Assembly: GCA_946803585.1 (NCBI GenBank)
Contig: CAMPEQ010000006.1
Location: 1 to 64,000 of the forward strand
Length of the DNA: 64,000 bases
Reading direction: 5' to 3'
Source of the DNA: an uncultured Actinomycetes bacterium
Lineage (GTDB): Bacteria > Actinomycetota > Actinomycetes > S36-B12 > UBA10799
The translations under genes were made by a program, and so were the position numbers. The notes under the pieces were generated by a model. It was not told the origin of the DNA and made no database searches. It saw nothing but the letters and a program-made list of their open reading frames with translations. Below are positions 1 through 64,000 of this stretch, in pieces. Each line of letters starts with the position of its first letter. Position 1 is the stretch's first letter.

Positions 1-76
1 GGGGGCGGGGGAGGGGACGGATCCGGCATGGAAAATGCCCCGGGGGGCGAAAAAAGGCGCCCGGCCGGACTAGAAG

Positions 77-115
77 GGGCCCGCCGGACAGGAAATCTGC
101 CGGCGGGCCCTTTCT
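77..115. terminator. Hairpin terminator downstream of qcrB (possibly bidirectional)
   Basis: Perfect 11-bp inverted repeat gggcccgccgg (77-87) / ccggcgggccc (100-110), followed by tttct on the + strand; lies just past the qcrB stop. Confidence 0.6.
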
Positions 116-138
116 AACGCTATGTCTTGACTGTGGAA

Positions 139-1860
139 CTACTTACCGCTTGGCGCCTTACTCGAGTCATCGGATTCGTCGAGTGCTGGATCGTGGAGTA
201 CTCCACCTTCCGGCTCAAGGCTGTTGTGGTGTGCGATCACCGGTTCACCGACGGCGGCGCTGTGCAGGATATGCGCCTCGGCCGCTGCGAGCTCTTCTGG
301 TGATGGCTTGGGGATGTTGTCCTCGTAGAACCAGCGCGACAGACGGGCCCAACGCTTGTCCTTGCGGTAGTTGGGATCCTTGACACCGTTCTCGTCGGTC
401 TCCTTGGGCCAGGGGAGGGGAGTGACATCCTCCTTGGCCAGGATGACCGCCTTCTCGTTGTCATTCAGTGGTGCGTGGACCTCAACGAACTCGCCATGCG
501 GTAGTCGCATGATAGTGCCCGTCTCACGGCCATGGAGTAGCTTCTCGCGGTCGCTACGCTGCAGGCCGAGACAGATCCGCTTGGTGATGACGAAGGCGAT
601 TGGCGGTATGACAATCATGCCGATCCGCACGAACCAGGTGATCCCGTTGATCGACATGCTGAATTGCGAGCCGATGATGTCGTTTCCACCACCGATCAAC
701 AACAGCATGTAGAACGTGACAGCCATAACTCCGAACGCGGTACGCGTTGGAGCATTGCGTGGCCGATCGAGGAGATGGTGGTAGCGCTTATCTCCAGTGA
801 CCTTCGCTTCAAGCCATGGATAGATAGCCATCAAGCCGAGGATGATTCCTAGCAGTAGCGCGCCGGGTATCAGCACGTTCCAACTGATCGTGTACCCCAG
901 GGCAGTCGTCTCCCAGTTCGGCATGGCACGCAAACCGCCCTCAAGCCAGCCCATGTACCAGTCAGGTTGAGAACCAGCCGTGATCTGGTCAGGAGCGTAT
1001 GGCCCGTAAGACCAGATTGGGTTGATAGTGGCGACACCAGCGAGGAATACCGTGATACCGAAGCAGATGAAGAAGAATCCACCGGCTTTGGCAACGTAGA
1101 CCGGCAGGAATGGGTAGCCAACAACGTTGTCGTTGGTCTTTCCCTTGCCTGGGTACTGGGTGTGCTTCTGGTACCAGACGATCACCATGTGCGCGCTGAT
1201 TAGCGCAAGGATGATCCCCGGTATTAGCAGAATGTGGATCCCGTACAACCTCGATATGAAGATGTCTCCAGGGAACTCTCCGCCGAACACGAAGAACGAA
1301 ACATAGGTTCCCACGACGGGGACCGAGAGCATGATGCCCTCAGCGATCCGCAGTCCGGTTCCTGAGAGGAGATCGTCAGGGAGGGAGTATCCGGCAAAGC
1401 CTTCGACGAATCCAAGCGTAAGAAGCAGGACACCGATGGTCCAGTTGATTTCACGCGGTTTGCGGAACGCACCAGTGAAGAAGACGCGAAGCATGTGGAT
1501 CGTCATAGCGGCGATGAAGAGCATTGCTCCCCAGTGGTGGATCTGCCGCATCAGGAGCCCACCACGGACGTCGAATGAGATATTCAACGTTGACCGGTAG
1601 GCCTCTGACATCTCCAAGCCATTCAGTGGCGTATAGGAGCCGTTGTAGACGACCTCGGTGAGAGACGGTTCGAACCAAAGTGTGAGGTAGATGCCCGATA
1701 GCAACACAATGATGAAGCTGTACAGGGCCATCTCACCGAACATGAATGTCCAGTGATCGGGGAACACCTTTCTGATGTTCCGCTTGGTCCAGTTGCCGAT
1801 CGTCAGGCGATCATCCATCGACCCGGCGGCTTCACCGGCCTTGTCCATTATCGCACTCAT
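139..1860 (-). CDS. qcrB: Cytochrome bc1 complex cytochrome b subunit
   Basis: 573 aa ORF; cytochrome b motifs (RQIHHWGAMLF, GYSLPDDLLSGTGLR, PDWYMGWLEG); followed upstream by Rieske and diheme cytochrome c genes. Confidence 0.96.
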   Translation of the reverse strand: MSAIMDKAGEAAGSMDDRLTIGNWTKRNIRKVFPDHWTFMFGEMALYSFIIVLLSGIYLTLWFEPSLTEVVYNGSYTPLNGLEMSEAYRSTLNISFDVRGGLLMRQIHHWGAMLFIAAMTIHMLRVFFTGAFRKPREINWTIGVLLLTLGFVEGFAGYSLPDDLLSGTGLRIAEGIMLSVPVVGTYVSFFVFGGEFPGDIFISRLYGIHILLIPGIILALISAHMVIVWYQKHTQYPGKGKTNDNVVGYPFLPVYVAKAGGFFFICFGITVFLAGVATINPIWSYGPYAPDQITAGSQPDWYMGWLEGGLRAMPNWETTALGYTISWNVLIPGALLLGIILGLMAIYPWLEAKVTGDKRYHHLLDRPRNAPTRTAFGVMAVTFYMLLLIGGGNDIIGSQFSMSINGITWFVRIGMIVIPPIAFVITKRICLGLQRSDREKLLHGRETGTIMRLPHGEFVEVHAPLNDNEKAVILAKEDVTPLPWPKETDENGVKDPNYRKDKRWARLSRWFYEDNIPKPSPEELAAAEAHILHSAAVGEPVIAHHNSLEPEGGVLHDPALDESDDSSKAPSGK

Positions 1861-2927
1861 GCGCGCTCCCAGAAGGATGGTCCGATTGGCTGCTGGAACG
1901 TTTCTCGGGCAATGATGTAGCCCTCGTCGTCAAGCATGATGGGCAGTTGCGGTAGATCTCGAGCAGCAGGCCCGAAGATGACCCGAGCCGAGTCAGCCAG
2001 ATCGAAGGTTGACTGATGGCATGGGCACAGCAGGTGGTGCGTGCGCTGTTCATACAGGGCGATGGGGCAGCCGACGTGCGTGCAGATCTTCGAGAAGCAC
2101 ATGACGCCCTCGTAGTCCCACGGCGCTTCCGGCGTGCCACCTTGCTGAGAGACGATCTCATCGGGGTTCATGCGCACGAGGAGAACGACATCCTTGGCGC
2201 GTGCATTGAGATTGCCCGTCTCTTCCTGGATCTCCGGCAAGCTCGCTGGCATAGCGGAGACGATGCCACCGATCGGGATGTCCGAAGGGCGGATAGGCGC
2301 GCCAGTAACGTCGAGAACGACGCGTTCGCCGGGGACCCAACCCGTGATGAAGAGGTCGTTACTAGGTAGCGGCCCAAGGTCGCGAAGGATGACGATCAGC
2401 GGAATCGGGAACAGCGCCATCGCGCCTAGCAGCGAACGGCGAAGGATGCGGCGGGTAGCGAACCCAGAATCGTCAACACCGTCGTTGAAAGCTGCGACAG
2501 CTTCCTCGCGGGCTTCCGGGGGAGAAGCTAGCGCGTGACGCGGTGAGACCACCTCGCGGTCCGACATGAGCTTCTTAGCCCATTGCATGACCCCTGCGCC
2601 GATGAAGAACGAGGCGAGACCAAACGTGACGCCTAAGGCGGCGTTACTCGCGCTCCAGGTGCCAAAGAACGGTACGGGAATTGTGTCGGCTGTGTCGATC
2701 TGAACGTAGGCGATAACGAACAGCACGGTGAACAGCGCAGATAGGCCGAACATGAAGGTGACTTGACGTTCTGCCCTCTTCGCCGCACGGGGGTCGAAGT
2801 CAGTCCGTCGAGGGTGATGGTCGGGAAGAACAACGTCGTTGCTGCCCTCCGCGGCTTCATCTACCGTTTGGTGGGCGCCGAGCTCTACGGCGTCTTTGTC
2901 ACTCATCGAACCTTTGCTCCGATCCAT
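1857..2927 (-). CDS. qcrA: Cytochrome bc1 complex Rieske iron-sulfur subunit
   Basis: Rieske motifs CTHVGCP and CPCHQSTFD; N-terminal TM segments; overlaps qcrB start. Confidence 0.95.
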   Translation of the reverse strand: MDRSKGSMSDKDAVELGAHQTVDEAAEGSNDVVLPDHHPRRTDFDPRAAKRAERQVTFMFGLSALFTVLFVIAYVQIDTADTIPVPFFGTWSASNAALGVTFGLASFFIGAGVMQWAKKLMSDREVVSPRHALASPPEAREEAVAAFNDGVDDSGFATRRILRRSLLGAMALFPIPLIVILRDLGPLPSNDLFITGWVPGERVVLDVTGAPIRPSDIPIGGIVSAMPASLPEIQEETGNLNARAKDVVLLVRMNPDEIVSQQGGTPEAPWDYEGVMCFSKICTHVGCPIALYEQRTHHLLCPCHQSTFDLADSARVIFGPAARDLPQLPIMLDDEGYIIARETFQQPIGPSFWERA

Positions 2928-3703
2928 ATAGCGGCACCAACCATTGCGCCAATGCCGATAACCCAGATGAAGAGGCCTTCAGTGACTGGCCCAAGGGAGC
3001 CGAGCCCCCAACCGCCATAAGACGGCATCTCGTCCATGTGCTGGATGTACTTGATGATGGCTTGTTTGTTCTCGACTGTGAGGGTGTCGTTACTGAAGAC
3101 CGGCATGTTCTCCGGACCGGTAATCATCGCCTCAAAAATTTGCTGTGGTGTTGCCTTGGTGAGGTCGGGTGCATAGGCGCCATTGGAGAGGGCACCACCG
3201 GATCCTGTGAAGTTGTGACACTGGGAGCAGTTTGTGCGGAAGAGCTCGCCGCCCTCAGCAAGGTCAGCGTCTTCATACGCGAACATCTCTGGCGTAGGAA
3301 TCGCTGGGCCGGGGGATAGTGAACCCACAAATGCTGCGAGCTGAGCGATCTCCTCGTCCGTGTAGATGATGGGCTTAACAGGAGCCTGCGCCTGCGGAGT
3401 CGCCAGTGGCATGCGACCCGTCGAGACCTGGAAGTTGACGGCTGCTGCCCCAACTCCGATCAGGGTGGGTGCTTCCGGTCCGCCTTGGGCACCGAGACCG
3501 TGGCAACTTGAGCAGCCCTCCGCGAACAGTTGCTTCCCAGCCTCAATCTGCTCGGAGTTCGCGGTCGTGTTCGCTGTTCCGTCAGCTGCGGCGGTGGCCA
3601 CATTGCCGACGGCGGCATAGAGCACGCCAATAAGTGCAATGGTCAGCAGCACAAGGGTTGGCGCTGCCAACCGATGGCGGCGACGCTGCGCGAGGGAGTT
3701 CAC
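2903..3703 (-). CDS. qcrC: Cytochrome bc1 complex diheme cytochrome c subunit
   Basis: Two CxxCH heme motifs (CSSCHG, CSQCHNF) and a C-terminal TM; start assigned to GTG at 3703 (VNSLAQRRRHR) rather than the longer ORF start at 3835. Confidence 0.93.
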   Translation of the reverse strand: MNSLAQRRRHRLAAPTLVLLTIALIGVLYAAVGNVATAAADGTANTTANSEQIEAGKQLFAEGCSSCHGLGAQGGPEAPTLIGVGAAAVNFQVSTGRMPLATPQAQAPVKPIIYTDEEIAQLAAFVGSLSPGPAIPTPEMFAYEDADLAEGGELFRTNCSQCHNFTGSGGALSNGAYAPDLTKATPQQIFEAMITGPENMPVFSNDTLTVENKQAIIKYIQHMDEMPSYGGWGLGSLGPVTEGLFIWVIGIGAMVGAAIWIGAKVR

Positions 3704-3761
3704 CGTGGGTGCCCCAATTCTGTCGAACGGCCAATGGTCAGGTTTTGGGTAAGCATATTGA

Positions 3762-4367
3762 TTACTTGAGGATGTAGATAATCGCGAAGAGGAAAATCCA
3801 CACGACATCGACGAAGTGCCAGTAGTACGAGACAACGATCGCCGTGGTTGCTTGCTCGTGCGTGAACCTCTTAGTGACGTACGTACGAGCTAGGACGAAC
3901 AGGAAGGCAATGAGTCCGCCAGTCACGTGTAGGGCGTGGAACCCTGTCGTGAGGTAGAACGCTGTTCCATATGGCGAGGACGACAGTGTCAGGCCGTACT
4001 CGGTGATGAGTTCGGTGTACTCGACAATCTGCCCGGAGACGAAGATTGAGCCCATCAGGAACGTGATGATGAACCACATTCGTAGCTTTGCGCGGTCACC
4101 TCGCTCCGCTGCGAATACGCCGAGTTGGCAGGTCACGGAGCTCAACACAAGGATGAGGGTGTTGGTCGCCGCGAAGGGGACATTCAGTAGTTGTGCCTGA
4201 TCTGTCCAGATCTCGGGATTGACTGACCTCAAAGTGAAGTACATCGCGAATAGTGCTGCGAAGAACATCAACTCACTGGCAAGCCAAATGATCGTCCCGA
4301 CCGCCACCATGTTCGGTCGGTTCGCGGGAACGCTGGGTCGCACCTCTTGCGCGGTAATAGTCGCCAC
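3762..4367 (-). CDS. ctaE: Cytochrome c oxidase subunit III
   Basis: Subunit III signature ([14 protein letters not shown]-like, [29 protein letters not shown]); GTG start at 4367 after an aaggat SD-like sequence. Confidence 0.93.
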
Positions 4368-4591
4368 GGCGGCATCCTTGCAGGTATCGGCGCCGGATAC
4401 CGCTCGGACCCCCCACTGTGGGCAAATTCGGCGTGTCGTTTTGGGTGAATCATCGGAATTTTGGGTGTTTTTGTCCGGATGTGCGTCTTGAATGCTCGGA
4501 AGGAACAGATCGAGGGGCGAACCAAACTCTTGGGCAGTAGCATCAGCGGGGACAACTTCTGACCACATTGATCGTTAGATCGAGGAGACGA

Positions 4592-5029
4592 ATGAGCGCG
4601 AATCCCACTAGCAGCGCAACCGTCACGCTGAACGTGCTGGTCTACAGCAGTAATGCGCAAACCCGTGAGGCTATTCGCCTCGCACTGGGTCGGCGTCCAG
4701 CGCCTGAGCTCCCGCAGGTCGAGTTCACCGAGGTTGCGACCCACGCCGCCGTCATTAAGGAGATGGATGCAGGGGGAGTCGACCTCGCGATTTTGGATGG
4801 TGAAGCTGCCCCGTCGGGTGGAATGGGTATCGCTCGTCAGCTCCGCGACGAGATTTTCAAGTGCCCGCCGCTGCTTGTTCTGATCGGACGCCCGCAGGAT
4901 GCCTGGTTGGCGACATGGTCGCGTTCCGACGCCGTCGTTTCCCATCCGATCGACCCACTCGTGCTCAGTGAGGCAGTTGCAGCGCTCTTGCGTCAGCGGA
5001 TCAGTGGCGCCTCTGCCGTTCGCGCATGA
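4592..5029 (+). CDS. Receiver-domain-like (pseudo-receiver) protein
   Basis: VLVYSSNAQTREAIRLAL...VDLAILDGEAAPSGGMGIARQLR...VSHPIDPLVLSEAVAALL follows a CheY-like layout but lacks several canonical residues. Confidence 0.6.
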   Translation: MSANPTSSATVTLNVLVYSSNAQTREAIRLALGRRPAPELPQVEFTEVATHAAVIKEMDAGGVDLAILDGEAAPSGGMGIARQLRDEIFKCPPLLVLIGRPQDAWLATWSRSDAVVSHPIDPLVLSEAVAALLRQRISGASAVRA

Positions 5030-6096
5030 CGGGTCAGTCCTGGCCGACTGTTACCTCTGCGCTCCTCGCTGGTGAGGACCTCACTGCGGTCGATACCTAC
5101 TGGGCGATGAGCCAGATCATGGCGGGCGAGGCGACCGGAGCCCAGCTGGCTGGATTCGTGGTCGCATTGCGCGCCAAGGGGGAGACCTCTGAGGAGGTGG
5201 CCGGTCTGGCTGACGCGATGTTGGCGCTCGCCGAACCCCTCGAGGTGGACGGCCCGACGCTAGACATCGTCGGAACCGGCGGTGATATGGCTGCGACAGT
5301 GAATATCTCGACTATGTCCGCGGTGGTTGCGGCGGCTGCAGGGGCGCGCGTGGTCAAACACGGCAATCGCGCCTCGAGCTCGCAGTGTGGATCGGCCGAC
5401 GTGCTTGTTGCGCTCGGTGTTGCGATAGATCTGCCGCCAGATGCCGTGAGTAGGTGTGTCGACGAGGTGGGGATCGGATTCGCATTCGCACCGGTATTCC
5501 ATCCGGCAATGCGGCACGCAGGCCCTGCTCGTAAGGAGTTGGGGATTCCGACGGTATTCAATATTCTTGGGCCGCTGGCTAATCCCGGGCGACCGAGTGC
5601 CCAAATGGTTGGGTGCGCGAACCTTGCGCTGGCACCAGTGATGGCTGATGTGTTGGCTGCCCGCGGCACCAAGGCCTTGGTGATTCGAGGTGATGACGGT
5701 CTGGATGAGGTGACAATCTTTGGAAACACACACGTCTGGGATGCGTCTCGGCCCGGACCCGTCGTCGACGATGCAATAGACCTTGCGCGCACGGGGATTA
5801 GCCGAGGTCGGGCGGATGAGTTAACTGGTGGAACAGCCGATCTCAATGCTTCGATCACTCGAGCTGTGTTCAATGGCGAAACGGCCGGACCGTTGGAGGC
5901 AGTCCGCGATGCCGTCGCACTCAATACAGCTGCCGCCCTCGTGACGTGGGACGCGGCAAATGGGATCGAACCCGCCGGTGACATCACTGGCCGTGTGATG
6001 GCTGCGCTACCTCGCGCACTAGACGCCATCACGTCGGGTGCGGCCGCCAATTTGTTGGACCGGTGGGCCGCATTCAGTAGCGGGACGGCAAGATAG
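5026..6096 (+). CDS. trpD: Anthranilate phosphoribosyltransferase
   Basis: GTGGD...NISTMSAVVAAAAGARVVKHGNRASSSQCGSADVL and FNILGPLANPGRP motifs; start overlaps the previous stop. Confidence 0.95.
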   Translation: MTGQSWPTVTSALLAGEDLTAVDTYWAMSQIMAGEATGAQLAGFVVALRAKGETSEEVAGLADAMLALAEPLEVDGPTLDIVGTGGDMAATVNISTMSAVVAAAAGARVVKHGNRASSSQCGSADVLVALGVAIDLPPDAVSRCVDEVGIGFAFAPVFHPAMRHAGPARKELGIPTVFNILGPLANPGRPSAQMVGCANLALAPVMADVLAARGTKALVIRGDDGLDEVTIFGNTHVWDASRPGPVVDDAIDLARTGISRGRADELTGGTADLNASITRAVFNGETAGPLEAVRDAVALNTAAALVTWDAANGIEPAGDITGRVMAALPRALDAITSGAAANLLDRWAAFSSGTAR

Positions 6097-6101
6097 CGCC
6101 C

Positions 6102-6332
6102 GTGGTTCAAATTCCTGACTCCGGTACTCGCTGGCGATGTACCCGCTGTGGCAACCTCACGCGCTTTGACGTATCTCGGACGGTGTCGACCAGGGAGTAC
6201 TGGCACGCCGACTTGGGCGGCGATCCAGAGATCGAAGAGGTAACGGTACTTGCTGAGGAAGTCCAATCTGTGACTTGTCGCTGGTGTGGCAATGGAGAGG
6301 CGATTGTCACGGTGCCCAAGGCAGGAGTGTGA
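6102..6332 (+). CDS. Small zinc-ribbon-like protein
   Basis: 76 aa with two CxxC pairs (CTRCGN, CRWCGN), tightly packed with neighbours. Confidence 0.65.
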   Translation: MVQIPDSGTRWRCTRCGNLTRFDVSRTVSTREYWHADLGGDPEIEEVTVLAEEVQSVTCRWCGNGEAIVTVPKAGV

Positions 6333-7549
6333 CCCTCCCGAAGAGCCCGGCAGATAGGGCTCGAGCGGAACCTTCCGGTATGCCGCTGGCTGGAGTGACG
6401 GTCGTAGACCTCACGAGACTGTTACCCGGTAACTACGCAACTTTGCTCCTAGCCGGCTTAGGGGCAGACGTCATTAAGGTCGAAGACGTCGTTGGTGGGG
6501 ACGGGATTCGACAGATGATGACGTTCCCCGGGCAATCGCAGAGCGCCGGGCATGTAGTCCTCAATCGGGGTAAGCGCTCCGTCAGCGTCGACTTAAAGGA
6601 CCCTGCGGGACAGCGAGTCATTCAGCAGTTGGTGAGATCCGCAGATGTGCTGATGGATTCCTTTCGTCCCGGAGTGCTATCTCGACTCGGACTCGGGCCG
6701 ACTGAACTGGAGCAAGCGAATCCTGCGCTCGTCCACGTCTCAATCACCGCGTTCGGCCAGACCGGGCCCTACGCTGCGCGTCCGGCACACGACTTGAACG
6801 TGGCCGGTTATGCGGGGCTCTTAGACCTAGTGCACGACGCTAACGGGCCAGTCCTGCCCGGATTGCAGAATGCGGATTTGGCCTCAGGGCTACACGCAGC
6901 CCTCGCGACGTTGGCCGGGCTGAGAGTGGCCGAATCAACCGGTAAGGGATACCGCGCAGATGTCGCTATGTCCGACTCGGCGGCCGGTCTACTGCCGCTA
7001 CAAGTCGCAACTGTCTCCGGAACAGGTCAGGCGCCGCCAGTTCCTGACTACCTGACCGGACAACTCGCGTGCTACGACATTTACAAGTGCGCCGATGGAA
7101 GATCGGTGACGGTTGCTGGTCTGGAACCGAAGTTCTTCACTCGCATGGTTGAACTGATGGGTGCACCTCAGTTGGCTGCGTTGCAGTTTGACAGCGCCGA
7201 ACAGGCGAACCTTCGGCGCGCGTTGATGGACCTATTCGCCAGTAGAGACCGTGTGGAGTGGTTGGGGATTCTCGGCGGTGAGGATACCTGTGTAGGTCCG
7301 GTGCTAAACGTTGCCGAAGCGCTCGTTGATGAACAGTTCCTTGAGCGCGGAATCGTGACGAGAGGTGTGTTCAGTGATGGAGAACCCGCCGCGGCTTTCA
7401 GGGCGATCCCCTGGGACTCTCGTGGAGACGACGGACTGCGCGCCCCTGACCTTGGTGAGGACACCGTTTCGGTTTTGAAGTCCATTGGAGTGTCACAAGC
7501 TCAGTTAGCCGCACTTGTTGAATCTGGCGTTGTCAGACCGGCTGGCTAG
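6329..7549 (+). CDS. CaiB/BaiF family CoA-transferase (alpha-methylacyl-CoA racemase-like)
   Basis: MPLAGVTVVDLTRLLPGNYATLLLAGLGADVIKVED...VDLKDPAGQRVIQQL...DVLMDSFRPGVLSRLGLG; GTG start at 6329 overlapping previous stop, alternative ATG at 6380. Confidence 0.88.
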   Translation: MTLPKSPADRARAEPSGMPLAGVTVVDLTRLLPGNYATLLLAGLGADVIKVEDVVGGDGIRQMMTFPGQSQSAGHVVLNRGKRSVSVDLKDPAGQRVIQQLVRSADVLMDSFRPGVLSRLGLGPTELEQANPALVHVSITAFGQTGPYAARPAHDLNVAGYAGLLDLVHDANGPVLPGLQNADLASGLHAALATLAGLRVAESTGKGYRADVAMSDSAAGLLPLQVATVSGTGQAPPVPDYLTGQLACYDIYKCADGRSVTVAGLEPKFFTRMVELMGAPQLAALQFDSAEQANLRRALMDLFASRDRVEWLGILGGEDTCVGPVLNVAEALVDEQFLERGIVTRGVFSDGEPAAAFRAIPWDSRGDDGLRAPDLGEDTVSVLKSIGVSQAQLAALVESGVVRPAG

Positions 7550-7602
7550 CGTTTCCTCCTAGTGACCCCATCGATGAGGGGTTAGGGATTAAGGAGAAGC
7601 TA

Positions 7603-7797
7603 GTGCTGATCGACTGTGAGACGTGTGTCGCGGGGCCGACTGCCTGTTCAGGATGTGTGGTGAGCGTGTTGCTCGGGCCGCCGAGTGATCGAACCCTGAT
7701 GACTGAAGAGCAACGCGCCATCGGGGTCTTGTCTGATTCCGGACTTGTGCCGCCGCTGCGACTGGTGCCCCCTGAATCGGGCAAGATGGCAGGGTGA
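7603..7797 (+). CDS. Small Cys-rich conserved actinobacterial-type protein
   Basis: 64 aa, DCETCVAGPTACSGCVVSVLLGPP; SD-like aaggag upstream; stop overlaps start of next CDS. Confidence 0.6.
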   Translation: MLIDCETCVAGPTACSGCVVSVLLGPPSDRTLMTEEQRAIGVLSDSGLVPPLRLVPPESGKMAG

Positions 7798-8963
7798 CCG
7801 ATCGGACCCTTGTTATTACCAATGACTTCCCGCCCCGCGCCGGCGGGATCCAGTCATTCGTGGAAGGCCTCGTTGAGCGTCAACCAGCTGGATCGATGGT
7901 CGTATTTGCTCCCAAGTGGCATGGCGCTGCGAAGTACGACGCTGACTTGGAATTTCCAGTTGAGCGCTACCCGCACTCGGTCATGTTGCCCACGATGGGA
8001 GTCGCTAAGCGGTGCCGGGAGATAGCTAAAGCGTATGACTGCTCCCGTGTCCTCTTTGGCGCAACGGCACCACTCGGGCTACTCGCAGGAGGGCTTCGGC
8101 GGAGCGGAATCGAGCGGATCGTAGGGATCACCCACGGCCACGAGGCGGCATGGGCATCGACGCCGGGATCACGTGAGGTGATCCGAAGGATCGGAGCGAA
8201 CACCGACACGATCACCTATTTGGGGGAGTACACCCGAAATTTGCTGGCAGCAGCGCTGACTCCCGCAGCTGCAGCAAGAATGCGCAGGCTGGTTCCGGGA
8301 GTAGACGCAACGACGTTTAGCCCTGCGACCCGCGATGCGGGTGATCGAGTGCGTGATCGATATGGGCTAGCTGATCGGCAGGTCATCGTCTGTGTGTCCC
8401 GGTTGATGCCACGCAAGGGGCAAGACACCCTTATCCACGCGCTACCGACAATCCGCCGCCAGGTACCCGATGCGGCACTGCTGATTGTTGGCGGGGGCCC
8501 GTACCGCAAGAAGCTTGATGAACTGGTCGCTAGTACCGACCAGGGCGCAGATATCGTTGTGACGGGTTCGGTGCCGTTTTCTGAGTTACCTGCTCATTAC
8601 GCGGCTGGGGACGTCTTTGCGATGCCGTGCCGCACTCGAAACAAGGGGTGGGACGTCGAAGGCCTCGGGATTGTCTATTTGGAAGCCAGCGCGACCGGCC
8701 TGCCAGTGGTTTCCGGCGACAGCGGTGGTGCCCCCGACGCGGTAGTTGAAGGGAAGACCGGCTTTGTCGTGCCTGGTGGTTCTCCTGTTGCGGTCGCTAG
8801 CCCCCTCATCGAGCTCCTCTCGGATCCTGAGAAGGCTGCGGTCATGGGAGCAGCGGGTCGTTCGTGGATCGAGTCCAACTGGCAGTGGTCGACGATGGCT
8901 TCGAGGTTGGAGTCGCTACTTGCTGGCGATGACCCTGACCGGAGCCCCGAACTCGTCATCTAG
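7794..8963 (+). CDS. pimB: GT4 glycosyltransferase, PimB-like phosphatidylinositol mannosyltransferase
   Basis: RTLVITNDFPPRAGGIQSFVEGL N-terminus and VCVSRLMPRKGQDTLIHALP, EGLGIVYLEASATGLPVVSGDSGGAPDAV glycosyltransferase motifs. Confidence 0.8.
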   Translation: MTDRTLVITNDFPPRAGGIQSFVEGLVERQPAGSMVVFAPKWHGAAKYDADLEFPVERYPHSVMLPTMGVAKRCREIAKAYDCSRVLFGATAPLGLLAGGLRRSGIERIVGITHGHEAAWASTPGSREVIRRIGANTDTITYLGEYTRNLLAAALTPAAAARMRRLVPGVDATTFSPATRDAGDRVRDRYGLADRQVIVCVSRLMPRKGQDTLIHALPTIRRQVPDAALLIVGGGPYRKKLDELVASTDQGADIVVTGSVPFSELPAHYAAGDVFAMPCRTRNKGWDVEGLGIVYLEASATGLPVVSGDSGGAPDAVVEGKTGFVVPGGSPVAVASPLIELLSDPEKAAVMGAAGRSWIESNWQWSTMASRLESLLAGDDPDRSPELVI

Positions 8964-10268
8964 CGGTTCCTCAGTTACCGGGTCGACTTCGGTTGCCGGT
9001 TGGAAGATTCGCATGGTTGCCCAAATCGTGGCCGCTAGTAAGAACCCGATGCGAGCAACCTGCATGCTCACCCCTAGAACCGCGCCCTCCATCATGCTCC
9101 CGTAATAGAACGGATAGATGAGTTGACCAAAGATTGCGGCGGGCACACATAGCCAAATAATGGGACGCATCCGGGTTCGTGGGTCTAGTAAACACACGGC
9201 CGCAATTCCGACAACCCACACCATGTACTGCGGAGAGAAAACCCGGCTCGATGCGATCGAAATAAGCGTGATGGCAAACGCCACATCTGCCCCCGCCACG
9301 TGTTCGAGACGTCCACGCAGGCGCGCAAAGCCGATGACTGCCAGCGCAACGAAACCACTCAGGGCGACGGCAGAGGCAACGAGTCCGGCTCCGGTGGCGT
9401 CGATCTCCATCGACCCGTATCGGAATATCGTCGACATGTCGTAACCAAAAGCGTTCGCGAAGACATAGGGAATGCCACCGACCGATTCGATCTGCAGCCC
9501 GCGTTCGCCCTGCTCGGCCAAGAAGCTGCCCGAACCAGGACCCCAGAATGTCAACAGCACACTTGCAGATATGACGATCGCGAAGAAGCTTGCGAGGGCT
9601 ACTGGAAGCTTCTTGCGGGGTAAGGCCGCGAGTATGAATGCGGGCCAGACTTTGAGAAGCGCTCCGATACCGAGCATCAGCCCGGCTCTCAGAGGTTTGC
9701 TCAGCAGTAAGAGCGCAGCGACGGCAAACAAGGTTGGAAAGATATCGAATCTGGTCAGAAAGACCGGTCCTACTGCGGCGGCACCGAGTACATAGGCCCA
9801 CGGGCTTAATAGTGATGAGGTCTTGCGAGCTCGCAGAAGGAGCCAACCAAAGATGATGAGGTCAGCAAATAGCGCAAGAATGATGAACCCCAGTGACGGA
9901 TCTGCCGCTAGATGAGCGCCAACGACAAATACAAACCCAGCCAGTGGGGGGTACTGCCACATCGGGTCCGCGACCGGATAGTGGCCAGAGAGAATGACTT
10001 CCGACCAGGTCCAGTAGAGGTGGGTGTCATTGCTAATGAGGATTCCGCCGGGATAGAACATCAGCCCGAGCGGGATGAGAATCAGGAGCGCGCGAGTGAC
10101 CACATAGCTGACCAACAGGCCGGGCATCCCGCGCACATGCCGGGTCCTCGGAGAAGCCCACCATTGGCGAGTGCTCGTCGCCGCTGAACGTGTGGTGGAC
10201 GCCAGTGAACGCCGTGTGGTGCCCGTCTGTAGCGGTGGCTCTTGCGGTGGTGCAGTGGTTGTCATCAA
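8916..10268 (-). CDS. Polytopic GT87-like mannosyltransferase/membrane protein
   Basis: 450 aa, many TM segments; YWTWSEVILSGHYPVADPMWQYPPLAGFVF and SSRVFSPQYMVWVVG are typical of GT-C/GT87 proteins. Confidence 0.75.
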   Translation of the reverse strand: MMTTTAPPQEPPLQTGTTRRSLASTTRSAATSTRQWWASPRTRHVRGMPGLLVSYVVTRALLILIPLGLMFYPGGILISNDTHLYWTWSEVILSGHYPVADPMWQYPPLAGFVFVVGAHLAADPSLGFIILALFADLIIFGWLLLRARKTSSLLSPWAYVLGAAAVGPVFLTRFDIFPTLFAVAALLLLSKPLRAGLMLGIGALLKVWPAFILAALPRKKLPVALASFFAIVISASVLLTFWGPGSGSFLAEQGERGLQIESVGGIPYVFANAFGYDMSTIFRYGSMEIDATGAGLVASAVALSGFVALAVIGFARLRGRLEHVAGADVAFAITLISIASSRVFSPQYMVWVVGIAAVCLLDPRTRMRPIIWLCVPAAIFGQLIYPFYYGSMMEGAVLGVSMQVARIGFLLAATIWATMRIFQPATEVDPVTEEPLDDEFGAPVRVIASK

Positions 10269-11746
10269 CCGTCCCCCGGCGGTAGCAACAGCACGTACTC
10301 AGCCTGGTTCCCGATTTCGGTCCAACCCCGGTCCGTCAGCAGTTCAACTACGGGCGCGGAGCTTGGCAGTAGCGCAATGTTTGGCTCTAGTTGGGTAATT
10401 GTCTCATTCCACCCAGGTTCTCCCCGCTCCATGGCCAGATATTCATCAATGTAAGCAGCGCCATACCTATCGGCGCGCCCGTCGATGCCAACCTGTACTA
10501 GGTCGCGGCTGACCTCGGGGCGTGCGAACCATAGGACGAGCCCGCTGACGTTGTAACCGTTGAGTACCCGGCTAGGCTCCTCACGCGCGGCAATCGTTGC
10601 CACCAAGTCGGTTGGACGGGAGTCAGTAGGGATCGGATCAGATGCAGCTGTAGCGGCTAACCCGATAAGCACTCCGAACGCGAGTAGGAAGCCGGTCGCG
10701 GGCTTGCTGATACGAGCGAGTGCCGGTGATTTCTCCCGGGCAGGCGGTCCCGCGAATGCAACGCTGAGACGCCACGCCAGTAGCGGTGCCAATAGCAGCA
10801 CAGCAGGTGCAATATTGCGAGCGGCGCTCGCCCCGAAGATCGCGATTGCGATCGCAAAGAGGACTTCGGAACGCGTTGGGCGACGCCTACCGCGGGCCCA
10901 AGCGATCGCGAGCAGGATCAGGATGGCCGAAAGCCCAATGCTGACCAGTGAGGTGAAACTAGTTGGGTTCCACTCCACGATGTGACCGGTGGTCTCGGCA
11001 AACCGAAGGGGTACCAGCAGATTGAGAGGTCCGATGGGAGTGAGGCTGCCGCCGACAATTGCGGCCAATAGCGACCAGCCAGCCGTGCGAGCGCACCGAT
11101 CTGACCACCCATGATCGAGGATCCGTCCGATGATGCCTAAGGCGAGCGCGACGGGAACCATGATCCATAGCCCGTGGCAGTTCGCCCATATGGCGCAAAC
11201 CAGCAAGATGACCCACCACGTCGGGGCACGGTTGTCCCGGACAAGGCGCAGCCACCACCAGCCAACGATCGGCAAGACGATGAAGGAAACCTGCTGGGGG
11301 CGGTCCTGGGCAAATACGAAGAGGGTGAAGGCTGAGGCTAAGTACGTGGTCAGAATTGCCCAGGATCGGTTCTGACGGTCCCGGAGGAGAACGAGCAGGA
11401 CACTCACTAGTGCCAGCGCGGTCGTGACGACTCGGAAACCGACAAGACCGGTTAAGCCGGCAGCGTCGTTTAGCCAGGAGAAGAGAATCTCAACTATCCA
11501 TTGGGTCGATACCCAGGTGTAGTCCACCGGGGCGTAGGACCAGTCGCGCCCGGCGTCATAGATGGATACGCCACCGAGAAGCTCATCGCCGAGGCGGATG
11601 TGCCAAAAGACGTCTAGGTCACGCAGGGAACCTGCGGTGGTCGCTACAACAAGGAGCCCGATGGCCGTGGCAGCCAGTATCGCTGGTCCCCGCCAGGATC
11701 GTCTATCGAGGTCCGGGCTCGAAACACGGTTCAGTTCCTGGCTCAT
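10265..11746 (-). CDS. Polytopic membrane protein, possible GT-C glycosyltransferase-like
   Basis: 493 aa, many TM segments, RDLDVFWHIRLGDELLGG N-terminal loop; overlaps the downstream gene start by 4 nt. Confidence 0.65.
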   Translation of the reverse strand: MSQELNRVSSPDLDRRSWRGPAILAATAIGLLVVATTAGSLRDLDVFWHIRLGDELLGGVSIYDAGRDWSYAPVDYTWVSTQWIVEILFSWLNDAAGLTGLVGFRVVTTALALVSVLLVLLRDRQNRSWAILTTYLASAFTLFVFAQDRPQQVSFIVLPIVGWWWLRLVRDNRAPTWWVILLVCAIWANCHGLWIMVPVALALGIIGRILDHGWSDRCARTAGWSLLAAIVGGSLTPIGPLNLLVPLRFAETTGHIVEWNPTSFTSLVSIGLSAILILLAIAWARGRRRPTRSEVLFAIAIAIFGASAARNIAPAVLLLAPLLAWRLSVAFAGPPAREKSPALARISKPATGFLLAFGVLIGLAATAASDPIPTDSRPTDLVATIAAREEPSRVLNGYNVSGLVLWFARPEVSRDLVQVGIDGRADRYGAAYIDEYLAMERGEPGWNETITQLEPNIALLPSSAPVVELLTDRGWTEIGNQAEYVLLLPPGDG

Positions 11747-11768
11747 TGATCCCGTGGATTTCGCGAGT

Positions 11769-12410
11769 TCAGTACTGATCTTCAGATTGTTTGAGCAGGC
11801 CGAGGCGAAGCGCCGACATCAGAGCTTGGGCACGGTTACCGGCGCCGAGCTTCTCATAGAGCTTCGAGATGTGGGTCTTGGTTGTCGACTCACTGATGTA
11901 GAGCTGCCGAGAGATCTGCGCGACTCCCAAGCCGTCTGCGAGTAGCTGAAGTACCTCTCGCTCCCGGGGACTGAGTTTCGGTCCGGAAGGTGACAACTTG
12001 CGCTTCATCGCCTCAGCCAGATCAGTTGCGGTGAACGCGTGCGGTGAGGATGCGGCGTGGCGAGCGGCAGCGACAACGTCTTCGGCCGGAGCGTTCTTTG
12101 GGACGAAGGCGCTCGCACCGGCCTCTAGTGCATCAAACAACTGTTGATCGCCGGCATACATCGTGAGAATGACGATTCCCATGTCAGGAAAGTTGACTCG
12201 GGCTTTCTGAGCGGCCTCGATTCCCGAGCCGTCTGGTAGGCGCACGTCGAAGACGACCACATTGGGGGTCAACAGACTCAGCTGGCGGGCGGCGTCAGCA
12301 GCGTTCGCAGCCTCCCCAACGACCTCGAAGTCGTCGACTCGCTCGAAGGCACGTCGCAACCCCTGACGGATCAGTTCGTGATCGTCAACGATCAGAATCG
12401 TGATTGGCAC
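11769..12410 (-). CDS. NarL/LuxR-family response regulator
   Basis: Receiver (ILIVDDHELIRQGL, VVVFDVRLPDGSG) and LuxR HTH (LSPREREVLQLLADGLGVAQISRQLYISESTTKTHISKLYEKLG). Confidence 0.95.
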   Translation of the reverse strand: MPITILIVDDHELIRQGLRRAFERVDDFEVVGEAANAADAARQLSLLTPNVVVFDVRLPDGSGIEAAQKARVNFPDMGIVILTMYAGDQQLFDALEAGASAFVPKNAPAEDVVAAARHAASSPHAFTATDLAEAMKRKLSPSGPKLSPREREVLQLLADGLGVAQISRQLYISESTTKTHISKLYEKLGAGNRAQALMSALRLGLLKQSEDQY

Positions 12411-13587
12411 GACGCCATCCTTTCCTTGTGCGCGACTTCTTTGACCCAGCGTGTGAGTCGAGCTGAGGAGTACCCAGAATCATCTCCACCACTGTGCCTC
12501 CGCCATCACGCTTGCGAACAGTTAGTTCGACCCCGAGTCTTCCGGCTCGTTCCCGCATGATGTCTAAGCCATAGCTGTCGATGCGCGGCGAGCCGAGCCC
12601 TCGGCCATCGTCCGCGACTCGCAAGAAGGCATGTGGTGGGGTGACTCGGCAGGTGACCCACAGGTTCTTAGCCTTTGCGTGACGCCGAACATTTGTGACA
12701 GCTTCCTGTGCAATCCGTAGGAACTGCACCTCCGTTTCGACGTTGAGTCGGTCGGCGGATTCGTCGAGAACCAGATGAACGGTGAGCCCCGATGACGTCC
12801 CCACTTGGCGGATATAGCTGGAAAGGGCAGCCCCGAGTCCACCGTGAGGTTGAACGTCGCTTCGCAGGTCGAAGATCGATAGGCGCAGTTCGCTGACGAT
12901 CCGAGTGAGTTCGCTGCGTAGCGCTGCGATGCGATCCCGCTGATCGGGGTCAGCCTCCTCGGCGACTAACTCGTCGACGACGTACCCCAACGAGGCGATC
13001 TCTTGCGCGATACCGTCGTGGATCTCCCGGGCAAGCCGACGTCGTTCCTCGACCGTAGCTAGCGCTCGGACCTCGCTAAAAAGCCTGCCGGAGTCGAGTT
13101 GTAGCGCACCGCTGTTCATCGTCAATTGTGCGAACGTGAGTTCTTCGCCGGACCAGAGATCGCCCTCGCGTTCGATCGCGACCGCTCCGATGAGTCGGTT
13201 TCCTAGACTCAACGGCAGCAGTGCACATACTCCCGAGTCAGGGTCGGAGAATGACCCAATCCGAGTGACAGCGACTCCGGATTCTAGCGCTGCTCGCCAC
13301 ATGGGGTGTGACTCGTCGATTGCCCAACTGACGTGATCTGGGCTCAACTCGGTTAAGGGAACTGCCCGGTCTGAGTCGGTCAGAGTGAAGAGCACTGCGC
13401 GGTCATTGGGAACGTCTTCGCGGACTTGTTGCAGCATCGCTTGGCCGAGGCTGACTTCGTCGAGTCCGGCAGGTAGGGCTCGGGCGACCTCACGCAGTTC
13501 GCGGAGTAGTGCGTGCGCCGAGACGGCATCGGAGGATCCACCCTCCTGGGGGGTGTGCCCCTGGGCCTCTGCTGTTACGTCGCTCAC
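12385..13587 (-). CDS. GAF-containing NarX/DesK-type sensor histidine kinase
   Basis: HisKA_3 motif RRRLAREIHDGIAQEIASLGY and HATPase motifs (QEAVTNVRRHAKAKNL, VADDGRGLG); overlaps response regulator. Confidence 0.92.
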   Translation of the reverse strand: MSDVTAEAQGHTPQEGGSSDAVSAHALLRELREVARALPAGLDEVSLGQAMLQQVREDVPNDRAVLFTLTDSDRAVPLTELSPDHVSWAIDESHPMWRAALESGVAVTRIGSFSDPDSGVCALLPLSLGNRLIGAVAIEREGDLWSGEELTFAQLTMNSGALQLDSGRLFSEVRALATVEERRRLAREIHDGIAQEIASLGYVVDELVAEEADPDQRDRIAALRSELTRIVSELRLSIFDLRSDVQPHGGLGAALSSYIRQVGTSSGLTVHLVLDESADRLNVETEVQFLRIAQEAVTNVRRHAKAKNLWVTCRVTPPHAFLRVADDGRGLGSPRIDSYGLDIMRERAGRLGVELTVRKRDGGGTVVEMILGTPQLDSHAGSKKSRTRKGWRRANHDSDR

Positions 13588-13679
13588 AGTTGAACGGTGC
13601 CATGAGTTGAGTGAAGTATCTACTCGGTTGATGTCGAACTAGGACATTCGGCCCATCCGAGCCAGATACACTCTGCTAG

Positions 13680-14108
13680 GTGGCTGGTATCGACCTGGTT
13701 GATGAGACGTTCATTGCGGCTGATCCGGCTCGGGTAGCGGCAGTCGTCGCCGATCAGCGACGCTGGCGGGAGTGGTTTCCAGGGCTCAAGTTGACGGTTT
13801 TCATGGACCGTGGGATCCAAGGAATCCGGTGGTCTGTGACTGGAAGCTTCGTAGGTTCCACGGAGATCTGGCTCGAGGAGTTCAGCGATGGGGTGATCCT
13901 GCACTACTACCTGCGAGTCGAACCAACTCGCAGTGGAACCGATTCGACCCCGGTCCCGTATCCGGATACGCCCGCGGGCTTTCGCGCCGCAGCCAAAGAA
14001 CGAGTGAAGGCTGCGCATCGGGGAAAGCAAGTATTCTGGGCGCTCAAGGACGAGCTCGAGGGATCTCGCGAGGTTGGTGCGGATGCCGCCACGAGCCGAG
14101 ACAGTTAG
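13680..14108 (+). CDS. SRPBCC/polyketide-cyclase-like protein
   Basis: GIDLVDETFIAADPARVAAVVADQRRWREWFPGLKLTVFMDRG, START-like fold pattern; GTG start. Confidence 0.65.
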   Translation: MAGIDLVDETFIAADPARVAAVVADQRRWREWFPGLKLTVFMDRGIQGIRWSVTGSFVGSTEIWLEEFSDGVILHYYLRVEPTRSGTDSTPVPYPDTPAGFRAAAKERVKAAHRGKQVFWALKDELEGSREVGADAATSRDS

Positions 14109-14151
14109 CTAGCGACCGATGAATGGCGACGGACAGGTGAGGTGAGAATCG

Positions 14152-14934
14152 ATGCGAGTGCACATCGTGAGTGATGTCCATGGCGCCGTCGACGCTCTAG
14201 CCGAGGCCGCCGACGGTTCAGATTTGTTTATTTGTTTGGGCGATCTGTTGCTCTACCTAGACTACGCGGATCCATCGCAAGGCGCCTTCGCCGACGTATT
14301 TGGGGTCGATGTCGCGACCGAGTACATCGCGTTGCGGCTCGCTAAGCGATTCGAGGAGGCACGCGCGCTCACCGCCGCCGCTTGGGAACGCATTGACGGC
14401 GCGGATGACCCTTCACGCCGGGCAGAGCGCTTTACCTCGATCATCCGTGAGCAGTATGCGGATGTATTTGCGGCGCTTCCTTCTCCGTCTCTGTTCACCT
14501 TTGGGAATGTGGACATTCCAGATCTAGCCAGGCCGTACCTGCGCGAAGGTCAGCAACTTCTGGACGGTCAGGTAGTGGAAATCGATGGGCTGACCTTCGG
14601 CTTTGTCGGCGCCGGGCTGCCCTCCCCATACCGCACGCCCAATGAGATCAGTGTCGCTGAGTTTGATGCGAAGGTTGCGGCACTTGGTTCGGTTGATGTT
14701 CTCTGCACCCATATTCCGCCGGCCATTCCCGAATTGACATTTGATGTCGTTGCCCGACGCTTCGAGGTTGGAAGTCAGTCGGTTCTCGAACTCATCGAGG
14801 CCACAGCACCACGATTCGCGCTATTTGGACACGTTCATCAGCCATTGGCGCAGCGATTCCGGATTGGTCGAACGGAATGCCTGAACGTAGGTCACTTCCG
14901 AAGCCGTCGGCGCCCATTGGTGTTGGACCTGTGA
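14152..14934 (+). CDS. Metallophosphoesterase
   Basis: HIVSDVHGAVDALAEAA, LFICLGDLLLY, GNVD, VLCTHIPPAIP, LFGHVHQP motifs. Confidence 0.85.
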   Translation: MRVHIVSDVHGAVDALAEAADGSDLFICLGDLLLYLDYADPSQGAFADVFGVDVATEYIALRLAKRFEEARALTAAAWERIDGADDPSRRAERFTSIIREQYADVFAALPSPSLFTFGNVDIPDLARPYLREGQQLLDGQVVEIDGLTFGFVGAGLPSPYRTPNEISVAEFDAKVAALGSVDVLCTHIPPAIPELTFDVVARRFEVGSQSVLELIEATAPRFALFGHVHQPLAQRFRIGRTECLNVGHFRSRRRPLVLDL

Positions 14935-15074
14935 AGATGAATGACACCATTAATCGTGTGATCAGCTTTTCGCCCGACCCTGCATGGGTATTGATATTCA
15001 GCGATACGCCAAGATGAACACCACAGTTACGCGGCTGCGGCTGCGTGTCCTCGGCAGCGTTGAAGGGGTTTCGA

Positions 15075-15545
15075 ATGCCAGAACGCACTAGCGGCGAGAT
15101 CACGATTAGCGCTTCCGCGGCTGCCGTGATGCAGGTTATTGCAGATCTTCGGGCCTACCCTGAGTGGAGCGAGGGGATCGACGAGGTCGAGGTTCTCGAT
15201 TCCTTTCCCGATGGTCGCCCGCAGCGGGCCAGATTCTCTTTCAATCCTGGACCAATTGCGGACACCTTCGTCCTGGAATACGAGTGGGATGGGGACAGTT
15301 CGGTGAGCTGGGTGCTTACCGAGGGAACCCTGGTCAAAGCGCAAGAAGGTCGCTATACCCTCGCGGTCGAAGATAGTGGTGCGGTCCTCGTGACGTACGA
15401 GCTTGCTGTTGAGCTCAGCATTCCGATGATTGGAAAGATTCGGGCCCGAGCTGAAAAGATGATCGTCAAGACTGCCCTAGTTGGGCTCAAGAACCGAGTC
15501 GAGAGCCCCGTTTCCGAGGATGAGGAGAACCGCAAAAATGTCTGA
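15075..15545 (+). CDS. SRPBCC family protein (tandem copy 1)
   Basis: TSGEITISASAAAVMQVIADLRAYPEWSEGIDEVEVL...; ATG at 15075; similar throughout to the next CDS. Confidence 0.85.
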   Translation: MPERTSGEITISASAAAVMQVIADLRAYPEWSEGIDEVEVLDSFPDGRPQRARFSFNPGPIADTFVLEYEWDGDSSVSWVLTEGTLVKAQEGRYTLAVEDSGAVLVTYELAVELSIPMIGKIRARAEKMIVKTALVGLKNRVESPVSEDEENRKNV

Positions 15546-15975
15546 GAAGACTCAAGGTGATATCGATATCAAGAGCGATGCGACGAGCATTATGGACGTG
15601 ATTGGTGATTTGCCGGCGTACCCGACGTGGGCGGAGGGCGTGAAGTCAGCCGAGATCCTCGAGACGTTTCCAGACGGTCGGTGTAAGCGCATTCGGATGG
15701 ACTTCGCCTCCGGTCCGATCAAGGACCAATTCGTCTTGGAGTACGACTGGAACGGCGTCGAATCCGTTTCGTGGTCACTTGTCGAGGGCAAGGTGCTCAC
15801 CCAAGAGGACGGTACTTACAGCCTGACAGATAACGGCGATGGTTCGATCAACGTCCGGTATGACCTCGAGGTTGAGCTCTCAATCAAAGTGCCAGGAATT
15901 CTTCGACGCCAGGCTGAGAAGAAGATGGTTCAGTCCGCACTGCAGGGTCTCAAGAAGCGCGTTGAGAGCCTGTAA
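15538..15975 (+). CDS. SRPBCC family protein (tandem copy 2)
   Basis: GDIDIKSDATSIMDVIGDLPAYPTWAEGVKSAEIL...; ATG at 15538 overlapping the previous stop. Confidence 0.85.
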   Translation: MSEKTQGDIDIKSDATSIMDVIGDLPAYPTWAEGVKSAEILETFPDGRCKRIRMDFASGPIKDQFVLEYDWNGVESVSWSLVEGKVLTQEDGTYSLTDNGDGSINVRYDLEVELSIKVPGILRRQAEKKMVQSALQGLKKRVESL

Positions 15976-16031
15976 GCGGTAGAAAGGCAGATTCAACTGA
16001 CTTCGAGGCTGTATCCGGGTAGGTGCGAGGA

Positions 16032-17237
16032 ATGCGAACGCTGCTGTTCACCGGCAAGGGCGGGGTCGGGAAGACCACAATCGCTGCTGGAACTGCCGCG
16101 CGCGCGGCTCAGGACGGACATAAGACCCTTGTCTTGTCGACCGATCCGGCCCACTCCTTATCGGATGCGCTGGGAATTCCCGAACCGGCCTATGGCCAAG
16201 GACCCATCGAAATTGCGCCCAATCTGTGGTCACTGCACGTAGATGTTCGCGACCGATTCACGAAGGCGTGGGGCGAGATCCAGCGATATCTTCTCGATGT
16301 TCTGGACTCGGCTGGGGTAGACCCGATCGAGGCTGAGGAGTTGACTGTCCTTCCAGGGGCGGAAGAAGTCCTCGCACTGCTTGAGGTTCGGGATCAGGTG
16401 CGCAGCGGTTCTTGGGATGTCGTCATTCTTGATTGCGCTCCGACGGCAGAGACGCTGCGCCTGCTCGCACTGCCGGACGCACTGCGTTGGTACATGGATC
16501 GGATCTGGCCCACTGAGCGCAGGGTGCTTGGGGTGTTACGCCCGATACTGCGTCGTGCAAGCGGTGTGCCGATGCCACGAGATCAGGTGCTTGACGCGAT
16601 CGAGCGACTTCACGAGGACCTCTCCGACGTACGCAGTGTGTTGACGGCCGATGACGCGTCGGTACGTCTGGTGACAACTCCGGAAGCCGTGGTGTTTGCC
16701 GAAGCAAGGCGCACCCTCACTTCGCTTGCGCTTTATGGCTATCGAGTCGATGGAATCGTCGTGAATCGTGTCTTCCCGCTCACTGGAGCCGACGAGTGGC
16801 GGGCAAAGTGGATCACGGCTCAGGCGATCCAGTTGGCCAGGATCGAGGCCGATTGCGATCCGGTCCCGGTCGTGAAGGCGGCGTACCAGCCGGCCGAGCC
16901 AGTCGGCCCGACCGCATTAGCTGATCTCGTAACTGCGGTATATGGGGACGAAGACCCAATTGCTATTCATCAGGTTCCTGACCCGTTGACGGTTACGCGT
17001 AAGGGGGAAGATTTCCAATTGGGGATCTCGCTACCCCTTGTGGTTAAAGGGGATGTCGATGTCGCCCGCCGCGGAGATGAGCTAATGGTCACGGTGGGGG
17101 CTCACCGCCGTATGCTGTCACTGCCAAGTGCTTTGCGCCGCTGCGACATCCGTGGAGCGCATCTTGAACCAGGTCGACTCCTCGTCGACTTCACCCCAGA
17201 TCCTGCTCAGTTCCCGCGGAAGGTAAATCGTGACTGA
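16032..17237 (+). CDS. ArsA/Get3-family ATPase
   Basis: Deviant Walker A TGKGGVGKTTIAAGTAARAA and LVLSTDPAHSLSDALG; C-terminal ArsA_HSP20-like tail. Confidence 0.92.
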   Translation: MRTLLFTGKGGVGKTTIAAGTAARAAQDGHKTLVLSTDPAHSLSDALGIPEPAYGQGPIEIAPNLWSLHVDVRDRFTKAWGEIQRYLLDVLDSAGVDPIEAEELTVLPGAEEVLALLEVRDQVRSGSWDVVILDCAPTAETLRLLALPDALRWYMDRIWPTERRVLGVLRPILRRASGVPMPRDQVLDAIERLHEDLSDVRSVLTADDASVRLVTTPEAVVFAEARRTLTSLALYGYRVDGIVVNRVFPLTGADEWRAKWITAQAIQLARIEADCDPVPVVKAAYQPAEPVGPTALADLVTAVYGDEDPIAIHQVPDPLTVTRKGEDFQLGISLPLVVKGDVDVARRGDELMVTVGAHRRMLSLPSALRRCDIRGAHLEPGRLLVDFTPDPAQFPRKVNRD

Positions 17238-17805
17238 TTCCGATGACGACTCATCTGCACGGAACAACGAATCAGGTCGAGAGGCGCCTCCTTGGTGGCA
17301 CGAGGCATTCGAAGATGATGAGGCGGCTGATGGAGTCGGTACCGCCGCGCAGGAGGCCGTCAAACTCGCTGCTGCTGTCACGAGTTGGGCCAATGACTCG
17401 GGTGTGGCTGACATTCTGAAATCGGTCGTGGAGCAGGCTGGTGACGCGCTACGCGGCGCGGCGGCCACTGCGGCGTCCACCGCATCGAGCGCTGCCTCAA
17501 GTGCAGCATCTACCGCTTCGGCTGCCAAAGATCACACACACGACCGTGAAGGTGCGTTTACAAGCGCGGAGGGTGCGCATGACTGCGCGACCTGCGAGAA
17601 CTGTCCTATCTGTCAGGGGGTCGAGGTTCTGCGAACAGTCTCGCCGGAAACGGCAGCGAGCGTTTCCGACGCGATGGCGGCGGTAACTAGCGCTTTGCGG
17701 CAGGCGATGAGCAATGTCGCCGCAGAGCATTCGGACGCCGACACCGATACCGATGCCGATGATCCAGAGCCGCCGAGCAGTGTGCAACATATCAAGGTCG
17801 ACTAG
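17230..17805 (+). CDS. Ala-rich protein with CxxCxxCxxC-like cluster
   Basis: ORF overlaps the arsA-like stop; Ala/Ser-rich N-terminal half then DCATCENCPICQGVEVLRTVSPE. Confidence 0.65.
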   Translation: MTDSDDDSSARNNESGREAPPWWHEAFEDDEAADGVGTAAQEAVKLAAAVTSWANDSGVADILKSVVEQAGDALRGAAATAASTASSAASSAASTASAAKDHTHDREGAFTSAEGAHDCATCENCPICQGVEVLRTVSPETAASVSDAMAAVTSALRQAMSNVAAEHSDADTDTDADDPEPPSSVQHIKVD

Positions 17806-17917
17806 CTGCTGATCTTCCGTGCTCGATCTGCTTAGTGGGCGTCCGCTGGATTAGCGCGCCACCCGCCACATCGATACCGTGGCTGCCAAGGATCGCGGGA
17901 ATCGTTGAGGAGTATTG

Positions 17918-18859
17918 ATGGGCTTAACTGTCGGAATCGATGTTGGTGGAACAAAGGTTGCGGGCGGCGTTGTCGACGACTCCGGCAATGTGCTCCAGTC
18001 GGATGTTCGTAAGACGGTTGGGCGCGACCCAGAGGCACTCGAAGGCTCGATTATTGAGCTCATCAACGAGTACAAGTTGTCATATGAGGTTGAGGCCGTT
18101 GGTGTTGGCTTTGCCGGCTTCATTGACGAGAAGCGCTCACGGGTGTTGATGGCGGCCAACCTCGGCTGGAAGGACGAGCCGCTTAAGGCAGCGCTGGAGA
18201 GTCAAGTTGGCCTGCCCGTTGTCGTCGAGAATGACGCAAATGCGGCGGCTTGGGGCGAGTATCGATTCGGCGGCGACGATATCCCCTTAGACATGGTCTG
18301 CGTGACCGTTGGCACCGGCATCGGCGGTGGACTCATCTTGGGAGGACATCTCTACCGTGGCGCACATGGTGTCGCGGCGGAGTTCGGCCACCTTTGTGTC
18401 GAGCCCGAAGGCCGCCTATGCGGGTGCGGTAATCGCGGATGCTGGGAGCAATACGCCAGCGGGAATGCATTGGTCCGCGAAGCTCGGCAGTTAGCCGCAG
18501 ACCGACGTGCAGAAGCTCAAATCCTCCTTGGCCTCGGTGATGGTTCCCCGGAAGGGGTCTCGGGTAAGCACGTCACGGAGGCTGCTCGCCTGGATGATCC
18601 GGTGGCCCTTGCCGCCTTCGACTACCTCGCGGGTTGGCTTGGGCAAGGGATTGCCGACCTCACGTCATTATTGGATCCGGCGTGCTTCATCATCGGCGGC
18701 GGCGTGAGCGAAGCCGGGGATCTGCTACTCGGGCCGACCCGTCGGGCCTTCTCTGCCGCACTATCAGGTGGTGGAACTCGACCGTCGCCGCAGATTCGGC
18801 TCGCCAAACTCGGAAACGCTGCCGGGCTGGTTGGAGCCGCTGATCTTGCCCGGATCTAG
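17918..18859 (+). CDS. ROK-family glucokinase
   Basis: VGIDVGGTKVAGGVVDD, ENDANAAAWGEYRFG, GTGIGGGLILGG, ROK zinc motif CVEPEGRLCGCGNRGCWEQYASG. Confidence 0.93.
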   Translation: MGLTVGIDVGGTKVAGGVVDDSGNVLQSDVRKTVGRDPEALEGSIIELINEYKLSYEVEAVGVGFAGFIDEKRSRVLMAANLGWKDEPLKAALESQVGLPVVVENDANAAAWGEYRFGGDDIPLDMVCVTVGTGIGGGLILGGHLYRGAHGVAAEFGHLCVEPEGRLCGCGNRGCWEQYASGNALVREARQLAADRRAEAQILLGLGDGSPEGVSGKHVTEAARLDDPVALAAFDYLAGWLGQGIADLTSLLDPACFIIGGGVSEAGDLLLGPTRRAFSAALSGGGTRPSPQIRLAKLGNAAGLVGAADLARI

Positions 18860-18885
18860 CCGACTCCGACTACTCGTTGCCGAGC

Positions 18886-19155
18886 TCAGAGCGCTGAGCC
18901 GTCGTCCCAACCGGAATCCTTGGGAGCCCGATCGTTGGATGAGCGGAAGAAGAGCACAAGGAAGCTGATCACAAAAATCAGCACACAGGCCGATCCGAGT
19001 CGGACCGGCTCATAGGTGAGCAGAATCCCCACAATCACGAAGACCAGTGGGGCGCCAATGACTCCGGCTAATGCCGCAGCCTTGATTGGATCGGTGACCT
19101 TGATTGGGGGAGGCTCTGGCGGGACGAAGTTGTCGGCGCTCTCGTTGTCATGCAT
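18886..19155 (-). CDS. Small membrane protein of unknown function
   Basis: 89 aa with two TM segments (AAALAGVIGAPLVFVIVGILL; ACVLIFVISFLVLFF). Confidence 0.55.
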   Translation of the reverse strand: MHDNESADNFVPPEPPPIKVTDPIKAAALAGVIGAPLVFVIVGILLTYEPVRLGSACVLIFVISFLVLFFRSSNDRAPKDSGWDDGSAL

Positions 19156-19161
19156 AGCTGG

Positions 19162-19917
19162 TTACTTGCCCTCCGCGACGATCCGCTTCACGAACTCGAC
19201 ACTGCCAGCGAAGATCGCCGGGGCATCGTTATCCATGGTCGCGACGTGATAGCTCTCGTGGAGGACGACTTCCTCGGCATCCTTGCTGGCAACATTCGCC
19301 AGGATCCAAGCAGTGTTCGATGGCTCGACCACGTGGTCGTCTGCACTTCGGAAGATAATCAACGGCTGGTCAACCTTCGTGATGTCTCCCTTGATCGCCG
19401 ACCAGAGTTGAGTCAAGGAGTACGCAGCCTTCAGTGGAATCTTTGGGTATCCGCCCTCGTCCTGGCCAGGCTTCTTAATATCGTTGATGATTCCGGGGAA
19501 GGCCGGAATCACGTAGTGAAGGAACGGCAGCAGATGTCGGTCATGACGCTCGCTTTGAACGGCAGGGTTGACCAGGACGAGACCGGCGATTCCGTCGCCC
19601 TTCTCTTCCGCGAGTCGCAGCGCGAGGGAACCACCCATCGAAAGGCCCATCACAAAAATCGTGTCGCAGGTCTTTGCTAGCTCGCGGTAGTTGCGCTCGA
19701 TCTCGGCGTACCAGTCCTGCCAAACCGTCCCGTTCATCTCTTGCCAGGTGGTGCCGTGTCCTGGCAATCGCGGTGCTCGCACGGTGTAGCCCTCATCTGC
19801 CAAGGCTTGCGCCCACGGTTTGATCGACTTGGGCTGACCGGTGAACCCGTGGCTAACGAGTACCCCAATCTTGTTGCCGTCGTGGTTAAAGGGCTCTGCG
19901 TCAGGCAGTAGGGGCAC
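19162..19917 (-). CDS. Alpha/beta hydrolase (carboxylesterase/monoacylglycerol lipase-like)
   Basis: GVLVSHGFTGQPKSIKPWAQALADEGYTVRAPRLPGHGT, VMGLSMGGSLAL nucleophile elbow; GTG start at 19917 preferred. Confidence 0.87.
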   Translation of the reverse strand: MPLLPDAEPFNHDGNKIGVLVSHGFTGQPKSIKPWAQALADEGYTVRAPRLPGHGTTWQEMNGTVWQDWYAEIERNYRELAKTCDTIFVMGLSMGGSLALRLAEEKGDGIAGLVLVNPAVQSERHDRHLLPFLHYVIPAFPGIINDIKKPGQDEGGYPKIPLKAAYSLTQLWSAIKGDITKVDQPLIIFRSADDHVVEPSNTAWILANVASKDAEEVVLHESYHVATMDNDAPAIFAGSVEFVKRIVAEGK

Positions 19918-20158
19918 TTTTCCTCCTTGTGGAACCGAAGTCCGGTGACTGCGGATAGGCGACAGCCACCGATGATGGCCCAAGCTCAGTCATTTTATGG
20001 TCGCATCCGGTGAATTGCCCGCATAACACCGCCCAATAGGGGCACCATTAGCAGGAGTCCGTTGCCGCGAAGAATGGCTGGGCTTTATGGTTAGGCAGCG
20101 TCGCAACCTTTCTAGGTGATTGCGTGCGTCAATTGGAAACCAGGGGAGGCGTACTTCA

Positions 20159-20872
20159 GTGCTTTATTGGGTACTCAAGTACATCCTGTTGGGACCTCTC
20201 CTGCGTGTCCTCTATCGGCCAAAGGTGAGCGGACTTGAGAACGTCCCCGCAGACGGTCCCGTCATCATGGCGATCAATCACAACTCGTTTGTGGATTCAA
20301 TCTTCCTACCCCTGGTCGTGAAGCGCCCGATGACGTTCCTGGCCAAGGACGAGTACTTCACGACGCCAGGATTCAAGGGATTCTGGATGCGGACGTTCTT
20401 TAAGGGCGTTGGTCAAGTCCCGATTGATCGCTCCGGCGGCAATGCCAGCGAAGCTGCACTGCACACAGGTGTTCGTGTGCTTGAGTCCGGCAATGTCTTG
20501 GGGATCTATCCTGAGGGAACCCGCTCGCCGGATGGCAAGCTTTACCGGGGTCACACAGGGGTGGCCCGAATGGCGTTGGCTGCCAACGCGACCGTTGTGC
20601 CCGTAGCGATTCAGGGCACCAGAGATATCCAGCCAGCGGGCAAGACGATTCCGCGGGTCAAGCGCCTCTCCATCGAGATCGGAAAGCCGTTGGACTTCTC
20701 CCGCTATGAGGGAATGGACAACGACCGGTTTGTGCTTCGCTCAATGACCGACGAAATCATGTACGAGATCATGGCCTTGTCCGGTCAGGAGTACTCCGAT
20801 ATGTATGCCTCACGCGCAAAGAAGCTCATTGCTGAACGCAATGTCGCAGTCACCTCACCGGCGAGTGAGTAA
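20159..20872 (+). CDS. 1-acyl-sn-glycerol-3-phosphate acyltransferase family
   Basis: PlsC motifs NHNSFVDSIFLP and GIYPEGTRSPDGKLYRG; GTG start at 20159. Confidence 0.9.
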   Translation: MLYWVLKYILLGPLLRVLYRPKVSGLENVPADGPVIMAINHNSFVDSIFLPLVVKRPMTFLAKDEYFTTPGFKGFWMRTFFKGVGQVPIDRSGGNASEAALHTGVRVLESGNVLGIYPEGTRSPDGKLYRGHTGVARMALAANATVVPVAIQGTRDIQPAGKTIPRVKRLSIEIGKPLDFSRYEGMDNDRFVLRSMTDEIMYEIMALSGQEYSDMYASRAKKLIAERNVAVTSPASE

Positions 20873-20886
20873 GCCCTCGCCGGTGA
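20855..20886. terminator. Inverted repeat between convergent plsC-like gene and glpK
   Basis: Perfect 11-bp arms tcaccggcgag / ctcgccggtga with a 10-nt loop; overlaps the plsC-like stop codon. Confidence 0.5.
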
Positions 20887-20895
20887 TACCGACGG

Positions 20896-22392
20896 TTACT
20901 TACTGACCGCGGTTGCCCAACCCTTTGTCCGCTCGACAGCGACGCGCCAGCGACGGTGTGACTGCTCATCGCGTGGTTGGGGTTCGAAGGTTCGATCCGA
21001 ACGCCAGGTTGCGGCGAGTTCTTCTTTGCTTGCCCACACGCCCGTACCCAGCCCGGCTAAGAACGCGGCTCCCAATCCGGTTGTCTCCAGGATCTCGCTA
21101 CGCGCGACGGGAACCCGGATCTGATCCGCCTGGATCTGGCAGAGGAAGTTGTTGGCGGCAGCTCCGCCGTCGACGGTTAACCGCGGGAGCTCAACGTTGG
21201 CCTCGTTAACCATGACATCAACAACATCGCGGACCTCGAAGGCGATTGCTTCCAGCGTAGCTCGGACGATGTGAGCTCGAGTCGCGCCGCGGGTTAGGCC
21301 GAAGATCGCGCCACGCGCGTTGGGATCCCAATCGGGTGCACCCAACCCTGTTAATGCTGGCACAAATACGACGCCGGCCGAGTTAGGTACTGACAGTGCG
21401 AGGGCTTCTGTCTCCTTGGCGTCATCGATGATCTCTAGGCCATCGCGAAGCCATTGAACGGCAGAGCCGGTAACGAAGATTGCCCCCTCTAGGGCGTAAG
21501 TCAGGCTGCGATCTGGGTTCATCCAGGCGACGGTTGACAGGAGCCCCGCGTCGGAGCGAACGATCTTGTCGCCGGTGTTGACCAAGACGAACGATCCGGT
21601 TCCGTAGGTGCACTTGGACGATCCGGTGAGGAACCCCGCCTGGCCAAACAGCGCAGCCTGCTGGTCCCCGGCGATACCGGCGATCGGGATCTCGAGGCCG
21701 CCGAAAACGTCTGGATCGGTGGTTCCCACAACCCCGTAGGAGGGGACAACCTCGGGTAGAGACTCAATTGGGACGCCGAATAGGTCGCATAACTCCTGGC
21801 TCCACTCGCCGGTATTGATGTCGAACAGGAGTGTGCGGCAAGCATTCGAGGCATCCGTCACGTGAGTGACACCGCGGGTCATTCGCGCGATCAGATAGGA
21901 ATCGATCGTGCCGATTGCTGTGCGACCCTCCTTGACGCCTGCCCAGACATTGGGCTCCTGCTTGGCAATCCAGGCGAGTTTGGTTCCGGAGAAGTAGGGA
22001 TCAAGTCGCAGGCCCGTGAGCTCTGTGACCCGCGCCTCATGGCCATCCGCTTTTAGCTGATCGCACAGCCCAGCGGTTCGGCGGTCCTGCCAGACGATTG
22101 CCATCCTGGCGCTACCAAGCGTCTCGCGGTCCCACAGGACGATTGTCTCGCGCTGGTCGGTGATGCCAAGGCAGGTCGGGGCGCCATGCTCAGTGATTGC
22201 GTCGGAAGCAAGTACCTCTTCGAGTGCGGTGAGCGTCGCCGCCCAGATCTCGTTTGGATCATGCTCAACCCAGCCGTCGGCAGGGAAGCGCTGCTCGAAC
22301 TCGCTGTATCCGCGAGCGACGACGCGAGCGTCCTTGCTGACTAGTAGTGCGGTAACTCCAGTGGTGCCTGCATCGATCGCCAAGATTGTCAT
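20896..22392 (-). CDS. glpK: Glycerol kinase
   Basis: MTILAIDAGTTGVTALLVSKDARVVARGYSEFEQRFPADGWVEHDPNEIW, FGGK family motifs, GAIFGLTRGATRAHIVRATLEAIAFEVRDV; start reassigned to ATG at 22392. Confidence 0.93.
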   Translation of the reverse strand: MTILAIDAGTTGVTALLVSKDARVVARGYSEFEQRFPADGWVEHDPNEIWAATLTALEEVLASDAITEHGAPTCLGITDQRETIVLWDRETLGSARMAIVWQDRRTAGLCDQLKADGHEARVTELTGLRLDPYFSGTKLAWIAKQEPNVWAGVKEGRTAIGTIDSYLIARMTRGVTHVTDASNACRTLLFDINTGEWSQELCDLFGVPIESLPEVVPSYGVVGTTDPDVFGGLEIPIAGIAGDQQAALFGQAGFLTGSSKCTYGTGSFVLVNTGDKIVRSDAGLLSTVAWMNPDRSLTYALEGAIFVTGSAVQWLRDGLEIIDDAKETEALALSVPNSAGVVFVPALTGLGAPDWDPNARGAIFGLTRGATRAHIVRATLEAIAFEVRDVVDVMVNEANVELPRLTVDGGAAANNFLCQIQADQIRVPVARSEILETTGLGAAFLAGLGTGVWASKEELAATWRSDRTFEPQPRDEQSHRRWRVAVERTKGWATAVSK

Positions 22393-22507
22393 GCAGGTGA
22401 CGATAGTGACCACTTGCAGGGTTGGCATGTTGGTGCGATGGGTTGTTGCTGTTCGGGTGATGTCTGTGGAGAGAGTCGCGCCCGTTTTGTCGCTAGGCTG
22501 CGCAGCT

Positions 22508-23731
22508 ATGACGGTTAAAAAGGTTGCAATGCTCACAGCTGGCGGGTTGGCTCCATGCCTTTCAACGGCGGTTGGTGGCCTCATTCAGCGATACACCGAG
22601 ATCGCTCCGGAGATAGAGCTCATCGCTTACCTCGACGGATATGACGGTCTATTGCGTGGACGCTCAGTTGAGGTGACTGCGGAGGTTCGGGCGCAAGCAG
22701 GTGAGCTTCGCAGGTTCGGCGGAAGCCCAATCGGCAATAGCCGTGTGAAGCTGACCAATGTTGAGGACTGCGTGAAGCGAGGGTTGGTGCAGCCCGGAAC
22801 CGATCCGTTGGCAGCCGCCGCCGAGCAGCTCACGGCAGATGGCGTGGATGTTCTTCACACCATCGGGGGAGACGACACCAACACAACAGCAGCAGACCTT
22901 GCCGCATACCTACACGAGAACAACTATGAGCTGACCGTCGTGGGCTTGCCGAAGACGATTGACAACGACGTCTATCCAATCAAGCAATCCCTTGGTGCTT
23001 GGACGGCCGCGGAGCAGGGCGCTGTTTTCGCGAAGAATGTCATCGCAGAACACAGCGCAAATCCGCGGTCGCTGATCGTCCACGAGGTCATGGGCCGGCA
23101 TTGCGGTTGGTTGACCGCAGCAACAGCTGCGCAGTACCGCACGTGGCTCACTGGCGAGAGCTGGTTGCCACAGATCGGCCTTTCACAGGAATCATGGGAT
23201 GTTCACGCGGTCTTTATTCCAGAGATGGCCGTTGACCTCTCGGCTGAGGCCGACCGGCTTCGCAAGGTGATGGACGAGGTCGGAAACGTCAATATCTTCC
23301 TCTCTGAGGGGGCCGGAGTCGATGGCATAGTTGCTGAGCTAGAAGCCGCGGGGGAGGAAGTCCCACGTGACCCGTTCGGGCATGTCCGACTCGATCGAGT
23401 GAATCCCGGCCAGTGGTTTGGTAACCAGTTCGCGCAGATGCTCGGTGCGGAGAAGACGCAGGTATTCAAGAGTGGGTACTTCGCTCGCGCTGCAGCGTCC
23501 AATCAAGCCGACCTGGAACTCATCGATAACTGCACAGTGATGGCAGTCGATGCTGCCCTACGAGGTGACAGTGGGGTGATCGGTCAAGACGAAGATGCTG
23601 ATGATGTCCTGCGGTCGATCGAGTTCCCACGGATCAAGGGCGGTAAGCCGTTCGATATCGACGAGCCGTGGTTCGTCAAAATGCTGTCCGGGATCGGACA
23701 AACCAAGGGCGAAACAATCGCCCACGATTGA
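22508..23731 (+). CDS. pfp: 6-phosphofructokinase, probably PPi-dependent
   Basis: KKVAMLTAGGLAPCLSTAVGGLI, IGGDDTNTTAADLA (GGDD signature), GLPKTIDNDVYPIKQSLGAWTAAEQGA, EVMGRHCGWLTA; start at ATG 22508, not 22160. Confidence 0.88.
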   Translation: MTVKKVAMLTAGGLAPCLSTAVGGLIQRYTEIAPEIELIAYLDGYDGLLRGRSVEVTAEVRAQAGELRRFGGSPIGNSRVKLTNVEDCVKRGLVQPGTDPLAAAAEQLTADGVDVLHTIGGDDTNTTAADLAAYLHENNYELTVVGLPKTIDNDVYPIKQSLGAWTAAEQGAVFAKNVIAEHSANPRSLIVHEVMGRHCGWLTAATAAQYRTWLTGESWLPQIGLSQESWDVHAVFIPEMAVDLSAEADRLRKVMDEVGNVNIFLSEGAGVDGIVAELEAAGEEVPRDPFGHVRLDRVNPGQWFGNQFAQMLGAEKTQVFKSGYFARAAASNQADLELIDNCTVMAVDAALRGDSGVIGQDEDADDVLRSIEFPRIKGGKPFDIDEPWFVKMLSGIGQTKGETIAHD

Positions 23732-23782
23732 TCTGCCACTGGATTGTCCTGAGCGACCGATCGCTGTGACAAGGGGTTCACG

Positions 23783-25417
23783 ATGAAAAACGCCGGGACG
23801 GATACGGCGCCGGACACTGCGCGCTCGGAGGTGCCGCCGCGGGCGACCATAATCCTGGTCACGCTGATCTTGGGCGCATTTGTCGCGAATATCAATCTTT
23901 CGATCGCGAACGTTGCTCTGCCCGACATTGGGCGAGACCTAGGGGCAAGTACGACTCAACAGACAGCTGTGGCGTCGATGTTCACCCTCGGGCTCGCATC
24001 TTCGGTGCTGTACCTCGGGGCGATCGGTGACCGCTACGGACGCCGCCGCCTTCTCCTGCTCGGTGCGGCGCTGACGATTCCGGCGGGATTGGCTTCGGCC
24101 TATGCGCCCACCGTGGAGCTCCTCATCGGGGCACGCTTTGTCGCAGGTTTGGCGGCAGGACTGATGTTCCCGACGACGTTGTCTTTGATCTCCGCAATGT
24201 GGCGAGGCGCAGCCAAGACCAAAGCGATCGCGTTGTGGTCCGGTATCGGCGGTGGGGCGGCGTCACTCGGCGGTGTCGTGGGCGGGGCATTGCTTGAAGT
24301 TGCGTGGTGGGGATCGGTATTCCTGTTCGCACTACCAATCGCAGCAGTTGTCTACTTTCTCGCGGCCCGTTACGTGCCTGCAGATAGCGGTTCCGGAGAA
24401 GGCAAAGTCGACAACATCGGTGGCGTTCTGTCGGTGATCGGGGTGGCGGCAATTGTCACCGCTGTGCAGTTACTCCCGAACGGAATTGATGCGGTCGATA
24501 TCGGCTTGTTCCTGGTTGCGGTAGTAGCGATCATTCTCTTCTACATCAGGGAGAAGCATGCGACTAGTCCACTCGTGGACTTATCGGCAGCGTCGGTTCC
24601 GCCATTCTGGGTAGCCGCAGTTGCCGGAACGATCACCTTCGGCTGTCTGATGGGCGCGCTGTTCCTGGGTCAGCAGTTCACGCAGAATGTGCTCGGGTAC
24701 GACACTCTCAACGCCGCACTGGTGACGTTGCCATCGACGATCTTTATGGTCGGACTCGCGCCACTCGCTGGTCGCATGGTGAATCGTCGCGGGTCGCGAT
24801 TTACCTTGCTAGTGGGGCTGCTGGTAGTTGCCGTTGGGTTTGCGCTGATCGTGGTCGGTTGGCGCGACGGTGCGTCAGTGATAGTCGTGTTGGTTACCTA
24901 TGGCGTCATCGGCGCTGGCGTCAGCATCTCCGTAACTCCCGCAGCGCACGCGCTAATGGCATCGCTGCCCGGGTCTCGGGGTGGAATGGGATCAGCCTTC
25001 ACAGACCTGACTCGTGACTTTGGTGGCGCGATCATGCAGTCAGCGATGGGCGCGGTACTGGCGATCGTTTATGCGAACTACTTCACCAAAGCGTTCGCAG
25101 ACTTGCCTCCGGCCGAGGCTAGCCAACTCTCGCAGAGCGCGTCGGAGGAGATTATTGGATCGTTCCAAGGTGCCCAGTCTGTTGCTGAGAGCTTCCCACA
25201 GGTAGGTTCGGACAAGATCATTGCTGCCGCTTCAGAAGCCTTCACTGAAGGGAAGTCGGCGGCCTACGCGTTGGCTGTCGTGCTCATCCTGCTGGCAGTT
25301 GGGCTGGTGGCCTGGAAGTACCCGAAGAAGACTGAAGAAGACAGGTTCTTTGCTGAGGTTGAACTCGCTACGGCAGCCGAGGAAGCCGCCCGGGCAAATG
25401 CATCAAGCACGAGCTAG
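23783..25417 (+). CDS. MFS transporter, DHA2-like
   Basis: VNINLSIANVALPDIGRDLGAS and YLGAIGDRYGRRRLLLLGA motif A; about 14 TM segments. Confidence 0.88.
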   Translation: MKNAGTDTAPDTARSEVPPRATIILVTLILGAFVANINLSIANVALPDIGRDLGASTTQQTAVASMFTLGLASSVLYLGAIGDRYGRRRLLLLGAALTIPAGLASAYAPTVELLIGARFVAGLAAGLMFPTTLSLISAMWRGAAKTKAIALWSGIGGGAASLGGVVGGALLEVAWWGSVFLFALPIAAVVYFLAARYVPADSGSGEGKVDNIGGVLSVIGVAAIVTAVQLLPNGIDAVDIGLFLVAVVAIILFYIREKHATSPLVDLSAASVPPFWVAAVAGTITFGCLMGALFLGQQFTQNVLGYDTLNAALVTLPSTIFMVGLAPLAGRMVNRRGSRFTLLVGLLVVAVGFALIVVGWRDGASVIVVLVTYGVIGAGVSISVTPAAHALMASLPGSRGGMGSAFTDLTRDFGGAIMQSAMGAVLAIVYANYFTKAFADLPPAEASQLSQSASEEIIGSFQGAQSVAESFPQVGSDKIIAAASEAFTEGKSAAYALAVVLILLAVGLVAWKYPKKTEEDRFFAEVELATAAEEAARANASSTS

Positions 25418-25440
25418 TTGCCGCGCGTTACGCTTTGCAC

Positions 25441-26796
25441 GTGACTCATCCTTCAACACCGGCCCATGAGCGGGCCTCAACCATTACGTGGCCAGATCTG
25501 CCTGCTGCCCACCAACCGGTATGGCCGCAGGCGGCAGAACTGGAGATGGTTCGCCGTGAGCTCGAGACCAGGCCACCACTGGTATTCGCCGGAGAGTGCG
25601 ATCAGCTGACAGATCACCTAGCGCAGGTCGCACGGGGAGAGGCATTCGTTCTCATGGGTGGCGATTGCGCGGAGACATTCGCCGCAAACACCGGTGATTC
25701 GATTCGGGCCCGGCTCAAGACCGTCCTGCAGATGGCTGTCGTCTTGACGTATGGCGCCCGGATGCCAGTTGTGAAAGTTGGCCGGATGGCCGGTCAGTAC
25801 TTCAAACCGCGTTCGGCGCCAACAGAGGTTCGCGACGGGGTTACGGCCAACTCCTACCTCGGCGATGGCGTCAACGAGCTGGTTTTTGACGTGGATGCGC
25901 GAACTCCGGATCCCCGGCGGCTCATCGAGGCGTACAACGCGTCCTCGGCGGCCCTGAACTTGGTCCGAGCCTTCACCCAAGGCGGCTACGCGGACCTTCG
26001 GCAAGTTCACGCGTGGAACCAAGACTTCGTGCGTGACAGCCAGGCTGGGCAACGCTACGAGCGATGGGCAGCGGATATCGACCGCGCCCTGTCATTCATG
26101 ACGGCGTGTGGGGCGGATCCGGAGGAGTTCCGTCGAGTGGACTTCTACGCAGCCCATGAGGCGCTCGTCCTCGATTACGAGAAGCCCCTGGTGCGTATCG
26201 ATTCCCGCACGGGGAATCCCTACTCAGTATCGGGGCACTTCCTCTGGGCAGGGGAGCGCACTCGCGATCCAGCAGGAGCGCATATCGACTTCCTCGCCAC
26301 GATTCACAACCCGGTGGGAGTCAAACTCGGCCCGACAACTGACCCCGACGATGCGCTGCGCCTACTCGACCGGCTCGACCCGGACCACACCCCGGGTCGG
26401 CTCACCCTCATCACCCGCATGGGGGCTGGGAAGGTACGCGATGCGTTGCCGAACGTGGTCTCAAAGGTGGAAGCCAGTGGGCACCAGGTCACCTGGGTCT
26501 GCGACCCGATGCACGGAAACACTCGGACTTCCTCGTCTGGACATAAGACCCGCCAATTCGATGACGTGGTTGATGAGGTTCGTGGCTTCTTCGAGGTTCA
26601 TCGTGGCTTGGGATCAAATCCAGGCGGGATGCACATCGAGTTGACCGGCGACGACGTCACCGAGTGTGTGGGTGGTTCGTTCGGGATTGAGGAACACCAA
26701 CTCGCTGATCGCTACGAGACCGCGTGCGACCCTCGACTTAACCGTGAGCAGTCGCTGGAGTTGGCATTCATGGTCGCTGAAATCCTCGGTGAATAG
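25441..26796 (+). CDS. aroG: Class II 3-deoxy-7-phosphoheptulonate (DAHP) synthase
   Basis: TWPDLPAAHQPVWPQAAELEMVRREL, LMGGDCAETFA, KVGRMAGQYFKPRSAPTE, VWVCDPMHGNT-like motif. Confidence 0.95.
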   Translation: MTHPSTPAHERASTITWPDLPAAHQPVWPQAAELEMVRRELETRPPLVFAGECDQLTDHLAQVARGEAFVLMGGDCAETFAANTGDSIRARLKTVLQMAVVLTYGARMPVVKVGRMAGQYFKPRSAPTEVRDGVTANSYLGDGVNELVFDVDARTPDPRRLIEAYNASSAALNLVRAFTQGGYADLRQVHAWNQDFVRDSQAGQRYERWAADIDRALSFMTACGADPEEFRRVDFYAAHEALVLDYEKPLVRIDSRTGNPYSVSGHFLWAGERTRDPAGAHIDFLATIHNPVGVKLGPTTDPDDALRLLDRLDPDHTPGRLTLITRMGAGKVRDALPNVVSKVEASGHQVTWVCDPMHGNTRTSSSGHKTRQFDDVVDEVRGFFEVHRGLGSNPGGMHIELTGDDVTECVGGSFGIEEHQLADRYETACDPRLNREQSLELAFMVAEILGE

Positions 26797-26818
26797 TCGC
26801 GGGACTTCATTTGAACGC

Positions 26819-28705
26819 CTAGACCAATGTGATCGTCACTGTCGAACCCAGCGGAATCACTGAACCTGGGGCGGGATCCTGGCTATAGACCCGACTGATG
26901 ACCACGACCGGGAGTTGATTCTGGACGACAGGTTTGAGGCCGAGGGCTCTGAGCTCGGCGATCGCGTCGTCTCGGCTCGAGCCCACGACGTTAGGGACGG
27001 TCACCGGCGGGGGACCTTTCGAGACAACAAGAGCGACTTCGGTTCCTACCGGCACAGTCTTGCCCTGTTTGGGAGCGGAGGAGATGACTCGGCCGATCTC
27101 GACTGTTGTGGAGAACTCCTCGGTTGCCGTAGAAGTGAAGCCAAGTGCTCGAAGGTTTGACTCGGCCTTGGCGATCTTCTTACCCGCCAATTTGGGCACG
27201 TCGACAAGCTGAGGGCCTGCTGACGTGGTGGCGGCCACGGTGTCACCACGTCGGATCTGGGCGCCTGCCGTGGGTTCGGTACGCAGGATGGCGCCCTCGG
27301 GAACGGCAGTGCTGAAGTCAGCGCCGGTCACATCCAAAGTGAGCCCGTCCGGTTCCAGCGCTGCGTTGGCCGCAGTCGGGGTCATACCGACGACCGCTGG
27401 CATGGTGACAATCTGGCTATTCGTATATGCCCAAGCGCCAACACCGACGGCCGTTCCTAACAACGCCAGGACGAGTGCAGCTACTAAGACCCTGAAACGG
27501 CGAGGCCTTCGAGGTTTCGGAGTCTGATCGTCCCCCGGCGGCGTAACTGGCGGTTGTCCCGCTGCTGGAAGCGGAGTCATCGGTGACCTTGTGGTCACCC
27601 AAGGTCCGTCGGCTGGACCAATCAGTGGTTCAGCGTCGGGCCCAGGAGGGTCGATCGGCGCGATGAGTGTTGGATTCGCTTGTGGTGGTTTTGGTGCGGG
27701 CGGGGCAGTCGAGCTAGCAAATGAACCGGCGCCCTTCTGAGGATCAGTGGCTAGGAATCCGACTGCTACGGTGGCCGATTCCCGGTCGAGGACAACGGTG
27801 TGATCGGCATGCTCAGACTGGTTGTCCTCGCTGGACCTACCGGTTGTCGTTTGGTCGTTGAGCGTTCGGCGGGCCGCTCGTAGGTGGTCAGCAAAGCTTG
27901 CCGCATCGCTGTAGCGCTTCTCCGGCGACTGTTGGGTAGCCATGCGAACGAGGGCGTCGACTTCCGGCGGTAGCTCTGGTCGGATCGACGATGGGGCAGG
28001 AACTTGTGAGTGGACATGTTGATACGCGACCGACATCGGAGTTGCGCCAGTGAATGGAGTCTGGCCGACCACACATTCGTAGAGCAGGATTCCTGCTGAA
28101 TAGACGTCTGTCCGGGCGTCAGCGTGGCCGCGCTCGACTTGTTCGGGAGCGAGGTAGGCAACCGTTCCGATCAACAATCCTTGAGTTAACCCCGTTGCGT
28201 TTGTCGTGACGATCGCGCGGGCAAGTCCGAAGTCGGCAACTTTGACGCGCCCATCGGTTGCGAGCAAGACGTTCTCAGGTTTGATATCGCGGTGGGCGAA
28301 TCCCGCGGTGTGGGCGGCGCGCAATGCGTCGAGTACGGGCTCCAACACCGCTAAGGCCTGTGTGGGGGTGAGGCGTTGGCGGTCGCTGAGCAGATCTCGA
28401 AGGGTCTGGCCTTGGACGTACTCCATTGCCAGATAGACGAAGCCGTCAGCCTCACCTTGGTCATAGACAGCCACAATCGATGAGTGGCTCAGCTGCGCTG
28501 CTGATCGTGCCTCGCGGACGAACCGGGCAACAAAGTCGTGGTCCTCGGCAAGGGATCCGTGCATGACTTTTAGCGCGACGGTCCGCTCTAGGCGGAGATC
28601 AGTCGCGCGAAAAACGGTTGCCATTCCGCCCCGGGCTACGAAGGCGTCGATGCGGTATCGACCATCAATCGTTGACCCGATCAGCGGTTGCGATGAGGCG
28701 CTCAC
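26819..28705 (-). CDS. PknB-type Ser/Thr protein kinase with three PASTA domains
   Basis: Kinase motifs (HRDIKPENVLL, DFGLARA), one TM (RVLVAALVLALLGTAVGVGAWAY), three PASTA repeats (VTMPAVVGM, VDVPKLAGK, VTVPNVVGS). Confidence 0.94.
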   Translation of the reverse strand: MSASSQPLIGSTIDGRYRIDAFVARGGMATVFRATDLRLERTVALKVMHGSLAEDHDFVARFVREARSAAQLSHSSIVAVYDQGEADGFVYLAMEYVQGQTLRDLLSDRQRLTPTQALAVLEPVLDALRAAHTAGFAHRDIKPENVLLATDGRVKVADFGLARAIVTTNATGLTQGLLIGTVAYLAPEQVERGHADARTDVYSAGILLYECVVGQTPFTGATPMSVAYQHVHSQVPAPSSIRPELPPEVDALVRMATQQSPEKRYSDAASFADHLRAARRTLNDQTTTGRSSEDNQSEHADHTVVLDRESATVAVGFLATDPQKGAGSFASSTAPPAPKPPQANPTLIAPIDPPGPDAEPLIGPADGPWVTTRSPMTPLPAAGQPPVTPPGDDQTPKPRRPRRFRVLVAALVLALLGTAVGVGAWAYTNSQIVTMPAVVGMTPTAANAALEPDGLTLDVTGADFSTAVPEGAILRTEPTAGAQIRRGDTVAATTSAGPQLVDVPKLAGKKIAKAESNLRALGFTSTATEEFSTTVEIGRVISSAPKQGKTVPVGTEVALVVSKGPPPVTVPNVVGSSRDDAIAELRALGLKPVVQNQLPVVVISRVYSQDPAPGSVIPLGSTVTITLV

Positions 28706-28872
28706 CCTTCGAGTGTACGAAGTCAGTCCAGTGATGCGGGTAACCGAATCCCTCAGCGCGCCCGAATCTCGTAACGCCGAGGCGGGGTTGTCCGCAATCG
28801 CCGGAGGATCTCATAGCGCCTTGCCCCTGCCGTTGTCACTGAGGTTGAGCTCTCGTGGGCTAGCGTGGAGCA

Positions 28873-29202
28873 GTGGGATCGTTGGCTTACCTCGGGGTGC
28901 TTGCCTTCTGTCTGATTGGGACGGCCTGGCTGGAGGTCGCGCTACGGACTCGGGTTTACCGACGATGGGTGAGGCTGCTGCTGACGCTGCTTCCGGTGAT
29001 CGTGCTGTTCGTTATCTGGGACCTCTATGCGATTGCGGCTGGGCACTGGGATTTTGATGAGTCACGAACGAGTGGACTTGTGCTTCTAGGTGGCATTCCT
29101 CTCGAAGAGCTACTCTTCTTCGTGATCATTCCGTGTTGCGCGATTCTGACTCTTGAAGCTGTCCGATCGGTGCAAGGGTGGACAGTAGGTGACGAGGAAT
29201 GA
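28873..29202 (+). CDS. crtYc: Lycopene cyclase domain protein (CrtYc-like)
   Basis: Small TM protein LAYLGVLAFCLIGTAWLEVALRTRVYRRW...GIPLEELLFFVIIPCCAILTLEAV; PLEELLFF motif; adjacent crtYd-like ORF. Confidence 0.85.
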   Translation: MGSLAYLGVLAFCLIGTAWLEVALRTRVYRRWVRLLLTLLPVIVLFVIWDLYAIAAGHWDFDESRTSGLVLLGGIPLEELLFFVIIPCCAILTLEAVRSVQGWTVGDEE

Positions 29203-29615
29203 GCTACACCGCGCTTGCCATCTTCTCGATCGTCCTGGTCGTGCTGTTCGACCTGCTGGTTGTACGCACCCGCTTGGTGACGCGGCGCATCTTCTGGGTT
29301 TCCTACGCAATCGTCATTGGCTTTCAACTGCTGACCAATGGCATTCTCACCGGGTTCCGGATCGTCAGGTACGACGGCGCGGTAATTATCGGGAGCTCGA
29401 CACCGGCAGATAGCGCGCCGACGTTTATTGGTGACGGACGAATCGCGTTTGCACCCCTGGAGGATCTGATGTTCGGATTCTCGCTGATCCTGCTGACCCT
29501 CTCCTTATGGGTCTTTTGGGGACGCAGGGGCGTCCAGCAACTCCCGACGGCCGGTCCACCTCGACGACCCTTTAACCGACTGGGGCGGTCGCGTTCTCGA
29601 GATCAAACTGGTTGA
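29199..29615 (+). CDS. crtYd: Lycopene cyclase domain protein (CrtYd-like)
   Basis: SYTALAIFSIVLVVLFDLLVVRTRLVTRRIFWVSYAIVIGFQLLTNG...PLEDLMFGFSLILLTLSLWVFWG; overlaps crtYc stop. Confidence 0.83.
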   Translation: MSYTALAIFSIVLVVLFDLLVVRTRLVTRRIFWVSYAIVIGFQLLTNGILTGFRIVRYDGAVIIGSSTPADSAPTFIGDGRIAFAPLEDLMFGFSLILLTLSLWVFWGRRGVQQLPTAGPPRRPFNRLGRSRSRDQTG

Positions 29616-30669
29616 CTCGGTCTATTAGTTGACGGACCTTTGCGAACGAGCTTCTTGTGTGGGTGAAAGTTAATCGTGGTAGCGCGAGGTGTTCGCCCTC
29701 CTGGGGAAGTGCTGCAGTTTGGGAGATACTCCCATACTTTACGATCATCCCGAACTCGTCGTTTAGCAACCTTAGCTGCGTCTCAGTGATCGGACGTTGG
29801 ACTCGGATGACCAGCTCGTTGCCTACGTAGCGCGAGGAGTGATAGTTGCGGTAGAAGTCAGATATGTGAGCGAGCGCATCCGTGGGATCGCTGGCAAGGT
29901 AGTAGAGGTCGGTATCTGGCTCGCTGATGAACCCTCGACCGAGAAGTTCACTGCTGACGTAGCGATGCCAGTGGTTCCAGTATTGGCTACCTTCACCGGC
30001 CAGCAGCACGATCGGGACGATCTGGCTCTTTCCGGTCTGGATGAGCGTTAAGGCCTCTAGTAGTTCATCTTGAGTCCCGAAGCCCCCAGGGAAGGCAACC
30101 ACCGCGTTGCACTGGCTCAGGAACATTAGCTTGCGTGTGAAGAAGTAGTTGAAGTGCAGAAGCTTCTTGTCACCAGCAATGATCGTGTTGGCAGTCGTTT
30201 CAAACGGTAGTCGGATAGAGAGACCGAATGATCCATCAGCACCGGGTCCTTCGTGACCAGCTTTCATGATGCCATCGCCAGCTCCGGTGATCACTAACCA
30301 GCCACGCTGGCCCATGAGCTTGGAGAACTCAACGGCGGTCCGGTAGTCAGGGTGATCTGCTGGAGTTCGGGCTGACCCGAAGATGCTGACTTTCGGTGTG
30401 TCGGAGTATCCGGCAAAGACCCGGAAGGCATGGCGGAGTTCCTTGAACGAGCGGGTAAGGAGCTTTCGCTCACCGAGGCCAGTTGGGTCCGAGGCGAGTT
30501 TTAGTGACGTGTGGAGCAAATCCTGGATGAGCTGACCGGGGCGGCTGCGTGGGTCAGCGCCGCACGCTTGGATCAACGCGGCAAGCTGCGGGCGCAACTC
30601 CGGATTGTCGACGGGGTGGTCAGCAGCCCGCGCAGATGAATCGAGAACTGGCGTGAGTGATGTGTTCAT
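29572..30669 (-). CDS. LOG-family (TIGR00730-like) Rossmann-fold protein
   Basis: VSIFGSARTPADHPDY, GAGDGIMKAGHEGPGADGSFGLSI and AFPGGFGTQDELLEALTLIQTGK (PGGxGTxxE); start at ATG 30669 preferred. Confidence 0.87.
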   Translation of the reverse strand: MNTSLTPVLDSSARAADHPVDNPELRPQLAALIQACGADPRSRPGQLIQDLLHTSLKLASDPTGLGERKLLTRSFKELRHAFRVFAGYSDTPKVSIFGSARTPADHPDYRTAVEFSKLMGQRGWLVITGAGDGIMKAGHEGPGADGSFGLSIRLPFETTANTIIAGDKKLLHFNYFFTRKLMFLSQCNAVVAFPGGFGTQDELLEALTLIQTGKSQIVPIVLLAGEGSQYWNHWHRYVSSELLGRGFISEPDTDLYYLASDPTDALAHISDFYRNYHSSRYVGNELVIRVQRPITETQLRLLNDEFGMIVKYGSISQTAALPQEGEHLALPRLTFTHTRSSFAKVRQLIDRVNQFDLENATAPVG

Positions 30670-30782
30670 GGTCCAAGGACAGCGCCTTGAAGTAAACGGG
30701 GTTCGCACTCGATGCAACGTGTTGCGGTCGAACAAGTGAACGCTGCGTCTTCACTGCCTTTGCTGTTCTACCTCGACGCCAA

Positions 30783-31805
30783 CTACAGCCATTTCGATCG
30801 TTTGAAAATCACAAACAAGACCAGACAGATACTTGCCATCACCGCCAGTACTACTGGATAGCCCCATTCCTCGTTTAACTCAGGCATGTCTTGAAAGTTC
30901 ATCCCATAGATGCCAGCGATTGCTGTTGGAACGGCAATGATGGCGGCCCACGACGATATCTTTCGCATGTCGGCGTTCTGCCGGAGGTCTTGTTGGCTGG
31001 TCACTGCCATGAGCATCGCCATGAGCAGCTGATCGTGGCTATCGGCGAGTTCGTAGGCGCGCAGGAGATGGTCGCCGAGATCGCTGAAGTACGGACGTAG
31101 CGGTTTAGGAATATGGTGGTTCTCACCCCGCATGACTTGTCGTGCCGACATCACTAGCGGGGCAAGGGCCCTCCTTAGTTCGAGGTTCTCTCGCTTGAGT
31201 CGATAGACCACACTGGCGGTATCGACCGAACCACCCTGAAAGACCAGGTCCTCGGCTTGGCCAACGTCGTTGTCTAGTTCATTGCTAACCGCGAGGTAGC
31301 CATCAACGATGACATCGGTGATCGCATAGAGAACACTCATGGGACCGTGAGCGAGGAGCCTGGGTTGGCGAGTGAGGAGAGCCCGCGAGCTCCCCGGTGC
31401 GGCGTCACCATGCCGGATAGATAGAACAAATCCTGGCCCTAGAAAGACCGAGACCTGGCCGGTCTCAACGTCAGAGGTCTCTTCTAAGTATCGGAGTTCC
31501 TTAAGAATCAAGAAACCACGTTTGGCGTCGAACTCGAGCTTCGGGCGCTGCTTGGAGTTTTGCGCGTCGTCCACTTGGAGTTGCGGTAGGTCGAAAATGC
31601 GCGTGAGGTAGGCCCATTCATCCTCCGTCGGGTCTTGGGCCTTGAGCCAAACAAATGATCCGGGATCGTTGTGAGCAAGGCCTTTGTATTCTTTGGCAAG
31701 CGCGCGGATCGCGTCGGGAGAGGGATTGCCGGGCAACTGGGTGGCAAGGTCTTGCGGAAGGCTCTTGGGTTGTCCGTTCTCGTATAGAAATATGCTCCGG
31801 ATCAT
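30783..31805 (-). CDS. corA: CorA-family Mg2+/Co2+ transporter
   Basis: C-terminal IYGMNFQDMPELNEEWGYPVVLAVM (GMN motif) and two TM segments. Confidence 0.92.
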   Translation of the reverse strand: MIRSIFLYENGQPKSLPQDLATQLPGNPSPDAIRALAKEYKGLAHNDPGSFVWLKAQDPTEDEWAYLTRIFDLPQLQVDDAQNSKQRPKLEFDAKRGFLILKELRYLEETSDVETGQVSVFLGPGFVLSIRHGDAAPGSSRALLTRQPRLLAHGPMSVLYAITDVIVDGYLAVSNELDNDVGQAEDLVFQGGSVDTASVVYRLKRENLELRRALAPLVMSARQVMRGENHHIPKPLRPYFSDLGDHLLRAYELADSHDQLLMAMLMAVTSQQDLRQNADMRKISSWAAIIAVPTAIAGIYGMNFQDMPELNEEWGYPVVLAVMASICLVLFVIFKRSKWL

Positions 31806-31821
31806 TTCTGCATCACCTTGT

Positions 31822-32841
31822 CTACCCGAGCCCGAAGATCAGGTTTATCAGCACCATCATGATGGCGGCGGCGATCGCTGCTGCTGGCAAAGTCAGCACC
31901 CAGGCGTACAGGATGTTGATACCAACGCGCCATCGGACGTTGCTCTTGCGCTTCTCCAGCCCGGCGCCGATCACACCGCCGGTGATGACCTGAGTGGTGG
32001 ACACGGGTGCTTCAAAGCCCAGGGCTGTTGTGTAGAGGACGGCTGAAGAGACTGACTCGGCAGCGAACCCCCGCGCGGGGTTGGGGTCGCTGATCTTTCC
32101 TCCGAGAGTCTTAATGATCCGTTTGCCCCCAAACGCCGTCCCCGCGCTGATCGCGCTCGCAGCAAGGAGCACCACCCAGAATGGCATGGGCTCGCCGTCG
32201 GCCATGTAGCCCATACTGACCAGGACGAGCACGATGACTCCCATCGTCTTCTGCGCGTCCTGCATTCCGTGACCAAGCGACAACGCTGCGGCAGAGAACT
32301 TCTCGGCATGCCGGAATCCCTTGCCCGTCTTTTGCGGGTTGCGATTGCTGAAGATGGCGACAAACAGTCGCATCAGCAGGAATGCACCGACGAGGCCGAG
32401 GATGGGGCTGGTAACCATCGGGATGACGACCTTTTCCCAGACGGTCGACCACATCACGACGGTTCCGGCGACGAGGGAGGCGCCTACTACCGCGCCGATC
32501 AGCCCGTGGGTGGAGCTTGACGGAATCCCGAACCGCCACGTCACCAGATTCCAGGCTATTGCTCCCAGCACAGCCGCCGTTACTAGCGCTAGCCCGGAGT
32601 AGCCGGTTGGCGGTTCGGTCACTGATTGAATCGTTTGCGCGACACCGCTTCCGAGTAGCCAGCCAATTATCGCGCCGATCAAGTTGAAGATTGCCGAGAC
32701 GGCTAGGGCTGCCCCAGGTTCGAGAGCTTTGTTGCCGACGGCAGGTCCGATCGCGTTGGCGGCATCGTGGAAGCCGTTGGTGAAGTCGAAGCCAACTGCA
32801 ATCACCACGAATACGATCGTGAAGAACAGTGCCCAGTCCAT
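31822..32841 (-). CDS. PiT-family inorganic phosphate transporter
   Basis: GFDFTNGFHDAANAIGPAVGNKAL and GIPSSSTHGLIGAVVGASL, KTMGVIVLVLV, GFEAPVSTTQVITGGVIGAG. Confidence 0.94.
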   Translation of the reverse strand: MDWALFFTIVFVVIAVGFDFTNGFHDAANAIGPAVGNKALEPGAALAVSAIFNLIGAIIGWLLGSGVAQTIQSVTEPPTGYSGLALVTAAVLGAIAWNLVTWRFGIPSSSTHGLIGAVVGASLVAGTVVMWSTVWEKVVIPMVTSPILGLVGAFLLMRLFVAIFSNRNPQKTGKGFRHAEKFSAAALSLGHGMQDAQKTMGVIVLVLVSMGYMADGEPMPFWVVLLAASAISAGTAFGGKRIIKTLGGKISDPNPARGFAAESVSSAVLYTTALGFEAPVSTTQVITGGVIGAGLEKRKSNVRWRVGINILYAWVLTLPAAAIAAAIMMVLINLIFGLG

Positions 32842-33462
32842 CTACGTTTCCTTGATAGCGATCAGGCCAACCGACCGACCAAATTGATCGAGCTTGGTTG
32901 CCGCTGCTTCTATGCAGTCGGCGAGCGTCTTTATCTTGATGACGTCACGGGCCTTAGCGTCGTCCAACATCTCGACCAGCAGATCGCGGTAGCGATCGTC
33001 CATCTCGTTCTCAACAACATTGATGTCGACTAGGAGTCGTTCGAGCTGCTGCGGCTTCTTGATCAGGCGCACGGTCTGATGTGACATCTCTGCCATTTCG
33101 TTGAGGCTCTTGGCGTTGGCGACTAGCTCGTCGGGCAGGGTGCCTAGTTTGAAGCGCGCCAGGAGTGCTCCGGCGTGATCAAGCTGATCAACAACATCGT
33201 CAAGGGCTTCGACCATCTGGTAGATGTCTTCACGGTCATACGGGGTGATGAACGACTCGCTCACTTTGCGGATGATTGCCAGGTAGCGCTCATCCGCGGC
33301 GGATTCGACCTCGTGCAGTCTCTCGGCCAGCTTCGCTCGCTCGCCTGGTGCGGCGGTAACCAGGTCGACGAATGCGCCAGTCGCTGCTGGCAGGCTGTCG
33401 ACGGCGTCGTGGAGAAGTGACTGGACTGTACTTTTTCGTTTCTTGGTTGTGTTCCGGGCCAT
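32842..33462 (-). CDS. DUF47/PhoU-like protein partnering PiT
   Basis: EVESAADERYLAIIRKVSESFITPYDREDIYQMVEALDDVVDQLD; 1-nt gap to PiT; start set to ATG 33462. Confidence 0.9.
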   Translation of the reverse strand: MARNTTKKRKSTVQSLLHDAVDSLPAATGAFVDLVTAAPGERAKLAERLHEVESAADERYLAIIRKVSESFITPYDREDIYQMVEALDDVVDQLDHAGALLARFKLGTLPDELVANAKSLNEMAEMSHQTVRLIKKPQQLERLLVDINVVENEMDDRYRDLLVEMLDDAKARDVIKIKTLADCIEAAATKLDQFGRSVGLIAIKET

Positions 33463-33655
33463 CGCTTGCCTCCTGTCGGGAGGAGCCGAGTAGACGTCGA
33501 ATCTGCGCTCCGTGGCTCCTAAGTCGACTCTTGCAGCGAGGTGGGAGGCCGCGCATTGGCCAGACCGGCAATCGTGGCCACAAGTGAGCAAACGCAAGAT
33601 GAACACTCAGGTCGATTCGGCAGAAATCGGACAAGAACGTGATTCCGGTTGATCG

Positions 33656-34558
33656 CTATCTCTTCGTGATGGCCTGGCGCCAGGCCGGGATGGCGATCTC
33701 CAATCGGCGCCGAATCGGAACACGGGCGCGCTTGGTGAAGACCTCGTAGTTGTTGTTCTCGACCTCGTCGACGATTCCGCAATACAGAATACGGGCAGTT
33801 TCGATACACGGCTGCGACTCCGGTGCCAGCATCCTGATTCCGGGCCGCGACTGTTCTTCTAGTAAACGAACGCGCTCAACCTGTGCAGCCAATGCCTCCC
33901 GTAGTTGCGGGGTCATTACCCGGGCCCGCACGTCGTCAGCAGTTACGCCGTACTCTGCTAGCTCGTCGAGGGGTAGGTAGATCCGGTTGCGCTCTAGGTC
34001 CTCGCCGACATCTCGAATGAAGTTCGCCAACTGAAATGCAACACCAAGGTCCTTGGCGTAGTCGTAGGCCGCGATATCGGTCGGCTCGAGAATTGGGACT
34101 ATCTGCAATCCGATTACGGCAGCTGACCCGTAGACGTAGGTCTCCAGCTCCGAGTAGGTGTCGTAATGATCGATGTGTAGATCCATCTGCATCGAATCAA
34201 TGAATGCTTCGAAGTACTCACGCTTAATATCCCAGCGCAGTGCTGTGTCGACCGTCGCAGCGCAGACGGGGTGTTCGGAGTGGCCGCGCCGCAGATCAGT
34301 GAAGAATCGCTCTGCAAGCTCTGAGAGCGCCGCTGAACGTTGTCCAACGGGGCGGTTATCTAAGGAGTCGACGATGTCGTCGGCGTAGCGGGCGAATCCA
34401 TAGAGCGCGTGGACATATGGACGCTTGCTGGGAGGTAGCAGAAGTGTGGCCAAGTAGTAGGTCTTGCCGTGGGCTGCGTTGATGCGCTTACAGCGTTGGT
34501 AGGAAGCTTGCAGGACCGGATTGTCGATCCCGACTGCGGTTAGTTGCCGTTTGCCCAC
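33656..34558 (-). CDS. crtB: Phytoene synthase
   Basis: ALYGFARYADDIVDSLD, GVAFQLANFIRDVGEDLERNRIYLPLDEL. Confidence 0.92.
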   Translation of the reverse strand: MGKRQLTAVGIDNPVLQASYQRCKRINAAHGKTYYLATLLLPPSKRPYVHALYGFARYADDIVDSLDNRPVGQRSAALSELAERFFTDLRRGHSEHPVCAATVDTALRWDIKREYFEAFIDSMQMDLHIDHYDTYSELETYVYGSAAVIGLQIVPILEPTDIAAYDYAKDLGVAFQLANFIRDVGEDLERNRIYLPLDELAEYGVTADDVRARVMTPQLREALAAQVERVRLLEEQSRPGIRMLAPESQPCIETARILYCGIVDEVENNNYEVFTKRARVPIRRRLEIAIPAWRQAITKR

Positions 34559-34624
34559 ATCTCATCTTCTCCCGACACGTCCTGCGGTTGGTCGCCGAGG
34601 TGTCCCGCGGGTACTCTCAGGCTC

Positions 34625-36241
34625 GTGTCAGCCGATATGTCAGGGCGAATACCGCCGGCTCGTCAGCCGGGCGAGGTTGACCCAGGTGACTCTTGGCTGG
34701 ATTTTGCGCTGCGATCAGTGATTCCGGGCCTGATCGCGACGATTCTGATCGCAATAGGTGCACTCGGCGTGGGCTGGCTGCCGTTAGAAACGACGCTGGT
34801 TGACTCCGCCGTCGTTGATGCGCTCCGCTCAACCACCCTCGGTGGTGTCATTTCCAAGGGCGCCGTAGTTGTCGGTGTCACCCTGCTCCTACAGTCCTGG
34901 CTGCTATTGGGATACGACGTACTCCATGGACGCGTTCGCGATATCCGCCGACTGTGGCTCGCGCTCGGGGCGTGGATCGCTCCGTTGATGCTGGCGCCGC
35001 CGCTATTTAGTCGTGACGTCTACTCCTACTTTGCCCAGGGCAAGCTCATGGTCGCCGGAATTGACCCGTACACAAACGGATCGTCTGCTGTTCCGGGGTG
35101 GTTCAACGACGGCGTTGATCCGATGTGGGCCGAGGCGCCAACTCCCTATGGCCAGTTCTGGCTGCTCTTGAGTCGAGGCGTCGTTCAGTTCACCGGTCCT
35201 CACCCATACAGCGGAGCGCTGACGATGCGCCTGCTCGCGGTTGCTGGCGTAGTCATGCTTGCCTGGGCTGTTCCGAAGATCGCCTTCCACTGCGGTATCT
35301 CGCCCTCCAAAGCGCTGTGGCTCGGTGTTCTTAATCCGCTGGTTCTCATGCACTTCGTGTCTGGCGCGCACAACGACGCGTTAATGGCCGGCCTCGTTGC
35401 GATGGCAATTGCTGTGTCGCTATCTCGGCTGCCAGTTCTTGGAGTTGTCCTTGCCACACTCGCCGGCAGCGTGAAACCCATCGGCCTCGTCGCGCTGCCT
35501 TTCATCGGTCTGATCTGGGCAGGTGCAACCGCGACGCGAACGCAGATTGTTGTCAAGTGGATCTGGACCGCAGCGATCTCGATGGTTATCTTGGCCGTCT
35601 TCGCCCTAATTACCAAGACGGGGCTGGGTTGGCTGAGCGCGTTGTCAACGCCAGGGGAAGTCCGCACCTGGTTGTCACCTCCAACCGCGGTCGGTATGGC
35701 AGTCGGCGGCTTCATGAATATCTTTGGTTTCGATGTCACTGATGCAACCGTTGGGATAGCCAGGGCGATCGGAACGCTCGCGACGCTGGTGATTCTCGCC
35801 TGGCTATGCCTGCGCCCAGGTGGACGAACCGCGGTCCGCGGAGCCGCACTGGCGTTCTTCGTCCTTGTAGCGCTTGGTCCGGTTCTTCAACCCTGGTACC
35901 TGTTGTGGAGTTTGCCGCTGTTCGCCGCGTCGGGCCTCAGCAGAATCGAAATGCGGATCGCCTTGGTCGGAACTGCTGGGTTCACTCTGTTTGGGCTAGT
36001 GACCTCGAGTGCGACGCAGGACTCCCTGTTCCAAGTGTCTGACCTGTTCGCTGCCTTGATCGTGGCTGCAGTGATCGTTGTTCTACTGACTGCGAGTCCG
36101 CGCGAGCGTCGGCTGTTACTCGGAGATCCGGCCGATGAGGGGCTGGTCCCCGAGGGCGCGCAGGCGCAAGCCCGAGCTGACGCGCTCGTGATGCGGGGGA
36201 GTTCCTCGCTGCCCTGGGGGCGCGCGTCGCCAGGGGAGTAG
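34625..36241 (+). CDS. Polyprenol-phosphomannose-dependent alpha-1,6-mannosyltransferase (MptA/MptB-like)
   Basis: SRDVYSYFAQGKLMVAGIDPYTNGSSAVPGWFNDGVDPMWAEAPTPYGQFWLLLSRGVV is typical of MptA/MptB; multi-TM; start GTG 34625 or ATG 34637. Confidence 0.87.
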   Translation: MSADMSGRIPPARQPGEVDPGDSWLDFALRSVIPGLIATILIAIGALGVGWLPLETTLVDSAVVDALRSTTLGGVISKGAVVVGVTLLLQSWLLLGYDVLHGRVRDIRRLWLALGAWIAPLMLAPPLFSRDVYSYFAQGKLMVAGIDPYTNGSSAVPGWFNDGVDPMWAEAPTPYGQFWLLLSRGVVQFTGPHPYSGALTMRLLAVAGVVMLAWAVPKIAFHCGISPSKALWLGVLNPLVLMHFVSGAHNDALMAGLVAMAIAVSLSRLPVLGVVLATLAGSVKPIGLVALPFIGLIWAGATATRTQIVVKWIWTAAISMVILAVFALITKTGLGWLSALSTPGEVRTWLSPPTAVGMAVGGFMNIFGFDVTDATVGIARAIGTLATLVILAWLCLRPGGRTAVRGAALAFFVLVALGPVLQPWYLLWSLPLFAASGLSRIEMRIALVGTAGFTLFGLVTSSATQDSLFQVSDLFAALIVAAVIVVLLTASPRERRLLLGDPADEGLVPEGAQAQARADALVMRGSSSLPWGRASPGE

Positions 36242-36309
36242 CTCGCAGAGTTGTCGTCGGCGGCTGGCAGGAGGCATTGCGCTAGGTTCAGCCACTAAGG
36301 TCGGCTTCT

Positions 36310-37407
36310 GTGACTGAAGAGGTGCCTGCCCCGGATAGTCCGGACGAGGCTGAGCTGATCGCTGAGGCGAAGGTGGGCCGCCCAAGTCGCAAGCGGTTGA
36401 TCATCACAATGGTTCTGGGCCTGATTGTCATGGTCGGGATCTTCTTCTTGATCCTGCCTGAGCTCGGGAACTATGGCGAGGCTTTTCAGCAGTTAGCCGC
36501 GATGCCGCTCTACTGGGTGGCCGCGATCGCAATAACTGGGTTGATCAATATCTTTGTCTATCCCTACACCGTGTTGGTCTCCGTTCCAGGGCTTAAGTAC
36601 TGGCACGGCTTCATCCAGCGGCAAGTGGGATTCCTCATCAGCTCAGGTGTTCCAGGAGGCGGCGCGTTCGCTGTTGCCGCTCAATACAAGATCCTCAACT
36701 TCTATAAGGTCTCGCCAGCGAGATCTGCTGCCGCGGTAAGTGCTGATGCGGTTTGGGTCTACCTGCTCACCCTTTCTATGCCGGCTATCGCAATTGGGCT
36801 GCTGTTCATCGAGGGCCGGAACACAGTTGGTTTCGCCACGATCGCTCTTGTTGGGGCAATCGCTGTCGTGATTTCAATCATTCTGATCGTGATTGTTATC
36901 CGCAATGAGTCTGGCGCGGTGAAAGTCGGGACCTTCGCCCACAGGATTATCGCTCCGATTGCCCGGCGTTTCCACAAGGAGCCGCCCAATACTGTTGAGG
37001 CACTCGTTACTTTCAGGGAACATGCTTACGACCTGGTGACGACTCGTTGGAAGGCGATCACGGTAGCCAATGCGGCCGCCCAACTCGCACCATTCCTCGT
37101 GCTCGTCACGTCCTTGGCAGCGCTAGGGGCATACCCGGGCTCGCTGACCCTGATCGAGATCTTCGCGGCTTACTCAGTCGCGCTGTTGCTTGTATCAATC
37201 CCGATCTCGCCCGGCGGGCTGGGCACGGTCGATCTCGCACTCGTCGCGATTCTCAAGGCTTTCGGGTGCGACCCAGAGATCGCCTTGGCCGCGGACCTCC
37301 TGTGGCGCTTGGTCTGGTTCCTGCCGCAGATCCTGACCGGAGTGGGATCGATGTTCGCGTTCTTCATTCAGCAGCGCAGGGCGAGTGCCAATTCGACGGA
37401 GAGCTAG
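36310..37407 (+). CDS. LPG-synthase-TM-like integral membrane protein (flippase-like)
   Basis: Multi-TM, FLISSGVPGGGAFAVAAQYKIL and LVSIPISPGGLGTVDLALVAILKAFG motifs of PF03706-type proteins. Confidence 0.78.
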   Translation: MTEEVPAPDSPDEAELIAEAKVGRPSRKRLIITMVLGLIVMVGIFFLILPELGNYGEAFQQLAAMPLYWVAAIAITGLINIFVYPYTVLVSVPGLKYWHGFIQRQVGFLISSGVPGGGAFAVAAQYKILNFYKVSPARSAAAVSADAVWVYLLTLSMPAIAIGLLFIEGRNTVGFATIALVGAIAVVISIILIVIVIRNESGAVKVGTFAHRIIAPIARRFHKEPPNTVEALVTFREHAYDLVTTRWKAITVANAAAQLAPFLVLVTSLAALGAYPGSLTLIEIFAAYSVALLLVSIPISPGGLGTVDLALVAILKAFGCDPEIALAADLLWRLVWFLPQILTGVGSMFAFFIQQRRASANSTES

Positions 37408-37426
37408 CTCGTGACTGCCCTACGAC

Positions 37427-37479
37427 ACAGATTGCGGGGGCTGAGAGCGAACGAGTCGCTCACAGCCCCCGAAATCTGT
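37427..37479. terminator. Long imperfect palindrome between convergent genes
   Basis: 24-nt arms acagattgcgggggctgagagcga / tcgctcacagcccccgaaatctgt with 2 mismatches and a 5-nt loop (acgag). Confidence 0.65.
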
Positions 37480-37486
37480 CGGAGTT

Positions 37487-38119
37487 CTAGGTGTTCTTGT
37501 TCTTCTTGCTATGGATGAACCCACCGACGTGGCGTGGACCGTAGGCGCCGTAGGCCTTCTTCTTCTTCCACTTGTAGGTGTGACGACCGCTTGCTGTCGC
37601 GTTCTGCTCCATCGTCTTGATCTTATTCTTCTTGACCTTGTGGACGACTGCGACGTGCTGATACGAGCCACCGAGTTCGACGAGGACGTCACCGGGAACC
37701 GGCTTGTATCCTGAGCCGTTGCGGTGGAAGCGCAGTTTGCCGTACGAGCGATTGCTGCGCATGCCGTAGATATTCGTGAGCTGACCCCAGCCCTTCTTGG
37801 CGTACAGGCGAGAAGCGAGCTCGGTGCATTGGCGGCTGCGGTAGACGTTGACGCCCTTTCCACCCATCCACTTCTTTCCGCTCACGGTGACGCCGCCACC
37901 GCTGAAGTGGGACACACGGTTGGTTGGGGCAACCTCTGTGGCTGGGGTGGCAGAGCTGGCTGATTGGCCGGGTGCCGATTCCGCTGCCAGGGCTGAGCTC
38001 GTTGTCAGCATCGCTGGGGTAATAACTGCGGTTGCGGTGAGGACGGGAATCGTCACCGCAATTGCGGCTTTCCCGGTCCAGTTCGTCGGCGCTTTTCTTA
38101 CCTGCGTCTTTTGATTCAT
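37487..38119 (-). CDS. Secreted CHAP-domain protein (putative peptidoglycan amidase/endopeptidase)
   Basis: Signal peptide-like N-terminus, VNVYRSRQCTELASRLYAKKGWGQL (catalytic Cys context) and GSYQHVAVVHKVKKNKIKTMEQN; start at ATG 38119. Confidence 0.8.
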   Translation of the reverse strand: MNQKTQVRKAPTNWTGKAAIAVTIPVLTATAVITPAMLTTSSALAAESAPGQSASSATPATEVAPTNRVSHFSGGGVTVSGKKWMGGKGVNVYRSRQCTELASRLYAKKGWGQLTNIYGMRSNRSYGKLRFHRNGSGYKPVPGDVLVELGGSYQHVAVVHKVKKNKIKTMEQNATASGRHTYKWKKKKAYGAYGPRHVGGFIHSKKNKNT

Positions 38120-38340
38120 GTCTTCGACACTGCGGGATTTCGGGCGAGAATTACAGGACCTACGGAGCAATGCGGTACGGCTCACGCCACAATTCGGACA
38201 TTTCGGCAGGTAAGGAACAGGTAAATTGTGGCTGCCGTCACCCGCGTCGGTTGTTGACGATTGAAATGAGGAATTGTCACCCGATCGAGTGAGGGTGAGC
38301 AGAAGAGGAAACCTGATGCTATTAGGTCGATACTTCAGCT

Positions 38341-39258
38341 ATGTCGAGCGCTGCCATATTGGGAATAGTCCTTGTCTTGATCGCGGCTGCAATCGAGGCA
38401 CTGAGCAATGTCATCCAACACAAGGCGACTAATAGCGTCGACAAGGCCGAAGGCTCTGAAGCGTCCGCCGTCATGCGCACGCTGCGTAAGCCGTTATTCC
38501 TTTTGGGGTTCGGCCTCATGGTGCTCGGTTATGCATTCCACGTTGCTTCGCTCGGATTGGGCGAACTGGCAGTCATTCAGGTCATCTTCGTCACGCAACT
38601 GGTATTCGTCTTGCCGTTCGCGCGGATGGTCTCGAAGACTCCGATCAGCCGTCGCGATTGGTTGGGCGCGATCATCGTGACCGTTGGGATAGCCGCGTTT
38701 GTTACAGCAGCACGGCCCGAAGAAGGGGTCGATGTTGCACCCAACGCTAAGTGGGCGATTGCGATCGGCGCCGTGGCGCTGCTCTGTGCGCTGGCGATCT
38801 TCATCGGATACCGGTTGATCGGGGGTCCCAGGGCAGCAATGCTCGGGGTCTCCGGTGGTCTGATCAACGGACTTGTTGCACCGCTTACTGCGGGGACTAT
38901 CACCGTCGCCGGAACAGGGATGGGCGCGCTATTTGGGGGCTGGCTTCTCTGGGTGACCCTGCTTGCCGCGCTCCTGGGCGTCCTCTTCCCTCTCCTCGCG
39001 TTCAGGGCCGGACCAATCACGGCGTCTTTTCCCGCGGTCATGTCACTGAATCCGATCGTCGCGACCATCTTGGGTGTGTACCTATTCGGTCAATCTCTGC
39101 AAGGTGGTGTCGTCAACATTGTGGTCATGGTGGCATCCAGCGTGGTGATCTTTATCGGAATCGTGTGGCTGTCCCGATCAAAGGCCATCGCCGAGGCCTT
39201 CGAGGAAGCGACCGAGGGAAAGCCCGGCGGGGGTGCGGAAGCAGCGTCCCTGCTCTAG
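38341..39258 (+). CDS. DMT/EamA-like transporter
   Basis: About 10 TM segments; AAAIEALSNVIQHKATN...ELAVIQVIFVTQLVFVLPFARMV. Confidence 0.75.
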   Translation: MSSAAILGIVLVLIAAAIEALSNVIQHKATNSVDKAEGSEASAVMRTLRKPLFLLGFGLMVLGYAFHVASLGLGELAVIQVIFVTQLVFVLPFARMVSKTPISRRDWLGAIIVTVGIAAFVTAARPEEGVDVAPNAKWAIAIGAVALLCALAIFIGYRLIGGPRAAMLGVSGGLINGLVAPLTAGTITVAGTGMGALFGGWLLWVTLLAALLGVLFPLLAFRAGPITASFPAVMSLNPIVATILGVYLFGQSLQGGVVNIVVMVASSVVIFIGIVWLSRSKAIAEAFEEATEGKPGGGAEAASLL

Positions 39259-39285
39259 CTCAGTGTCGCTGCCAGGTTTCGCCGA

Positions 39286-40521
39286 CTAGTTGTAGCGCGC
39301 TTCGATGCCGCGTGATTCGCCGGCGTTCGCGACGGATGCTCGAAGGTCCAGCAGGAAGTCATCGGCGTACTTCTCGTGCAGCGGAGAGATCATCATGTGT
39401 AGGCCGTTGGGGTCAGTATTGCGATCCAGGTTCCACCCCTGGTCGTCCATCAGGTCACACACCGCGTAGATGTCGACCGCGGTCGAAGTGAAGGTCAGTA
39501 GGGGCCCGATGGGATCGCCCATGATGGATAGCTCGGGGATGCTCTCGATTCCTTCGCGGATCTTTTTTGTTGTTGCCAGAAGGGTCTTCATGATTTCTAG
39601 ATAGCCGTCCAAGCCCAAGTAGTTCATCACGGCCCAGGCTGCGGCGATGGGAGATGCCGGACGAGCGCCCGCGACAGTGGGCGTTCCGTAGATCCCAGAT
39701 GGCCACGAGTTGTAGAGGAAGTACTGCAGTCCAATCCATTCCGATTCCCGGTGAAGAATTACTGAAGCGCCTTTGGTTGCGTAGCCGTACTTGTGAACGT
39801 CGCAGGACATCTCAGTAACTCCCGGGACGCGGAAGTCATAGGGTGGGATGTCGTAGCCGAGTTGTTCCATGAACGGGAGCACGAAGGACCCAACGCAGGT
39901 GTCGCTGTGGAAGCCGATCCCTCGTTCGAGGGCGAGATTGGAGAGATCCTCGATCGGGTCCATGACCCCATGGGGGTAGCCATACGCCGATCCGGCCACT
40001 AGGACAGTCTGATCATCGATAGCGTCCGCCATCGCATCGACATCCGCGGTATAGCTTCCCGGAAGGATGGGTATCGGGCGGGCTTCGAGCTCGAGGTAGT
40101 GAGCCGCCTTCGCGAAGGCTGCATGGGCTGAAGTCGGGTACACGATATTGCCAGCTGCCGGCGCGATACCTCGGTCACGCCGGGATCGGTCGCGATTGAC
40201 CAGAACAGACATGAGGATTGACTCTGAGCCGCCGCTGGACATAGTTCCCCCGCCGCTGGGGGGCAGATTCACCAGGTCGCCAGTCATCTCGACGACGTCG
40301 GATTCCATCTGCTGGAGACTGGGGAAGCGAATTGGGTTCAGGGCGTTCTCGTAGAGATAGAGCTGATTAGCTTCCATCAATACGTCATCGACGTCATCGC
40401 GGCCAGTTGGATAGATCAAGCTAAACGTCTTGCCCTCGTCCCACTTGGCATCGTTGGCTTTGCGCTCGCGGATCTTGTTAAACAGTTCGTCGCGGTCTAG
40501 TCCGTTACTTGGTAGCGGCAT
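39286..40521 (-). CDS. Group II PLP-dependent decarboxylase / sphingosine-1-phosphate lyase-like enzyme
   Basis: SGGSESILMSVLVNRDR, FHSDTCVGSFVLPFMEQLGY and DVHKYGYATKGASVILHRE (PLP Lys context). Confidence 0.8.
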   Translation of the reverse strand: MPLPSNGLDRDELFNKIRERKANDAKWDEGKTFSLIYPTGRDDVDDVLMEANQLYLYENALNPIRFPSLQQMESDVVEMTGDLVNLPPSGGGTMSSGGSESILMSVLVNRDRSRRDRGIAPAAGNIVYPTSAHAAFAKAAHYLELEARPIPILPGSYTADVDAMADAIDDQTVLVAGSAYGYPHGVMDPIEDLSNLALERGIGFHSDTCVGSFVLPFMEQLGYDIPPYDFRVPGVTEMSCDVHKYGYATKGASVILHRESEWIGLQYFLYNSWPSGIYGTPTVAGARPASPIAAAWAVMNYLGLDGYLEIMKTLLATTKKIREGIESIPELSIMGDPIGPLLTFTSTAVDIYAVCDLMDDQGWNLDRNTDPNGLHMMISPLHEKYADDFLLDLRASVANAGESRGIEARYN

Positions 40522-40590
40522 CTATGCGTCCTCACTCATGCGCGGATGGTCTTCATCCGCCTGCATCGAGGATAGTGCGCGCAGCGAAGA

Positions 40591-41601
40591 TTAGTCGTGT
40601 GTCATCGTCTCAACGAGGTCCCAGAGCTCGCTAGATTGCGCTGTTCCGGTGAATGTCCAGGGAACCTTGTTTGCGTGTCGAGGCCGACGGTCGAGCCACA
40701 GGTGCCCTGAGCTCAAGAGCGCTTCATCGGAAGCGGCCAACCACACCATCGTGTCCGCGCCTTGGTACGGGTCACGAAGGAGCGGCCCAATCGCTTTGTT
40801 GAATCGGGGCAGTGAAGCGGCGATCCCAGGCGTGGCAGCCCAGCCTGGGTGAACTGAGTGGAACACGGCCGCATTCGGTTCCCGTGTCGCCCATTGTTCT
40901 GTGAGCGCCACCTGCGCGCGCTTGGCTTTCGCGTAGGCACGAACCCCGTCGTACTCCGACCGCGGCATCATGACATTCGCGGGGTCGAGCTTCTCGGCGT
41001 ACATGCCACCTGAGGTCATGGTGATAACTCGTGCATCGGCAGTTCGGGCAAGGCTCGGTATGAGCGCGCGGGTCATTACGTGCGGACCAAGGACGTGGAT
41101 AGCGAAGGTCTTCTCGAATCCATCGTTGGTCTTCTCGTAGGTACCCAGAAGTGCCCCAGCGTTGTGTAGCAGTGCATCGATTCGGGGGAGCTCAGAGAGC
41201 TCAACGCTGGCCTCCCGAACGCTTGCCAGGTCTGACATGTCTGCGATGACGTAGTCGACGTTGCCACCGGTTCGTTGGTTCAATGCCCGAGTTGCTTCAG
41301 CCGTTCGGGTTTGGTCGCGGCCAACCAGGATGAGATCCGCTCCGAATTCACTGAGCTCCAGTGCCGCGGCCTGCCCTAGTCCAGATGTTGCGCCGGTGAT
41401 GACGATCGTGCGACCGGTTAGGTCGGGTAGCTCATGCCACTGGAACAGGCGGGAACGAACGTTGTATCCAACGCGGGTGAATGAGCCAACAACGCTGGCC
41501 TCCATCGCTGCGTCAACGCCTCGCCGACCGAGGCGGACAACCTCGTTCGACCAATCCAAACCGAAAATCACTTGCCGCTTCCCCCTGCACTCCTGTGGCA
41601 C
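40591..41601 (-). CDS. Short-chain dehydrogenase/reductase
   Basis: TIVITGATSGLGQAAALELSEFGADLILVGRD, LLHNAGAL; YDGVRAYAKAKRAQVAL catalytic region; true start may be an internal GTG/ATG. Confidence 0.87.
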   Translation of the reverse strand: MPQECRGKRQVIFGLDWSNEVVRLGRRGVDAAMEASVVGSFTRVGYNVRSRLFQWHELPDLTGRTIVITGATSGLGQAAALELSEFGADLILVGRDQTRTAEATRALNQRTGGNVDYVIADMSDLASVREASVELSELPRIDALLHNAGALLGTYEKTNDGFEKTFAIHVLGPHVMTRALIPSLARTADARVITMTSGGMYAEKLDPANVMMPRSEYDGVRAYAKAKRAQVALTEQWATREPNAAVFHSVHPGWAATPGIAASLPRFNKAIGPLLRDPYQGADTMVWLAASDEALLSSGHLWLDRRPRHANKVPWTFTGTAQSSELWDLVETMTHD

Positions 41602-41805
41602 ACGAAGCGCGCACTACTGATCGCAAAGCCGTTCCGTGTTACTGCTAAGTATGCCGTGATCGGACCGATCTTATGGTGTGACAATCGACACCTCCACAAC
41701 AGTGCGCAGTTGTGGGCGGACATGGTCAACTCGCCTGTCGCGGAGTCGCGCCGAGTTTATGTCACGGCACAGGAGTACCGTTCCGCAAGAATGAGAGGTC
41801 GGTAA

Positions 41806-43587
41806 ATGACTGAGTCGAAGTCCCAAGCAGCAGACCGTCGATCCAAGGCCGCTTGGACGACGAGTGGGGAGGGCCACCCGCGTCGGTGGGCGATCTTGGC
41901 CGTGCTCGTCACGAGCCTGCTTGTTGTCGTCCTGGACAACACAATTCTTAACATCGCGTTGCCGACGATTCAGCGAGACCTGGGCGCGTCCCAGAGTGAA
42001 CTCGTCTGGGCGGTTGACTCCTACATTTTGGTATTCGCTGCACTGCTCTTCACCTGGGGGGTGCTGGGAGATCGCTACGGACGTAAGCGAATCCTGATGA
42101 TTGGTCTGACGGTATTTGGCCTCGCCTCGGCAGCGTGCGCCTTTGCTCCGACTGCTGAAGCGCTCATCGGCTTCCGTGCGCTAATGGGTGTCGGTGGCGC
42201 AGCTGTCTTGCCGGTGACACTGGCGATCATCACTGTGGTCTTTCCTCCGCACGAGCGCGGTAAAGCGATCGGCATGTGGGCAGGAGCGGTCGGCGCGGCT
42301 GTTGCACTAGGGCCGGTACTCGGCGGGTTACTTCTTGAGCACCCGTCCTGGTTCGAATGGATGACAGGCAACCAATGGGGTGCGGTCTTCCTGGTCAACG
42401 TTCCGATTGTGATCATCGGTCTGATTGGGATCTTGCGAATCGTTCCGGAGACGAAGAACCCGAATGCCCAACGGCTCGATATCCCTGGGCTTGTCATGTC
42501 CTTCGTCGGTCTTGTGCTCTTGGTCTACGGGATCATCCACGCCTCCGAGACCAAGTCCTTCCTGGTGCCTGCTGTCCTCATTCCGATGCTACTCGGAGTC
42601 GCAGTACTCGCTGCCTTTCTCATTATCGAGGCTCGCAGCGATCACCGGAGTTTTGATGTCTCCCTGTTCAAGAACCGTGGATACGCCGTCAGCTTGACCG
42701 CAGTGAGTCTGACCTTCTTCGCGTTATCAGGCATTACATTCACCCTGCCGTTCTATCTGCAAGTCTTGCGGGACTACTCAACGTTGACCGCGGGACTGTG
42801 CTTCCTTCCGTTCGCCGTCGGCCAGTTGATCGCGGCGCCACGGTCGGCGACTCTGGTTGTCAGGTTCGGCTACAAGACTGTGATGGGTACAGGGCTCTTC
42901 GTGGTTACTGCCGCGCTGATCGCGATGACCCAGCTGGACCTCAGTACACCGCTTTGGGCCATCCTGCTTACGTTCTTCTTCTTTGGGCTGGGAATGGGCT
43001 CAGTGATCGCCCCCGCCTCGACGGTGATGCAGAACGCTCTTCCCTTGGCTCGGGCTGGGGCCGGGTCAGCAGTCCAAAACACTGTTCGACAGGTCTTTGG
43101 TGCCCTCGGCGTTGCAGTGATTTCGACGATCTTGGCAACCCAGTACGCGTCGCGAATCCAACCCACACTCGACGCGCTGCCAGCTGCGGTACCGGAGGAG
43201 GCCCGAAACATCGCCTCGGAGTCGGTGGGTGGTGCGGTCGTCGTTCTGGGCGAGGCCGGAGCTGCGGGACTGCCTGAGTCGATCGTTGAGAGCTCGACTG
43301 CAGCTGCATTTGACTCGTTCTTGTCGGCTTCACACATCACCGCCATTGTGTCTGCTGTGATGGTTCTGATCGCCGCGATCATCATGGTGTCGATGCTGCC
43401 AAAGATCTCCCCGCCGACGAAGGACCCGATTGCTACTCCGGCCGCGCATGAGCCGGGGACCGTTCATCAGCTCACGGCGGACACCGAGGCGCAGGCGCAG
43501 GCCGACGCCGCTGAGCTTGAGGACTCGTATCCACAAGAGGCCGCTGCGGAGGTTGTTGACCCGCCGCAACGGCCCAGCCAGGAGTAG
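41806..43587 (+). CDS. MFS drug transporter, DHA2 family
   Basis: VVVLDNTILNIALPTIQRDLGASQSELVWAVDSYILVFAALLFTWGVLGDRYGRKR; about 14 TM segments. Confidence 0.93.
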   Translation: MTESKSQAADRRSKAAWTTSGEGHPRRWAILAVLVTSLLVVVLDNTILNIALPTIQRDLGASQSELVWAVDSYILVFAALLFTWGVLGDRYGRKRILMIGLTVFGLASAACAFAPTAEALIGFRALMGVGGAAVLPVTLAIITVVFPPHERGKAIGMWAGAVGAAVALGPVLGGLLLEHPSWFEWMTGNQWGAVFLVNVPIVIIGLIGILRIVPETKNPNAQRLDIPGLVMSFVGLVLLVYGIIHASETKSFLVPAVLIPMLLGVAVLAAFLIIEARSDHRSFDVSLFKNRGYAVSLTAVSLTFFALSGITFTLPFYLQVLRDYSTLTAGLCFLPFAVGQLIAAPRSATLVVRFGYKTVMGTGLFVVTAALIAMTQLDLSTPLWAILLTFFFFGLGMGSVIAPASTVMQNALPLARAGAGSAVQNTVRQVFGALGVAVISTILATQYASRIQPTLDALPAAVPEEARNIASESVGGAVVVLGEAGAAGLPESIVESSTAAAFDSFLSASHITAIVSAVMVLIAAIIMVSMLPKISPPTKDPIATPAAHEPGTVHQLTADTEAQAQADAAELEDSYPQEAAAEVVDPPQRPSQE

Positions 43588-43604
43588 CGATCGACAAGCT
43601 CGTC

Positions 43605-44228
43605 TCAGCTACCTCCAGGCTTCGACTTGGTGATGACCAGGGACGAGAGAGTCTCCTCGGTGCGTTGCCACTCTGATCGAACAATCGAGTAGACCACTGA
43701 GTCGCGCATGGTTCCGTCGTTGCGCAGCATGTGTTGGCGCAGAACGCCTTCCTTCGTCGCTCCCATCTTCTCCATAGCTAGCTGGGATCGGATGTTCTTG
43801 TCGTCGGTCTTGAGCTGGACGCGATGCATACCCAGCTCCTCGAAGGCGAATCGAAGGAGGAGGAGTTTGCATGCAGGATTGACCCAACTGCCCCAGACTT
43901 CCGGCTGATATGTCGTGTATCCAACGGAGAGATGTAGGTGCTCAGGACTCACGTCGTAAAACGATGTTGATCCGACGACGGCGCCCTTTGCCAGCCCGTT
44001 CAGGGGTAATCCCAGTCGAACTACGAACGGAAATCGACCGGTGCGCGCACCACTTGCCATGTAGAGATCCCAGTCGCGCGGTCCGGTCGGGCCAGCAGGA
44101 ATGTGCTCCCATACCTGCTCGCTGGCGAGAGAATTTCTTAAGGAACCAGCGTCGGCGCTCGTGTACGCCGAGAGCGAGACTTGGCTCGAAGAAAGCGTGA
44201 GATCGACGCTGGGCGGCCAGATAATCAT
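43605..44228 (-). CDS. GNAT-family N-acetyltransferase (RimJ-like)
   Basis: VGSTSFYDVSPEHLHLSVGYTTYQPEVWGSWVNPACKLLLLRFAFEELGMHRVQLKTDDKNIRSQLAMEKMGATKEGVLRQH. Confidence 0.88.
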   Translation of the reverse strand: MIIWPPSVDLTLSSSQVSLSAYTSADAGSLRNSLASEQVWEHIPAGPTGPRDWDLYMASGARTGRFPFVVRLGLPLNGLAKGAVVGSTSFYDVSPEHLHLSVGYTTYQPEVWGSWVNPACKLLLLRFAFEELGMHRVQLKTDDKNIRSQLAMEKMGATKEGVLRQHMLRNDGTMRDSVVYSIVRSEWQRTEETLSSLVITKSKPGGS

Positions 44229-44292
44229 GGCCGAGAGACTAGCGTGCGATCGACGCAGGAGTGATTAGGTTTCCCGGCCGATCGTGTGCTGA

Positions 44293-44559
44293 CTAGATGA
44301 TGAAGGAAAGGCCGATCACGAGGGCGCACAACCCTGCGAAAGCGAACCAAGGCCAGACCTTGGCGGAACGGACTTTTTTGCTTGCCGACTCTGCCTTTAT
44401 CTTCTCTTTGCGGAGGGCCTCTTCCTGCTTGTTCCCTTGATTGATCTTCGCGTATCGATCAGCGCGCTCCTGGGCTGATTTCTCACGCTTCTTTGCTGCA
44501 TCTGCCCATTCATCGGTAATCTCAAAGCCATCGAAGGGATCCGGCGGGGTCGTTGCCAT
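44293..44559 (-). CDS. Small C-terminally anchored membrane protein
   Basis: 88 aa, charged helical N-terminal part and one TM (VWPWFAFAGLCALVIGLSFII). Confidence 0.5.
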   Translation of the reverse strand: MATTPPDPFDGFEITDEWADAAKKREKSAQERADRYAKINQGNKQEEALRKEKIKAESASKKVRSAKVWPWFAFAGLCALVIGLSFII

Positions 44560-44615
44560 TGGATCAGGGTACCCGGGTTCTAGCTGGCGGGATAACTCGC
44601 GAACTCTGCTGGGCT

Positions 44616-46598
44616 CTAGCTGGTCTCAATATCGGCATCATCGTCGAAGCTGGCTAGGAATTGGCTGTTGTAGAGGTTGTAGTAGAAGCCACCTGCAGCG
44701 ATCAGTTGATCATGGGTGCCGGTTTCGATGATCCGCCCGGCATCCATGACCAAGATGACGTCGGCATCACGGATTGTTGACAATCTGTGCGCGATGACAA
44801 AGCTAGTTCTGCCCTTGCGCAGATCCGCCATCGCCTTCTGGATTAGGACTTCGGTACGGGTGTCCACCGAACTCGTCGCCTCGTCGAGGATTAAGACGGC
44901 TGGATCAGCCAAGAAAGCGCGAGCGATCGTGACGAGTTGTTGTTCACCCGTTGAGAGGTTTGCAGCTTCAGTCCCGACGATCGTGTCGTAGCCATCCGGC
45001 AGGGTTCGCACGATGCGATCGACATGGGCCGCCTCGGCGGCACGAGTGATTTGCTCATCTGTGGGGTTTGCTGCCCCGTAGGCAATGTTCTCGCGAATCG
45101 TTCCCTCGAATAGCCAAGTGTCTTGTAGAACCATTCCAAAGGACCTGCGTAGATCGTCTCGACGTAGCTCGCGAATATCAATTCCGTCAAAGCTGATCGT
45201 TCCGTCATCGATCTCGTAGAAGCGCATCAGTAGATTGACCAAGGTTGTCTTGCCGGCACCGGTAGGTCCAACGATCGCGATTGATTGGCCGGGCTGTGCA
45301 TCCAAAGTCAGACCATCGATCAGTGCGGTATCTGCCAGGTACCGGAAGGACACATCGTCAAACACAATGTGGCCTCTGCGCTCACCCATCGATTCCGGTC
45401 GATCCGTCTCAGGAGACTGCTCTGGCTCATCCAAGACCTCAAAAACACGCTCGGCGGAGGCAAGGCCAGATTGCAGGAGGTTAGCAATGCTGGCAATCTG
45501 CGTGATTGGCATTGTGAACTGCCGGGAGTATTGAATGAACGCCTGAACATCTCCTAGGCTCATCGTTCCGCTGGCTACTCGAACGCCGCCGATTACCGCG
45601 ATCAAGACGTAGTTGATGTTCGCGATGAAGGCCATTGCTGGCTGAATCATCCCGGAGATGAATTGGGCACGGAAGGAGGACTCGTACATCTTGTGGTTCG
45701 CCTCGTCGAAGTCGATCTGAGCCTGCTCTTGGTGCCCGTACACCTTGACGAGCTCGTGACCGGAGTACATCTCCTCAACGTGACCGTTGAGGGTCCCGGT
45801 CCACTTCCACTGTCCGACGAACTGCCTCTGGGAGCGCTTGGCAATGAGCATGGTGACGATGAACGAAGCCGGGACAGTAAGTAGCGAGACGATCGCGAGC
45901 AGGGGGCTGATCCATACCATCATTACCAGGACACCGATCACCGTCAGCAGGGAGGTGATGAGCTGAGTGAGCGTTTGCTGCAACGTGGTGGAAATGTTGT
46001 CGATGTCGTTCGTCACCCTACTCAGGAGGTCGCCACGAGCGTGGCGATCGAAGTAGCGCAAAGGCAGTCGCCCGAGTTTGGTGTCGACGTCCTCGCGCAG
46101 AGTGAACATCACGCGCTGGGTGACACCGGCCATTAGGTAGTTCTGGGCCCAAGAGAACAACGAGCTAAGTAGATAGACAACGGAGACCAGGGCGATGATC
46201 TGGCCTAACCTGCTGAAGTCCACACCAACACCCGGCGTCACGGTCATGCCAGAGAGTAAGTCGGCTTGTTGGTTGTCCCCCGCGGCCCGCAGCGCCGCCT
46301 CGGCCTGCGCCTGGGTTGTTCCCGCTGGCAATTGCTTGCCCACGACTCCGTCGAAGATCACGTTCGTCGCGTTCCCCAACAGTTTGGGTCCGATAACCGC
46401 AAAGAAGACGCTAGTGACCCCAAGGGCGAGCACCAACGTGATGATGGGTGACTCAGGTTTCAGACGGCCGAGCATTCGCTTGGCGGTCCCTTTGAAATCG
46501 CGGGCCTTCTCCGGCACCGCCATTCCCATTCCGCCGCCGAACATGGCTTGCTGTCGACGTGGATTGGTTGGGCGGGCGCCACCGCTGGCGAGACTCAT
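44616..46598 (-). CDS. ABC exporter, fused permease/ATPase (heterodimer subunit)
   Basis: Walker A GPTGAGKTTLVNLLMRFYEIDDG, LSTGEQQLVTIARAFLADPAVLILDEATSSVDTRTE; ATG at 46598 overlaps upstream stop (ATGA). Confidence 0.94.
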   Translation of the reverse strand: MSLASGGARPTNPRRQQAMFGGGMGMAVPEKARDFKGTAKRMLGRLKPESPIITLVLALGVTSVFFAVIGPKLLGNATNVIFDGVVGKQLPAGTTQAQAEAALRAAGDNQQADLLSGMTVTPGVGVDFSRLGQIIALVSVVYLLSSLFSWAQNYLMAGVTQRVMFTLREDVDTKLGRLPLRYFDRHARGDLLSRVTNDIDNISTTLQQTLTQLITSLLTVIGVLVMMVWISPLLAIVSLLTVPASFIVTMLIAKRSQRQFVGQWKWTGTLNGHVEEMYSGHELVKVYGHQEQAQIDFDEANHKMYESSFRAQFISGMIQPAMAFIANINYVLIAVIGGVRVASGTMSLGDVQAFIQYSRQFTMPITQIASIANLLQSGLASAERVFEVLDEPEQSPETDRPESMGERRGHIVFDDVSFRYLADTALIDGLTLDAQPGQSIAIVGPTGAGKTTLVNLLMRFYEIDDGTISFDGIDIRELRRDDLRRSFGMVLQDTWLFEGTIRENIAYGAANPTDEQITRAAEAAHVDRIVRTLPDGYDTIVGTEAANLSTGEQQLVTIARAFLADPAVLILDEATSSVDTRTEVLIQKAMADLRKGRTSFVIAHRLSTIRDADVILVMDAGRIIETGTHDQLIAAGGFYYNLYNSQFLASFDDDADIETS

Positions 46599-48337
46599 AC
46601 CGCGTCCTGCGCAGACAACTGTGAGTCCACGATCTCTTGGTATGTCGCGCACGACTCGAGTAGTTGAGTGTGCGTGCCGATTCCCGCAATCTCACCGTCC
46701 TCCAAGACGATGATCTTCTGTGCCGACATGATGGTGCTCACCCGTTGGGCAACAAGTAGGACCGTAGTATCGCCCGATTCGGCTGCCAGAGCGGCCCGCA
46801 ATCTCGCATCGGTGGTGTAATCCAGGGCTGAAAAGCTGTCATCCAGAACGAGGACGGGCGCGCGGCGCACCAGTGCTCGGGCAACTGCGAGGCGTTGGCG
46901 CTGACCGCCCGATACGTTGGCCCCTCCTTGATCGATTGGAGAGTCGAGTCCGGCGGGAAGTTCGGAGACGAATGACGCGGCTTGCGCGACTCTCAGCGCG
47001 TGCCACACCTGATCATCGGTGGCTTGCTCATTACCGAACCGAACATTTGAGGCGATCGTTCCGCTGAACAGGAAGGCCTTCTGTGGAACAAGTGCCAGCC
47101 CCGCCCACACCTGTGCCTGCCGTTGTTCTCGGATGTCAACGCCATCAATCAATATCGCTCCAGCCGTCACGTCGTACAACCGGGGGACGAGATTGATGAG
47201 GGTAGTTTTCCCCGAGCCGGTACCGCCGATGATGGCGGTGGTTTGCCCCGGCTCGGCCGTAAACGAGATGCCAGTCAGAACCGGGTCTTGCGCACCGGGG
47301 TAGCTGAAGCCGACATCGCGAAACTCGATCAACCCGCGGGTATTCGGTTCAACCCTGGCCGCAATCGCTTCGGGCGGGGGATCTGTGATGGCCGGAGTCG
47401 TTTCCAAGACAGCCTGAATGCGCTCCGCGGAGGCGGCCGCCCGCGGGATCATCACAAACAACATGACCGCCATCATCACCGCGAAAAGAATCTGGGTGAT
47501 GTACTGCACAAAAGCGGTGAGGTCGCCGATCTGCATCTCACCGCTATCGACCAAACTGCCCCCGAACCAAATGATCGCGACGCTCGAGCCGTTCATGATG
47601 AGCATCAATGCGGGCAGCATCAGGGCAAACAAGCGCGAGACTCGAAGTGCAGTGGAGGTCAAGTCTGCATTTGCCTCCGCGAACTTTCGTTGCTCGTGGT
47701 CGGTCTGAACAAAGGCGCGGATGACCCGGATTCCGGCCAAGTTCTCTCGCAGTACCTCGTTGATTCGGTCGATCTTCTTCTGCATAGCTCGGAAGAGGGG
47801 GACTGCTTTGACCATCAACGTTGCGATGACGATCGCCATGATTGGGATGATCACCAGGAGGAGCCCGGAGAGTTTTACATCGAGGCGTAGGGCCATGATG
47901 ATGCCGCCGATAGCAGTGATCGGGGCGAGGACCATCATCGTCAACCCCATGAGAACGAGCATCTGCACTTGCTGAACATCATTGGTGTTTCGAGTGATGA
48001 GGGAGGCCGTGCTGAATGTGTTCACTTCATGCAGCGAGAAGCCTTGGACTCGATTGAACATCGAGGCACGCACATCGCGGCCGAAGCTCATTGCTGTTCT
48101 TGCGCTGAAGTAGACAGCGATAACTGAGGTAACTCCAAGAGCCAGGCTGACGCCGAGCATAATCGCACCGATTCTCACGATGTAGCCGATGTCCCCGGTG
48201 ACAACCCCGTCATTGATGATGTCGGCGTTGAGAGTCGGCAAGTAGAGGTTCGCCATTGCTTGAAGGAGTAGCAAGAAGACGATGACGACGAGGGTTCGTC
48301 GGTAAGGAGAGAGGAAGCGCCGGAGCAGGCTGGTCAC
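46595..48337 (-). CDS. ABC exporter, fused permease/ATPase (heterodimer subunit)
   Basis: Walker A GGTGSGKTTLINLVPRLYDV, VSGGQRQRLAVARALVRRAPVLVLDDSFSALDYTTD; six TM segments. Confidence 0.94.
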   Translation of the reverse strand: MTSLLRRFLSPYRRTLVVIVFLLLLQAMANLYLPTLNADIINDGVVTGDIGYIVRIGAIMLGVSLALGVTSVIAVYFSARTAMSFGRDVRASMFNRVQGFSLHEVNTFSTASLITRNTNDVQQVQMLVLMGLTMMVLAPITAIGGIIMALRLDVKLSGLLLVIIPIMAIVIATLMVKAVPLFRAMQKKIDRINEVLRENLAGIRVIRAFVQTDHEQRKFAEANADLTSTALRVSRLFALMLPALMLIMNGSSVAIIWFGGSLVDSGEMQIGDLTAFVQYITQILFAVMMAVMLFVMIPRAAASAERIQAVLETTPAITDPPPEAIAARVEPNTRGLIEFRDVGFSYPGAQDPVLTGISFTAEPGQTTAIIGGTGSGKTTLINLVPRLYDVTAGAILIDGVDIREQRQAQVWAGLALVPQKAFLFSGTIASNVRFGNEQATDDQVWHALRVAQAASFVSELPAGLDSPIDQGGANVSGGQRQRLAVARALVRRAPVLVLDDSFSALDYTTDARLRAALAAESGDTTVLLVAQRVSTIMSAQKIIVLEDGEIAGIGTHTQLLESCATYQEIVDSQLSAQDAV

Positions 48338-48502
48338 GGCGCTAGCGTTTCACGCGAACGCCGGCGATGGGTAGCTGCTATTGGTAATTGATCGACAATC
48401 CACCGGCGAGGCGTCGTGGCCTGCGGTGGTGGCTGCGAGCGGATTCGGGATCTGGGTAGGTCGCGTCGCGCGGATCAGCTCCGGATCGGGCACACTTTCC
48501 CC

Positions 48503-49171
48503 ATGAACGAACTGAGCCCGGCAGTATCGGCCCACCTCGAGCAGGTGGTTGACGGTCTGGTCGCGAACACCGGAGGCTCGATTCATCGCCATGATCTGCG
48601 GGTACTGGTGAATAGCTGCTACCAAGAACTTGCCAGCACTGCAAAGGTCACGACGTTCTTACCTGTTCTCACTAAACGGCTCGCATTTAAGCGATTGCGT
48701 GAACGCGGTGACCTTTCTGAGCTGTCCCTGCACGGGCTCCCAAAGATCCTCGTTGTTGATGAGCGAGACGCGACTCGCGGGCAAACTACAGCTGCCCTCC
48801 TGCGGTTCTACGCGCCCGGCCGCTTCCAGGTCAGCTCGGCCGGTATCAATCCGAGCGATGCGGTCAGCCACGTCGTCCCAGAAGTCCTGGGCGAGGTGGG
48901 GATGGATCTGACCGATACCCCGCGGCCGCTTGATCCGGAATCGTTGGCCGATGCGCAGTTCGTGATCGCTATCGGCGAGACGGGGATCGAGTCGTCAGCC
49001 ACGAGTGGCTCGCTGTGGGAGTGGGATATCCAAGCAGAGCTGAACGAGGATGATGAGCGGGCAGTAGCCGTGGTGTTAGCCGAGATCGATCACAAGGTTC
49101 GTGATTTTCTGCGGACGGTAGATCCAGACCACGACCTCCACGATCCACTGGTAGCGGTCCGCGACTCATAG
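48503..49171 (+). CDS. Three-helix-bundle + LMW-phosphatase/ArsC-like protein, catalytic Cys replaced
   Basis: N-terminal helical domain then KILVVDERDATRGQTTAALLRFYAPGRFQVSSAGINPSDAVSHVVPEVLGEVGMDLTD, which aligns to ArsC P-loop layout without the Cys. Confidence 0.78.
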   Translation: MNELSPAVSAHLEQVVDGLVANTGGSIHRHDLRVLVNSCYQELASTAKVTTFLPVLTKRLAFKRLRERGDLSELSLHGLPKILVVDERDATRGQTTAALLRFYAPGRFQVSSAGINPSDAVSHVVPEVLGEVGMDLTDTPRPLDPESLADAQFVIAIGETGIESSATSGSLWEWDIQAELNEDDERAVAVVLAEIDHKVRDFLRTVDPDHDLHDPLVAVRDS

Positions 49172-49229
49172 CTCCTCGTAGGCCTTTAGGCCCATCCTCG
49201 CGGGCGGGTTTGCCGCTAGCGTTGTGGCC

Positions 49230-51974
49230 ATGTCTGACGACAAGCTCTCGATCACTGGGGAAGACTCGATTCGGCACGTGTTCTCTTTCGATGAAGGCAG
49301 CCGGGAGTTGATTGACACCCTCGGCGGCAAGGGTGCGAATCTCGCGGAGATGACGCGGATGGGTTTGCCAGTCCCGCCGGGCTTCACCATCACCACAGAC
49401 ACTTGTCGATACTTCTTGGACACAGGGGGACTTCCCGCAACGTTCGCCGACGAGATGTCGCGCGCAGTGGCAGCGCTAGAGCAGCGCGCGGATAAGCGAC
49501 TCGGTGATGCAACTGACCCATTGCTGGTCTCGGTCCGCTCGGGTGCCCGGTTCTCGATGCCGGGAATGATGGAGACAGTCCTCGATATCGGCCTAAACGA
49601 CGTGAGTGTCGAGGGTCTTGCAGTAGTAGCCGGTGACTCTCGGTTTGCCTGGGACTCCTACCGGAGATTGATCCAGATGTTTGGCAAGACCGTACTTCAG
49701 ATTGATGGTGAGCGATTCGAGGTAGCGGTTCAACGCGCAGTCCGCGCTGCGGGAGCCAGTGCTGACACCGAACTGAATGTGGACCAATTGCGCGCCCTCG
49801 TTGATACCTACAAGGGGACGGTTCTGGAATGTACTGGAGCACCATTTCCGCAGGATCCGTTTGAACAACTTCAGCTCGCAGTGCGGTCGGTATTCCATTC
49901 GTGGAACACCCCGCGGGCAATTCTCTACCGTCGGCAAGAGCGGATCCCGGGCTGGCTCGGAACTGCCGTGAATGTCCAAGCGATGGTCTTTGGCAATATC
50001 GGTGGGGGCTCCGGTACCGGGGTGGCATTCACTCGGGACCCGAGTACGGGAACGCGCGGTGTGTATGGAGACTACTTGCCTGATGCGCAAGGTGAGGATG
50101 TCGTCGCTGGGATTCGAAACACGCTACCGCTGGCCGAACTAGGGGCTAGTGATCCAGCGTCGTACGCCCAACTCCTCGAGGTGATGGACCGGCTTGAACA
50201 CCACTACCGCGACCTGTGCGATATCGAGTTTACGGTCGAGCAGGGCACCCTTTGGATGCTTCAAACCCGCGTCGGAAAGCGAACTGCAGGCGCAGCCTTT
50301 CGGATTGCCATTCAGCTAGTCGATGAGGGCATCATTGATTTGGACGAAGCAGTGCGCCGAGTGAGCGGTGATCAACTTGCACACCTGATGTTTCCGGCCT
50401 TCGACACGACATCGGATGACGAGCCACTCGCGACGGGGATGAGTGCCTCGCCTGGTGCGGCGGTTGGCCAAGCGGTCTTCGATTCGCCCAGTGCGGTGGC
50501 TGCTGCTGCCGACGGTCATTCGGTCATCCTCATTCGTCGAGAGACGAACCCTGACGACCTCGCCGGAATGGTTGCCGCGGCGGGAGTCCTCACGAGTAGG
50601 GGAGGAAAGACGTCGCACGCCGCCGTTGTGGCGCGGGGAATGGGGAAAACGGCCGTTTGTGGAGTTGACTCGCTGCTCGTGGACACTGTCGCGCGTCGGA
50701 TGACAACCGCCGATGGCCAGGTGATCAACGAGGGCGATGTCATCTCGATCGACGGAACTAGCGGCGAGGTGTTTGTCGGATCGGTGGGTGTCGTGCCGAG
50801 TCCAGTGGCCCGGTACTTTGAAGCGGGTTTAGCGGACGCGCTCGAAGGTAGTGACGAGGCAACCCGTGAGCTGATCGTTGCGGTGGACCGACTAATGACC
50901 CATGCGGACTCGGTGCGGCGGCTACGGGTGAGAGCGAACGCTGATACGCGCGAGGATGCTGCGCGAGCTCGTCGAATGGGTGCTGAGGGAATTGGGTTGC
51001 TGCGCACGGAGCACATGTTTCTTGGTGAGCGCAAGGCGTTGGTGGAGCGGCTGATCCTGGCCGAGGAGGATCACGAACGCAAGGAGGCGCTGGCTGCGCT
51101 TCTACCCCTTCAGCGCAAGGACTTCATCCGTATTTTGGAAGCGATGGACGGGCAGCCAGTGACTATCCGGCTAATCGATCCACCGCTACACGAGTTCTTG
51201 CCTGATAGAACGGAACTGGCAGTTCGCGTTGCTCGAGCTGAGGAACGTGGTGCCGATAGCGAGGCCGATCTGCGAATGCTCCAGGCAGTCAATCGACTCA
51301 GCGAAGCGAATCCCATGCTTGGGTTGCGCGGGGTTCGCCTGGGGCTGGTACTGCCTGGTCTCTTTGCCTTACAAGTGCAAGCGATTGCGGAGGCGGCCTG
51401 CTTTCGGCAGCGGATGGGAGGTGATCCAAGAGCTGAGATCATGGTTCCGCTTGTGGGATCCATCCAAGAGCTCGAACTCGTGATTGATGAGGCAGTAGAC
51501 GTCCTCGCCGCAGTATCCGATGCTCACGGCTGCACGTTGGAGTTCCCGATTGGGACGATGATTGAACTTCCGCGAGCTGCGCTGACGGCCGGCCAGATCG
51601 CTGAAGCAGCCCAGTTCTTCAGCTTTGGGACAAACGATCTCACTCAAACGACCTGGGGATTCAGCCGTGACGACGTAGAGGCCGCGTTCTTCTCCGCTTA
51701 CATGGACAAAGGGGTATTCGGCGTTTCGCCTTTTGAGTCGATCGACGTCGAGGGGGTGGGGGAGTTGATACGGATCGCAGTGGCAAAGGGGCGACAGACC
51801 AGACCCGATCTGCAATGCGGAGTTTGTGGCGAGCACGGAGGCGATCCGGGATCTGTTCACTTCTTTGACGGAGTTGGCCTTGACTATGTGTCATGTTCAC
51901 CATTTCGAGTTCCGATCGCCCGGCTTGAAGCAGGCCGTAGCGCTTTGGGTGCCGGAAGGTCTGACACGCGGTAG
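49230..51974 (+). CDS. ppdK: Pyruvate, phosphate dikinase
   Basis: FDEGSRELIDTLGGKGANLAEMTRMGLPVPPGFTIT, TSRGGKTSHAAVVARGMGKTAVCG, LLRTEHMFLG, FSFGTNDLTQTTWGFSRDD. Confidence 0.97.
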   Translation: MSDDKLSITGEDSIRHVFSFDEGSRELIDTLGGKGANLAEMTRMGLPVPPGFTITTDTCRYFLDTGGLPATFADEMSRAVAALEQRADKRLGDATDPLLVSVRSGARFSMPGMMETVLDIGLNDVSVEGLAVVAGDSRFAWDSYRRLIQMFGKTVLQIDGERFEVAVQRAVRAAGASADTELNVDQLRALVDTYKGTVLECTGAPFPQDPFEQLQLAVRSVFHSWNTPRAILYRRQERIPGWLGTAVNVQAMVFGNIGGGSGTGVAFTRDPSTGTRGVYGDYLPDAQGEDVVAGIRNTLPLAELGASDPASYAQLLEVMDRLEHHYRDLCDIEFTVEQGTLWMLQTRVGKRTAGAAFRIAIQLVDEGIIDLDEAVRRVSGDQLAHLMFPAFDTTSDDEPLATGMSASPGAAVGQAVFDSPSAVAAAADGHSVILIRRETNPDDLAGMVAAAGVLTSRGGKTSHAAVVARGMGKTAVCGVDSLLVDTVARRMTTADGQVINEGDVISIDGTSGEVFVGSVGVVPSPVARYFEAGLADALEGSDEATRELIVAVDRLMTHADSVRRLRVRANADTREDAARARRMGAEGIGLLRTEHMFLGERKALVERLILAEEDHERKEALAALLPLQRKDFIRILEAMDGQPVTIRLIDPPLHEFLPDRTELAVRVARAEERGADSEADLRMLQAVNRLSEANPMLGLRGVRLGLVLPGLFALQVQAIAEAACFRQRMGGDPRAEIMVPLVGSIQELELVIDEAVDVLAAVSDAHGCTLEFPIGTMIELPRAALTAGQIAEAAQFFSFGTNDLTQTTWGFSRDDVEAAFFSAYMDKGVFGVSPFESIDVEGVGELIRIAVAKGRQTRPDLQCGVCGEHGGDPGSVHFFDGVGLDYVSCSPFRVPIARLEAGRSALGAGRSDTR

Positions 51975-52050
51975 GGGGCCGCCGGCGAATTACGGGACCT
52001 CTTCGAAGGCCTGCCGATGTCATCAGAGGGAATGGGTGTAAGAAGGTTCC

Positions 52051-52989
52051 ATGCGGATTGGATTGGTTCTCGGTGGTGGCGGAATTACCGGTGGGGCGTT
52101 TCACGCCGGAGTGCTAGCGGCACTTGCTGAGGCTGCAAACTGGGATGCGCGGCAGGCCGACGTCATAGTTGGCACGTCAGCAGGAGCCATCAGTGCAACA
52201 TCTCTTCGCGTGGGTGTCGCGCCACAGGACTTCCTGCGACGTCAGCTTCGAGAACCGCTGTCGCCAGAGTCCGCTGCCCTTGTCGCCAGGATGCGAGGAG
52301 GTGGTCGGGACTTTCCCAAGACGCAAGGCAATTTCCGGCCCGCCGCGCCAGACCTTCTGCGGATGTTCGCTCGTTCGCCCGGCACAGCCAAACTCGGGAA
52401 AGTGGCTGCTGCCGCGCTGCCAGAAGGACGGACACCCACTGAAGGCATTGCGACGAGCATGTCGCAGTTGTGTCAGGGGCAGTGGCCTGAACCTGCCCCG
52501 TGGGTGACAGCGCTACGGCTGACTGACGGGGAGTTGGTGGTCTTTGGCCGAGACCGGACACTCGGTGTACCGGTCGGGGATGCGGTCGCTGCGTCTTGTG
52601 CGATCCCCGGTTACTTCGCGCCGGTGACGATTGAGGGGCAGCGCTACGTGGATGGGGCAGCGGCCTCGGCCTGCAATGCCGCGGTCTTAGTTGATCAAGA
52701 TATTGAGGCGGTCATTATTAGCGCGCCGATGGCGATTCACTCTGGACCGCGCTGGGCCGCGGATACTCCTGTTCGACGGGTGCTGCGGCGGCAGGTGGAT
52801 CGGGAGATCGCTGTGCTGCGCTCCGCGGGTAAGCAGGTGTTCCTCTTTGCTCCGACGGAACAAGACGCGGCAGCAATGGGGGCCAATCCGATGCGCCCCG
52901 GTAGAGAGTCTGAGGTGGCCACGACGGCCTATCGCAGCGCCCTAACGCGGATTAAAGCTGATGGCCGACTCCGCTCGATTCAGTACTAG
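52051..52989 (+). CDS. Patatin-like phospholipase
   Basis: GLVLGGGGITGGAFHAGVLAAL, VGTSAGAISA (GxSxG) and YVDGAAASACN (DGA). Confidence 0.9.
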   Translation: MRIGLVLGGGGITGGAFHAGVLAALAEAANWDARQADVIVGTSAGAISATSLRVGVAPQDFLRRQLREPLSPESAALVARMRGGGRDFPKTQGNFRPAAPDLLRMFARSPGTAKLGKVAAAALPEGRTPTEGIATSMSQLCQGQWPEPAPWVTALRLTDGELVVFGRDRTLGVPVGDAVAASCAIPGYFAPVTIEGQRYVDGAAASACNAAVLVDQDIEAVIISAPMAIHSGPRWAADTPVRRVLRRQVDREIAVLRSAGKQVFLFAPTEQDAAAMGANPMRPGRESEVATTAYRSALTRIKADGRLRSIQY

Positions 52990-53001
52990 TCCCCGCCGCG
53001 A

Positions 53002-53223
53002 TCAGTCGCAATAGGGGCAGTGTCGACATCCCATATCGCAGCAGTCCCGACTCGCTAGGTATGCGGCGGTAAAAACGAAGAGGCCCGTGTGAGGGTCGTC
53101 GTAGCCGTCCTCGTTGTCCGCCAGCGCTGCGTTGTGGCGAGCGAGGATCTCGGCGCGGTTTGCGGTGGTGCTGGGAAGCCGATCGCTTGATGGGATATCT
53201 AGCGGTCGCGGGGCCAACTCCAT
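53002..53223 (-). CDS. Small Cys-rich protein (DUF5522-like)
   Basis: MELAPRPLDIPSSDRLPSTT...NEDGYDDPHTGLFVFTAAYLASRDCCDMGCRHCPYCD; start assigned to ATG 53223. Confidence 0.65.
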   Translation of the reverse strand: MELAPRPLDIPSSDRLPSTTANRAEILARHNAALADNEDGYDDPHTGLFVFTAAYLASRDCCDMGCRHCPYCD

Positions 53224-53249
53224 GAACCGAAGGGTAGCGCGACCAAGAA

Positions 53250-55199
53250 CTACTGAGCGGCTATCGCTTCTTTTATTGTGTCTGCGTAGGCACGAGCCCC
53301 GGGCGGGGTGAGATGCGTTCCATCGGTCACGAAGTACTCGCGGTGGCCTTGTGCGGCTTGTGCCCACTCGGCGATTCGAACGTTCGGGAAGTCCTTCGCG
53401 ACCTTTCGGATGTTGTCGTTGGACTGGTCCATCCAACTGCGCGGGACGTCAGTGGTCACCAGGACGACTCGAGCTCGATCCGATAGACCCGCGACAGCCT
53501 CCCGCAAATCGTCCTCGTAGGCGGGTCCGTTTGTGCCGGGGTGGATAACGACCACAGGGGCTAGCTTTCCGGCAGCGCGTCGCTGGTCAATTCGTTGGTA
53601 CATCAGGTTTGCATGGCGACTGACTGCTGCGTCAACCGTCACCTTGTCGAGCGAGGACTGGACTGACTCACGAGCGCCGAGCATGACGGAGTCGCCGATC
53701 GCTGTAATCGGTCGCTTTGTGAGATCCTCACCGGCAACGATGGGTGCAGTCATCTGCGGGTCCTCTGGAGCCTTAACCGCTTTCGACTCGCCGTTCTTGT
53801 CCGCGACTGTCTGCACCTCGTCCTCGAGCGAGCCAGCACCGACCTCAGTGGCGCCGTTGAGGTACGTCGTGGAGTCCACCGCAGGAATCGCGCTCACTCC
53901 AACTGCGAGTCCAAGGATGACAACGAGAGAGACCGCTGCGGCAATGAGAGCTCGCTTTATCGCAACTCCTTGGACCTTCCACTGCTGCCAGATTCGGCCG
54001 ACGTCGCCGTTGCGCACGGGCATCTCGAGATAGCGGTAGGAGAGCTCGGCAGCGCCAAAGGTAAGACCGAACTGCAGGATCAGGGCCGGTATCCCGGTCA
54101 GTCCGATATCAATCCCGGGCCGCAGGATATTGAAGATCGGCCAATGCCAGAGGTACAGCCCGTAGGACCGCTTGCCGATGTAGATCAGTGGTGCGACAGC
54201 GAGAACGCGTGAGGCAGCGATCGCTGGGTGGGTTGCGACCGCGATAACAACGACGCACACACCGGCGAAGATGAGGAAGCCACCTCGATAGAGGGCAGCT
54301 GAATCGTCAGTGACGTTGATGAAGAACCACGCCATGAGCGCCAGAGCCGCCGCACCGATCCCAGTGAGCACCATCGTTGGCGCAGGCGCGAGTTTGCGGG
54401 GCAGTGATCTGGGGCGCCACACGGTCGCTAGGGCGGCTCCGGCGAGGATGGTCATGGCATGAGTGTCAGTGCCGAAGTAGAGCCGGGACGGGTCGTTCTC
54501 CCCAGGCATCGACATCAAAATGCTCAGGATGGCCATCAGCGCGGTACTAGCGAATACCCCGATGAGCGCGACTCGGCGAACTCCGTCACGCAGGCGACGA
54601 TGGAATACGAAGAGCAGCACCGCGGGCCAAATCAGATAGAACTGCTCTTCAACCGCCAGGGACCACAAGTGCTGCAGCATCGGCGGGCGTCCGATGGCTT
54701 CGAAGTAGGACTGATCGCCAAAGATGTTCCACCAGTTATTGACGTACAGCAGCGAGGCCATGACATCCTCGCGGTACTTCGCGGCGCTGTCCTGGGCGAA
54801 CAACAGAACGAGTAGGGCCGTCACGAGGATGACCGCGAGGAACGCGGGAACGAGTCGCCGGATTCGTCGTAGGTAGAAGCGTTTGAAGTCGATCCCGCCA
54901 GTGCGCTCGACCTCTTGTAAGAGCAAGCTGGTGATGAGGAAGCCGGAAAGGACGAAGAAGACGTCCACACCGAGGAATCCACCGGGAAGCCAGGGAACCG
55001 CGGAGTGGAAGATCATGACAGCCAGGACGGCAATCGCTCGGATTCCATCAAGTGCTGGAAGGTATCCCAAGCTGGGGGTGGGTGCTCCGGTGAACTCGGG
55101 TCGACCGGATTGAGATGGTGGTCCGGAGATGTCAACCGTGCTTGTGGGACGCGAAGTCACCGAGGGGTTATCGGTGAAACTACTCATTCCCCAGCCCAA
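53250..55199 (-). CDS. OafA/YrhL-type acyltransferase 3 with C-terminal SGNH-like domain
   Basis: YLPALDGIRAIAVLAVMIFHS, FFVLSGFLITSLLLQE, SLAVEEQFYLIWP; C-terminal TAIGDSVMLGA and DGTHLTPPGARAYA. Confidence 0.93.
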   Translation of the reverse strand: MGWGMSSFTDNPSVTSRPTSTVDISGPPSQSGRPEFTGAPTPSLGYLPALDGIRAIAVLAVMIFHSAVPWLPGGFLGVDVFFVLSGFLITSLLLQEVERTGGIDFKRFYLRRIRRLVPAFLAVILVTALLVLLFAQDSAAKYREDVMASLLYVNNWWNIFGDQSYFEAIGRPPMLQHLWSLAVEEQFYLIWPAVLLFVFHRRLRDGVRRVALIGVFASTALMAILSILMSMPGENDPSRLYFGTDTHAMTILAGAALATVWRPRSLPRKLAPAPTMVLTGIGAAALALMAWFFINVTDDSAALYRGGFLIFAGVCVVVIAVATHPAIAASRVLAVAPLIYIGKRSYGLYLWHWPIFNILRPGIDIGLTGIPALILQFGLTFGAAELSYRYLEMPVRNGDVGRIWQQWKVQGVAIKRALIAAAVSLVVILGLAVGVSAIPAVDSTTYLNGATEVGAGSLEDEVQTVADKNGESKAVKAPEDPQMTAPIVAGEDLTKRPITAIGDSVMLGARESVQSSLDKVTVDAAVSRHANLMYQRIDQRRAAGKLAPVVVIHPGTNGPAYEDDLREAVAGLSDRARVVLVTTDVPRSWMDQSNDNIRKVAKDFPNVRIAEWAQAAQGHREYFVTDGTHLTPPGARAYADTIKEAIAAQ

Positions 55200-55334
55200 C
55201 GTCTGCTTATGTCTCGGTTCGCGAACGATCGGTTGAACGATCTGTCGCCGAGCGTATGTGCGCTACTGGGGAAGTAGTGGTATTGCCGCGCGATATTGAC
55301 GGGGGAATATCCCGGGAATCGCGCTCGTGAAATC

Positions 55335-58300
55335 TTAACGGAAGTTCCGGGAAGCCGGAGCGACTTTGATGGAGAGTTCTTCCATTTCCCGGGCTACGAC
55401 ATTGATAGCTCCATCAGCTGACTCCACAAACCCACGGATGAGCAGAGCAGTAGCAGATCGAGCGACCTTCTGATTCCTCTTCCATAGTGCCTGATGGCAG
55501 ACGATATTCATCAAGCCGCTTTCATCTTCCAAACTGATAAACGTGATCCCGGCAGCAGTCTCTGGTCGCTGGCGGTGAGTGACGACCCCAGCTACGGTCA
55601 CTCGGCTTCCATGGGGTCGATGGATGAGCTCGGCGGCTGGCACTACCGGGTACCCGCGTAATCGTTCACGGAGTAGCTTCATCGGCGAGGAGTCGACGGA
55701 TATTCCGGTCGTCTCCAAATCGGCGACCAGAATGTCCTCTGTGCTCATCCCAGGTAGCGGGGGAGCACTATCGCCGAAGATAAGTCCAGGGAGCTGATCG
55801 GGCGACTGATGGGCGATAGCTCCGGCGCTCCATAGACTGGCGCGGCGCTGACCGTGATCAAGGCTCGTGGTCGCTCCTGCTGTTGCCAGGACTTCAAGTT
55901 GTGGTCGAGTCAATTGGGTTCGGCGGGCGAGGTCATCCAGATTGTCAAAGGGTGCCTGCTGAGCGATGCGTTCAGCGACCTCAGTTCCGATTCCTTTGAT
56001 GCTAGTCAGGCCGATGCGCACGATCGGGTCACGGTGGTCTCGGTCGGCTGATTCGCTGAGCTGCCTCTGGTCTGGGGTCTCCTGCTTTCCGTGATTTGCC
56101 GACTCGAGAACGGCCAGGGAGTGACTGTGGTTGATATCCGCTCGAGCAACGGTGACTCCGTGACGTCGGGCATCGGCGATCAAAGTAGCCGGTGACCAAA
56201 AACCCATTGGTTGGGAGTTCAACAAGCTGGCGAGGAAGGCAGCGGGATAACGCAGCTTTAGCCATGCGCTGGCATAGACGAGGTAGGCGAAGGAAGCAGC
56301 ATGGGACTCGGGGAATCCAAAGCTGGCGAAGGCCGATAGCGAGGTGTAGACCTGATCTGCTGCCGCACCGGTCAGGCCCCGCTGGGCCATTCCAGCGTAG
56401 AGCCGAACCTTCAACGCCTCCATCTTGGCAGCTGAGCGTTTGGACCCCATCGCTTGGCGCAACTGGTCGGCTTCAGCGGCGCTGAAACCCGCTACGTCAA
56501 TTGCCATTTGCATTAGTTGTTCTTGGAAAATCGGGATACCAAGAGTCTTCTTTAGCGACTTCTCTAAGAGGGGATGTAGATAGGTGATTGCTTCTTTACC
56601 AGAGCGTCTCCGCAAATAAGGGTGAACAGATCCACCTTGAATTGGGCCAGGTCGGATGAGAGCAACCTCAACGACGAGATCGTAAAAGTTCTCCGGCTTG
56701 AGCCGGGGGAGTGTCGCCATTTGGGCACGTGACTCGACCTGAAATACCCCGACAGTGTCCGCCGCGCAGAGTCGCTCGTAGACCTCGGAGTCTTGCGGGA
56801 GTAACGCGAGGTCGATCTCGACACCATGAAAGTCCTTGACTAGGTCAATCGTTCGATGGATCGCCTCCAACATGCCAAGTCCGAGTAGATCGAACTTGAC
56901 GAGGCCGACAGTTGCGCAGTCCTCCTTATCCCACTGCAGGACTGTGCGCCCAGGGGCAGTTGCCCACTCCACCGGGCACACCTCGATAACTGGCCGATCA
57001 CAGATGACCATCCCCCCGGAATGCACGCTGAGATGGCGAGGGAAATCCAATAACTGTTCGGCAGTGTCAAGAACCTGTGTCGGAATTGCTGAATCTCCAT
57101 CGACCGCAGCATGTTCTCGCCCGTGATATTCTACGTGCTTTGTCCAGGCATCAGCGCTGCCCTGCTCGTACCCGAGTCCACGCGCAGCGTCGCGAATCGC
57201 GGACCGTGGTCGGTAGGTGTTCACATTGGCGACCTGGGCAGCGTGATGCCGACCGTGGCGTTGATAGACGTACTGGATGACCTCCTCGCGGCGACCGCTC
57301 TCGAAGTCAATATCAATATCAGGGGGGCCATCGCGGGCAGCAGATAGGAAGCGTTCGAAGAGTAGGCCGAGGCTAACCGGATCGCAGTTTGTGATCCCGA
57401 GGGCGTAGCAAACGGCAGAGTTGGCGGCCGAACCTCTGCCTTGGCACAGAATGTCGTTCTGGCGCGCGAACTGCACGATGTCCCACACGATGAGGAAGTA
57501 GCCTGGAAACCCCAACTCGGAGATGACCTTTAGCTCGTAGTCGATCTGCTCCCAGGCGTCGGGGACACGGGGAGCGGTCCGTGGACCGTAGAGCCGTTGG
57601 GCTCCCTGCTCGGTGAGGTGACGTAAGTAGCTCACCTCGTCCTGGCCAGGCGAGACAGGGAAATCGGGCAGGCTAGGTGCTACCAGCGATAGGTCAAAGG
57701 CAAGATCAGCTGCGTAGTCTGCCGTGAGTTCAACTGCGCCGGGATAGCGGTGGAATCGACGGTGCTGTTCTTGCGCGCTGCGAAGGTGGGCCGCAGGGGA
57801 ACCTGGCAGCCACCCATCCATCGTGCCTAGGTCGCGACGAGCCCGAATAGCTGCTGCTACATGGGCGAGTTTGGCTCGATCGGGCGTGGCGTAGTGAGCG
57901 TTTGTGGTGGCAACGACGGGCAGAGAACGCTTCCTTGCAAGTTCATAAAGGGCATCGTTGCGGGCATCATCGGTTGGGTTGTGATGGTGCCAAAGTTCAA
58001 CCGCGATGTTGTCGGCGCCGACAGTTGCGATCAATTGATCGAGAGCCTGTTGAGCTGCTGTGAGCCCGCCTGTTGCCAACGCATTCGGGACTGTTCCTTT
58101 ACGGCAACCGGTGAGGACCAGCCAATCATTACCGGCAACATCTGCCAGGGAGTTCAAGCTGGCAATAGGTTGACCCTTCTGGCCAGCCAGATTCGCCATT
58201 GAGATTGCGCGACTGAGCTTCCCGTATCCACTCGGGTTGCGGGCCAAGACCACTAGGTGCTCACCAGTCGGATCGCTGAGACCGTTTGGTCTGGCGCTGG

Positions 58301-58520
58301 CATCGAGGGTTAGTTCCGCGCCGAAGATGGTAGGGAGTCCGGCCTCCTTTGCTGCCTGAGCAAACTGCACAACTCCGTAGAAACCGTCGTGGTCAAGCAG
58401 AGATAGGCCAGCGAGTTCCAGTCGACTGGCCTCAGTAACCATCTCGGTGGGGGAACAGACGCCGTCTAGAAAGCTGAAGTAGGAGTGAGCATGGAGTTCG
58501 GCATATCGGCGCCTAGTCAT
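55335..58520 (-). CDS. dnaE2: Error-prone DNA polymerase III alpha subunit DnaE2
   Basis: YAELHAHSYFSFLDGVCSPTEMV, PDIDIDFESGRREEVIQYVYQRHGR, QGRGSAANSAVCYALGIT; OB-fold tail; next to imuB. Confidence 0.95.
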   Translation of the reverse strand: MTRRRYAELHAHSYFSFLDGVCSPTEMVTEASRLELAGLSLLDHDGFYGVVQFAQAAKEAGLPTIFGAELTLDASARPNGLSDPTGEHLVVLARNPSGYGKLSRAISMANLAGQKGQPIASLNSLADVAGNDWLVLTGCRKGTVPNALATGGLTAAQQALDQLIATVGADNIAVELWHHHNPTDDARNDALYELARKRSLPVVATTNAHYATPDRAKLAHVAAAIRARRDLGTMDGWLPGSPAAHLRSAQEQHRRFHRYPGAVELTADYAADLAFDLSLVAPSLPDFPVSPGQDEVSYLRHLTEQGAQRLYGPRTAPRVPDAWEQIDYELKVISELGFPGYFLIVWDIVQFARQNDILCQGRGSAANSAVCYALGITNCDPVSLGLLFERFLSAARDGPPDIDIDFESGRREEVIQYVYQRHGRHHAAQVANVNTYRPRSAIRDAARGLGYEQGSADAWTKHVEYHGREHAAVDGDSAIPTQVLDTAEQLLDFPRHLSVHSGGMVICDRPVIEVCPVEWATAPGRTVLQWDKEDCATVGLVKFDLLGLGMLEAIHRTIDLVKDFHGVEIDLALLPQDSEVYERLCAADTVGVFQVESRAQMATLPRLKPENFYDLVVEVALIRPGPIQGGSVHPYLRRRSGKEAITYLHPLLEKSLKKTLGIPIFQEQLMQMAIDVAGFSAAEADQLRQAMGSKRSAAKMEALKVRLYAGMAQRGLTGAAADQVYTSLSAFASFGFPESHAASFAYLVYASAWLKLRYPAAFLASLLNSQPMGFWSPATLIADARRHGVTVARADINHSHSLAVLESANHGKQETPDQRQLSESADRDHRDPIVRIGLTSIKGIGTEVAERIAQQAPFDNLDDLARRTQLTRPQLEVLATAGATTSLDHGQRRASLWSAGAIAHQSPDQLPGLIFGDSAPPLPGMSTEDILVADLETTGISVDSSPMKLLRERLRGYPVVPAAELIHRPHGSRVTVAGVVTHRQRPETAAGITFISLEDESGLMNIVCHQALWKRNQKVARSATALLIRGFVESADGAINVVAREMEELSIKVAPASRNFR

Positions 58521-60066
58521 AGGTGGCCTCGATAAGCCAGCTATTACGTTGCACTAGACATAGATGAGCTTGTTGTGAGCCGTTGGAGTCACTGGTCAGC
58601 AGTTGAAACCGGGCGAAGCGACGGTGGGAGTCGGCCTCCCACCAATGTTCATCGGTGAGCCAAGGTCCCGCCCAGGCAGTGATGGTGTGAACTTTTCCGT
58701 TCCCTAGCTCTAGGCGGACAGGTCGTTCAGTGACATCTCCACGAGCGGTTACCGCAACGGGCCCGGCTGCGCCGAAGACGTCAACCGGTAGTGGATTGGA
58801 GTGCAGGACAGCCGGTGAGGGGGCAGGAATTTGTCCTGGCCAGGGCATCGGGGGATCAATCGTAGGAGTGGGTTTACCCCAGGGAACATAGTGAACTCGG
58901 TCGCTAGGTCCGCGACCGCCGCCAAGAAGAACAGTGAACACCCCCGCTGATCCGAGTAGTCCGCGAACACGGTCGAGACCTCGGACAGCACGTCGATCTG
59001 CGGCTGACATCTCCCCCCACAAGCTGACCTGTAGATCGGCGGAACCGGCTACCTCATCTGCCGTGATTCGAATGAGACTGATCCCCGCACTTGGCATTGC
59101 GACATCGGCGTCGGTGCTACCTAGCCAGCCTGCTAGTTGCCAACGAATCCGCTCAAGGATGGTCTCGCTATCAAAGACTGGACTAGCTCGCCATTGACGC
59201 GTGTTCTCTTCAGCATGCTCGGTGTGCAGATCAACGCGAAGTTGGGTGCATGCCAGGCCTCGTTGGGTGAGGAGTTCCATGAACTCACCGACGAGTGGCT
59301 TTGCAGTAAAGGTGGCGATATCGACTCGCTCGGCTGGTGGATCGAGTTCGACGGCCAACGTGAGTTCCTGGGTTGGCTGATGGATTGCGAGCGGCGTTGG
59401 GTCGATACCGCGAGCTAGCGCATGAGACAGCGCGGCGGAACTACCGAATCGAGACAACACCGCGCGGGTGGGTAGAGCCGCGAACTGTCCAAGAGTGTGG
59501 ATTCCTAGTCGACGTGACAATGTCGTTAATTCTTCAATCCCAAGAGTTGAAATTGGGAACGGTGCGAGGAACTCCTGGGTGCGGCCGGTGGGAACGATCT
59601 CGCCGGTTCGCTCGCGAGCGGTTTGCGCGGCGCAGTAGGCGCCAAAACGACTGTCGGCGATCCCTATTCGTGGTGTCTGACCGCTTGATTCCGGCCACAG
59701 ATTCAATAGGTGGGTAGTGAGTTCTCGTTCACCACCGTAATAGCGGCTAGGCCCAGCCACAGGGACGGTACACAGCCCCGGTTCACTCACTTCAAGTCGA
59801 GGGACTGCCACTAACAAAGTTGTAACGATGGCTTCGAACGCTTGAGCATCGCGGTAGGGGTCAGTAGCTAATACAGCTAAGTCAGGGCTGTGGCTTTTTG
59901 CCTCCCGACGACGTTGGCCAATCCGAACGCCGTGCTGGTAGGCGCCGGGGGAGCAGACCGTCACGACCCCGCCCTCGACAACAACAACAGGGTCAGCCAA
60001 GCAAAGCCCGGCGGCAGTAATCGGCCAGTGCGCAAACCAAAGTGCGGCAGATCGCATATAACTCAC
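58513..60066 (-). CDS. imuB: ImuB-like Y-family DNA polymerase homologue
   Basis: ALWFAHWPITAAGLCLADPVVVVEGGVVTVCSPGAYQHGVRIGQRRREA...HTLGQFAALPTRAVLSRFG; between dnaE2 and imuA'. Confidence 0.9.
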   Translation of the reverse strand: MSYMRSAALWFAHWPITAAGLCLADPVVVVEGGVVTVCSPGAYQHGVRIGQRRREAKSHSPDLAVLATDPYRDAQAFEAIVTTLLVAVPRLEVSEPGLCTVPVAGPSRYYGGERELTTHLLNLWPESSGQTPRIGIADSRFGAYCAAQTARERTGEIVPTGRTQEFLAPFPISTLGIEELTTLSRRLGIHTLGQFAALPTRAVLSRFGSSAALSHALARGIDPTPLAIHQPTQELTLAVELDPPAERVDIATFTAKPLVGEFMELLTQRGLACTQLRVDLHTEHAEENTRQWRASPVFDSETILERIRWQLAGWLGSTDADVAMPSAGISLIRITADEVAGSADLQVSLWGEMSAADRRAVRGLDRVRGLLGSAGVFTVLLGGGRGPSDRVHYVPWGKPTPTIDPPMPWPGQIPAPSPAVLHSNPLPVDVFGAAGPVAVTARGDVTERPVRLELGNGKVHTITAWAGPWLTDEHWWEADSHRRFARFQLLTSDSNGSQQAHLCLVQRNSWLIEATYD

Positions 60067-60758
60067 CCTGCTCGTTGTATGCCGTCGGTGAGATGCTCAC
60101 TAGCGCCGACCAAAAGTTCAGCCTGTCGGGGCCGACCGCCAATGCGCCGACCGGACACTTGCACAGTGAGGGACTGCGAGCGTAGGGCTCCGTAACCATC
60201 AGCGATTCCGTACCAGCGAACGGCCGCTGGGGTAAATAGCAGATCTGGTTGCTCAGGCCAATCGTGCGGATCTACCAAAATCAGAACACTATGGCGTTGA
60301 CGGGCTCGTGCAAGTAGTCGACGGGCATCACTTGGGCGACACCTAGCGCGGGTACTGCCGGAGCGCGGTAGGCGAAGTACAACGAGCTCAACTGAGTCCA
60401 GTAGCGCTGCCGTCACATCCAGCCAGCGATCACCTGGGTCAGGAATTAGTGCTAGATGGTTAAGTGGAACCCCTTGTTCGACTCCGGCCTGAGCGCCAAG
60501 CTCGGGTAAGCCGATAACCCCACCCCAGCGCCCCTGCTCCATAGGCCCGGCAAGTAGTTGAAGTAGTAGTGAGGTTTGACCTGGGCCGCCGCCGATACCA
60601 ACAGTGCTTCCCGGCCGCAAGCAGCCACCGGGAACTAGCGCCGCCAACTCAGTGATTAATCGAAACTCTTCATGGGCTCGATCGGATTCACGGGCGCTAG
60701 TTATCGGGACACCCGGTTCACTAGGTGTGCTTGCGAGCAGTTCCGCGAGGGCCATCAC
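60063..60758 (-). CDS. ImuA'-like RecA-related accessory protein
   Basis: VPGGCLRPGSTVGIGGGPGQTSLLLQLLAGP...; overlaps imuB start; SOS box upstream. Start GTG 60758 or ATG 60755. Confidence 0.82.
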   Translation of the reverse strand: MMALAELLASTPSEPGVPITSARESDRAHEEFRLITELAALVPGGCLRPGSTVGIGGGPGQTSLLLQLLAGPMEQGRWGGVIGLPELGAQAGVEQGVPLNHLALIPDPGDRWLDVTAALLDSVELVVLRLPRSGSTRARCRPSDARRLLARARQRHSVLILVDPHDWPEQPDLLFTPAAVRWYGIADGYGALRSQSLTVQVSGRRIGGRPRQAELLVGASEHLTDGIQRAG

Positions 60759-60767
60759 CCAACTGTA

Positions 60768-60783
60768 TCGAACATACGTTCGA
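60768..60783 (-). promoter_or_regulatory. LexA/SOS box upstream of imuA'
   Basis: Perfect palindrome tcgaacatacgttcga, matching the TCGAAC-N4-GTTCGA mycobacterial-type SOS box. Confidence 0.88.
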
Positions 60784-60818
60784 ATGGAATAGCACTTTTG
60801 GGGGAGGCCGCTATTTCA

Positions 60819-62087
60819 CTATTTCGGGTTAGTCGTTACTAGGACGCCGAGGCACATCTCGTCAGTCGTGCCTTCACCCCAAAGAACATAGCGCGGCTCG
60901 GTACCCGCCAATGATGGAAGAAGCGAACGCAACTCTGGGTTGTGGGTGCAGCGCACCCGGACGGTATCTCCGGCCGCCAGCTCCACCGGCTCCTTCAAGG
61001 GTTTGGCTCCTTGATTGTCGAAGTCCCAATTGTCGATATCCAAAACGTTCTGCTCTCTTGGGGTTCCGGGGTTTACATCGATAGAAATCCGCTGGCCCAG
61101 CAAATGCATGTGCCCCGCCGCTGCCATGATTGTTGTCTTCTCCGACATTCGTCGAACACACGATTGGGTTTTGCCAGCTTTCGGTGCTAGCGGATTGCCA
61201 TCACAAAGCAACTGCAATCCGGCGATCGTGCGTCCCGTTCCTTCCCCGAACCGGGAGATGACATCGCCCATAGCGTTATCTCGATCGCACAGTCGCCCGT
61301 TCTCTTCCGGCAGACAAGGGAGCTCGACCGGAGCAGGTAGCAGCATTGTGTGAACGCCGGTAACCCCTTGGGTTACGTTGCTCAGTCGCAGTCGAATCGC
61401 GCTCGAATCGACTCCTTGTGCCTCACGCAGGTTGTAGTGCATCTGCAACACGATCTGGGTTCCGGCAGGCATCTCGACGCCACTGCCACGCGGATAGATT
61501 GACTCCTTGCCGCCCGGCGCCCACGCTGCCAGCCACGGGGCATCGTCAAGTTCGGCCAAGGCGCTCGACCCCGCGGGGGCAGGGATCAACGAACCGCCAA
61601 AGCAGGTCCATCCTGGTCCGCGGTCTCGTGAATCTAGGTACTGCGCGTCGGAGATCTGTTCGGGTGTCACTCGATACAAGATGGCGTGGTGGACGAGTTC
61701 CACATTGTCTGGAACGACTTGGACGCCCGTGAGAGTTGCGTCGGTGGACAGATTCGGGTCGAGCAGGAAGCAGCGGTAATCATCCGTACCACCGTTGGGA
61801 GCGGCAGGGGTATAAGAACCGTTCGGGACCCCAAGTGAGACGAACTCCTCGTCAGCTCGTAACGGTGCGGTCGCAATCTGGGACTTGGTGACTGACCCGT
61901 GATTCGTATGTCCAAGGCCCGCGGCGCTTGGCTCGTCATCGGATATGAAGGTGCCAGCAAACGCAAAGACTGCGATTGCTCCGACCCCGATCAGCAACCC
62001 AACAACGGCCACCAGCAAAACAACAGGTGGACGTCGCTTTCCATCGAGACCCCCGTGAGCAGGTTCATGGGGATCGGAGGAGGACAT
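60819..62087 (-). CDS. Membrane-anchored copper type II monooxygenase-like protein (PHM fold)
   Basis: N-terminal TM; VELVHHAILYRV, IVLQMHYN, AGHMHLLGQ and TTDEMCLG motifs correspond to PHM copper-ligand motifs. Confidence 0.82.
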   Translation of the reverse strand: MSSSDPHEPAHGGLDGKRRPPVVLLVAVVGLLIGVGAIAVFAFAGTFISDDEPSAAGLGHTNHGSVTKSQIATAPLRADEEFVSLGVPNGSYTPAAPNGGTDDYRCFLLDPNLSTDATLTGVQVVPDNVELVHHAILYRVTPEQISDAQYLDSRDRGPGWTCFGGSLIPAPAGSSALAELDDAPWLAAWAPGGKESIYPRGSGVEMPAGTQIVLQMHYNLREAQGVDSSAIRLRLSNVTQGVTGVHTMLLPAPVELPCLPEENGRLCDRDNAMGDVISRFGEGTGRTIAGLQLLCDGNPLAPKAGKTQSCVRRMSEKTTIMAAAGHMHLLGQRISIDVNPGTPREQNVLDIDNWDFDNQGAKPLKEPVELAAGDTVRVRCTHNPELRSLLPSLAGTEPRYVLWGEGTTDEMCLGVLVTTNPK

Positions 62088-62222
62088 ACGCCATTCTCAC
62101 CCCTCGCGAGGAATATGACTAGTCAGTCTGACAATCGCCAGGGTGGGCGACTGTCGTCGATGCTGAGTAGGATCTAGTGCAGTCAGTTCGCTAGCGCCAC
62201 AACGGACGGAAGGGATCGTCAC

Positions 62223-64000
62223 ATGTTGGCCAAACGAGGCCTTGTATTTGTTGTCCTACTCCTACTGACGCTCGGCGGTTTGCTGTATCCGTTGATGGGA
62301 AGTTCGTCTGAGTCCTCTACCGAGTTGACCACGATCACTGACTACTCCGCTGAGTTCAACGTGGACGACAGCGGAACAATGACGACTACCGAGGTATTGA
62401 CCGTAAACTTCCCGATTCCTCGGCGTGGGATCTTCCAGTTCTTCGACGTCGTTAACCCGTCTGATCCCAAGGGTCGCTATATCCCAGAGGTTGATTCGGT
62501 CACACGCGATGGGTTCGCTGAACCGTACGAGACCTTCTGGGAGAGTAACGACACGATCTACACATTGAAGATCGGTGACGCGGATGTAACGCTGCCGGTC
62601 GGCACCCATACGTACACGATTCGCTACACCACCGATGGTGTCATCTCCCCGATAACCGCAGGCGCGGATAAGACCTTCGAGTCCACAGCAGGTACCGAGG
62701 CATCAGATTCGCAGTCGGCGTTCTTCTGGAACGTCATTGCCCCTGGCTGGCAGATGCCAATCAAGAACGCAACTGTCAAAGTGAACCTGCCTAGTGCTGC
62801 CGGCGAGGTCCAATGCGCGGCCGGTGCGACATCCGGTGGGGCAGGCATTGCTGCTGGATTCAAACCCTGTGACATCACCGGTGCTGGCACGCCTAATCTG
62901 ACGCTCACGGCGCAGAACATTCCGCCGGTCAGCGGAATGACCGTCCGAGCAACCATGCAGCCCGCGAACCCACCGCAGGTCACCTTGCCTTGGTCGGCTA
63001 GCTGGGATGCGGTGCTTGGGCGAACCGTCCCGCTCGTATTCCTCGTTGCGCTGCTTTCCGTCGTAGGAGCAGTCGTTGGATTCCTGTGGGCGCGAGCCTC
63101 GCGCGAGGACCCGCCCGGCTTCCCAGTGATGTATGGGCCACCAGACGGACTCGGACCAGCCCAGACCAGATACATGGCTTACGAGGACGTGGGCAGCCAC
63201 GGACTAGCTGCGACGTTGTACTACCTGGCAGATAAGCGCCTTATAGAGCTCGAACAACGAGCCGATGACTCTTGGCTCGTGACGGGAACCGGCACTGCCG
63301 AGCAGTGGGCGGCCATTGACCCGGTTAGTCGCGAAGCGGCTAAGAAGATTGGGGTCACTAAAGCTGGCGGTACCTTTATCGCGAAGAAGACGAAGGCCGC
63401 AGGTGAGAAGCTCGCTAAGGCAAAGACCAGCATCACAACTGAGACTCGGGAATGGAGCCACGATTCGGGGCTCACCGTGACGGCAGCGGGCGAGCAACTC
63501 GGTCGTGTCCTGTGGATGGCATCGATTGTGTTCGCCGGGATTGGCTTCATCTTTGGTCCGGCGACCATGTATGGCTTACCGTTCGCGGTGTTCGCGCTGG
63601 CCGGTATCAACTTCATCAAGACCGGTGTTGGAACCCGCCGAACGACTGCCGGGCGTGACGTTTGGTCCCGATCTGCCGGATTTGAGCGCCTGCTGTCGAC
63701 CGACTCGTCGCAGGACCGGTTCGACTTCGCCGCCAACAAAGACCTCTTCATCAGCTTCATCCCGTACGCCGTCGCGTTTGGGGTTGCAGATAAGTGGGCT
63801 GAGAAGTACCGCATGTATACCCACGAAGAACCACCGAGTCCGTTCTGGTACCCCTACGGTCTGTACGGCGGTGCGGGTCTGTACTCGGCAGGGGGTGGCG
63901 GAGGTGGCTTTGACTCTGCTCTCTCCTCGGCAATCGGCACGTACCAGGCTTCGCAGTCCGCGAGTAGTGGCGGAGGCGGAGGCGGAGGTGGCGGCGGAGG
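62223..64000 (+). CDS. DUF2207-type membrane protein, 3' truncated by window end
   Basis: Open frame from ATG 62223 (MLAKRGLVFVVLLLLTLGGLLYPL...ITDYSAEFNVDDSGTMTTTEVLTV...) with no stop before 64000, so it is absent from the ORF track; Gly-rich C-terminus. Confidence 0.83.
   Translation, partial: MLAKRGLVFVVLLLLTLGGLLYPLMGSSSESSTELTTITDYSAEFNVDDSGTMTTTEVLTVNFPIPRRGIFQFFDVVNPSDPKGRYIPEVDSVTRDGFAEPYETFWESNDTIYTLKIGDADVTLPVGTHTYTIRYTTDGVISPITAGADKTFESTAGTEASDSQSAFFWNVIAPGWQMPIKNATVKVNLPSAAGEVQCAAGATSGGAGIAAGFKPCDITGAGTPNLTLTAQNIPPVSGMTVRATMQPANPPQVTLPWSASWDAVLGRTVPLVFLVALLSVVGAVVGFLWARASREDPPGFPVMYGPPDGLGPAQTRYMAYEDVGSHGLAATLYYLADKRLIELEQRADDSWLVTGTGTAEQWAAIDPVSREAAKKIGVTKAGGTFIAKKTKAAGEKLAKAKTSITTETREWSHDSGLTVTAAGEQLGRVLWMASIVFAGIGFIFGPATMYGLPFAVFALAGINFIKTGVGTRRTTAGRDVWSRSAGFERLLSTDSSQDRFDFAANKDLFISFIPYAVAFGVADKWAEKYRMYTHEEPPSPFWYPYGLYGGAGLYSAGGGGGGFDSALSSAIGTYQASQSASSGGGGGGGGGG

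Follow-up and report, generated by a model that had tools for sequence, protein, structure and literature searches.

The window, a stretch of 64,000 nucleotides from an uncultured Actinomycetes bacterium, encodes a homologue of arsenate reductases (ArsC) and low-molecular-weight (LMW) phosphatases that lacks the nucleophilic cysteine, as the original prediction had correctly observed. Judged from its sequence, the protein is well supported as a pseudoenzyme, combining a kept fold with the loss of catalytic residues across orthologues, and the nucleophilic Cys is missing in 7/7 members of the Cys-less set described below. It is very probably non-catalytic, and we assign a probability of about 0.5 to the reading that it represents a conserved pseudo-arsenate-reductase, which would have derived from a thioredoxin-type two-domain ArsC and would act by binding. 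The gene and its features are located as follows.

48503 to 49171, + strand: whole gene of the Cys-less two-domain ArsC-like protein, 222 aa (open reading frame, domain matches, codon usage)
48518 to 48703, + strand: N-terminal three-helix-bundle (dimerization-type) domain, residues 6-67 (NF046112, PF21234, model helices)
48743 to 49120, + strand: ArsC/LMW-phosphatase-fold domain, residues 81-206 (by sequence 3t38, 3rh0 and 1y1l; by fold 3t38, 3rh0 and 1jl3)
48758 to 48784, + strand: degenerate phosphate loop D86-E-R-D-A-T-R92-G-Q94, where the family has C-X2-N-X2-R-S-Q (gap-free alignment)
48803 to 48826, + strand: branch-specific RFYAPGRF segment, residues 101-108 (conservation in the clade)
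48977 to 48994, + strand: former position of the CX3C redox cysteines, aligned residues 159-164, which read ETGIES against CGDACP of the family (alignment)
49034 to 49039, + strand: former position of the Asp-Pro segment, residues 178-179, now Ala-Glu (alignment)
49121 to 49150, + strand: branch-specific C-terminal tail DPDHDLHDPL, residues 207-216 (conservation in the clade)

The gene is intact. Its 222 codons are free of stops, and codon usage, which resembles that of the neighbouring genes, supported this frame (+0.145 bits per codon; –0.52 and –0.61 for the remaining + frames). Scans for a promoter and a terminator around the gene gave no result. The N-terminal three-helix bundle, which had been claimed to be kept, was recovered by NF046112 ("three-helix bundle dimerization domain"; 33.5 bits, cut-off 25, 4e-8), by PF21234 (31.8 bits, cut-off 27, 2e-7) and by an AlphaFold2 model with helices at residues 6-23, 29-44 and 50-67. 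The model, built from a shallow alignment of three sequences (mean pLDDT 76, pTM 0.72), continued from the three helices into an ArsC alpha/beta fold in which strand 81-86 ends at Asp86. Foldseek ranked 3t38 first (1.7e-9), followed by 3rh0, 1z2d and 1jl3. Searches of the PDB by sequence matched the C-terminal part to arsenate reductases and one LMW-phosphatase-family protein, and to nothing else. The best match was again 3t38, the thioredoxin-dependent Cg_ArsC1' of C. glutamicum (E 5e-17, residues 24-206), which aligned over both domains and without gaps in the loop. Since this match spans residues 24-206 and the Asp is common to orthologues with 49-52% identity, the ArsC-like match is not a chance similarity. 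PF01451 (LMWPc) did not match the window protein even at E 1, and it did match an orthologue of 48% identity (35.5 bits against a cut-off of 23.2).

Closer inspection of the ArsC domain bore out the details on which the loss of catalysis had been proposed. The motif ILVVDERDATRGQ was found at the claimed codons (D86 at 48758-48760, R92 at 48776-48778, Q94 at 48782-48784), its alignment with the Cys-containing loop of 3t38 placed Asp opposite Cys without any gap, and the downstream segments RFYAPGRFQVSSAGINPS and WDIQAE were present as quoted. Positions 86, 159, 163, 178 and 179, invariably C, C, C, D and P among 61 canonical relatives, are all substituted: D86 occupies the nucleophile position of CX5R, E159 and E163 stand in place of the CX3C cysteines (61/61 canonical relatives, 0/7 Cys-less members), and Ala178-Glu179 in place of D178-P179 (61/61 canonical relatives; kept in 2/7 and lost in 5/7 Cys-less members). 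Given these losses, ArsC thiol chemistry should be impossible; the predicted loss of arsenate-reductase activity thus gains further support from the absent redox pair (7/7) and Asp-Pro segment (5/7). In contrast, R92, Q94, G114, P140, G158 and W174 are present in all seven Cys-less members. The window loop carries further changes, namely H88 to R, N89 to D (also in the Cys-less copy of genome G036) and S93 to G (in the window copy alone). Without Asn89 and Ser93, the window copy is less likely than its relatives to possess an intact anion-binding loop.

Comparison with known systems placed the protein nearest to Cg_ArsC1', both by sequence and by predicted fold. The two share the ArsC/LMW-phosphatase fold preceded by an N-terminal helical domain, but the Cys nucleophile, the CX3C pair and the Asp-Pro segment of Cg_ArsC1' are replaced in the window protein, and its gene lies outside an ars operon; location with ars genes is usual for thioredoxin-type ArsC, not strictly defining. 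The three-helix-bundle ArsC of actinobacterial ars operons (NF046112; Tsukamurella and Pseudonocardia plasmids) has the same N-terminal domain and a homologous ArsC domain. These plasmid proteins, however, carry CVHNAGRSQ and MGCGDACP and occur with arsR and acr3, none of which applies to the window protein. With LMW protein tyrosine phosphatases (PF01451) it shares the fold superfamily, but its loop DERDATRG does not conform to their CX5R(S/T) signature, and Ala178-Glu179 takes the place of their Asp-Pro general-acid loop. Three ordinary LMWP/ArsC proteins are encoded elsewhere in the same genome, one of which has all cysteines (CVHNAGRSQ, MGCGDACP). The latter, a complete ArsC, is encoded in a compact ars-like cluster (contig C11; L109:3989-6184), in which the gene of an ArsR-like regulator is divergent from those of a glyoxalase-like protein, an aquaporin-like channel and the ArsC itself. 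Because the genome holds a complete ArsC in an ArsR-linked cluster, the Cys-less copy would be free of ArsC duty.

Relatives were searched in 60 related genomes, in the whole order (166 genomes), and in 397 genomes from the phylum and 395 from the class. By profile score, seven proteins (231 to 341 bits) stood apart from the remaining relatives, none of which exceeded 174 bits; as these seven went into the profile, their high scores follow from its construction, and the loop is the informative fact. The seven stem from independent assemblies of six genera. Their loops read DERDATRGQ (window), DEHNSTRSQ (G007), DEHNAARSQ (G008 and G010), DEHNSARSQ (G028), GPTNSGRTQ (G040) and DSGDAGRSQ (G036), with Asp in six members and Gly in one. 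The last two are the most divergent copies, with 33% (G040) and 24% (G036) identity to the window protein. In the G040 copy (L046; loop VLVCGPTNSGRTQ), a Cys lies one residue before the Gly, within the strand. Orthologues with Cys at the site had been named in advance as the refuting observation; Cys was found in 0/7 members of the branch and in all 61 other relatives aligned. Members of the Cys-less set were found in only two families of the order, with a patchy spread, and none was seen in roughly 750 other actinobacterial genomes outside this order. Apart from the G010 copy, a genome contig scan gave a single hit, which was short and weak. A search for viral relatives found none. Plasmid records with a match numbered 87, all under 60% identity, and two plasmid relatives labelled "phosphatase" both had the Cys.

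A tree of 68 proteins (IQ-TREE) put the seven Cys-less members on one side of a branch with support 89/84. After removal of the catalytic columns, six of them formed a clade at 100/99, which the seventh, the long-branched G036 copy, joined at only 71/64. On these trees, a single loss in the six clade members is the simplest reading, and G036 may represent an independent loss. The clade has also acquired conservation of its own: R101, F102, Y103 and P105 of the RFYAPGRF segment are kept in 6/6 members, with F102 and P105 in 0/61 canonical relatives, and the tail (pattern DPDHxLHxP) shows H210 and P215 in 5/6 and L212 in 6/6, residues rare among canonical relatives, in a region where model confidence is low from residue 214. 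Further clade-specific conservation was seen in VVDGLV near residues 15-20. These branch-specific residues persist although overall identity is only 33-50%. Three cysteines lost in all members, an Asp-Pro segment lost in most, kept fold positions and new clade conservation together are what the change from an enzyme to a binding protein would be expected to look like.

We propose that the protein descended from an ArsC of the Cg_ArsC1' type, built of a three-helix bundle and an ArsC domain, with retention of the fold, the bundle and the loop arginine. It would form a redox-insensitive dimer, dimerization being drawn from the domain name of the bundle. Asp86 would substitute for the position and charge of the catalytic thiolate and pair with Arg92, which may either shut the old pocket or keep it ready for a side chain of a partner. 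The putative partner protein would be contacted by the clade-specific RFYAPGRF face and the C-terminal tail. A functional analogy is offered by the phosphatases PRL/PTP4A, in which exchange of the catalytic Cys for Asp abolished catalysis in PRL3 and retained binding to a transporter, because Asp preserves the charge of the thiolate, whereas Ser or Ala at this position eliminates catalysis as well as partner binding (PMC7960985; PMC12192612). PRL3 C104D resembles the window protein in a CX5R-type loop with Cys replaced by Asp, a kept Arg and, probably, the lack of catalysis. The likeness is one of function only, as PRLs are eukaryotic and belong to another phosphatase superfamily, of unrelated fold, that uses the same CX5R chemistry, and the Asp is engineered in PRL3 but natural in the window protein. 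Moreover, the analogy would be closer for the DEHN-type relatives than for the window copy; with the loop-shaping residues Asn89 and Ser93 lost, it may not reach the window pocket. In the window copy, the old pocket is unlikely to be in use, and the RFYAPGRF face is the more likely contact. That the selected function of the protein is that of a protein binder or regulator has roughly even odds.

The Cys-less copies do not share their genomic surroundings, with one exception. In G040 and G036, which represent two genera of a single related family, pstB is immediately followed on the same strand by the Cys-less gene, after 37 and 22 bp, respectively. No Cys-less gene adjoined pstB at 24 other pstB loci, one of which stops at a contig edge. 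The identity of pstB was confirmed with TIGR00972; other neighbour names in the relatives' genomes (pst, NUDIX, CHAD etc.) were assigned by inspection of the translations, except where a family search is named. Near the pst-linked copies (L040:3772-8389 and L107:3587-5570), convergent genes for NUDIX-phosphohistidine-phosphatase-like and CYTH-CHAD-like proteins were seen, and in G036 a polyphosphate-kinase-like gene lies nearby as well. Arsenate enters cells via phosphate importers, and an ArsC ancestor beside such an importer would therefore be natural. The Cys-less proteins could accordingly be regulators of phosphate uptake that arose beside the importer and tune Pst or phosphate signalling, as in PRL-CNNM or PhoU-Pst, the window copy having moved and kept the same job. 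This alternative seems rather improbable, given that pst linkage occurs in 2/7 members, which are the two most divergent copies, that clade membership of G036 is weak, and that all five DEHN-type copies, the window's included, lie away from pst; pstB of the window genome is on another contig (C3). Simple replacement of PhoU was rejected, since PhoU is present in all but one genome carrying the Cys-less gene, G036 and G040 included. Rather a long shot is the more specific idea of a natural counterpart of the PRL3 Cys-to-Asp switch, in which a redox-insensitive former arsenate reductase would control a transporter, foremost Pst.

The window gene itself is placed between divergent ABC exporter genes (44616-48337, – strand) and a pyruvate phosphate dikinase (PPDK) gene (49224-51974, + strand). 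The exporter genes form an overlapping pair, probably encoding a heterodimer, with 73-80% identity across several genomes of the family. A functional link to the neighbouring genes was not supported: the exporter genes are kept in four relatives in which the Cys-less gene is not adjacent in the stretches read, and in G008 the two are on different contigs. The PPDK gene starts 52 bp after the ArsC-like gene, and co-transcription is possible; the orthologues examined do not have PPDK as neighbour. Neighbours differ from copy to copy in G007, G008, G010 and G028, and no conserved neighbour gene of the DEHN-type copies was seen at the loci read.

It is also improbable, more so than phosphate regulation, that the gene is a decaying relic without function in this species. 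Among the DEHN-type copies, the window loop has eroded furthest, and no copy was seen in three genomes of the same genus, two of which are incomplete. Against decay speak the intact reading frame with normal codon usage, the intact frames of all six relatives and the good preservation of the clade segments RFYAPGRF and DPDHDLHDP in the window copy. A new enzymatic activity, in which Asp86 serves as nucleophile or general base (e.g., in a phosphatase forming an acyl phosphate) or the Asp-Glu pair binds a metal, would agree with the presence of Asp86 and Glu87 in 5/5 DEHN-type members and of Arg92 in 7/7. We consider it very improbable, as the residues around Asp86/Glu87 vary (positions 88, 89 and 93 in the window copy), Gly replaces Asp in the clade member G040, 5/7 lack the Asp-Pro segment and no fresh set of conserved, catalytic-looking residues was found. 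We found nothing in favour of an ordinary ArsC altered by a sequencing error or a strain-specific mutation; the idea is refuted by the Asp in five further independently assembled genomes and by the absence of the other catalytic cysteines.

Returning to the reading of a conserved pseudo-arsenate-reductase, a full-text search of the open-licence literature found no description of naturally Cys-less ArsC or of inactive ArsC or LMW phosphatases. A clade in which all three ArsC cysteines have disappeared is a clear-cut example of an enzyme that has probably become a binding protein. Automated annotation based on the fold or the N-terminal domain would label such proteins as arsenate reductases or phosphatases and lead to false predictions of arsenic resistance. 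Finally, the pst-linked copies suggest a testable evolutionary path from arsenate detoxification to phosphate control.
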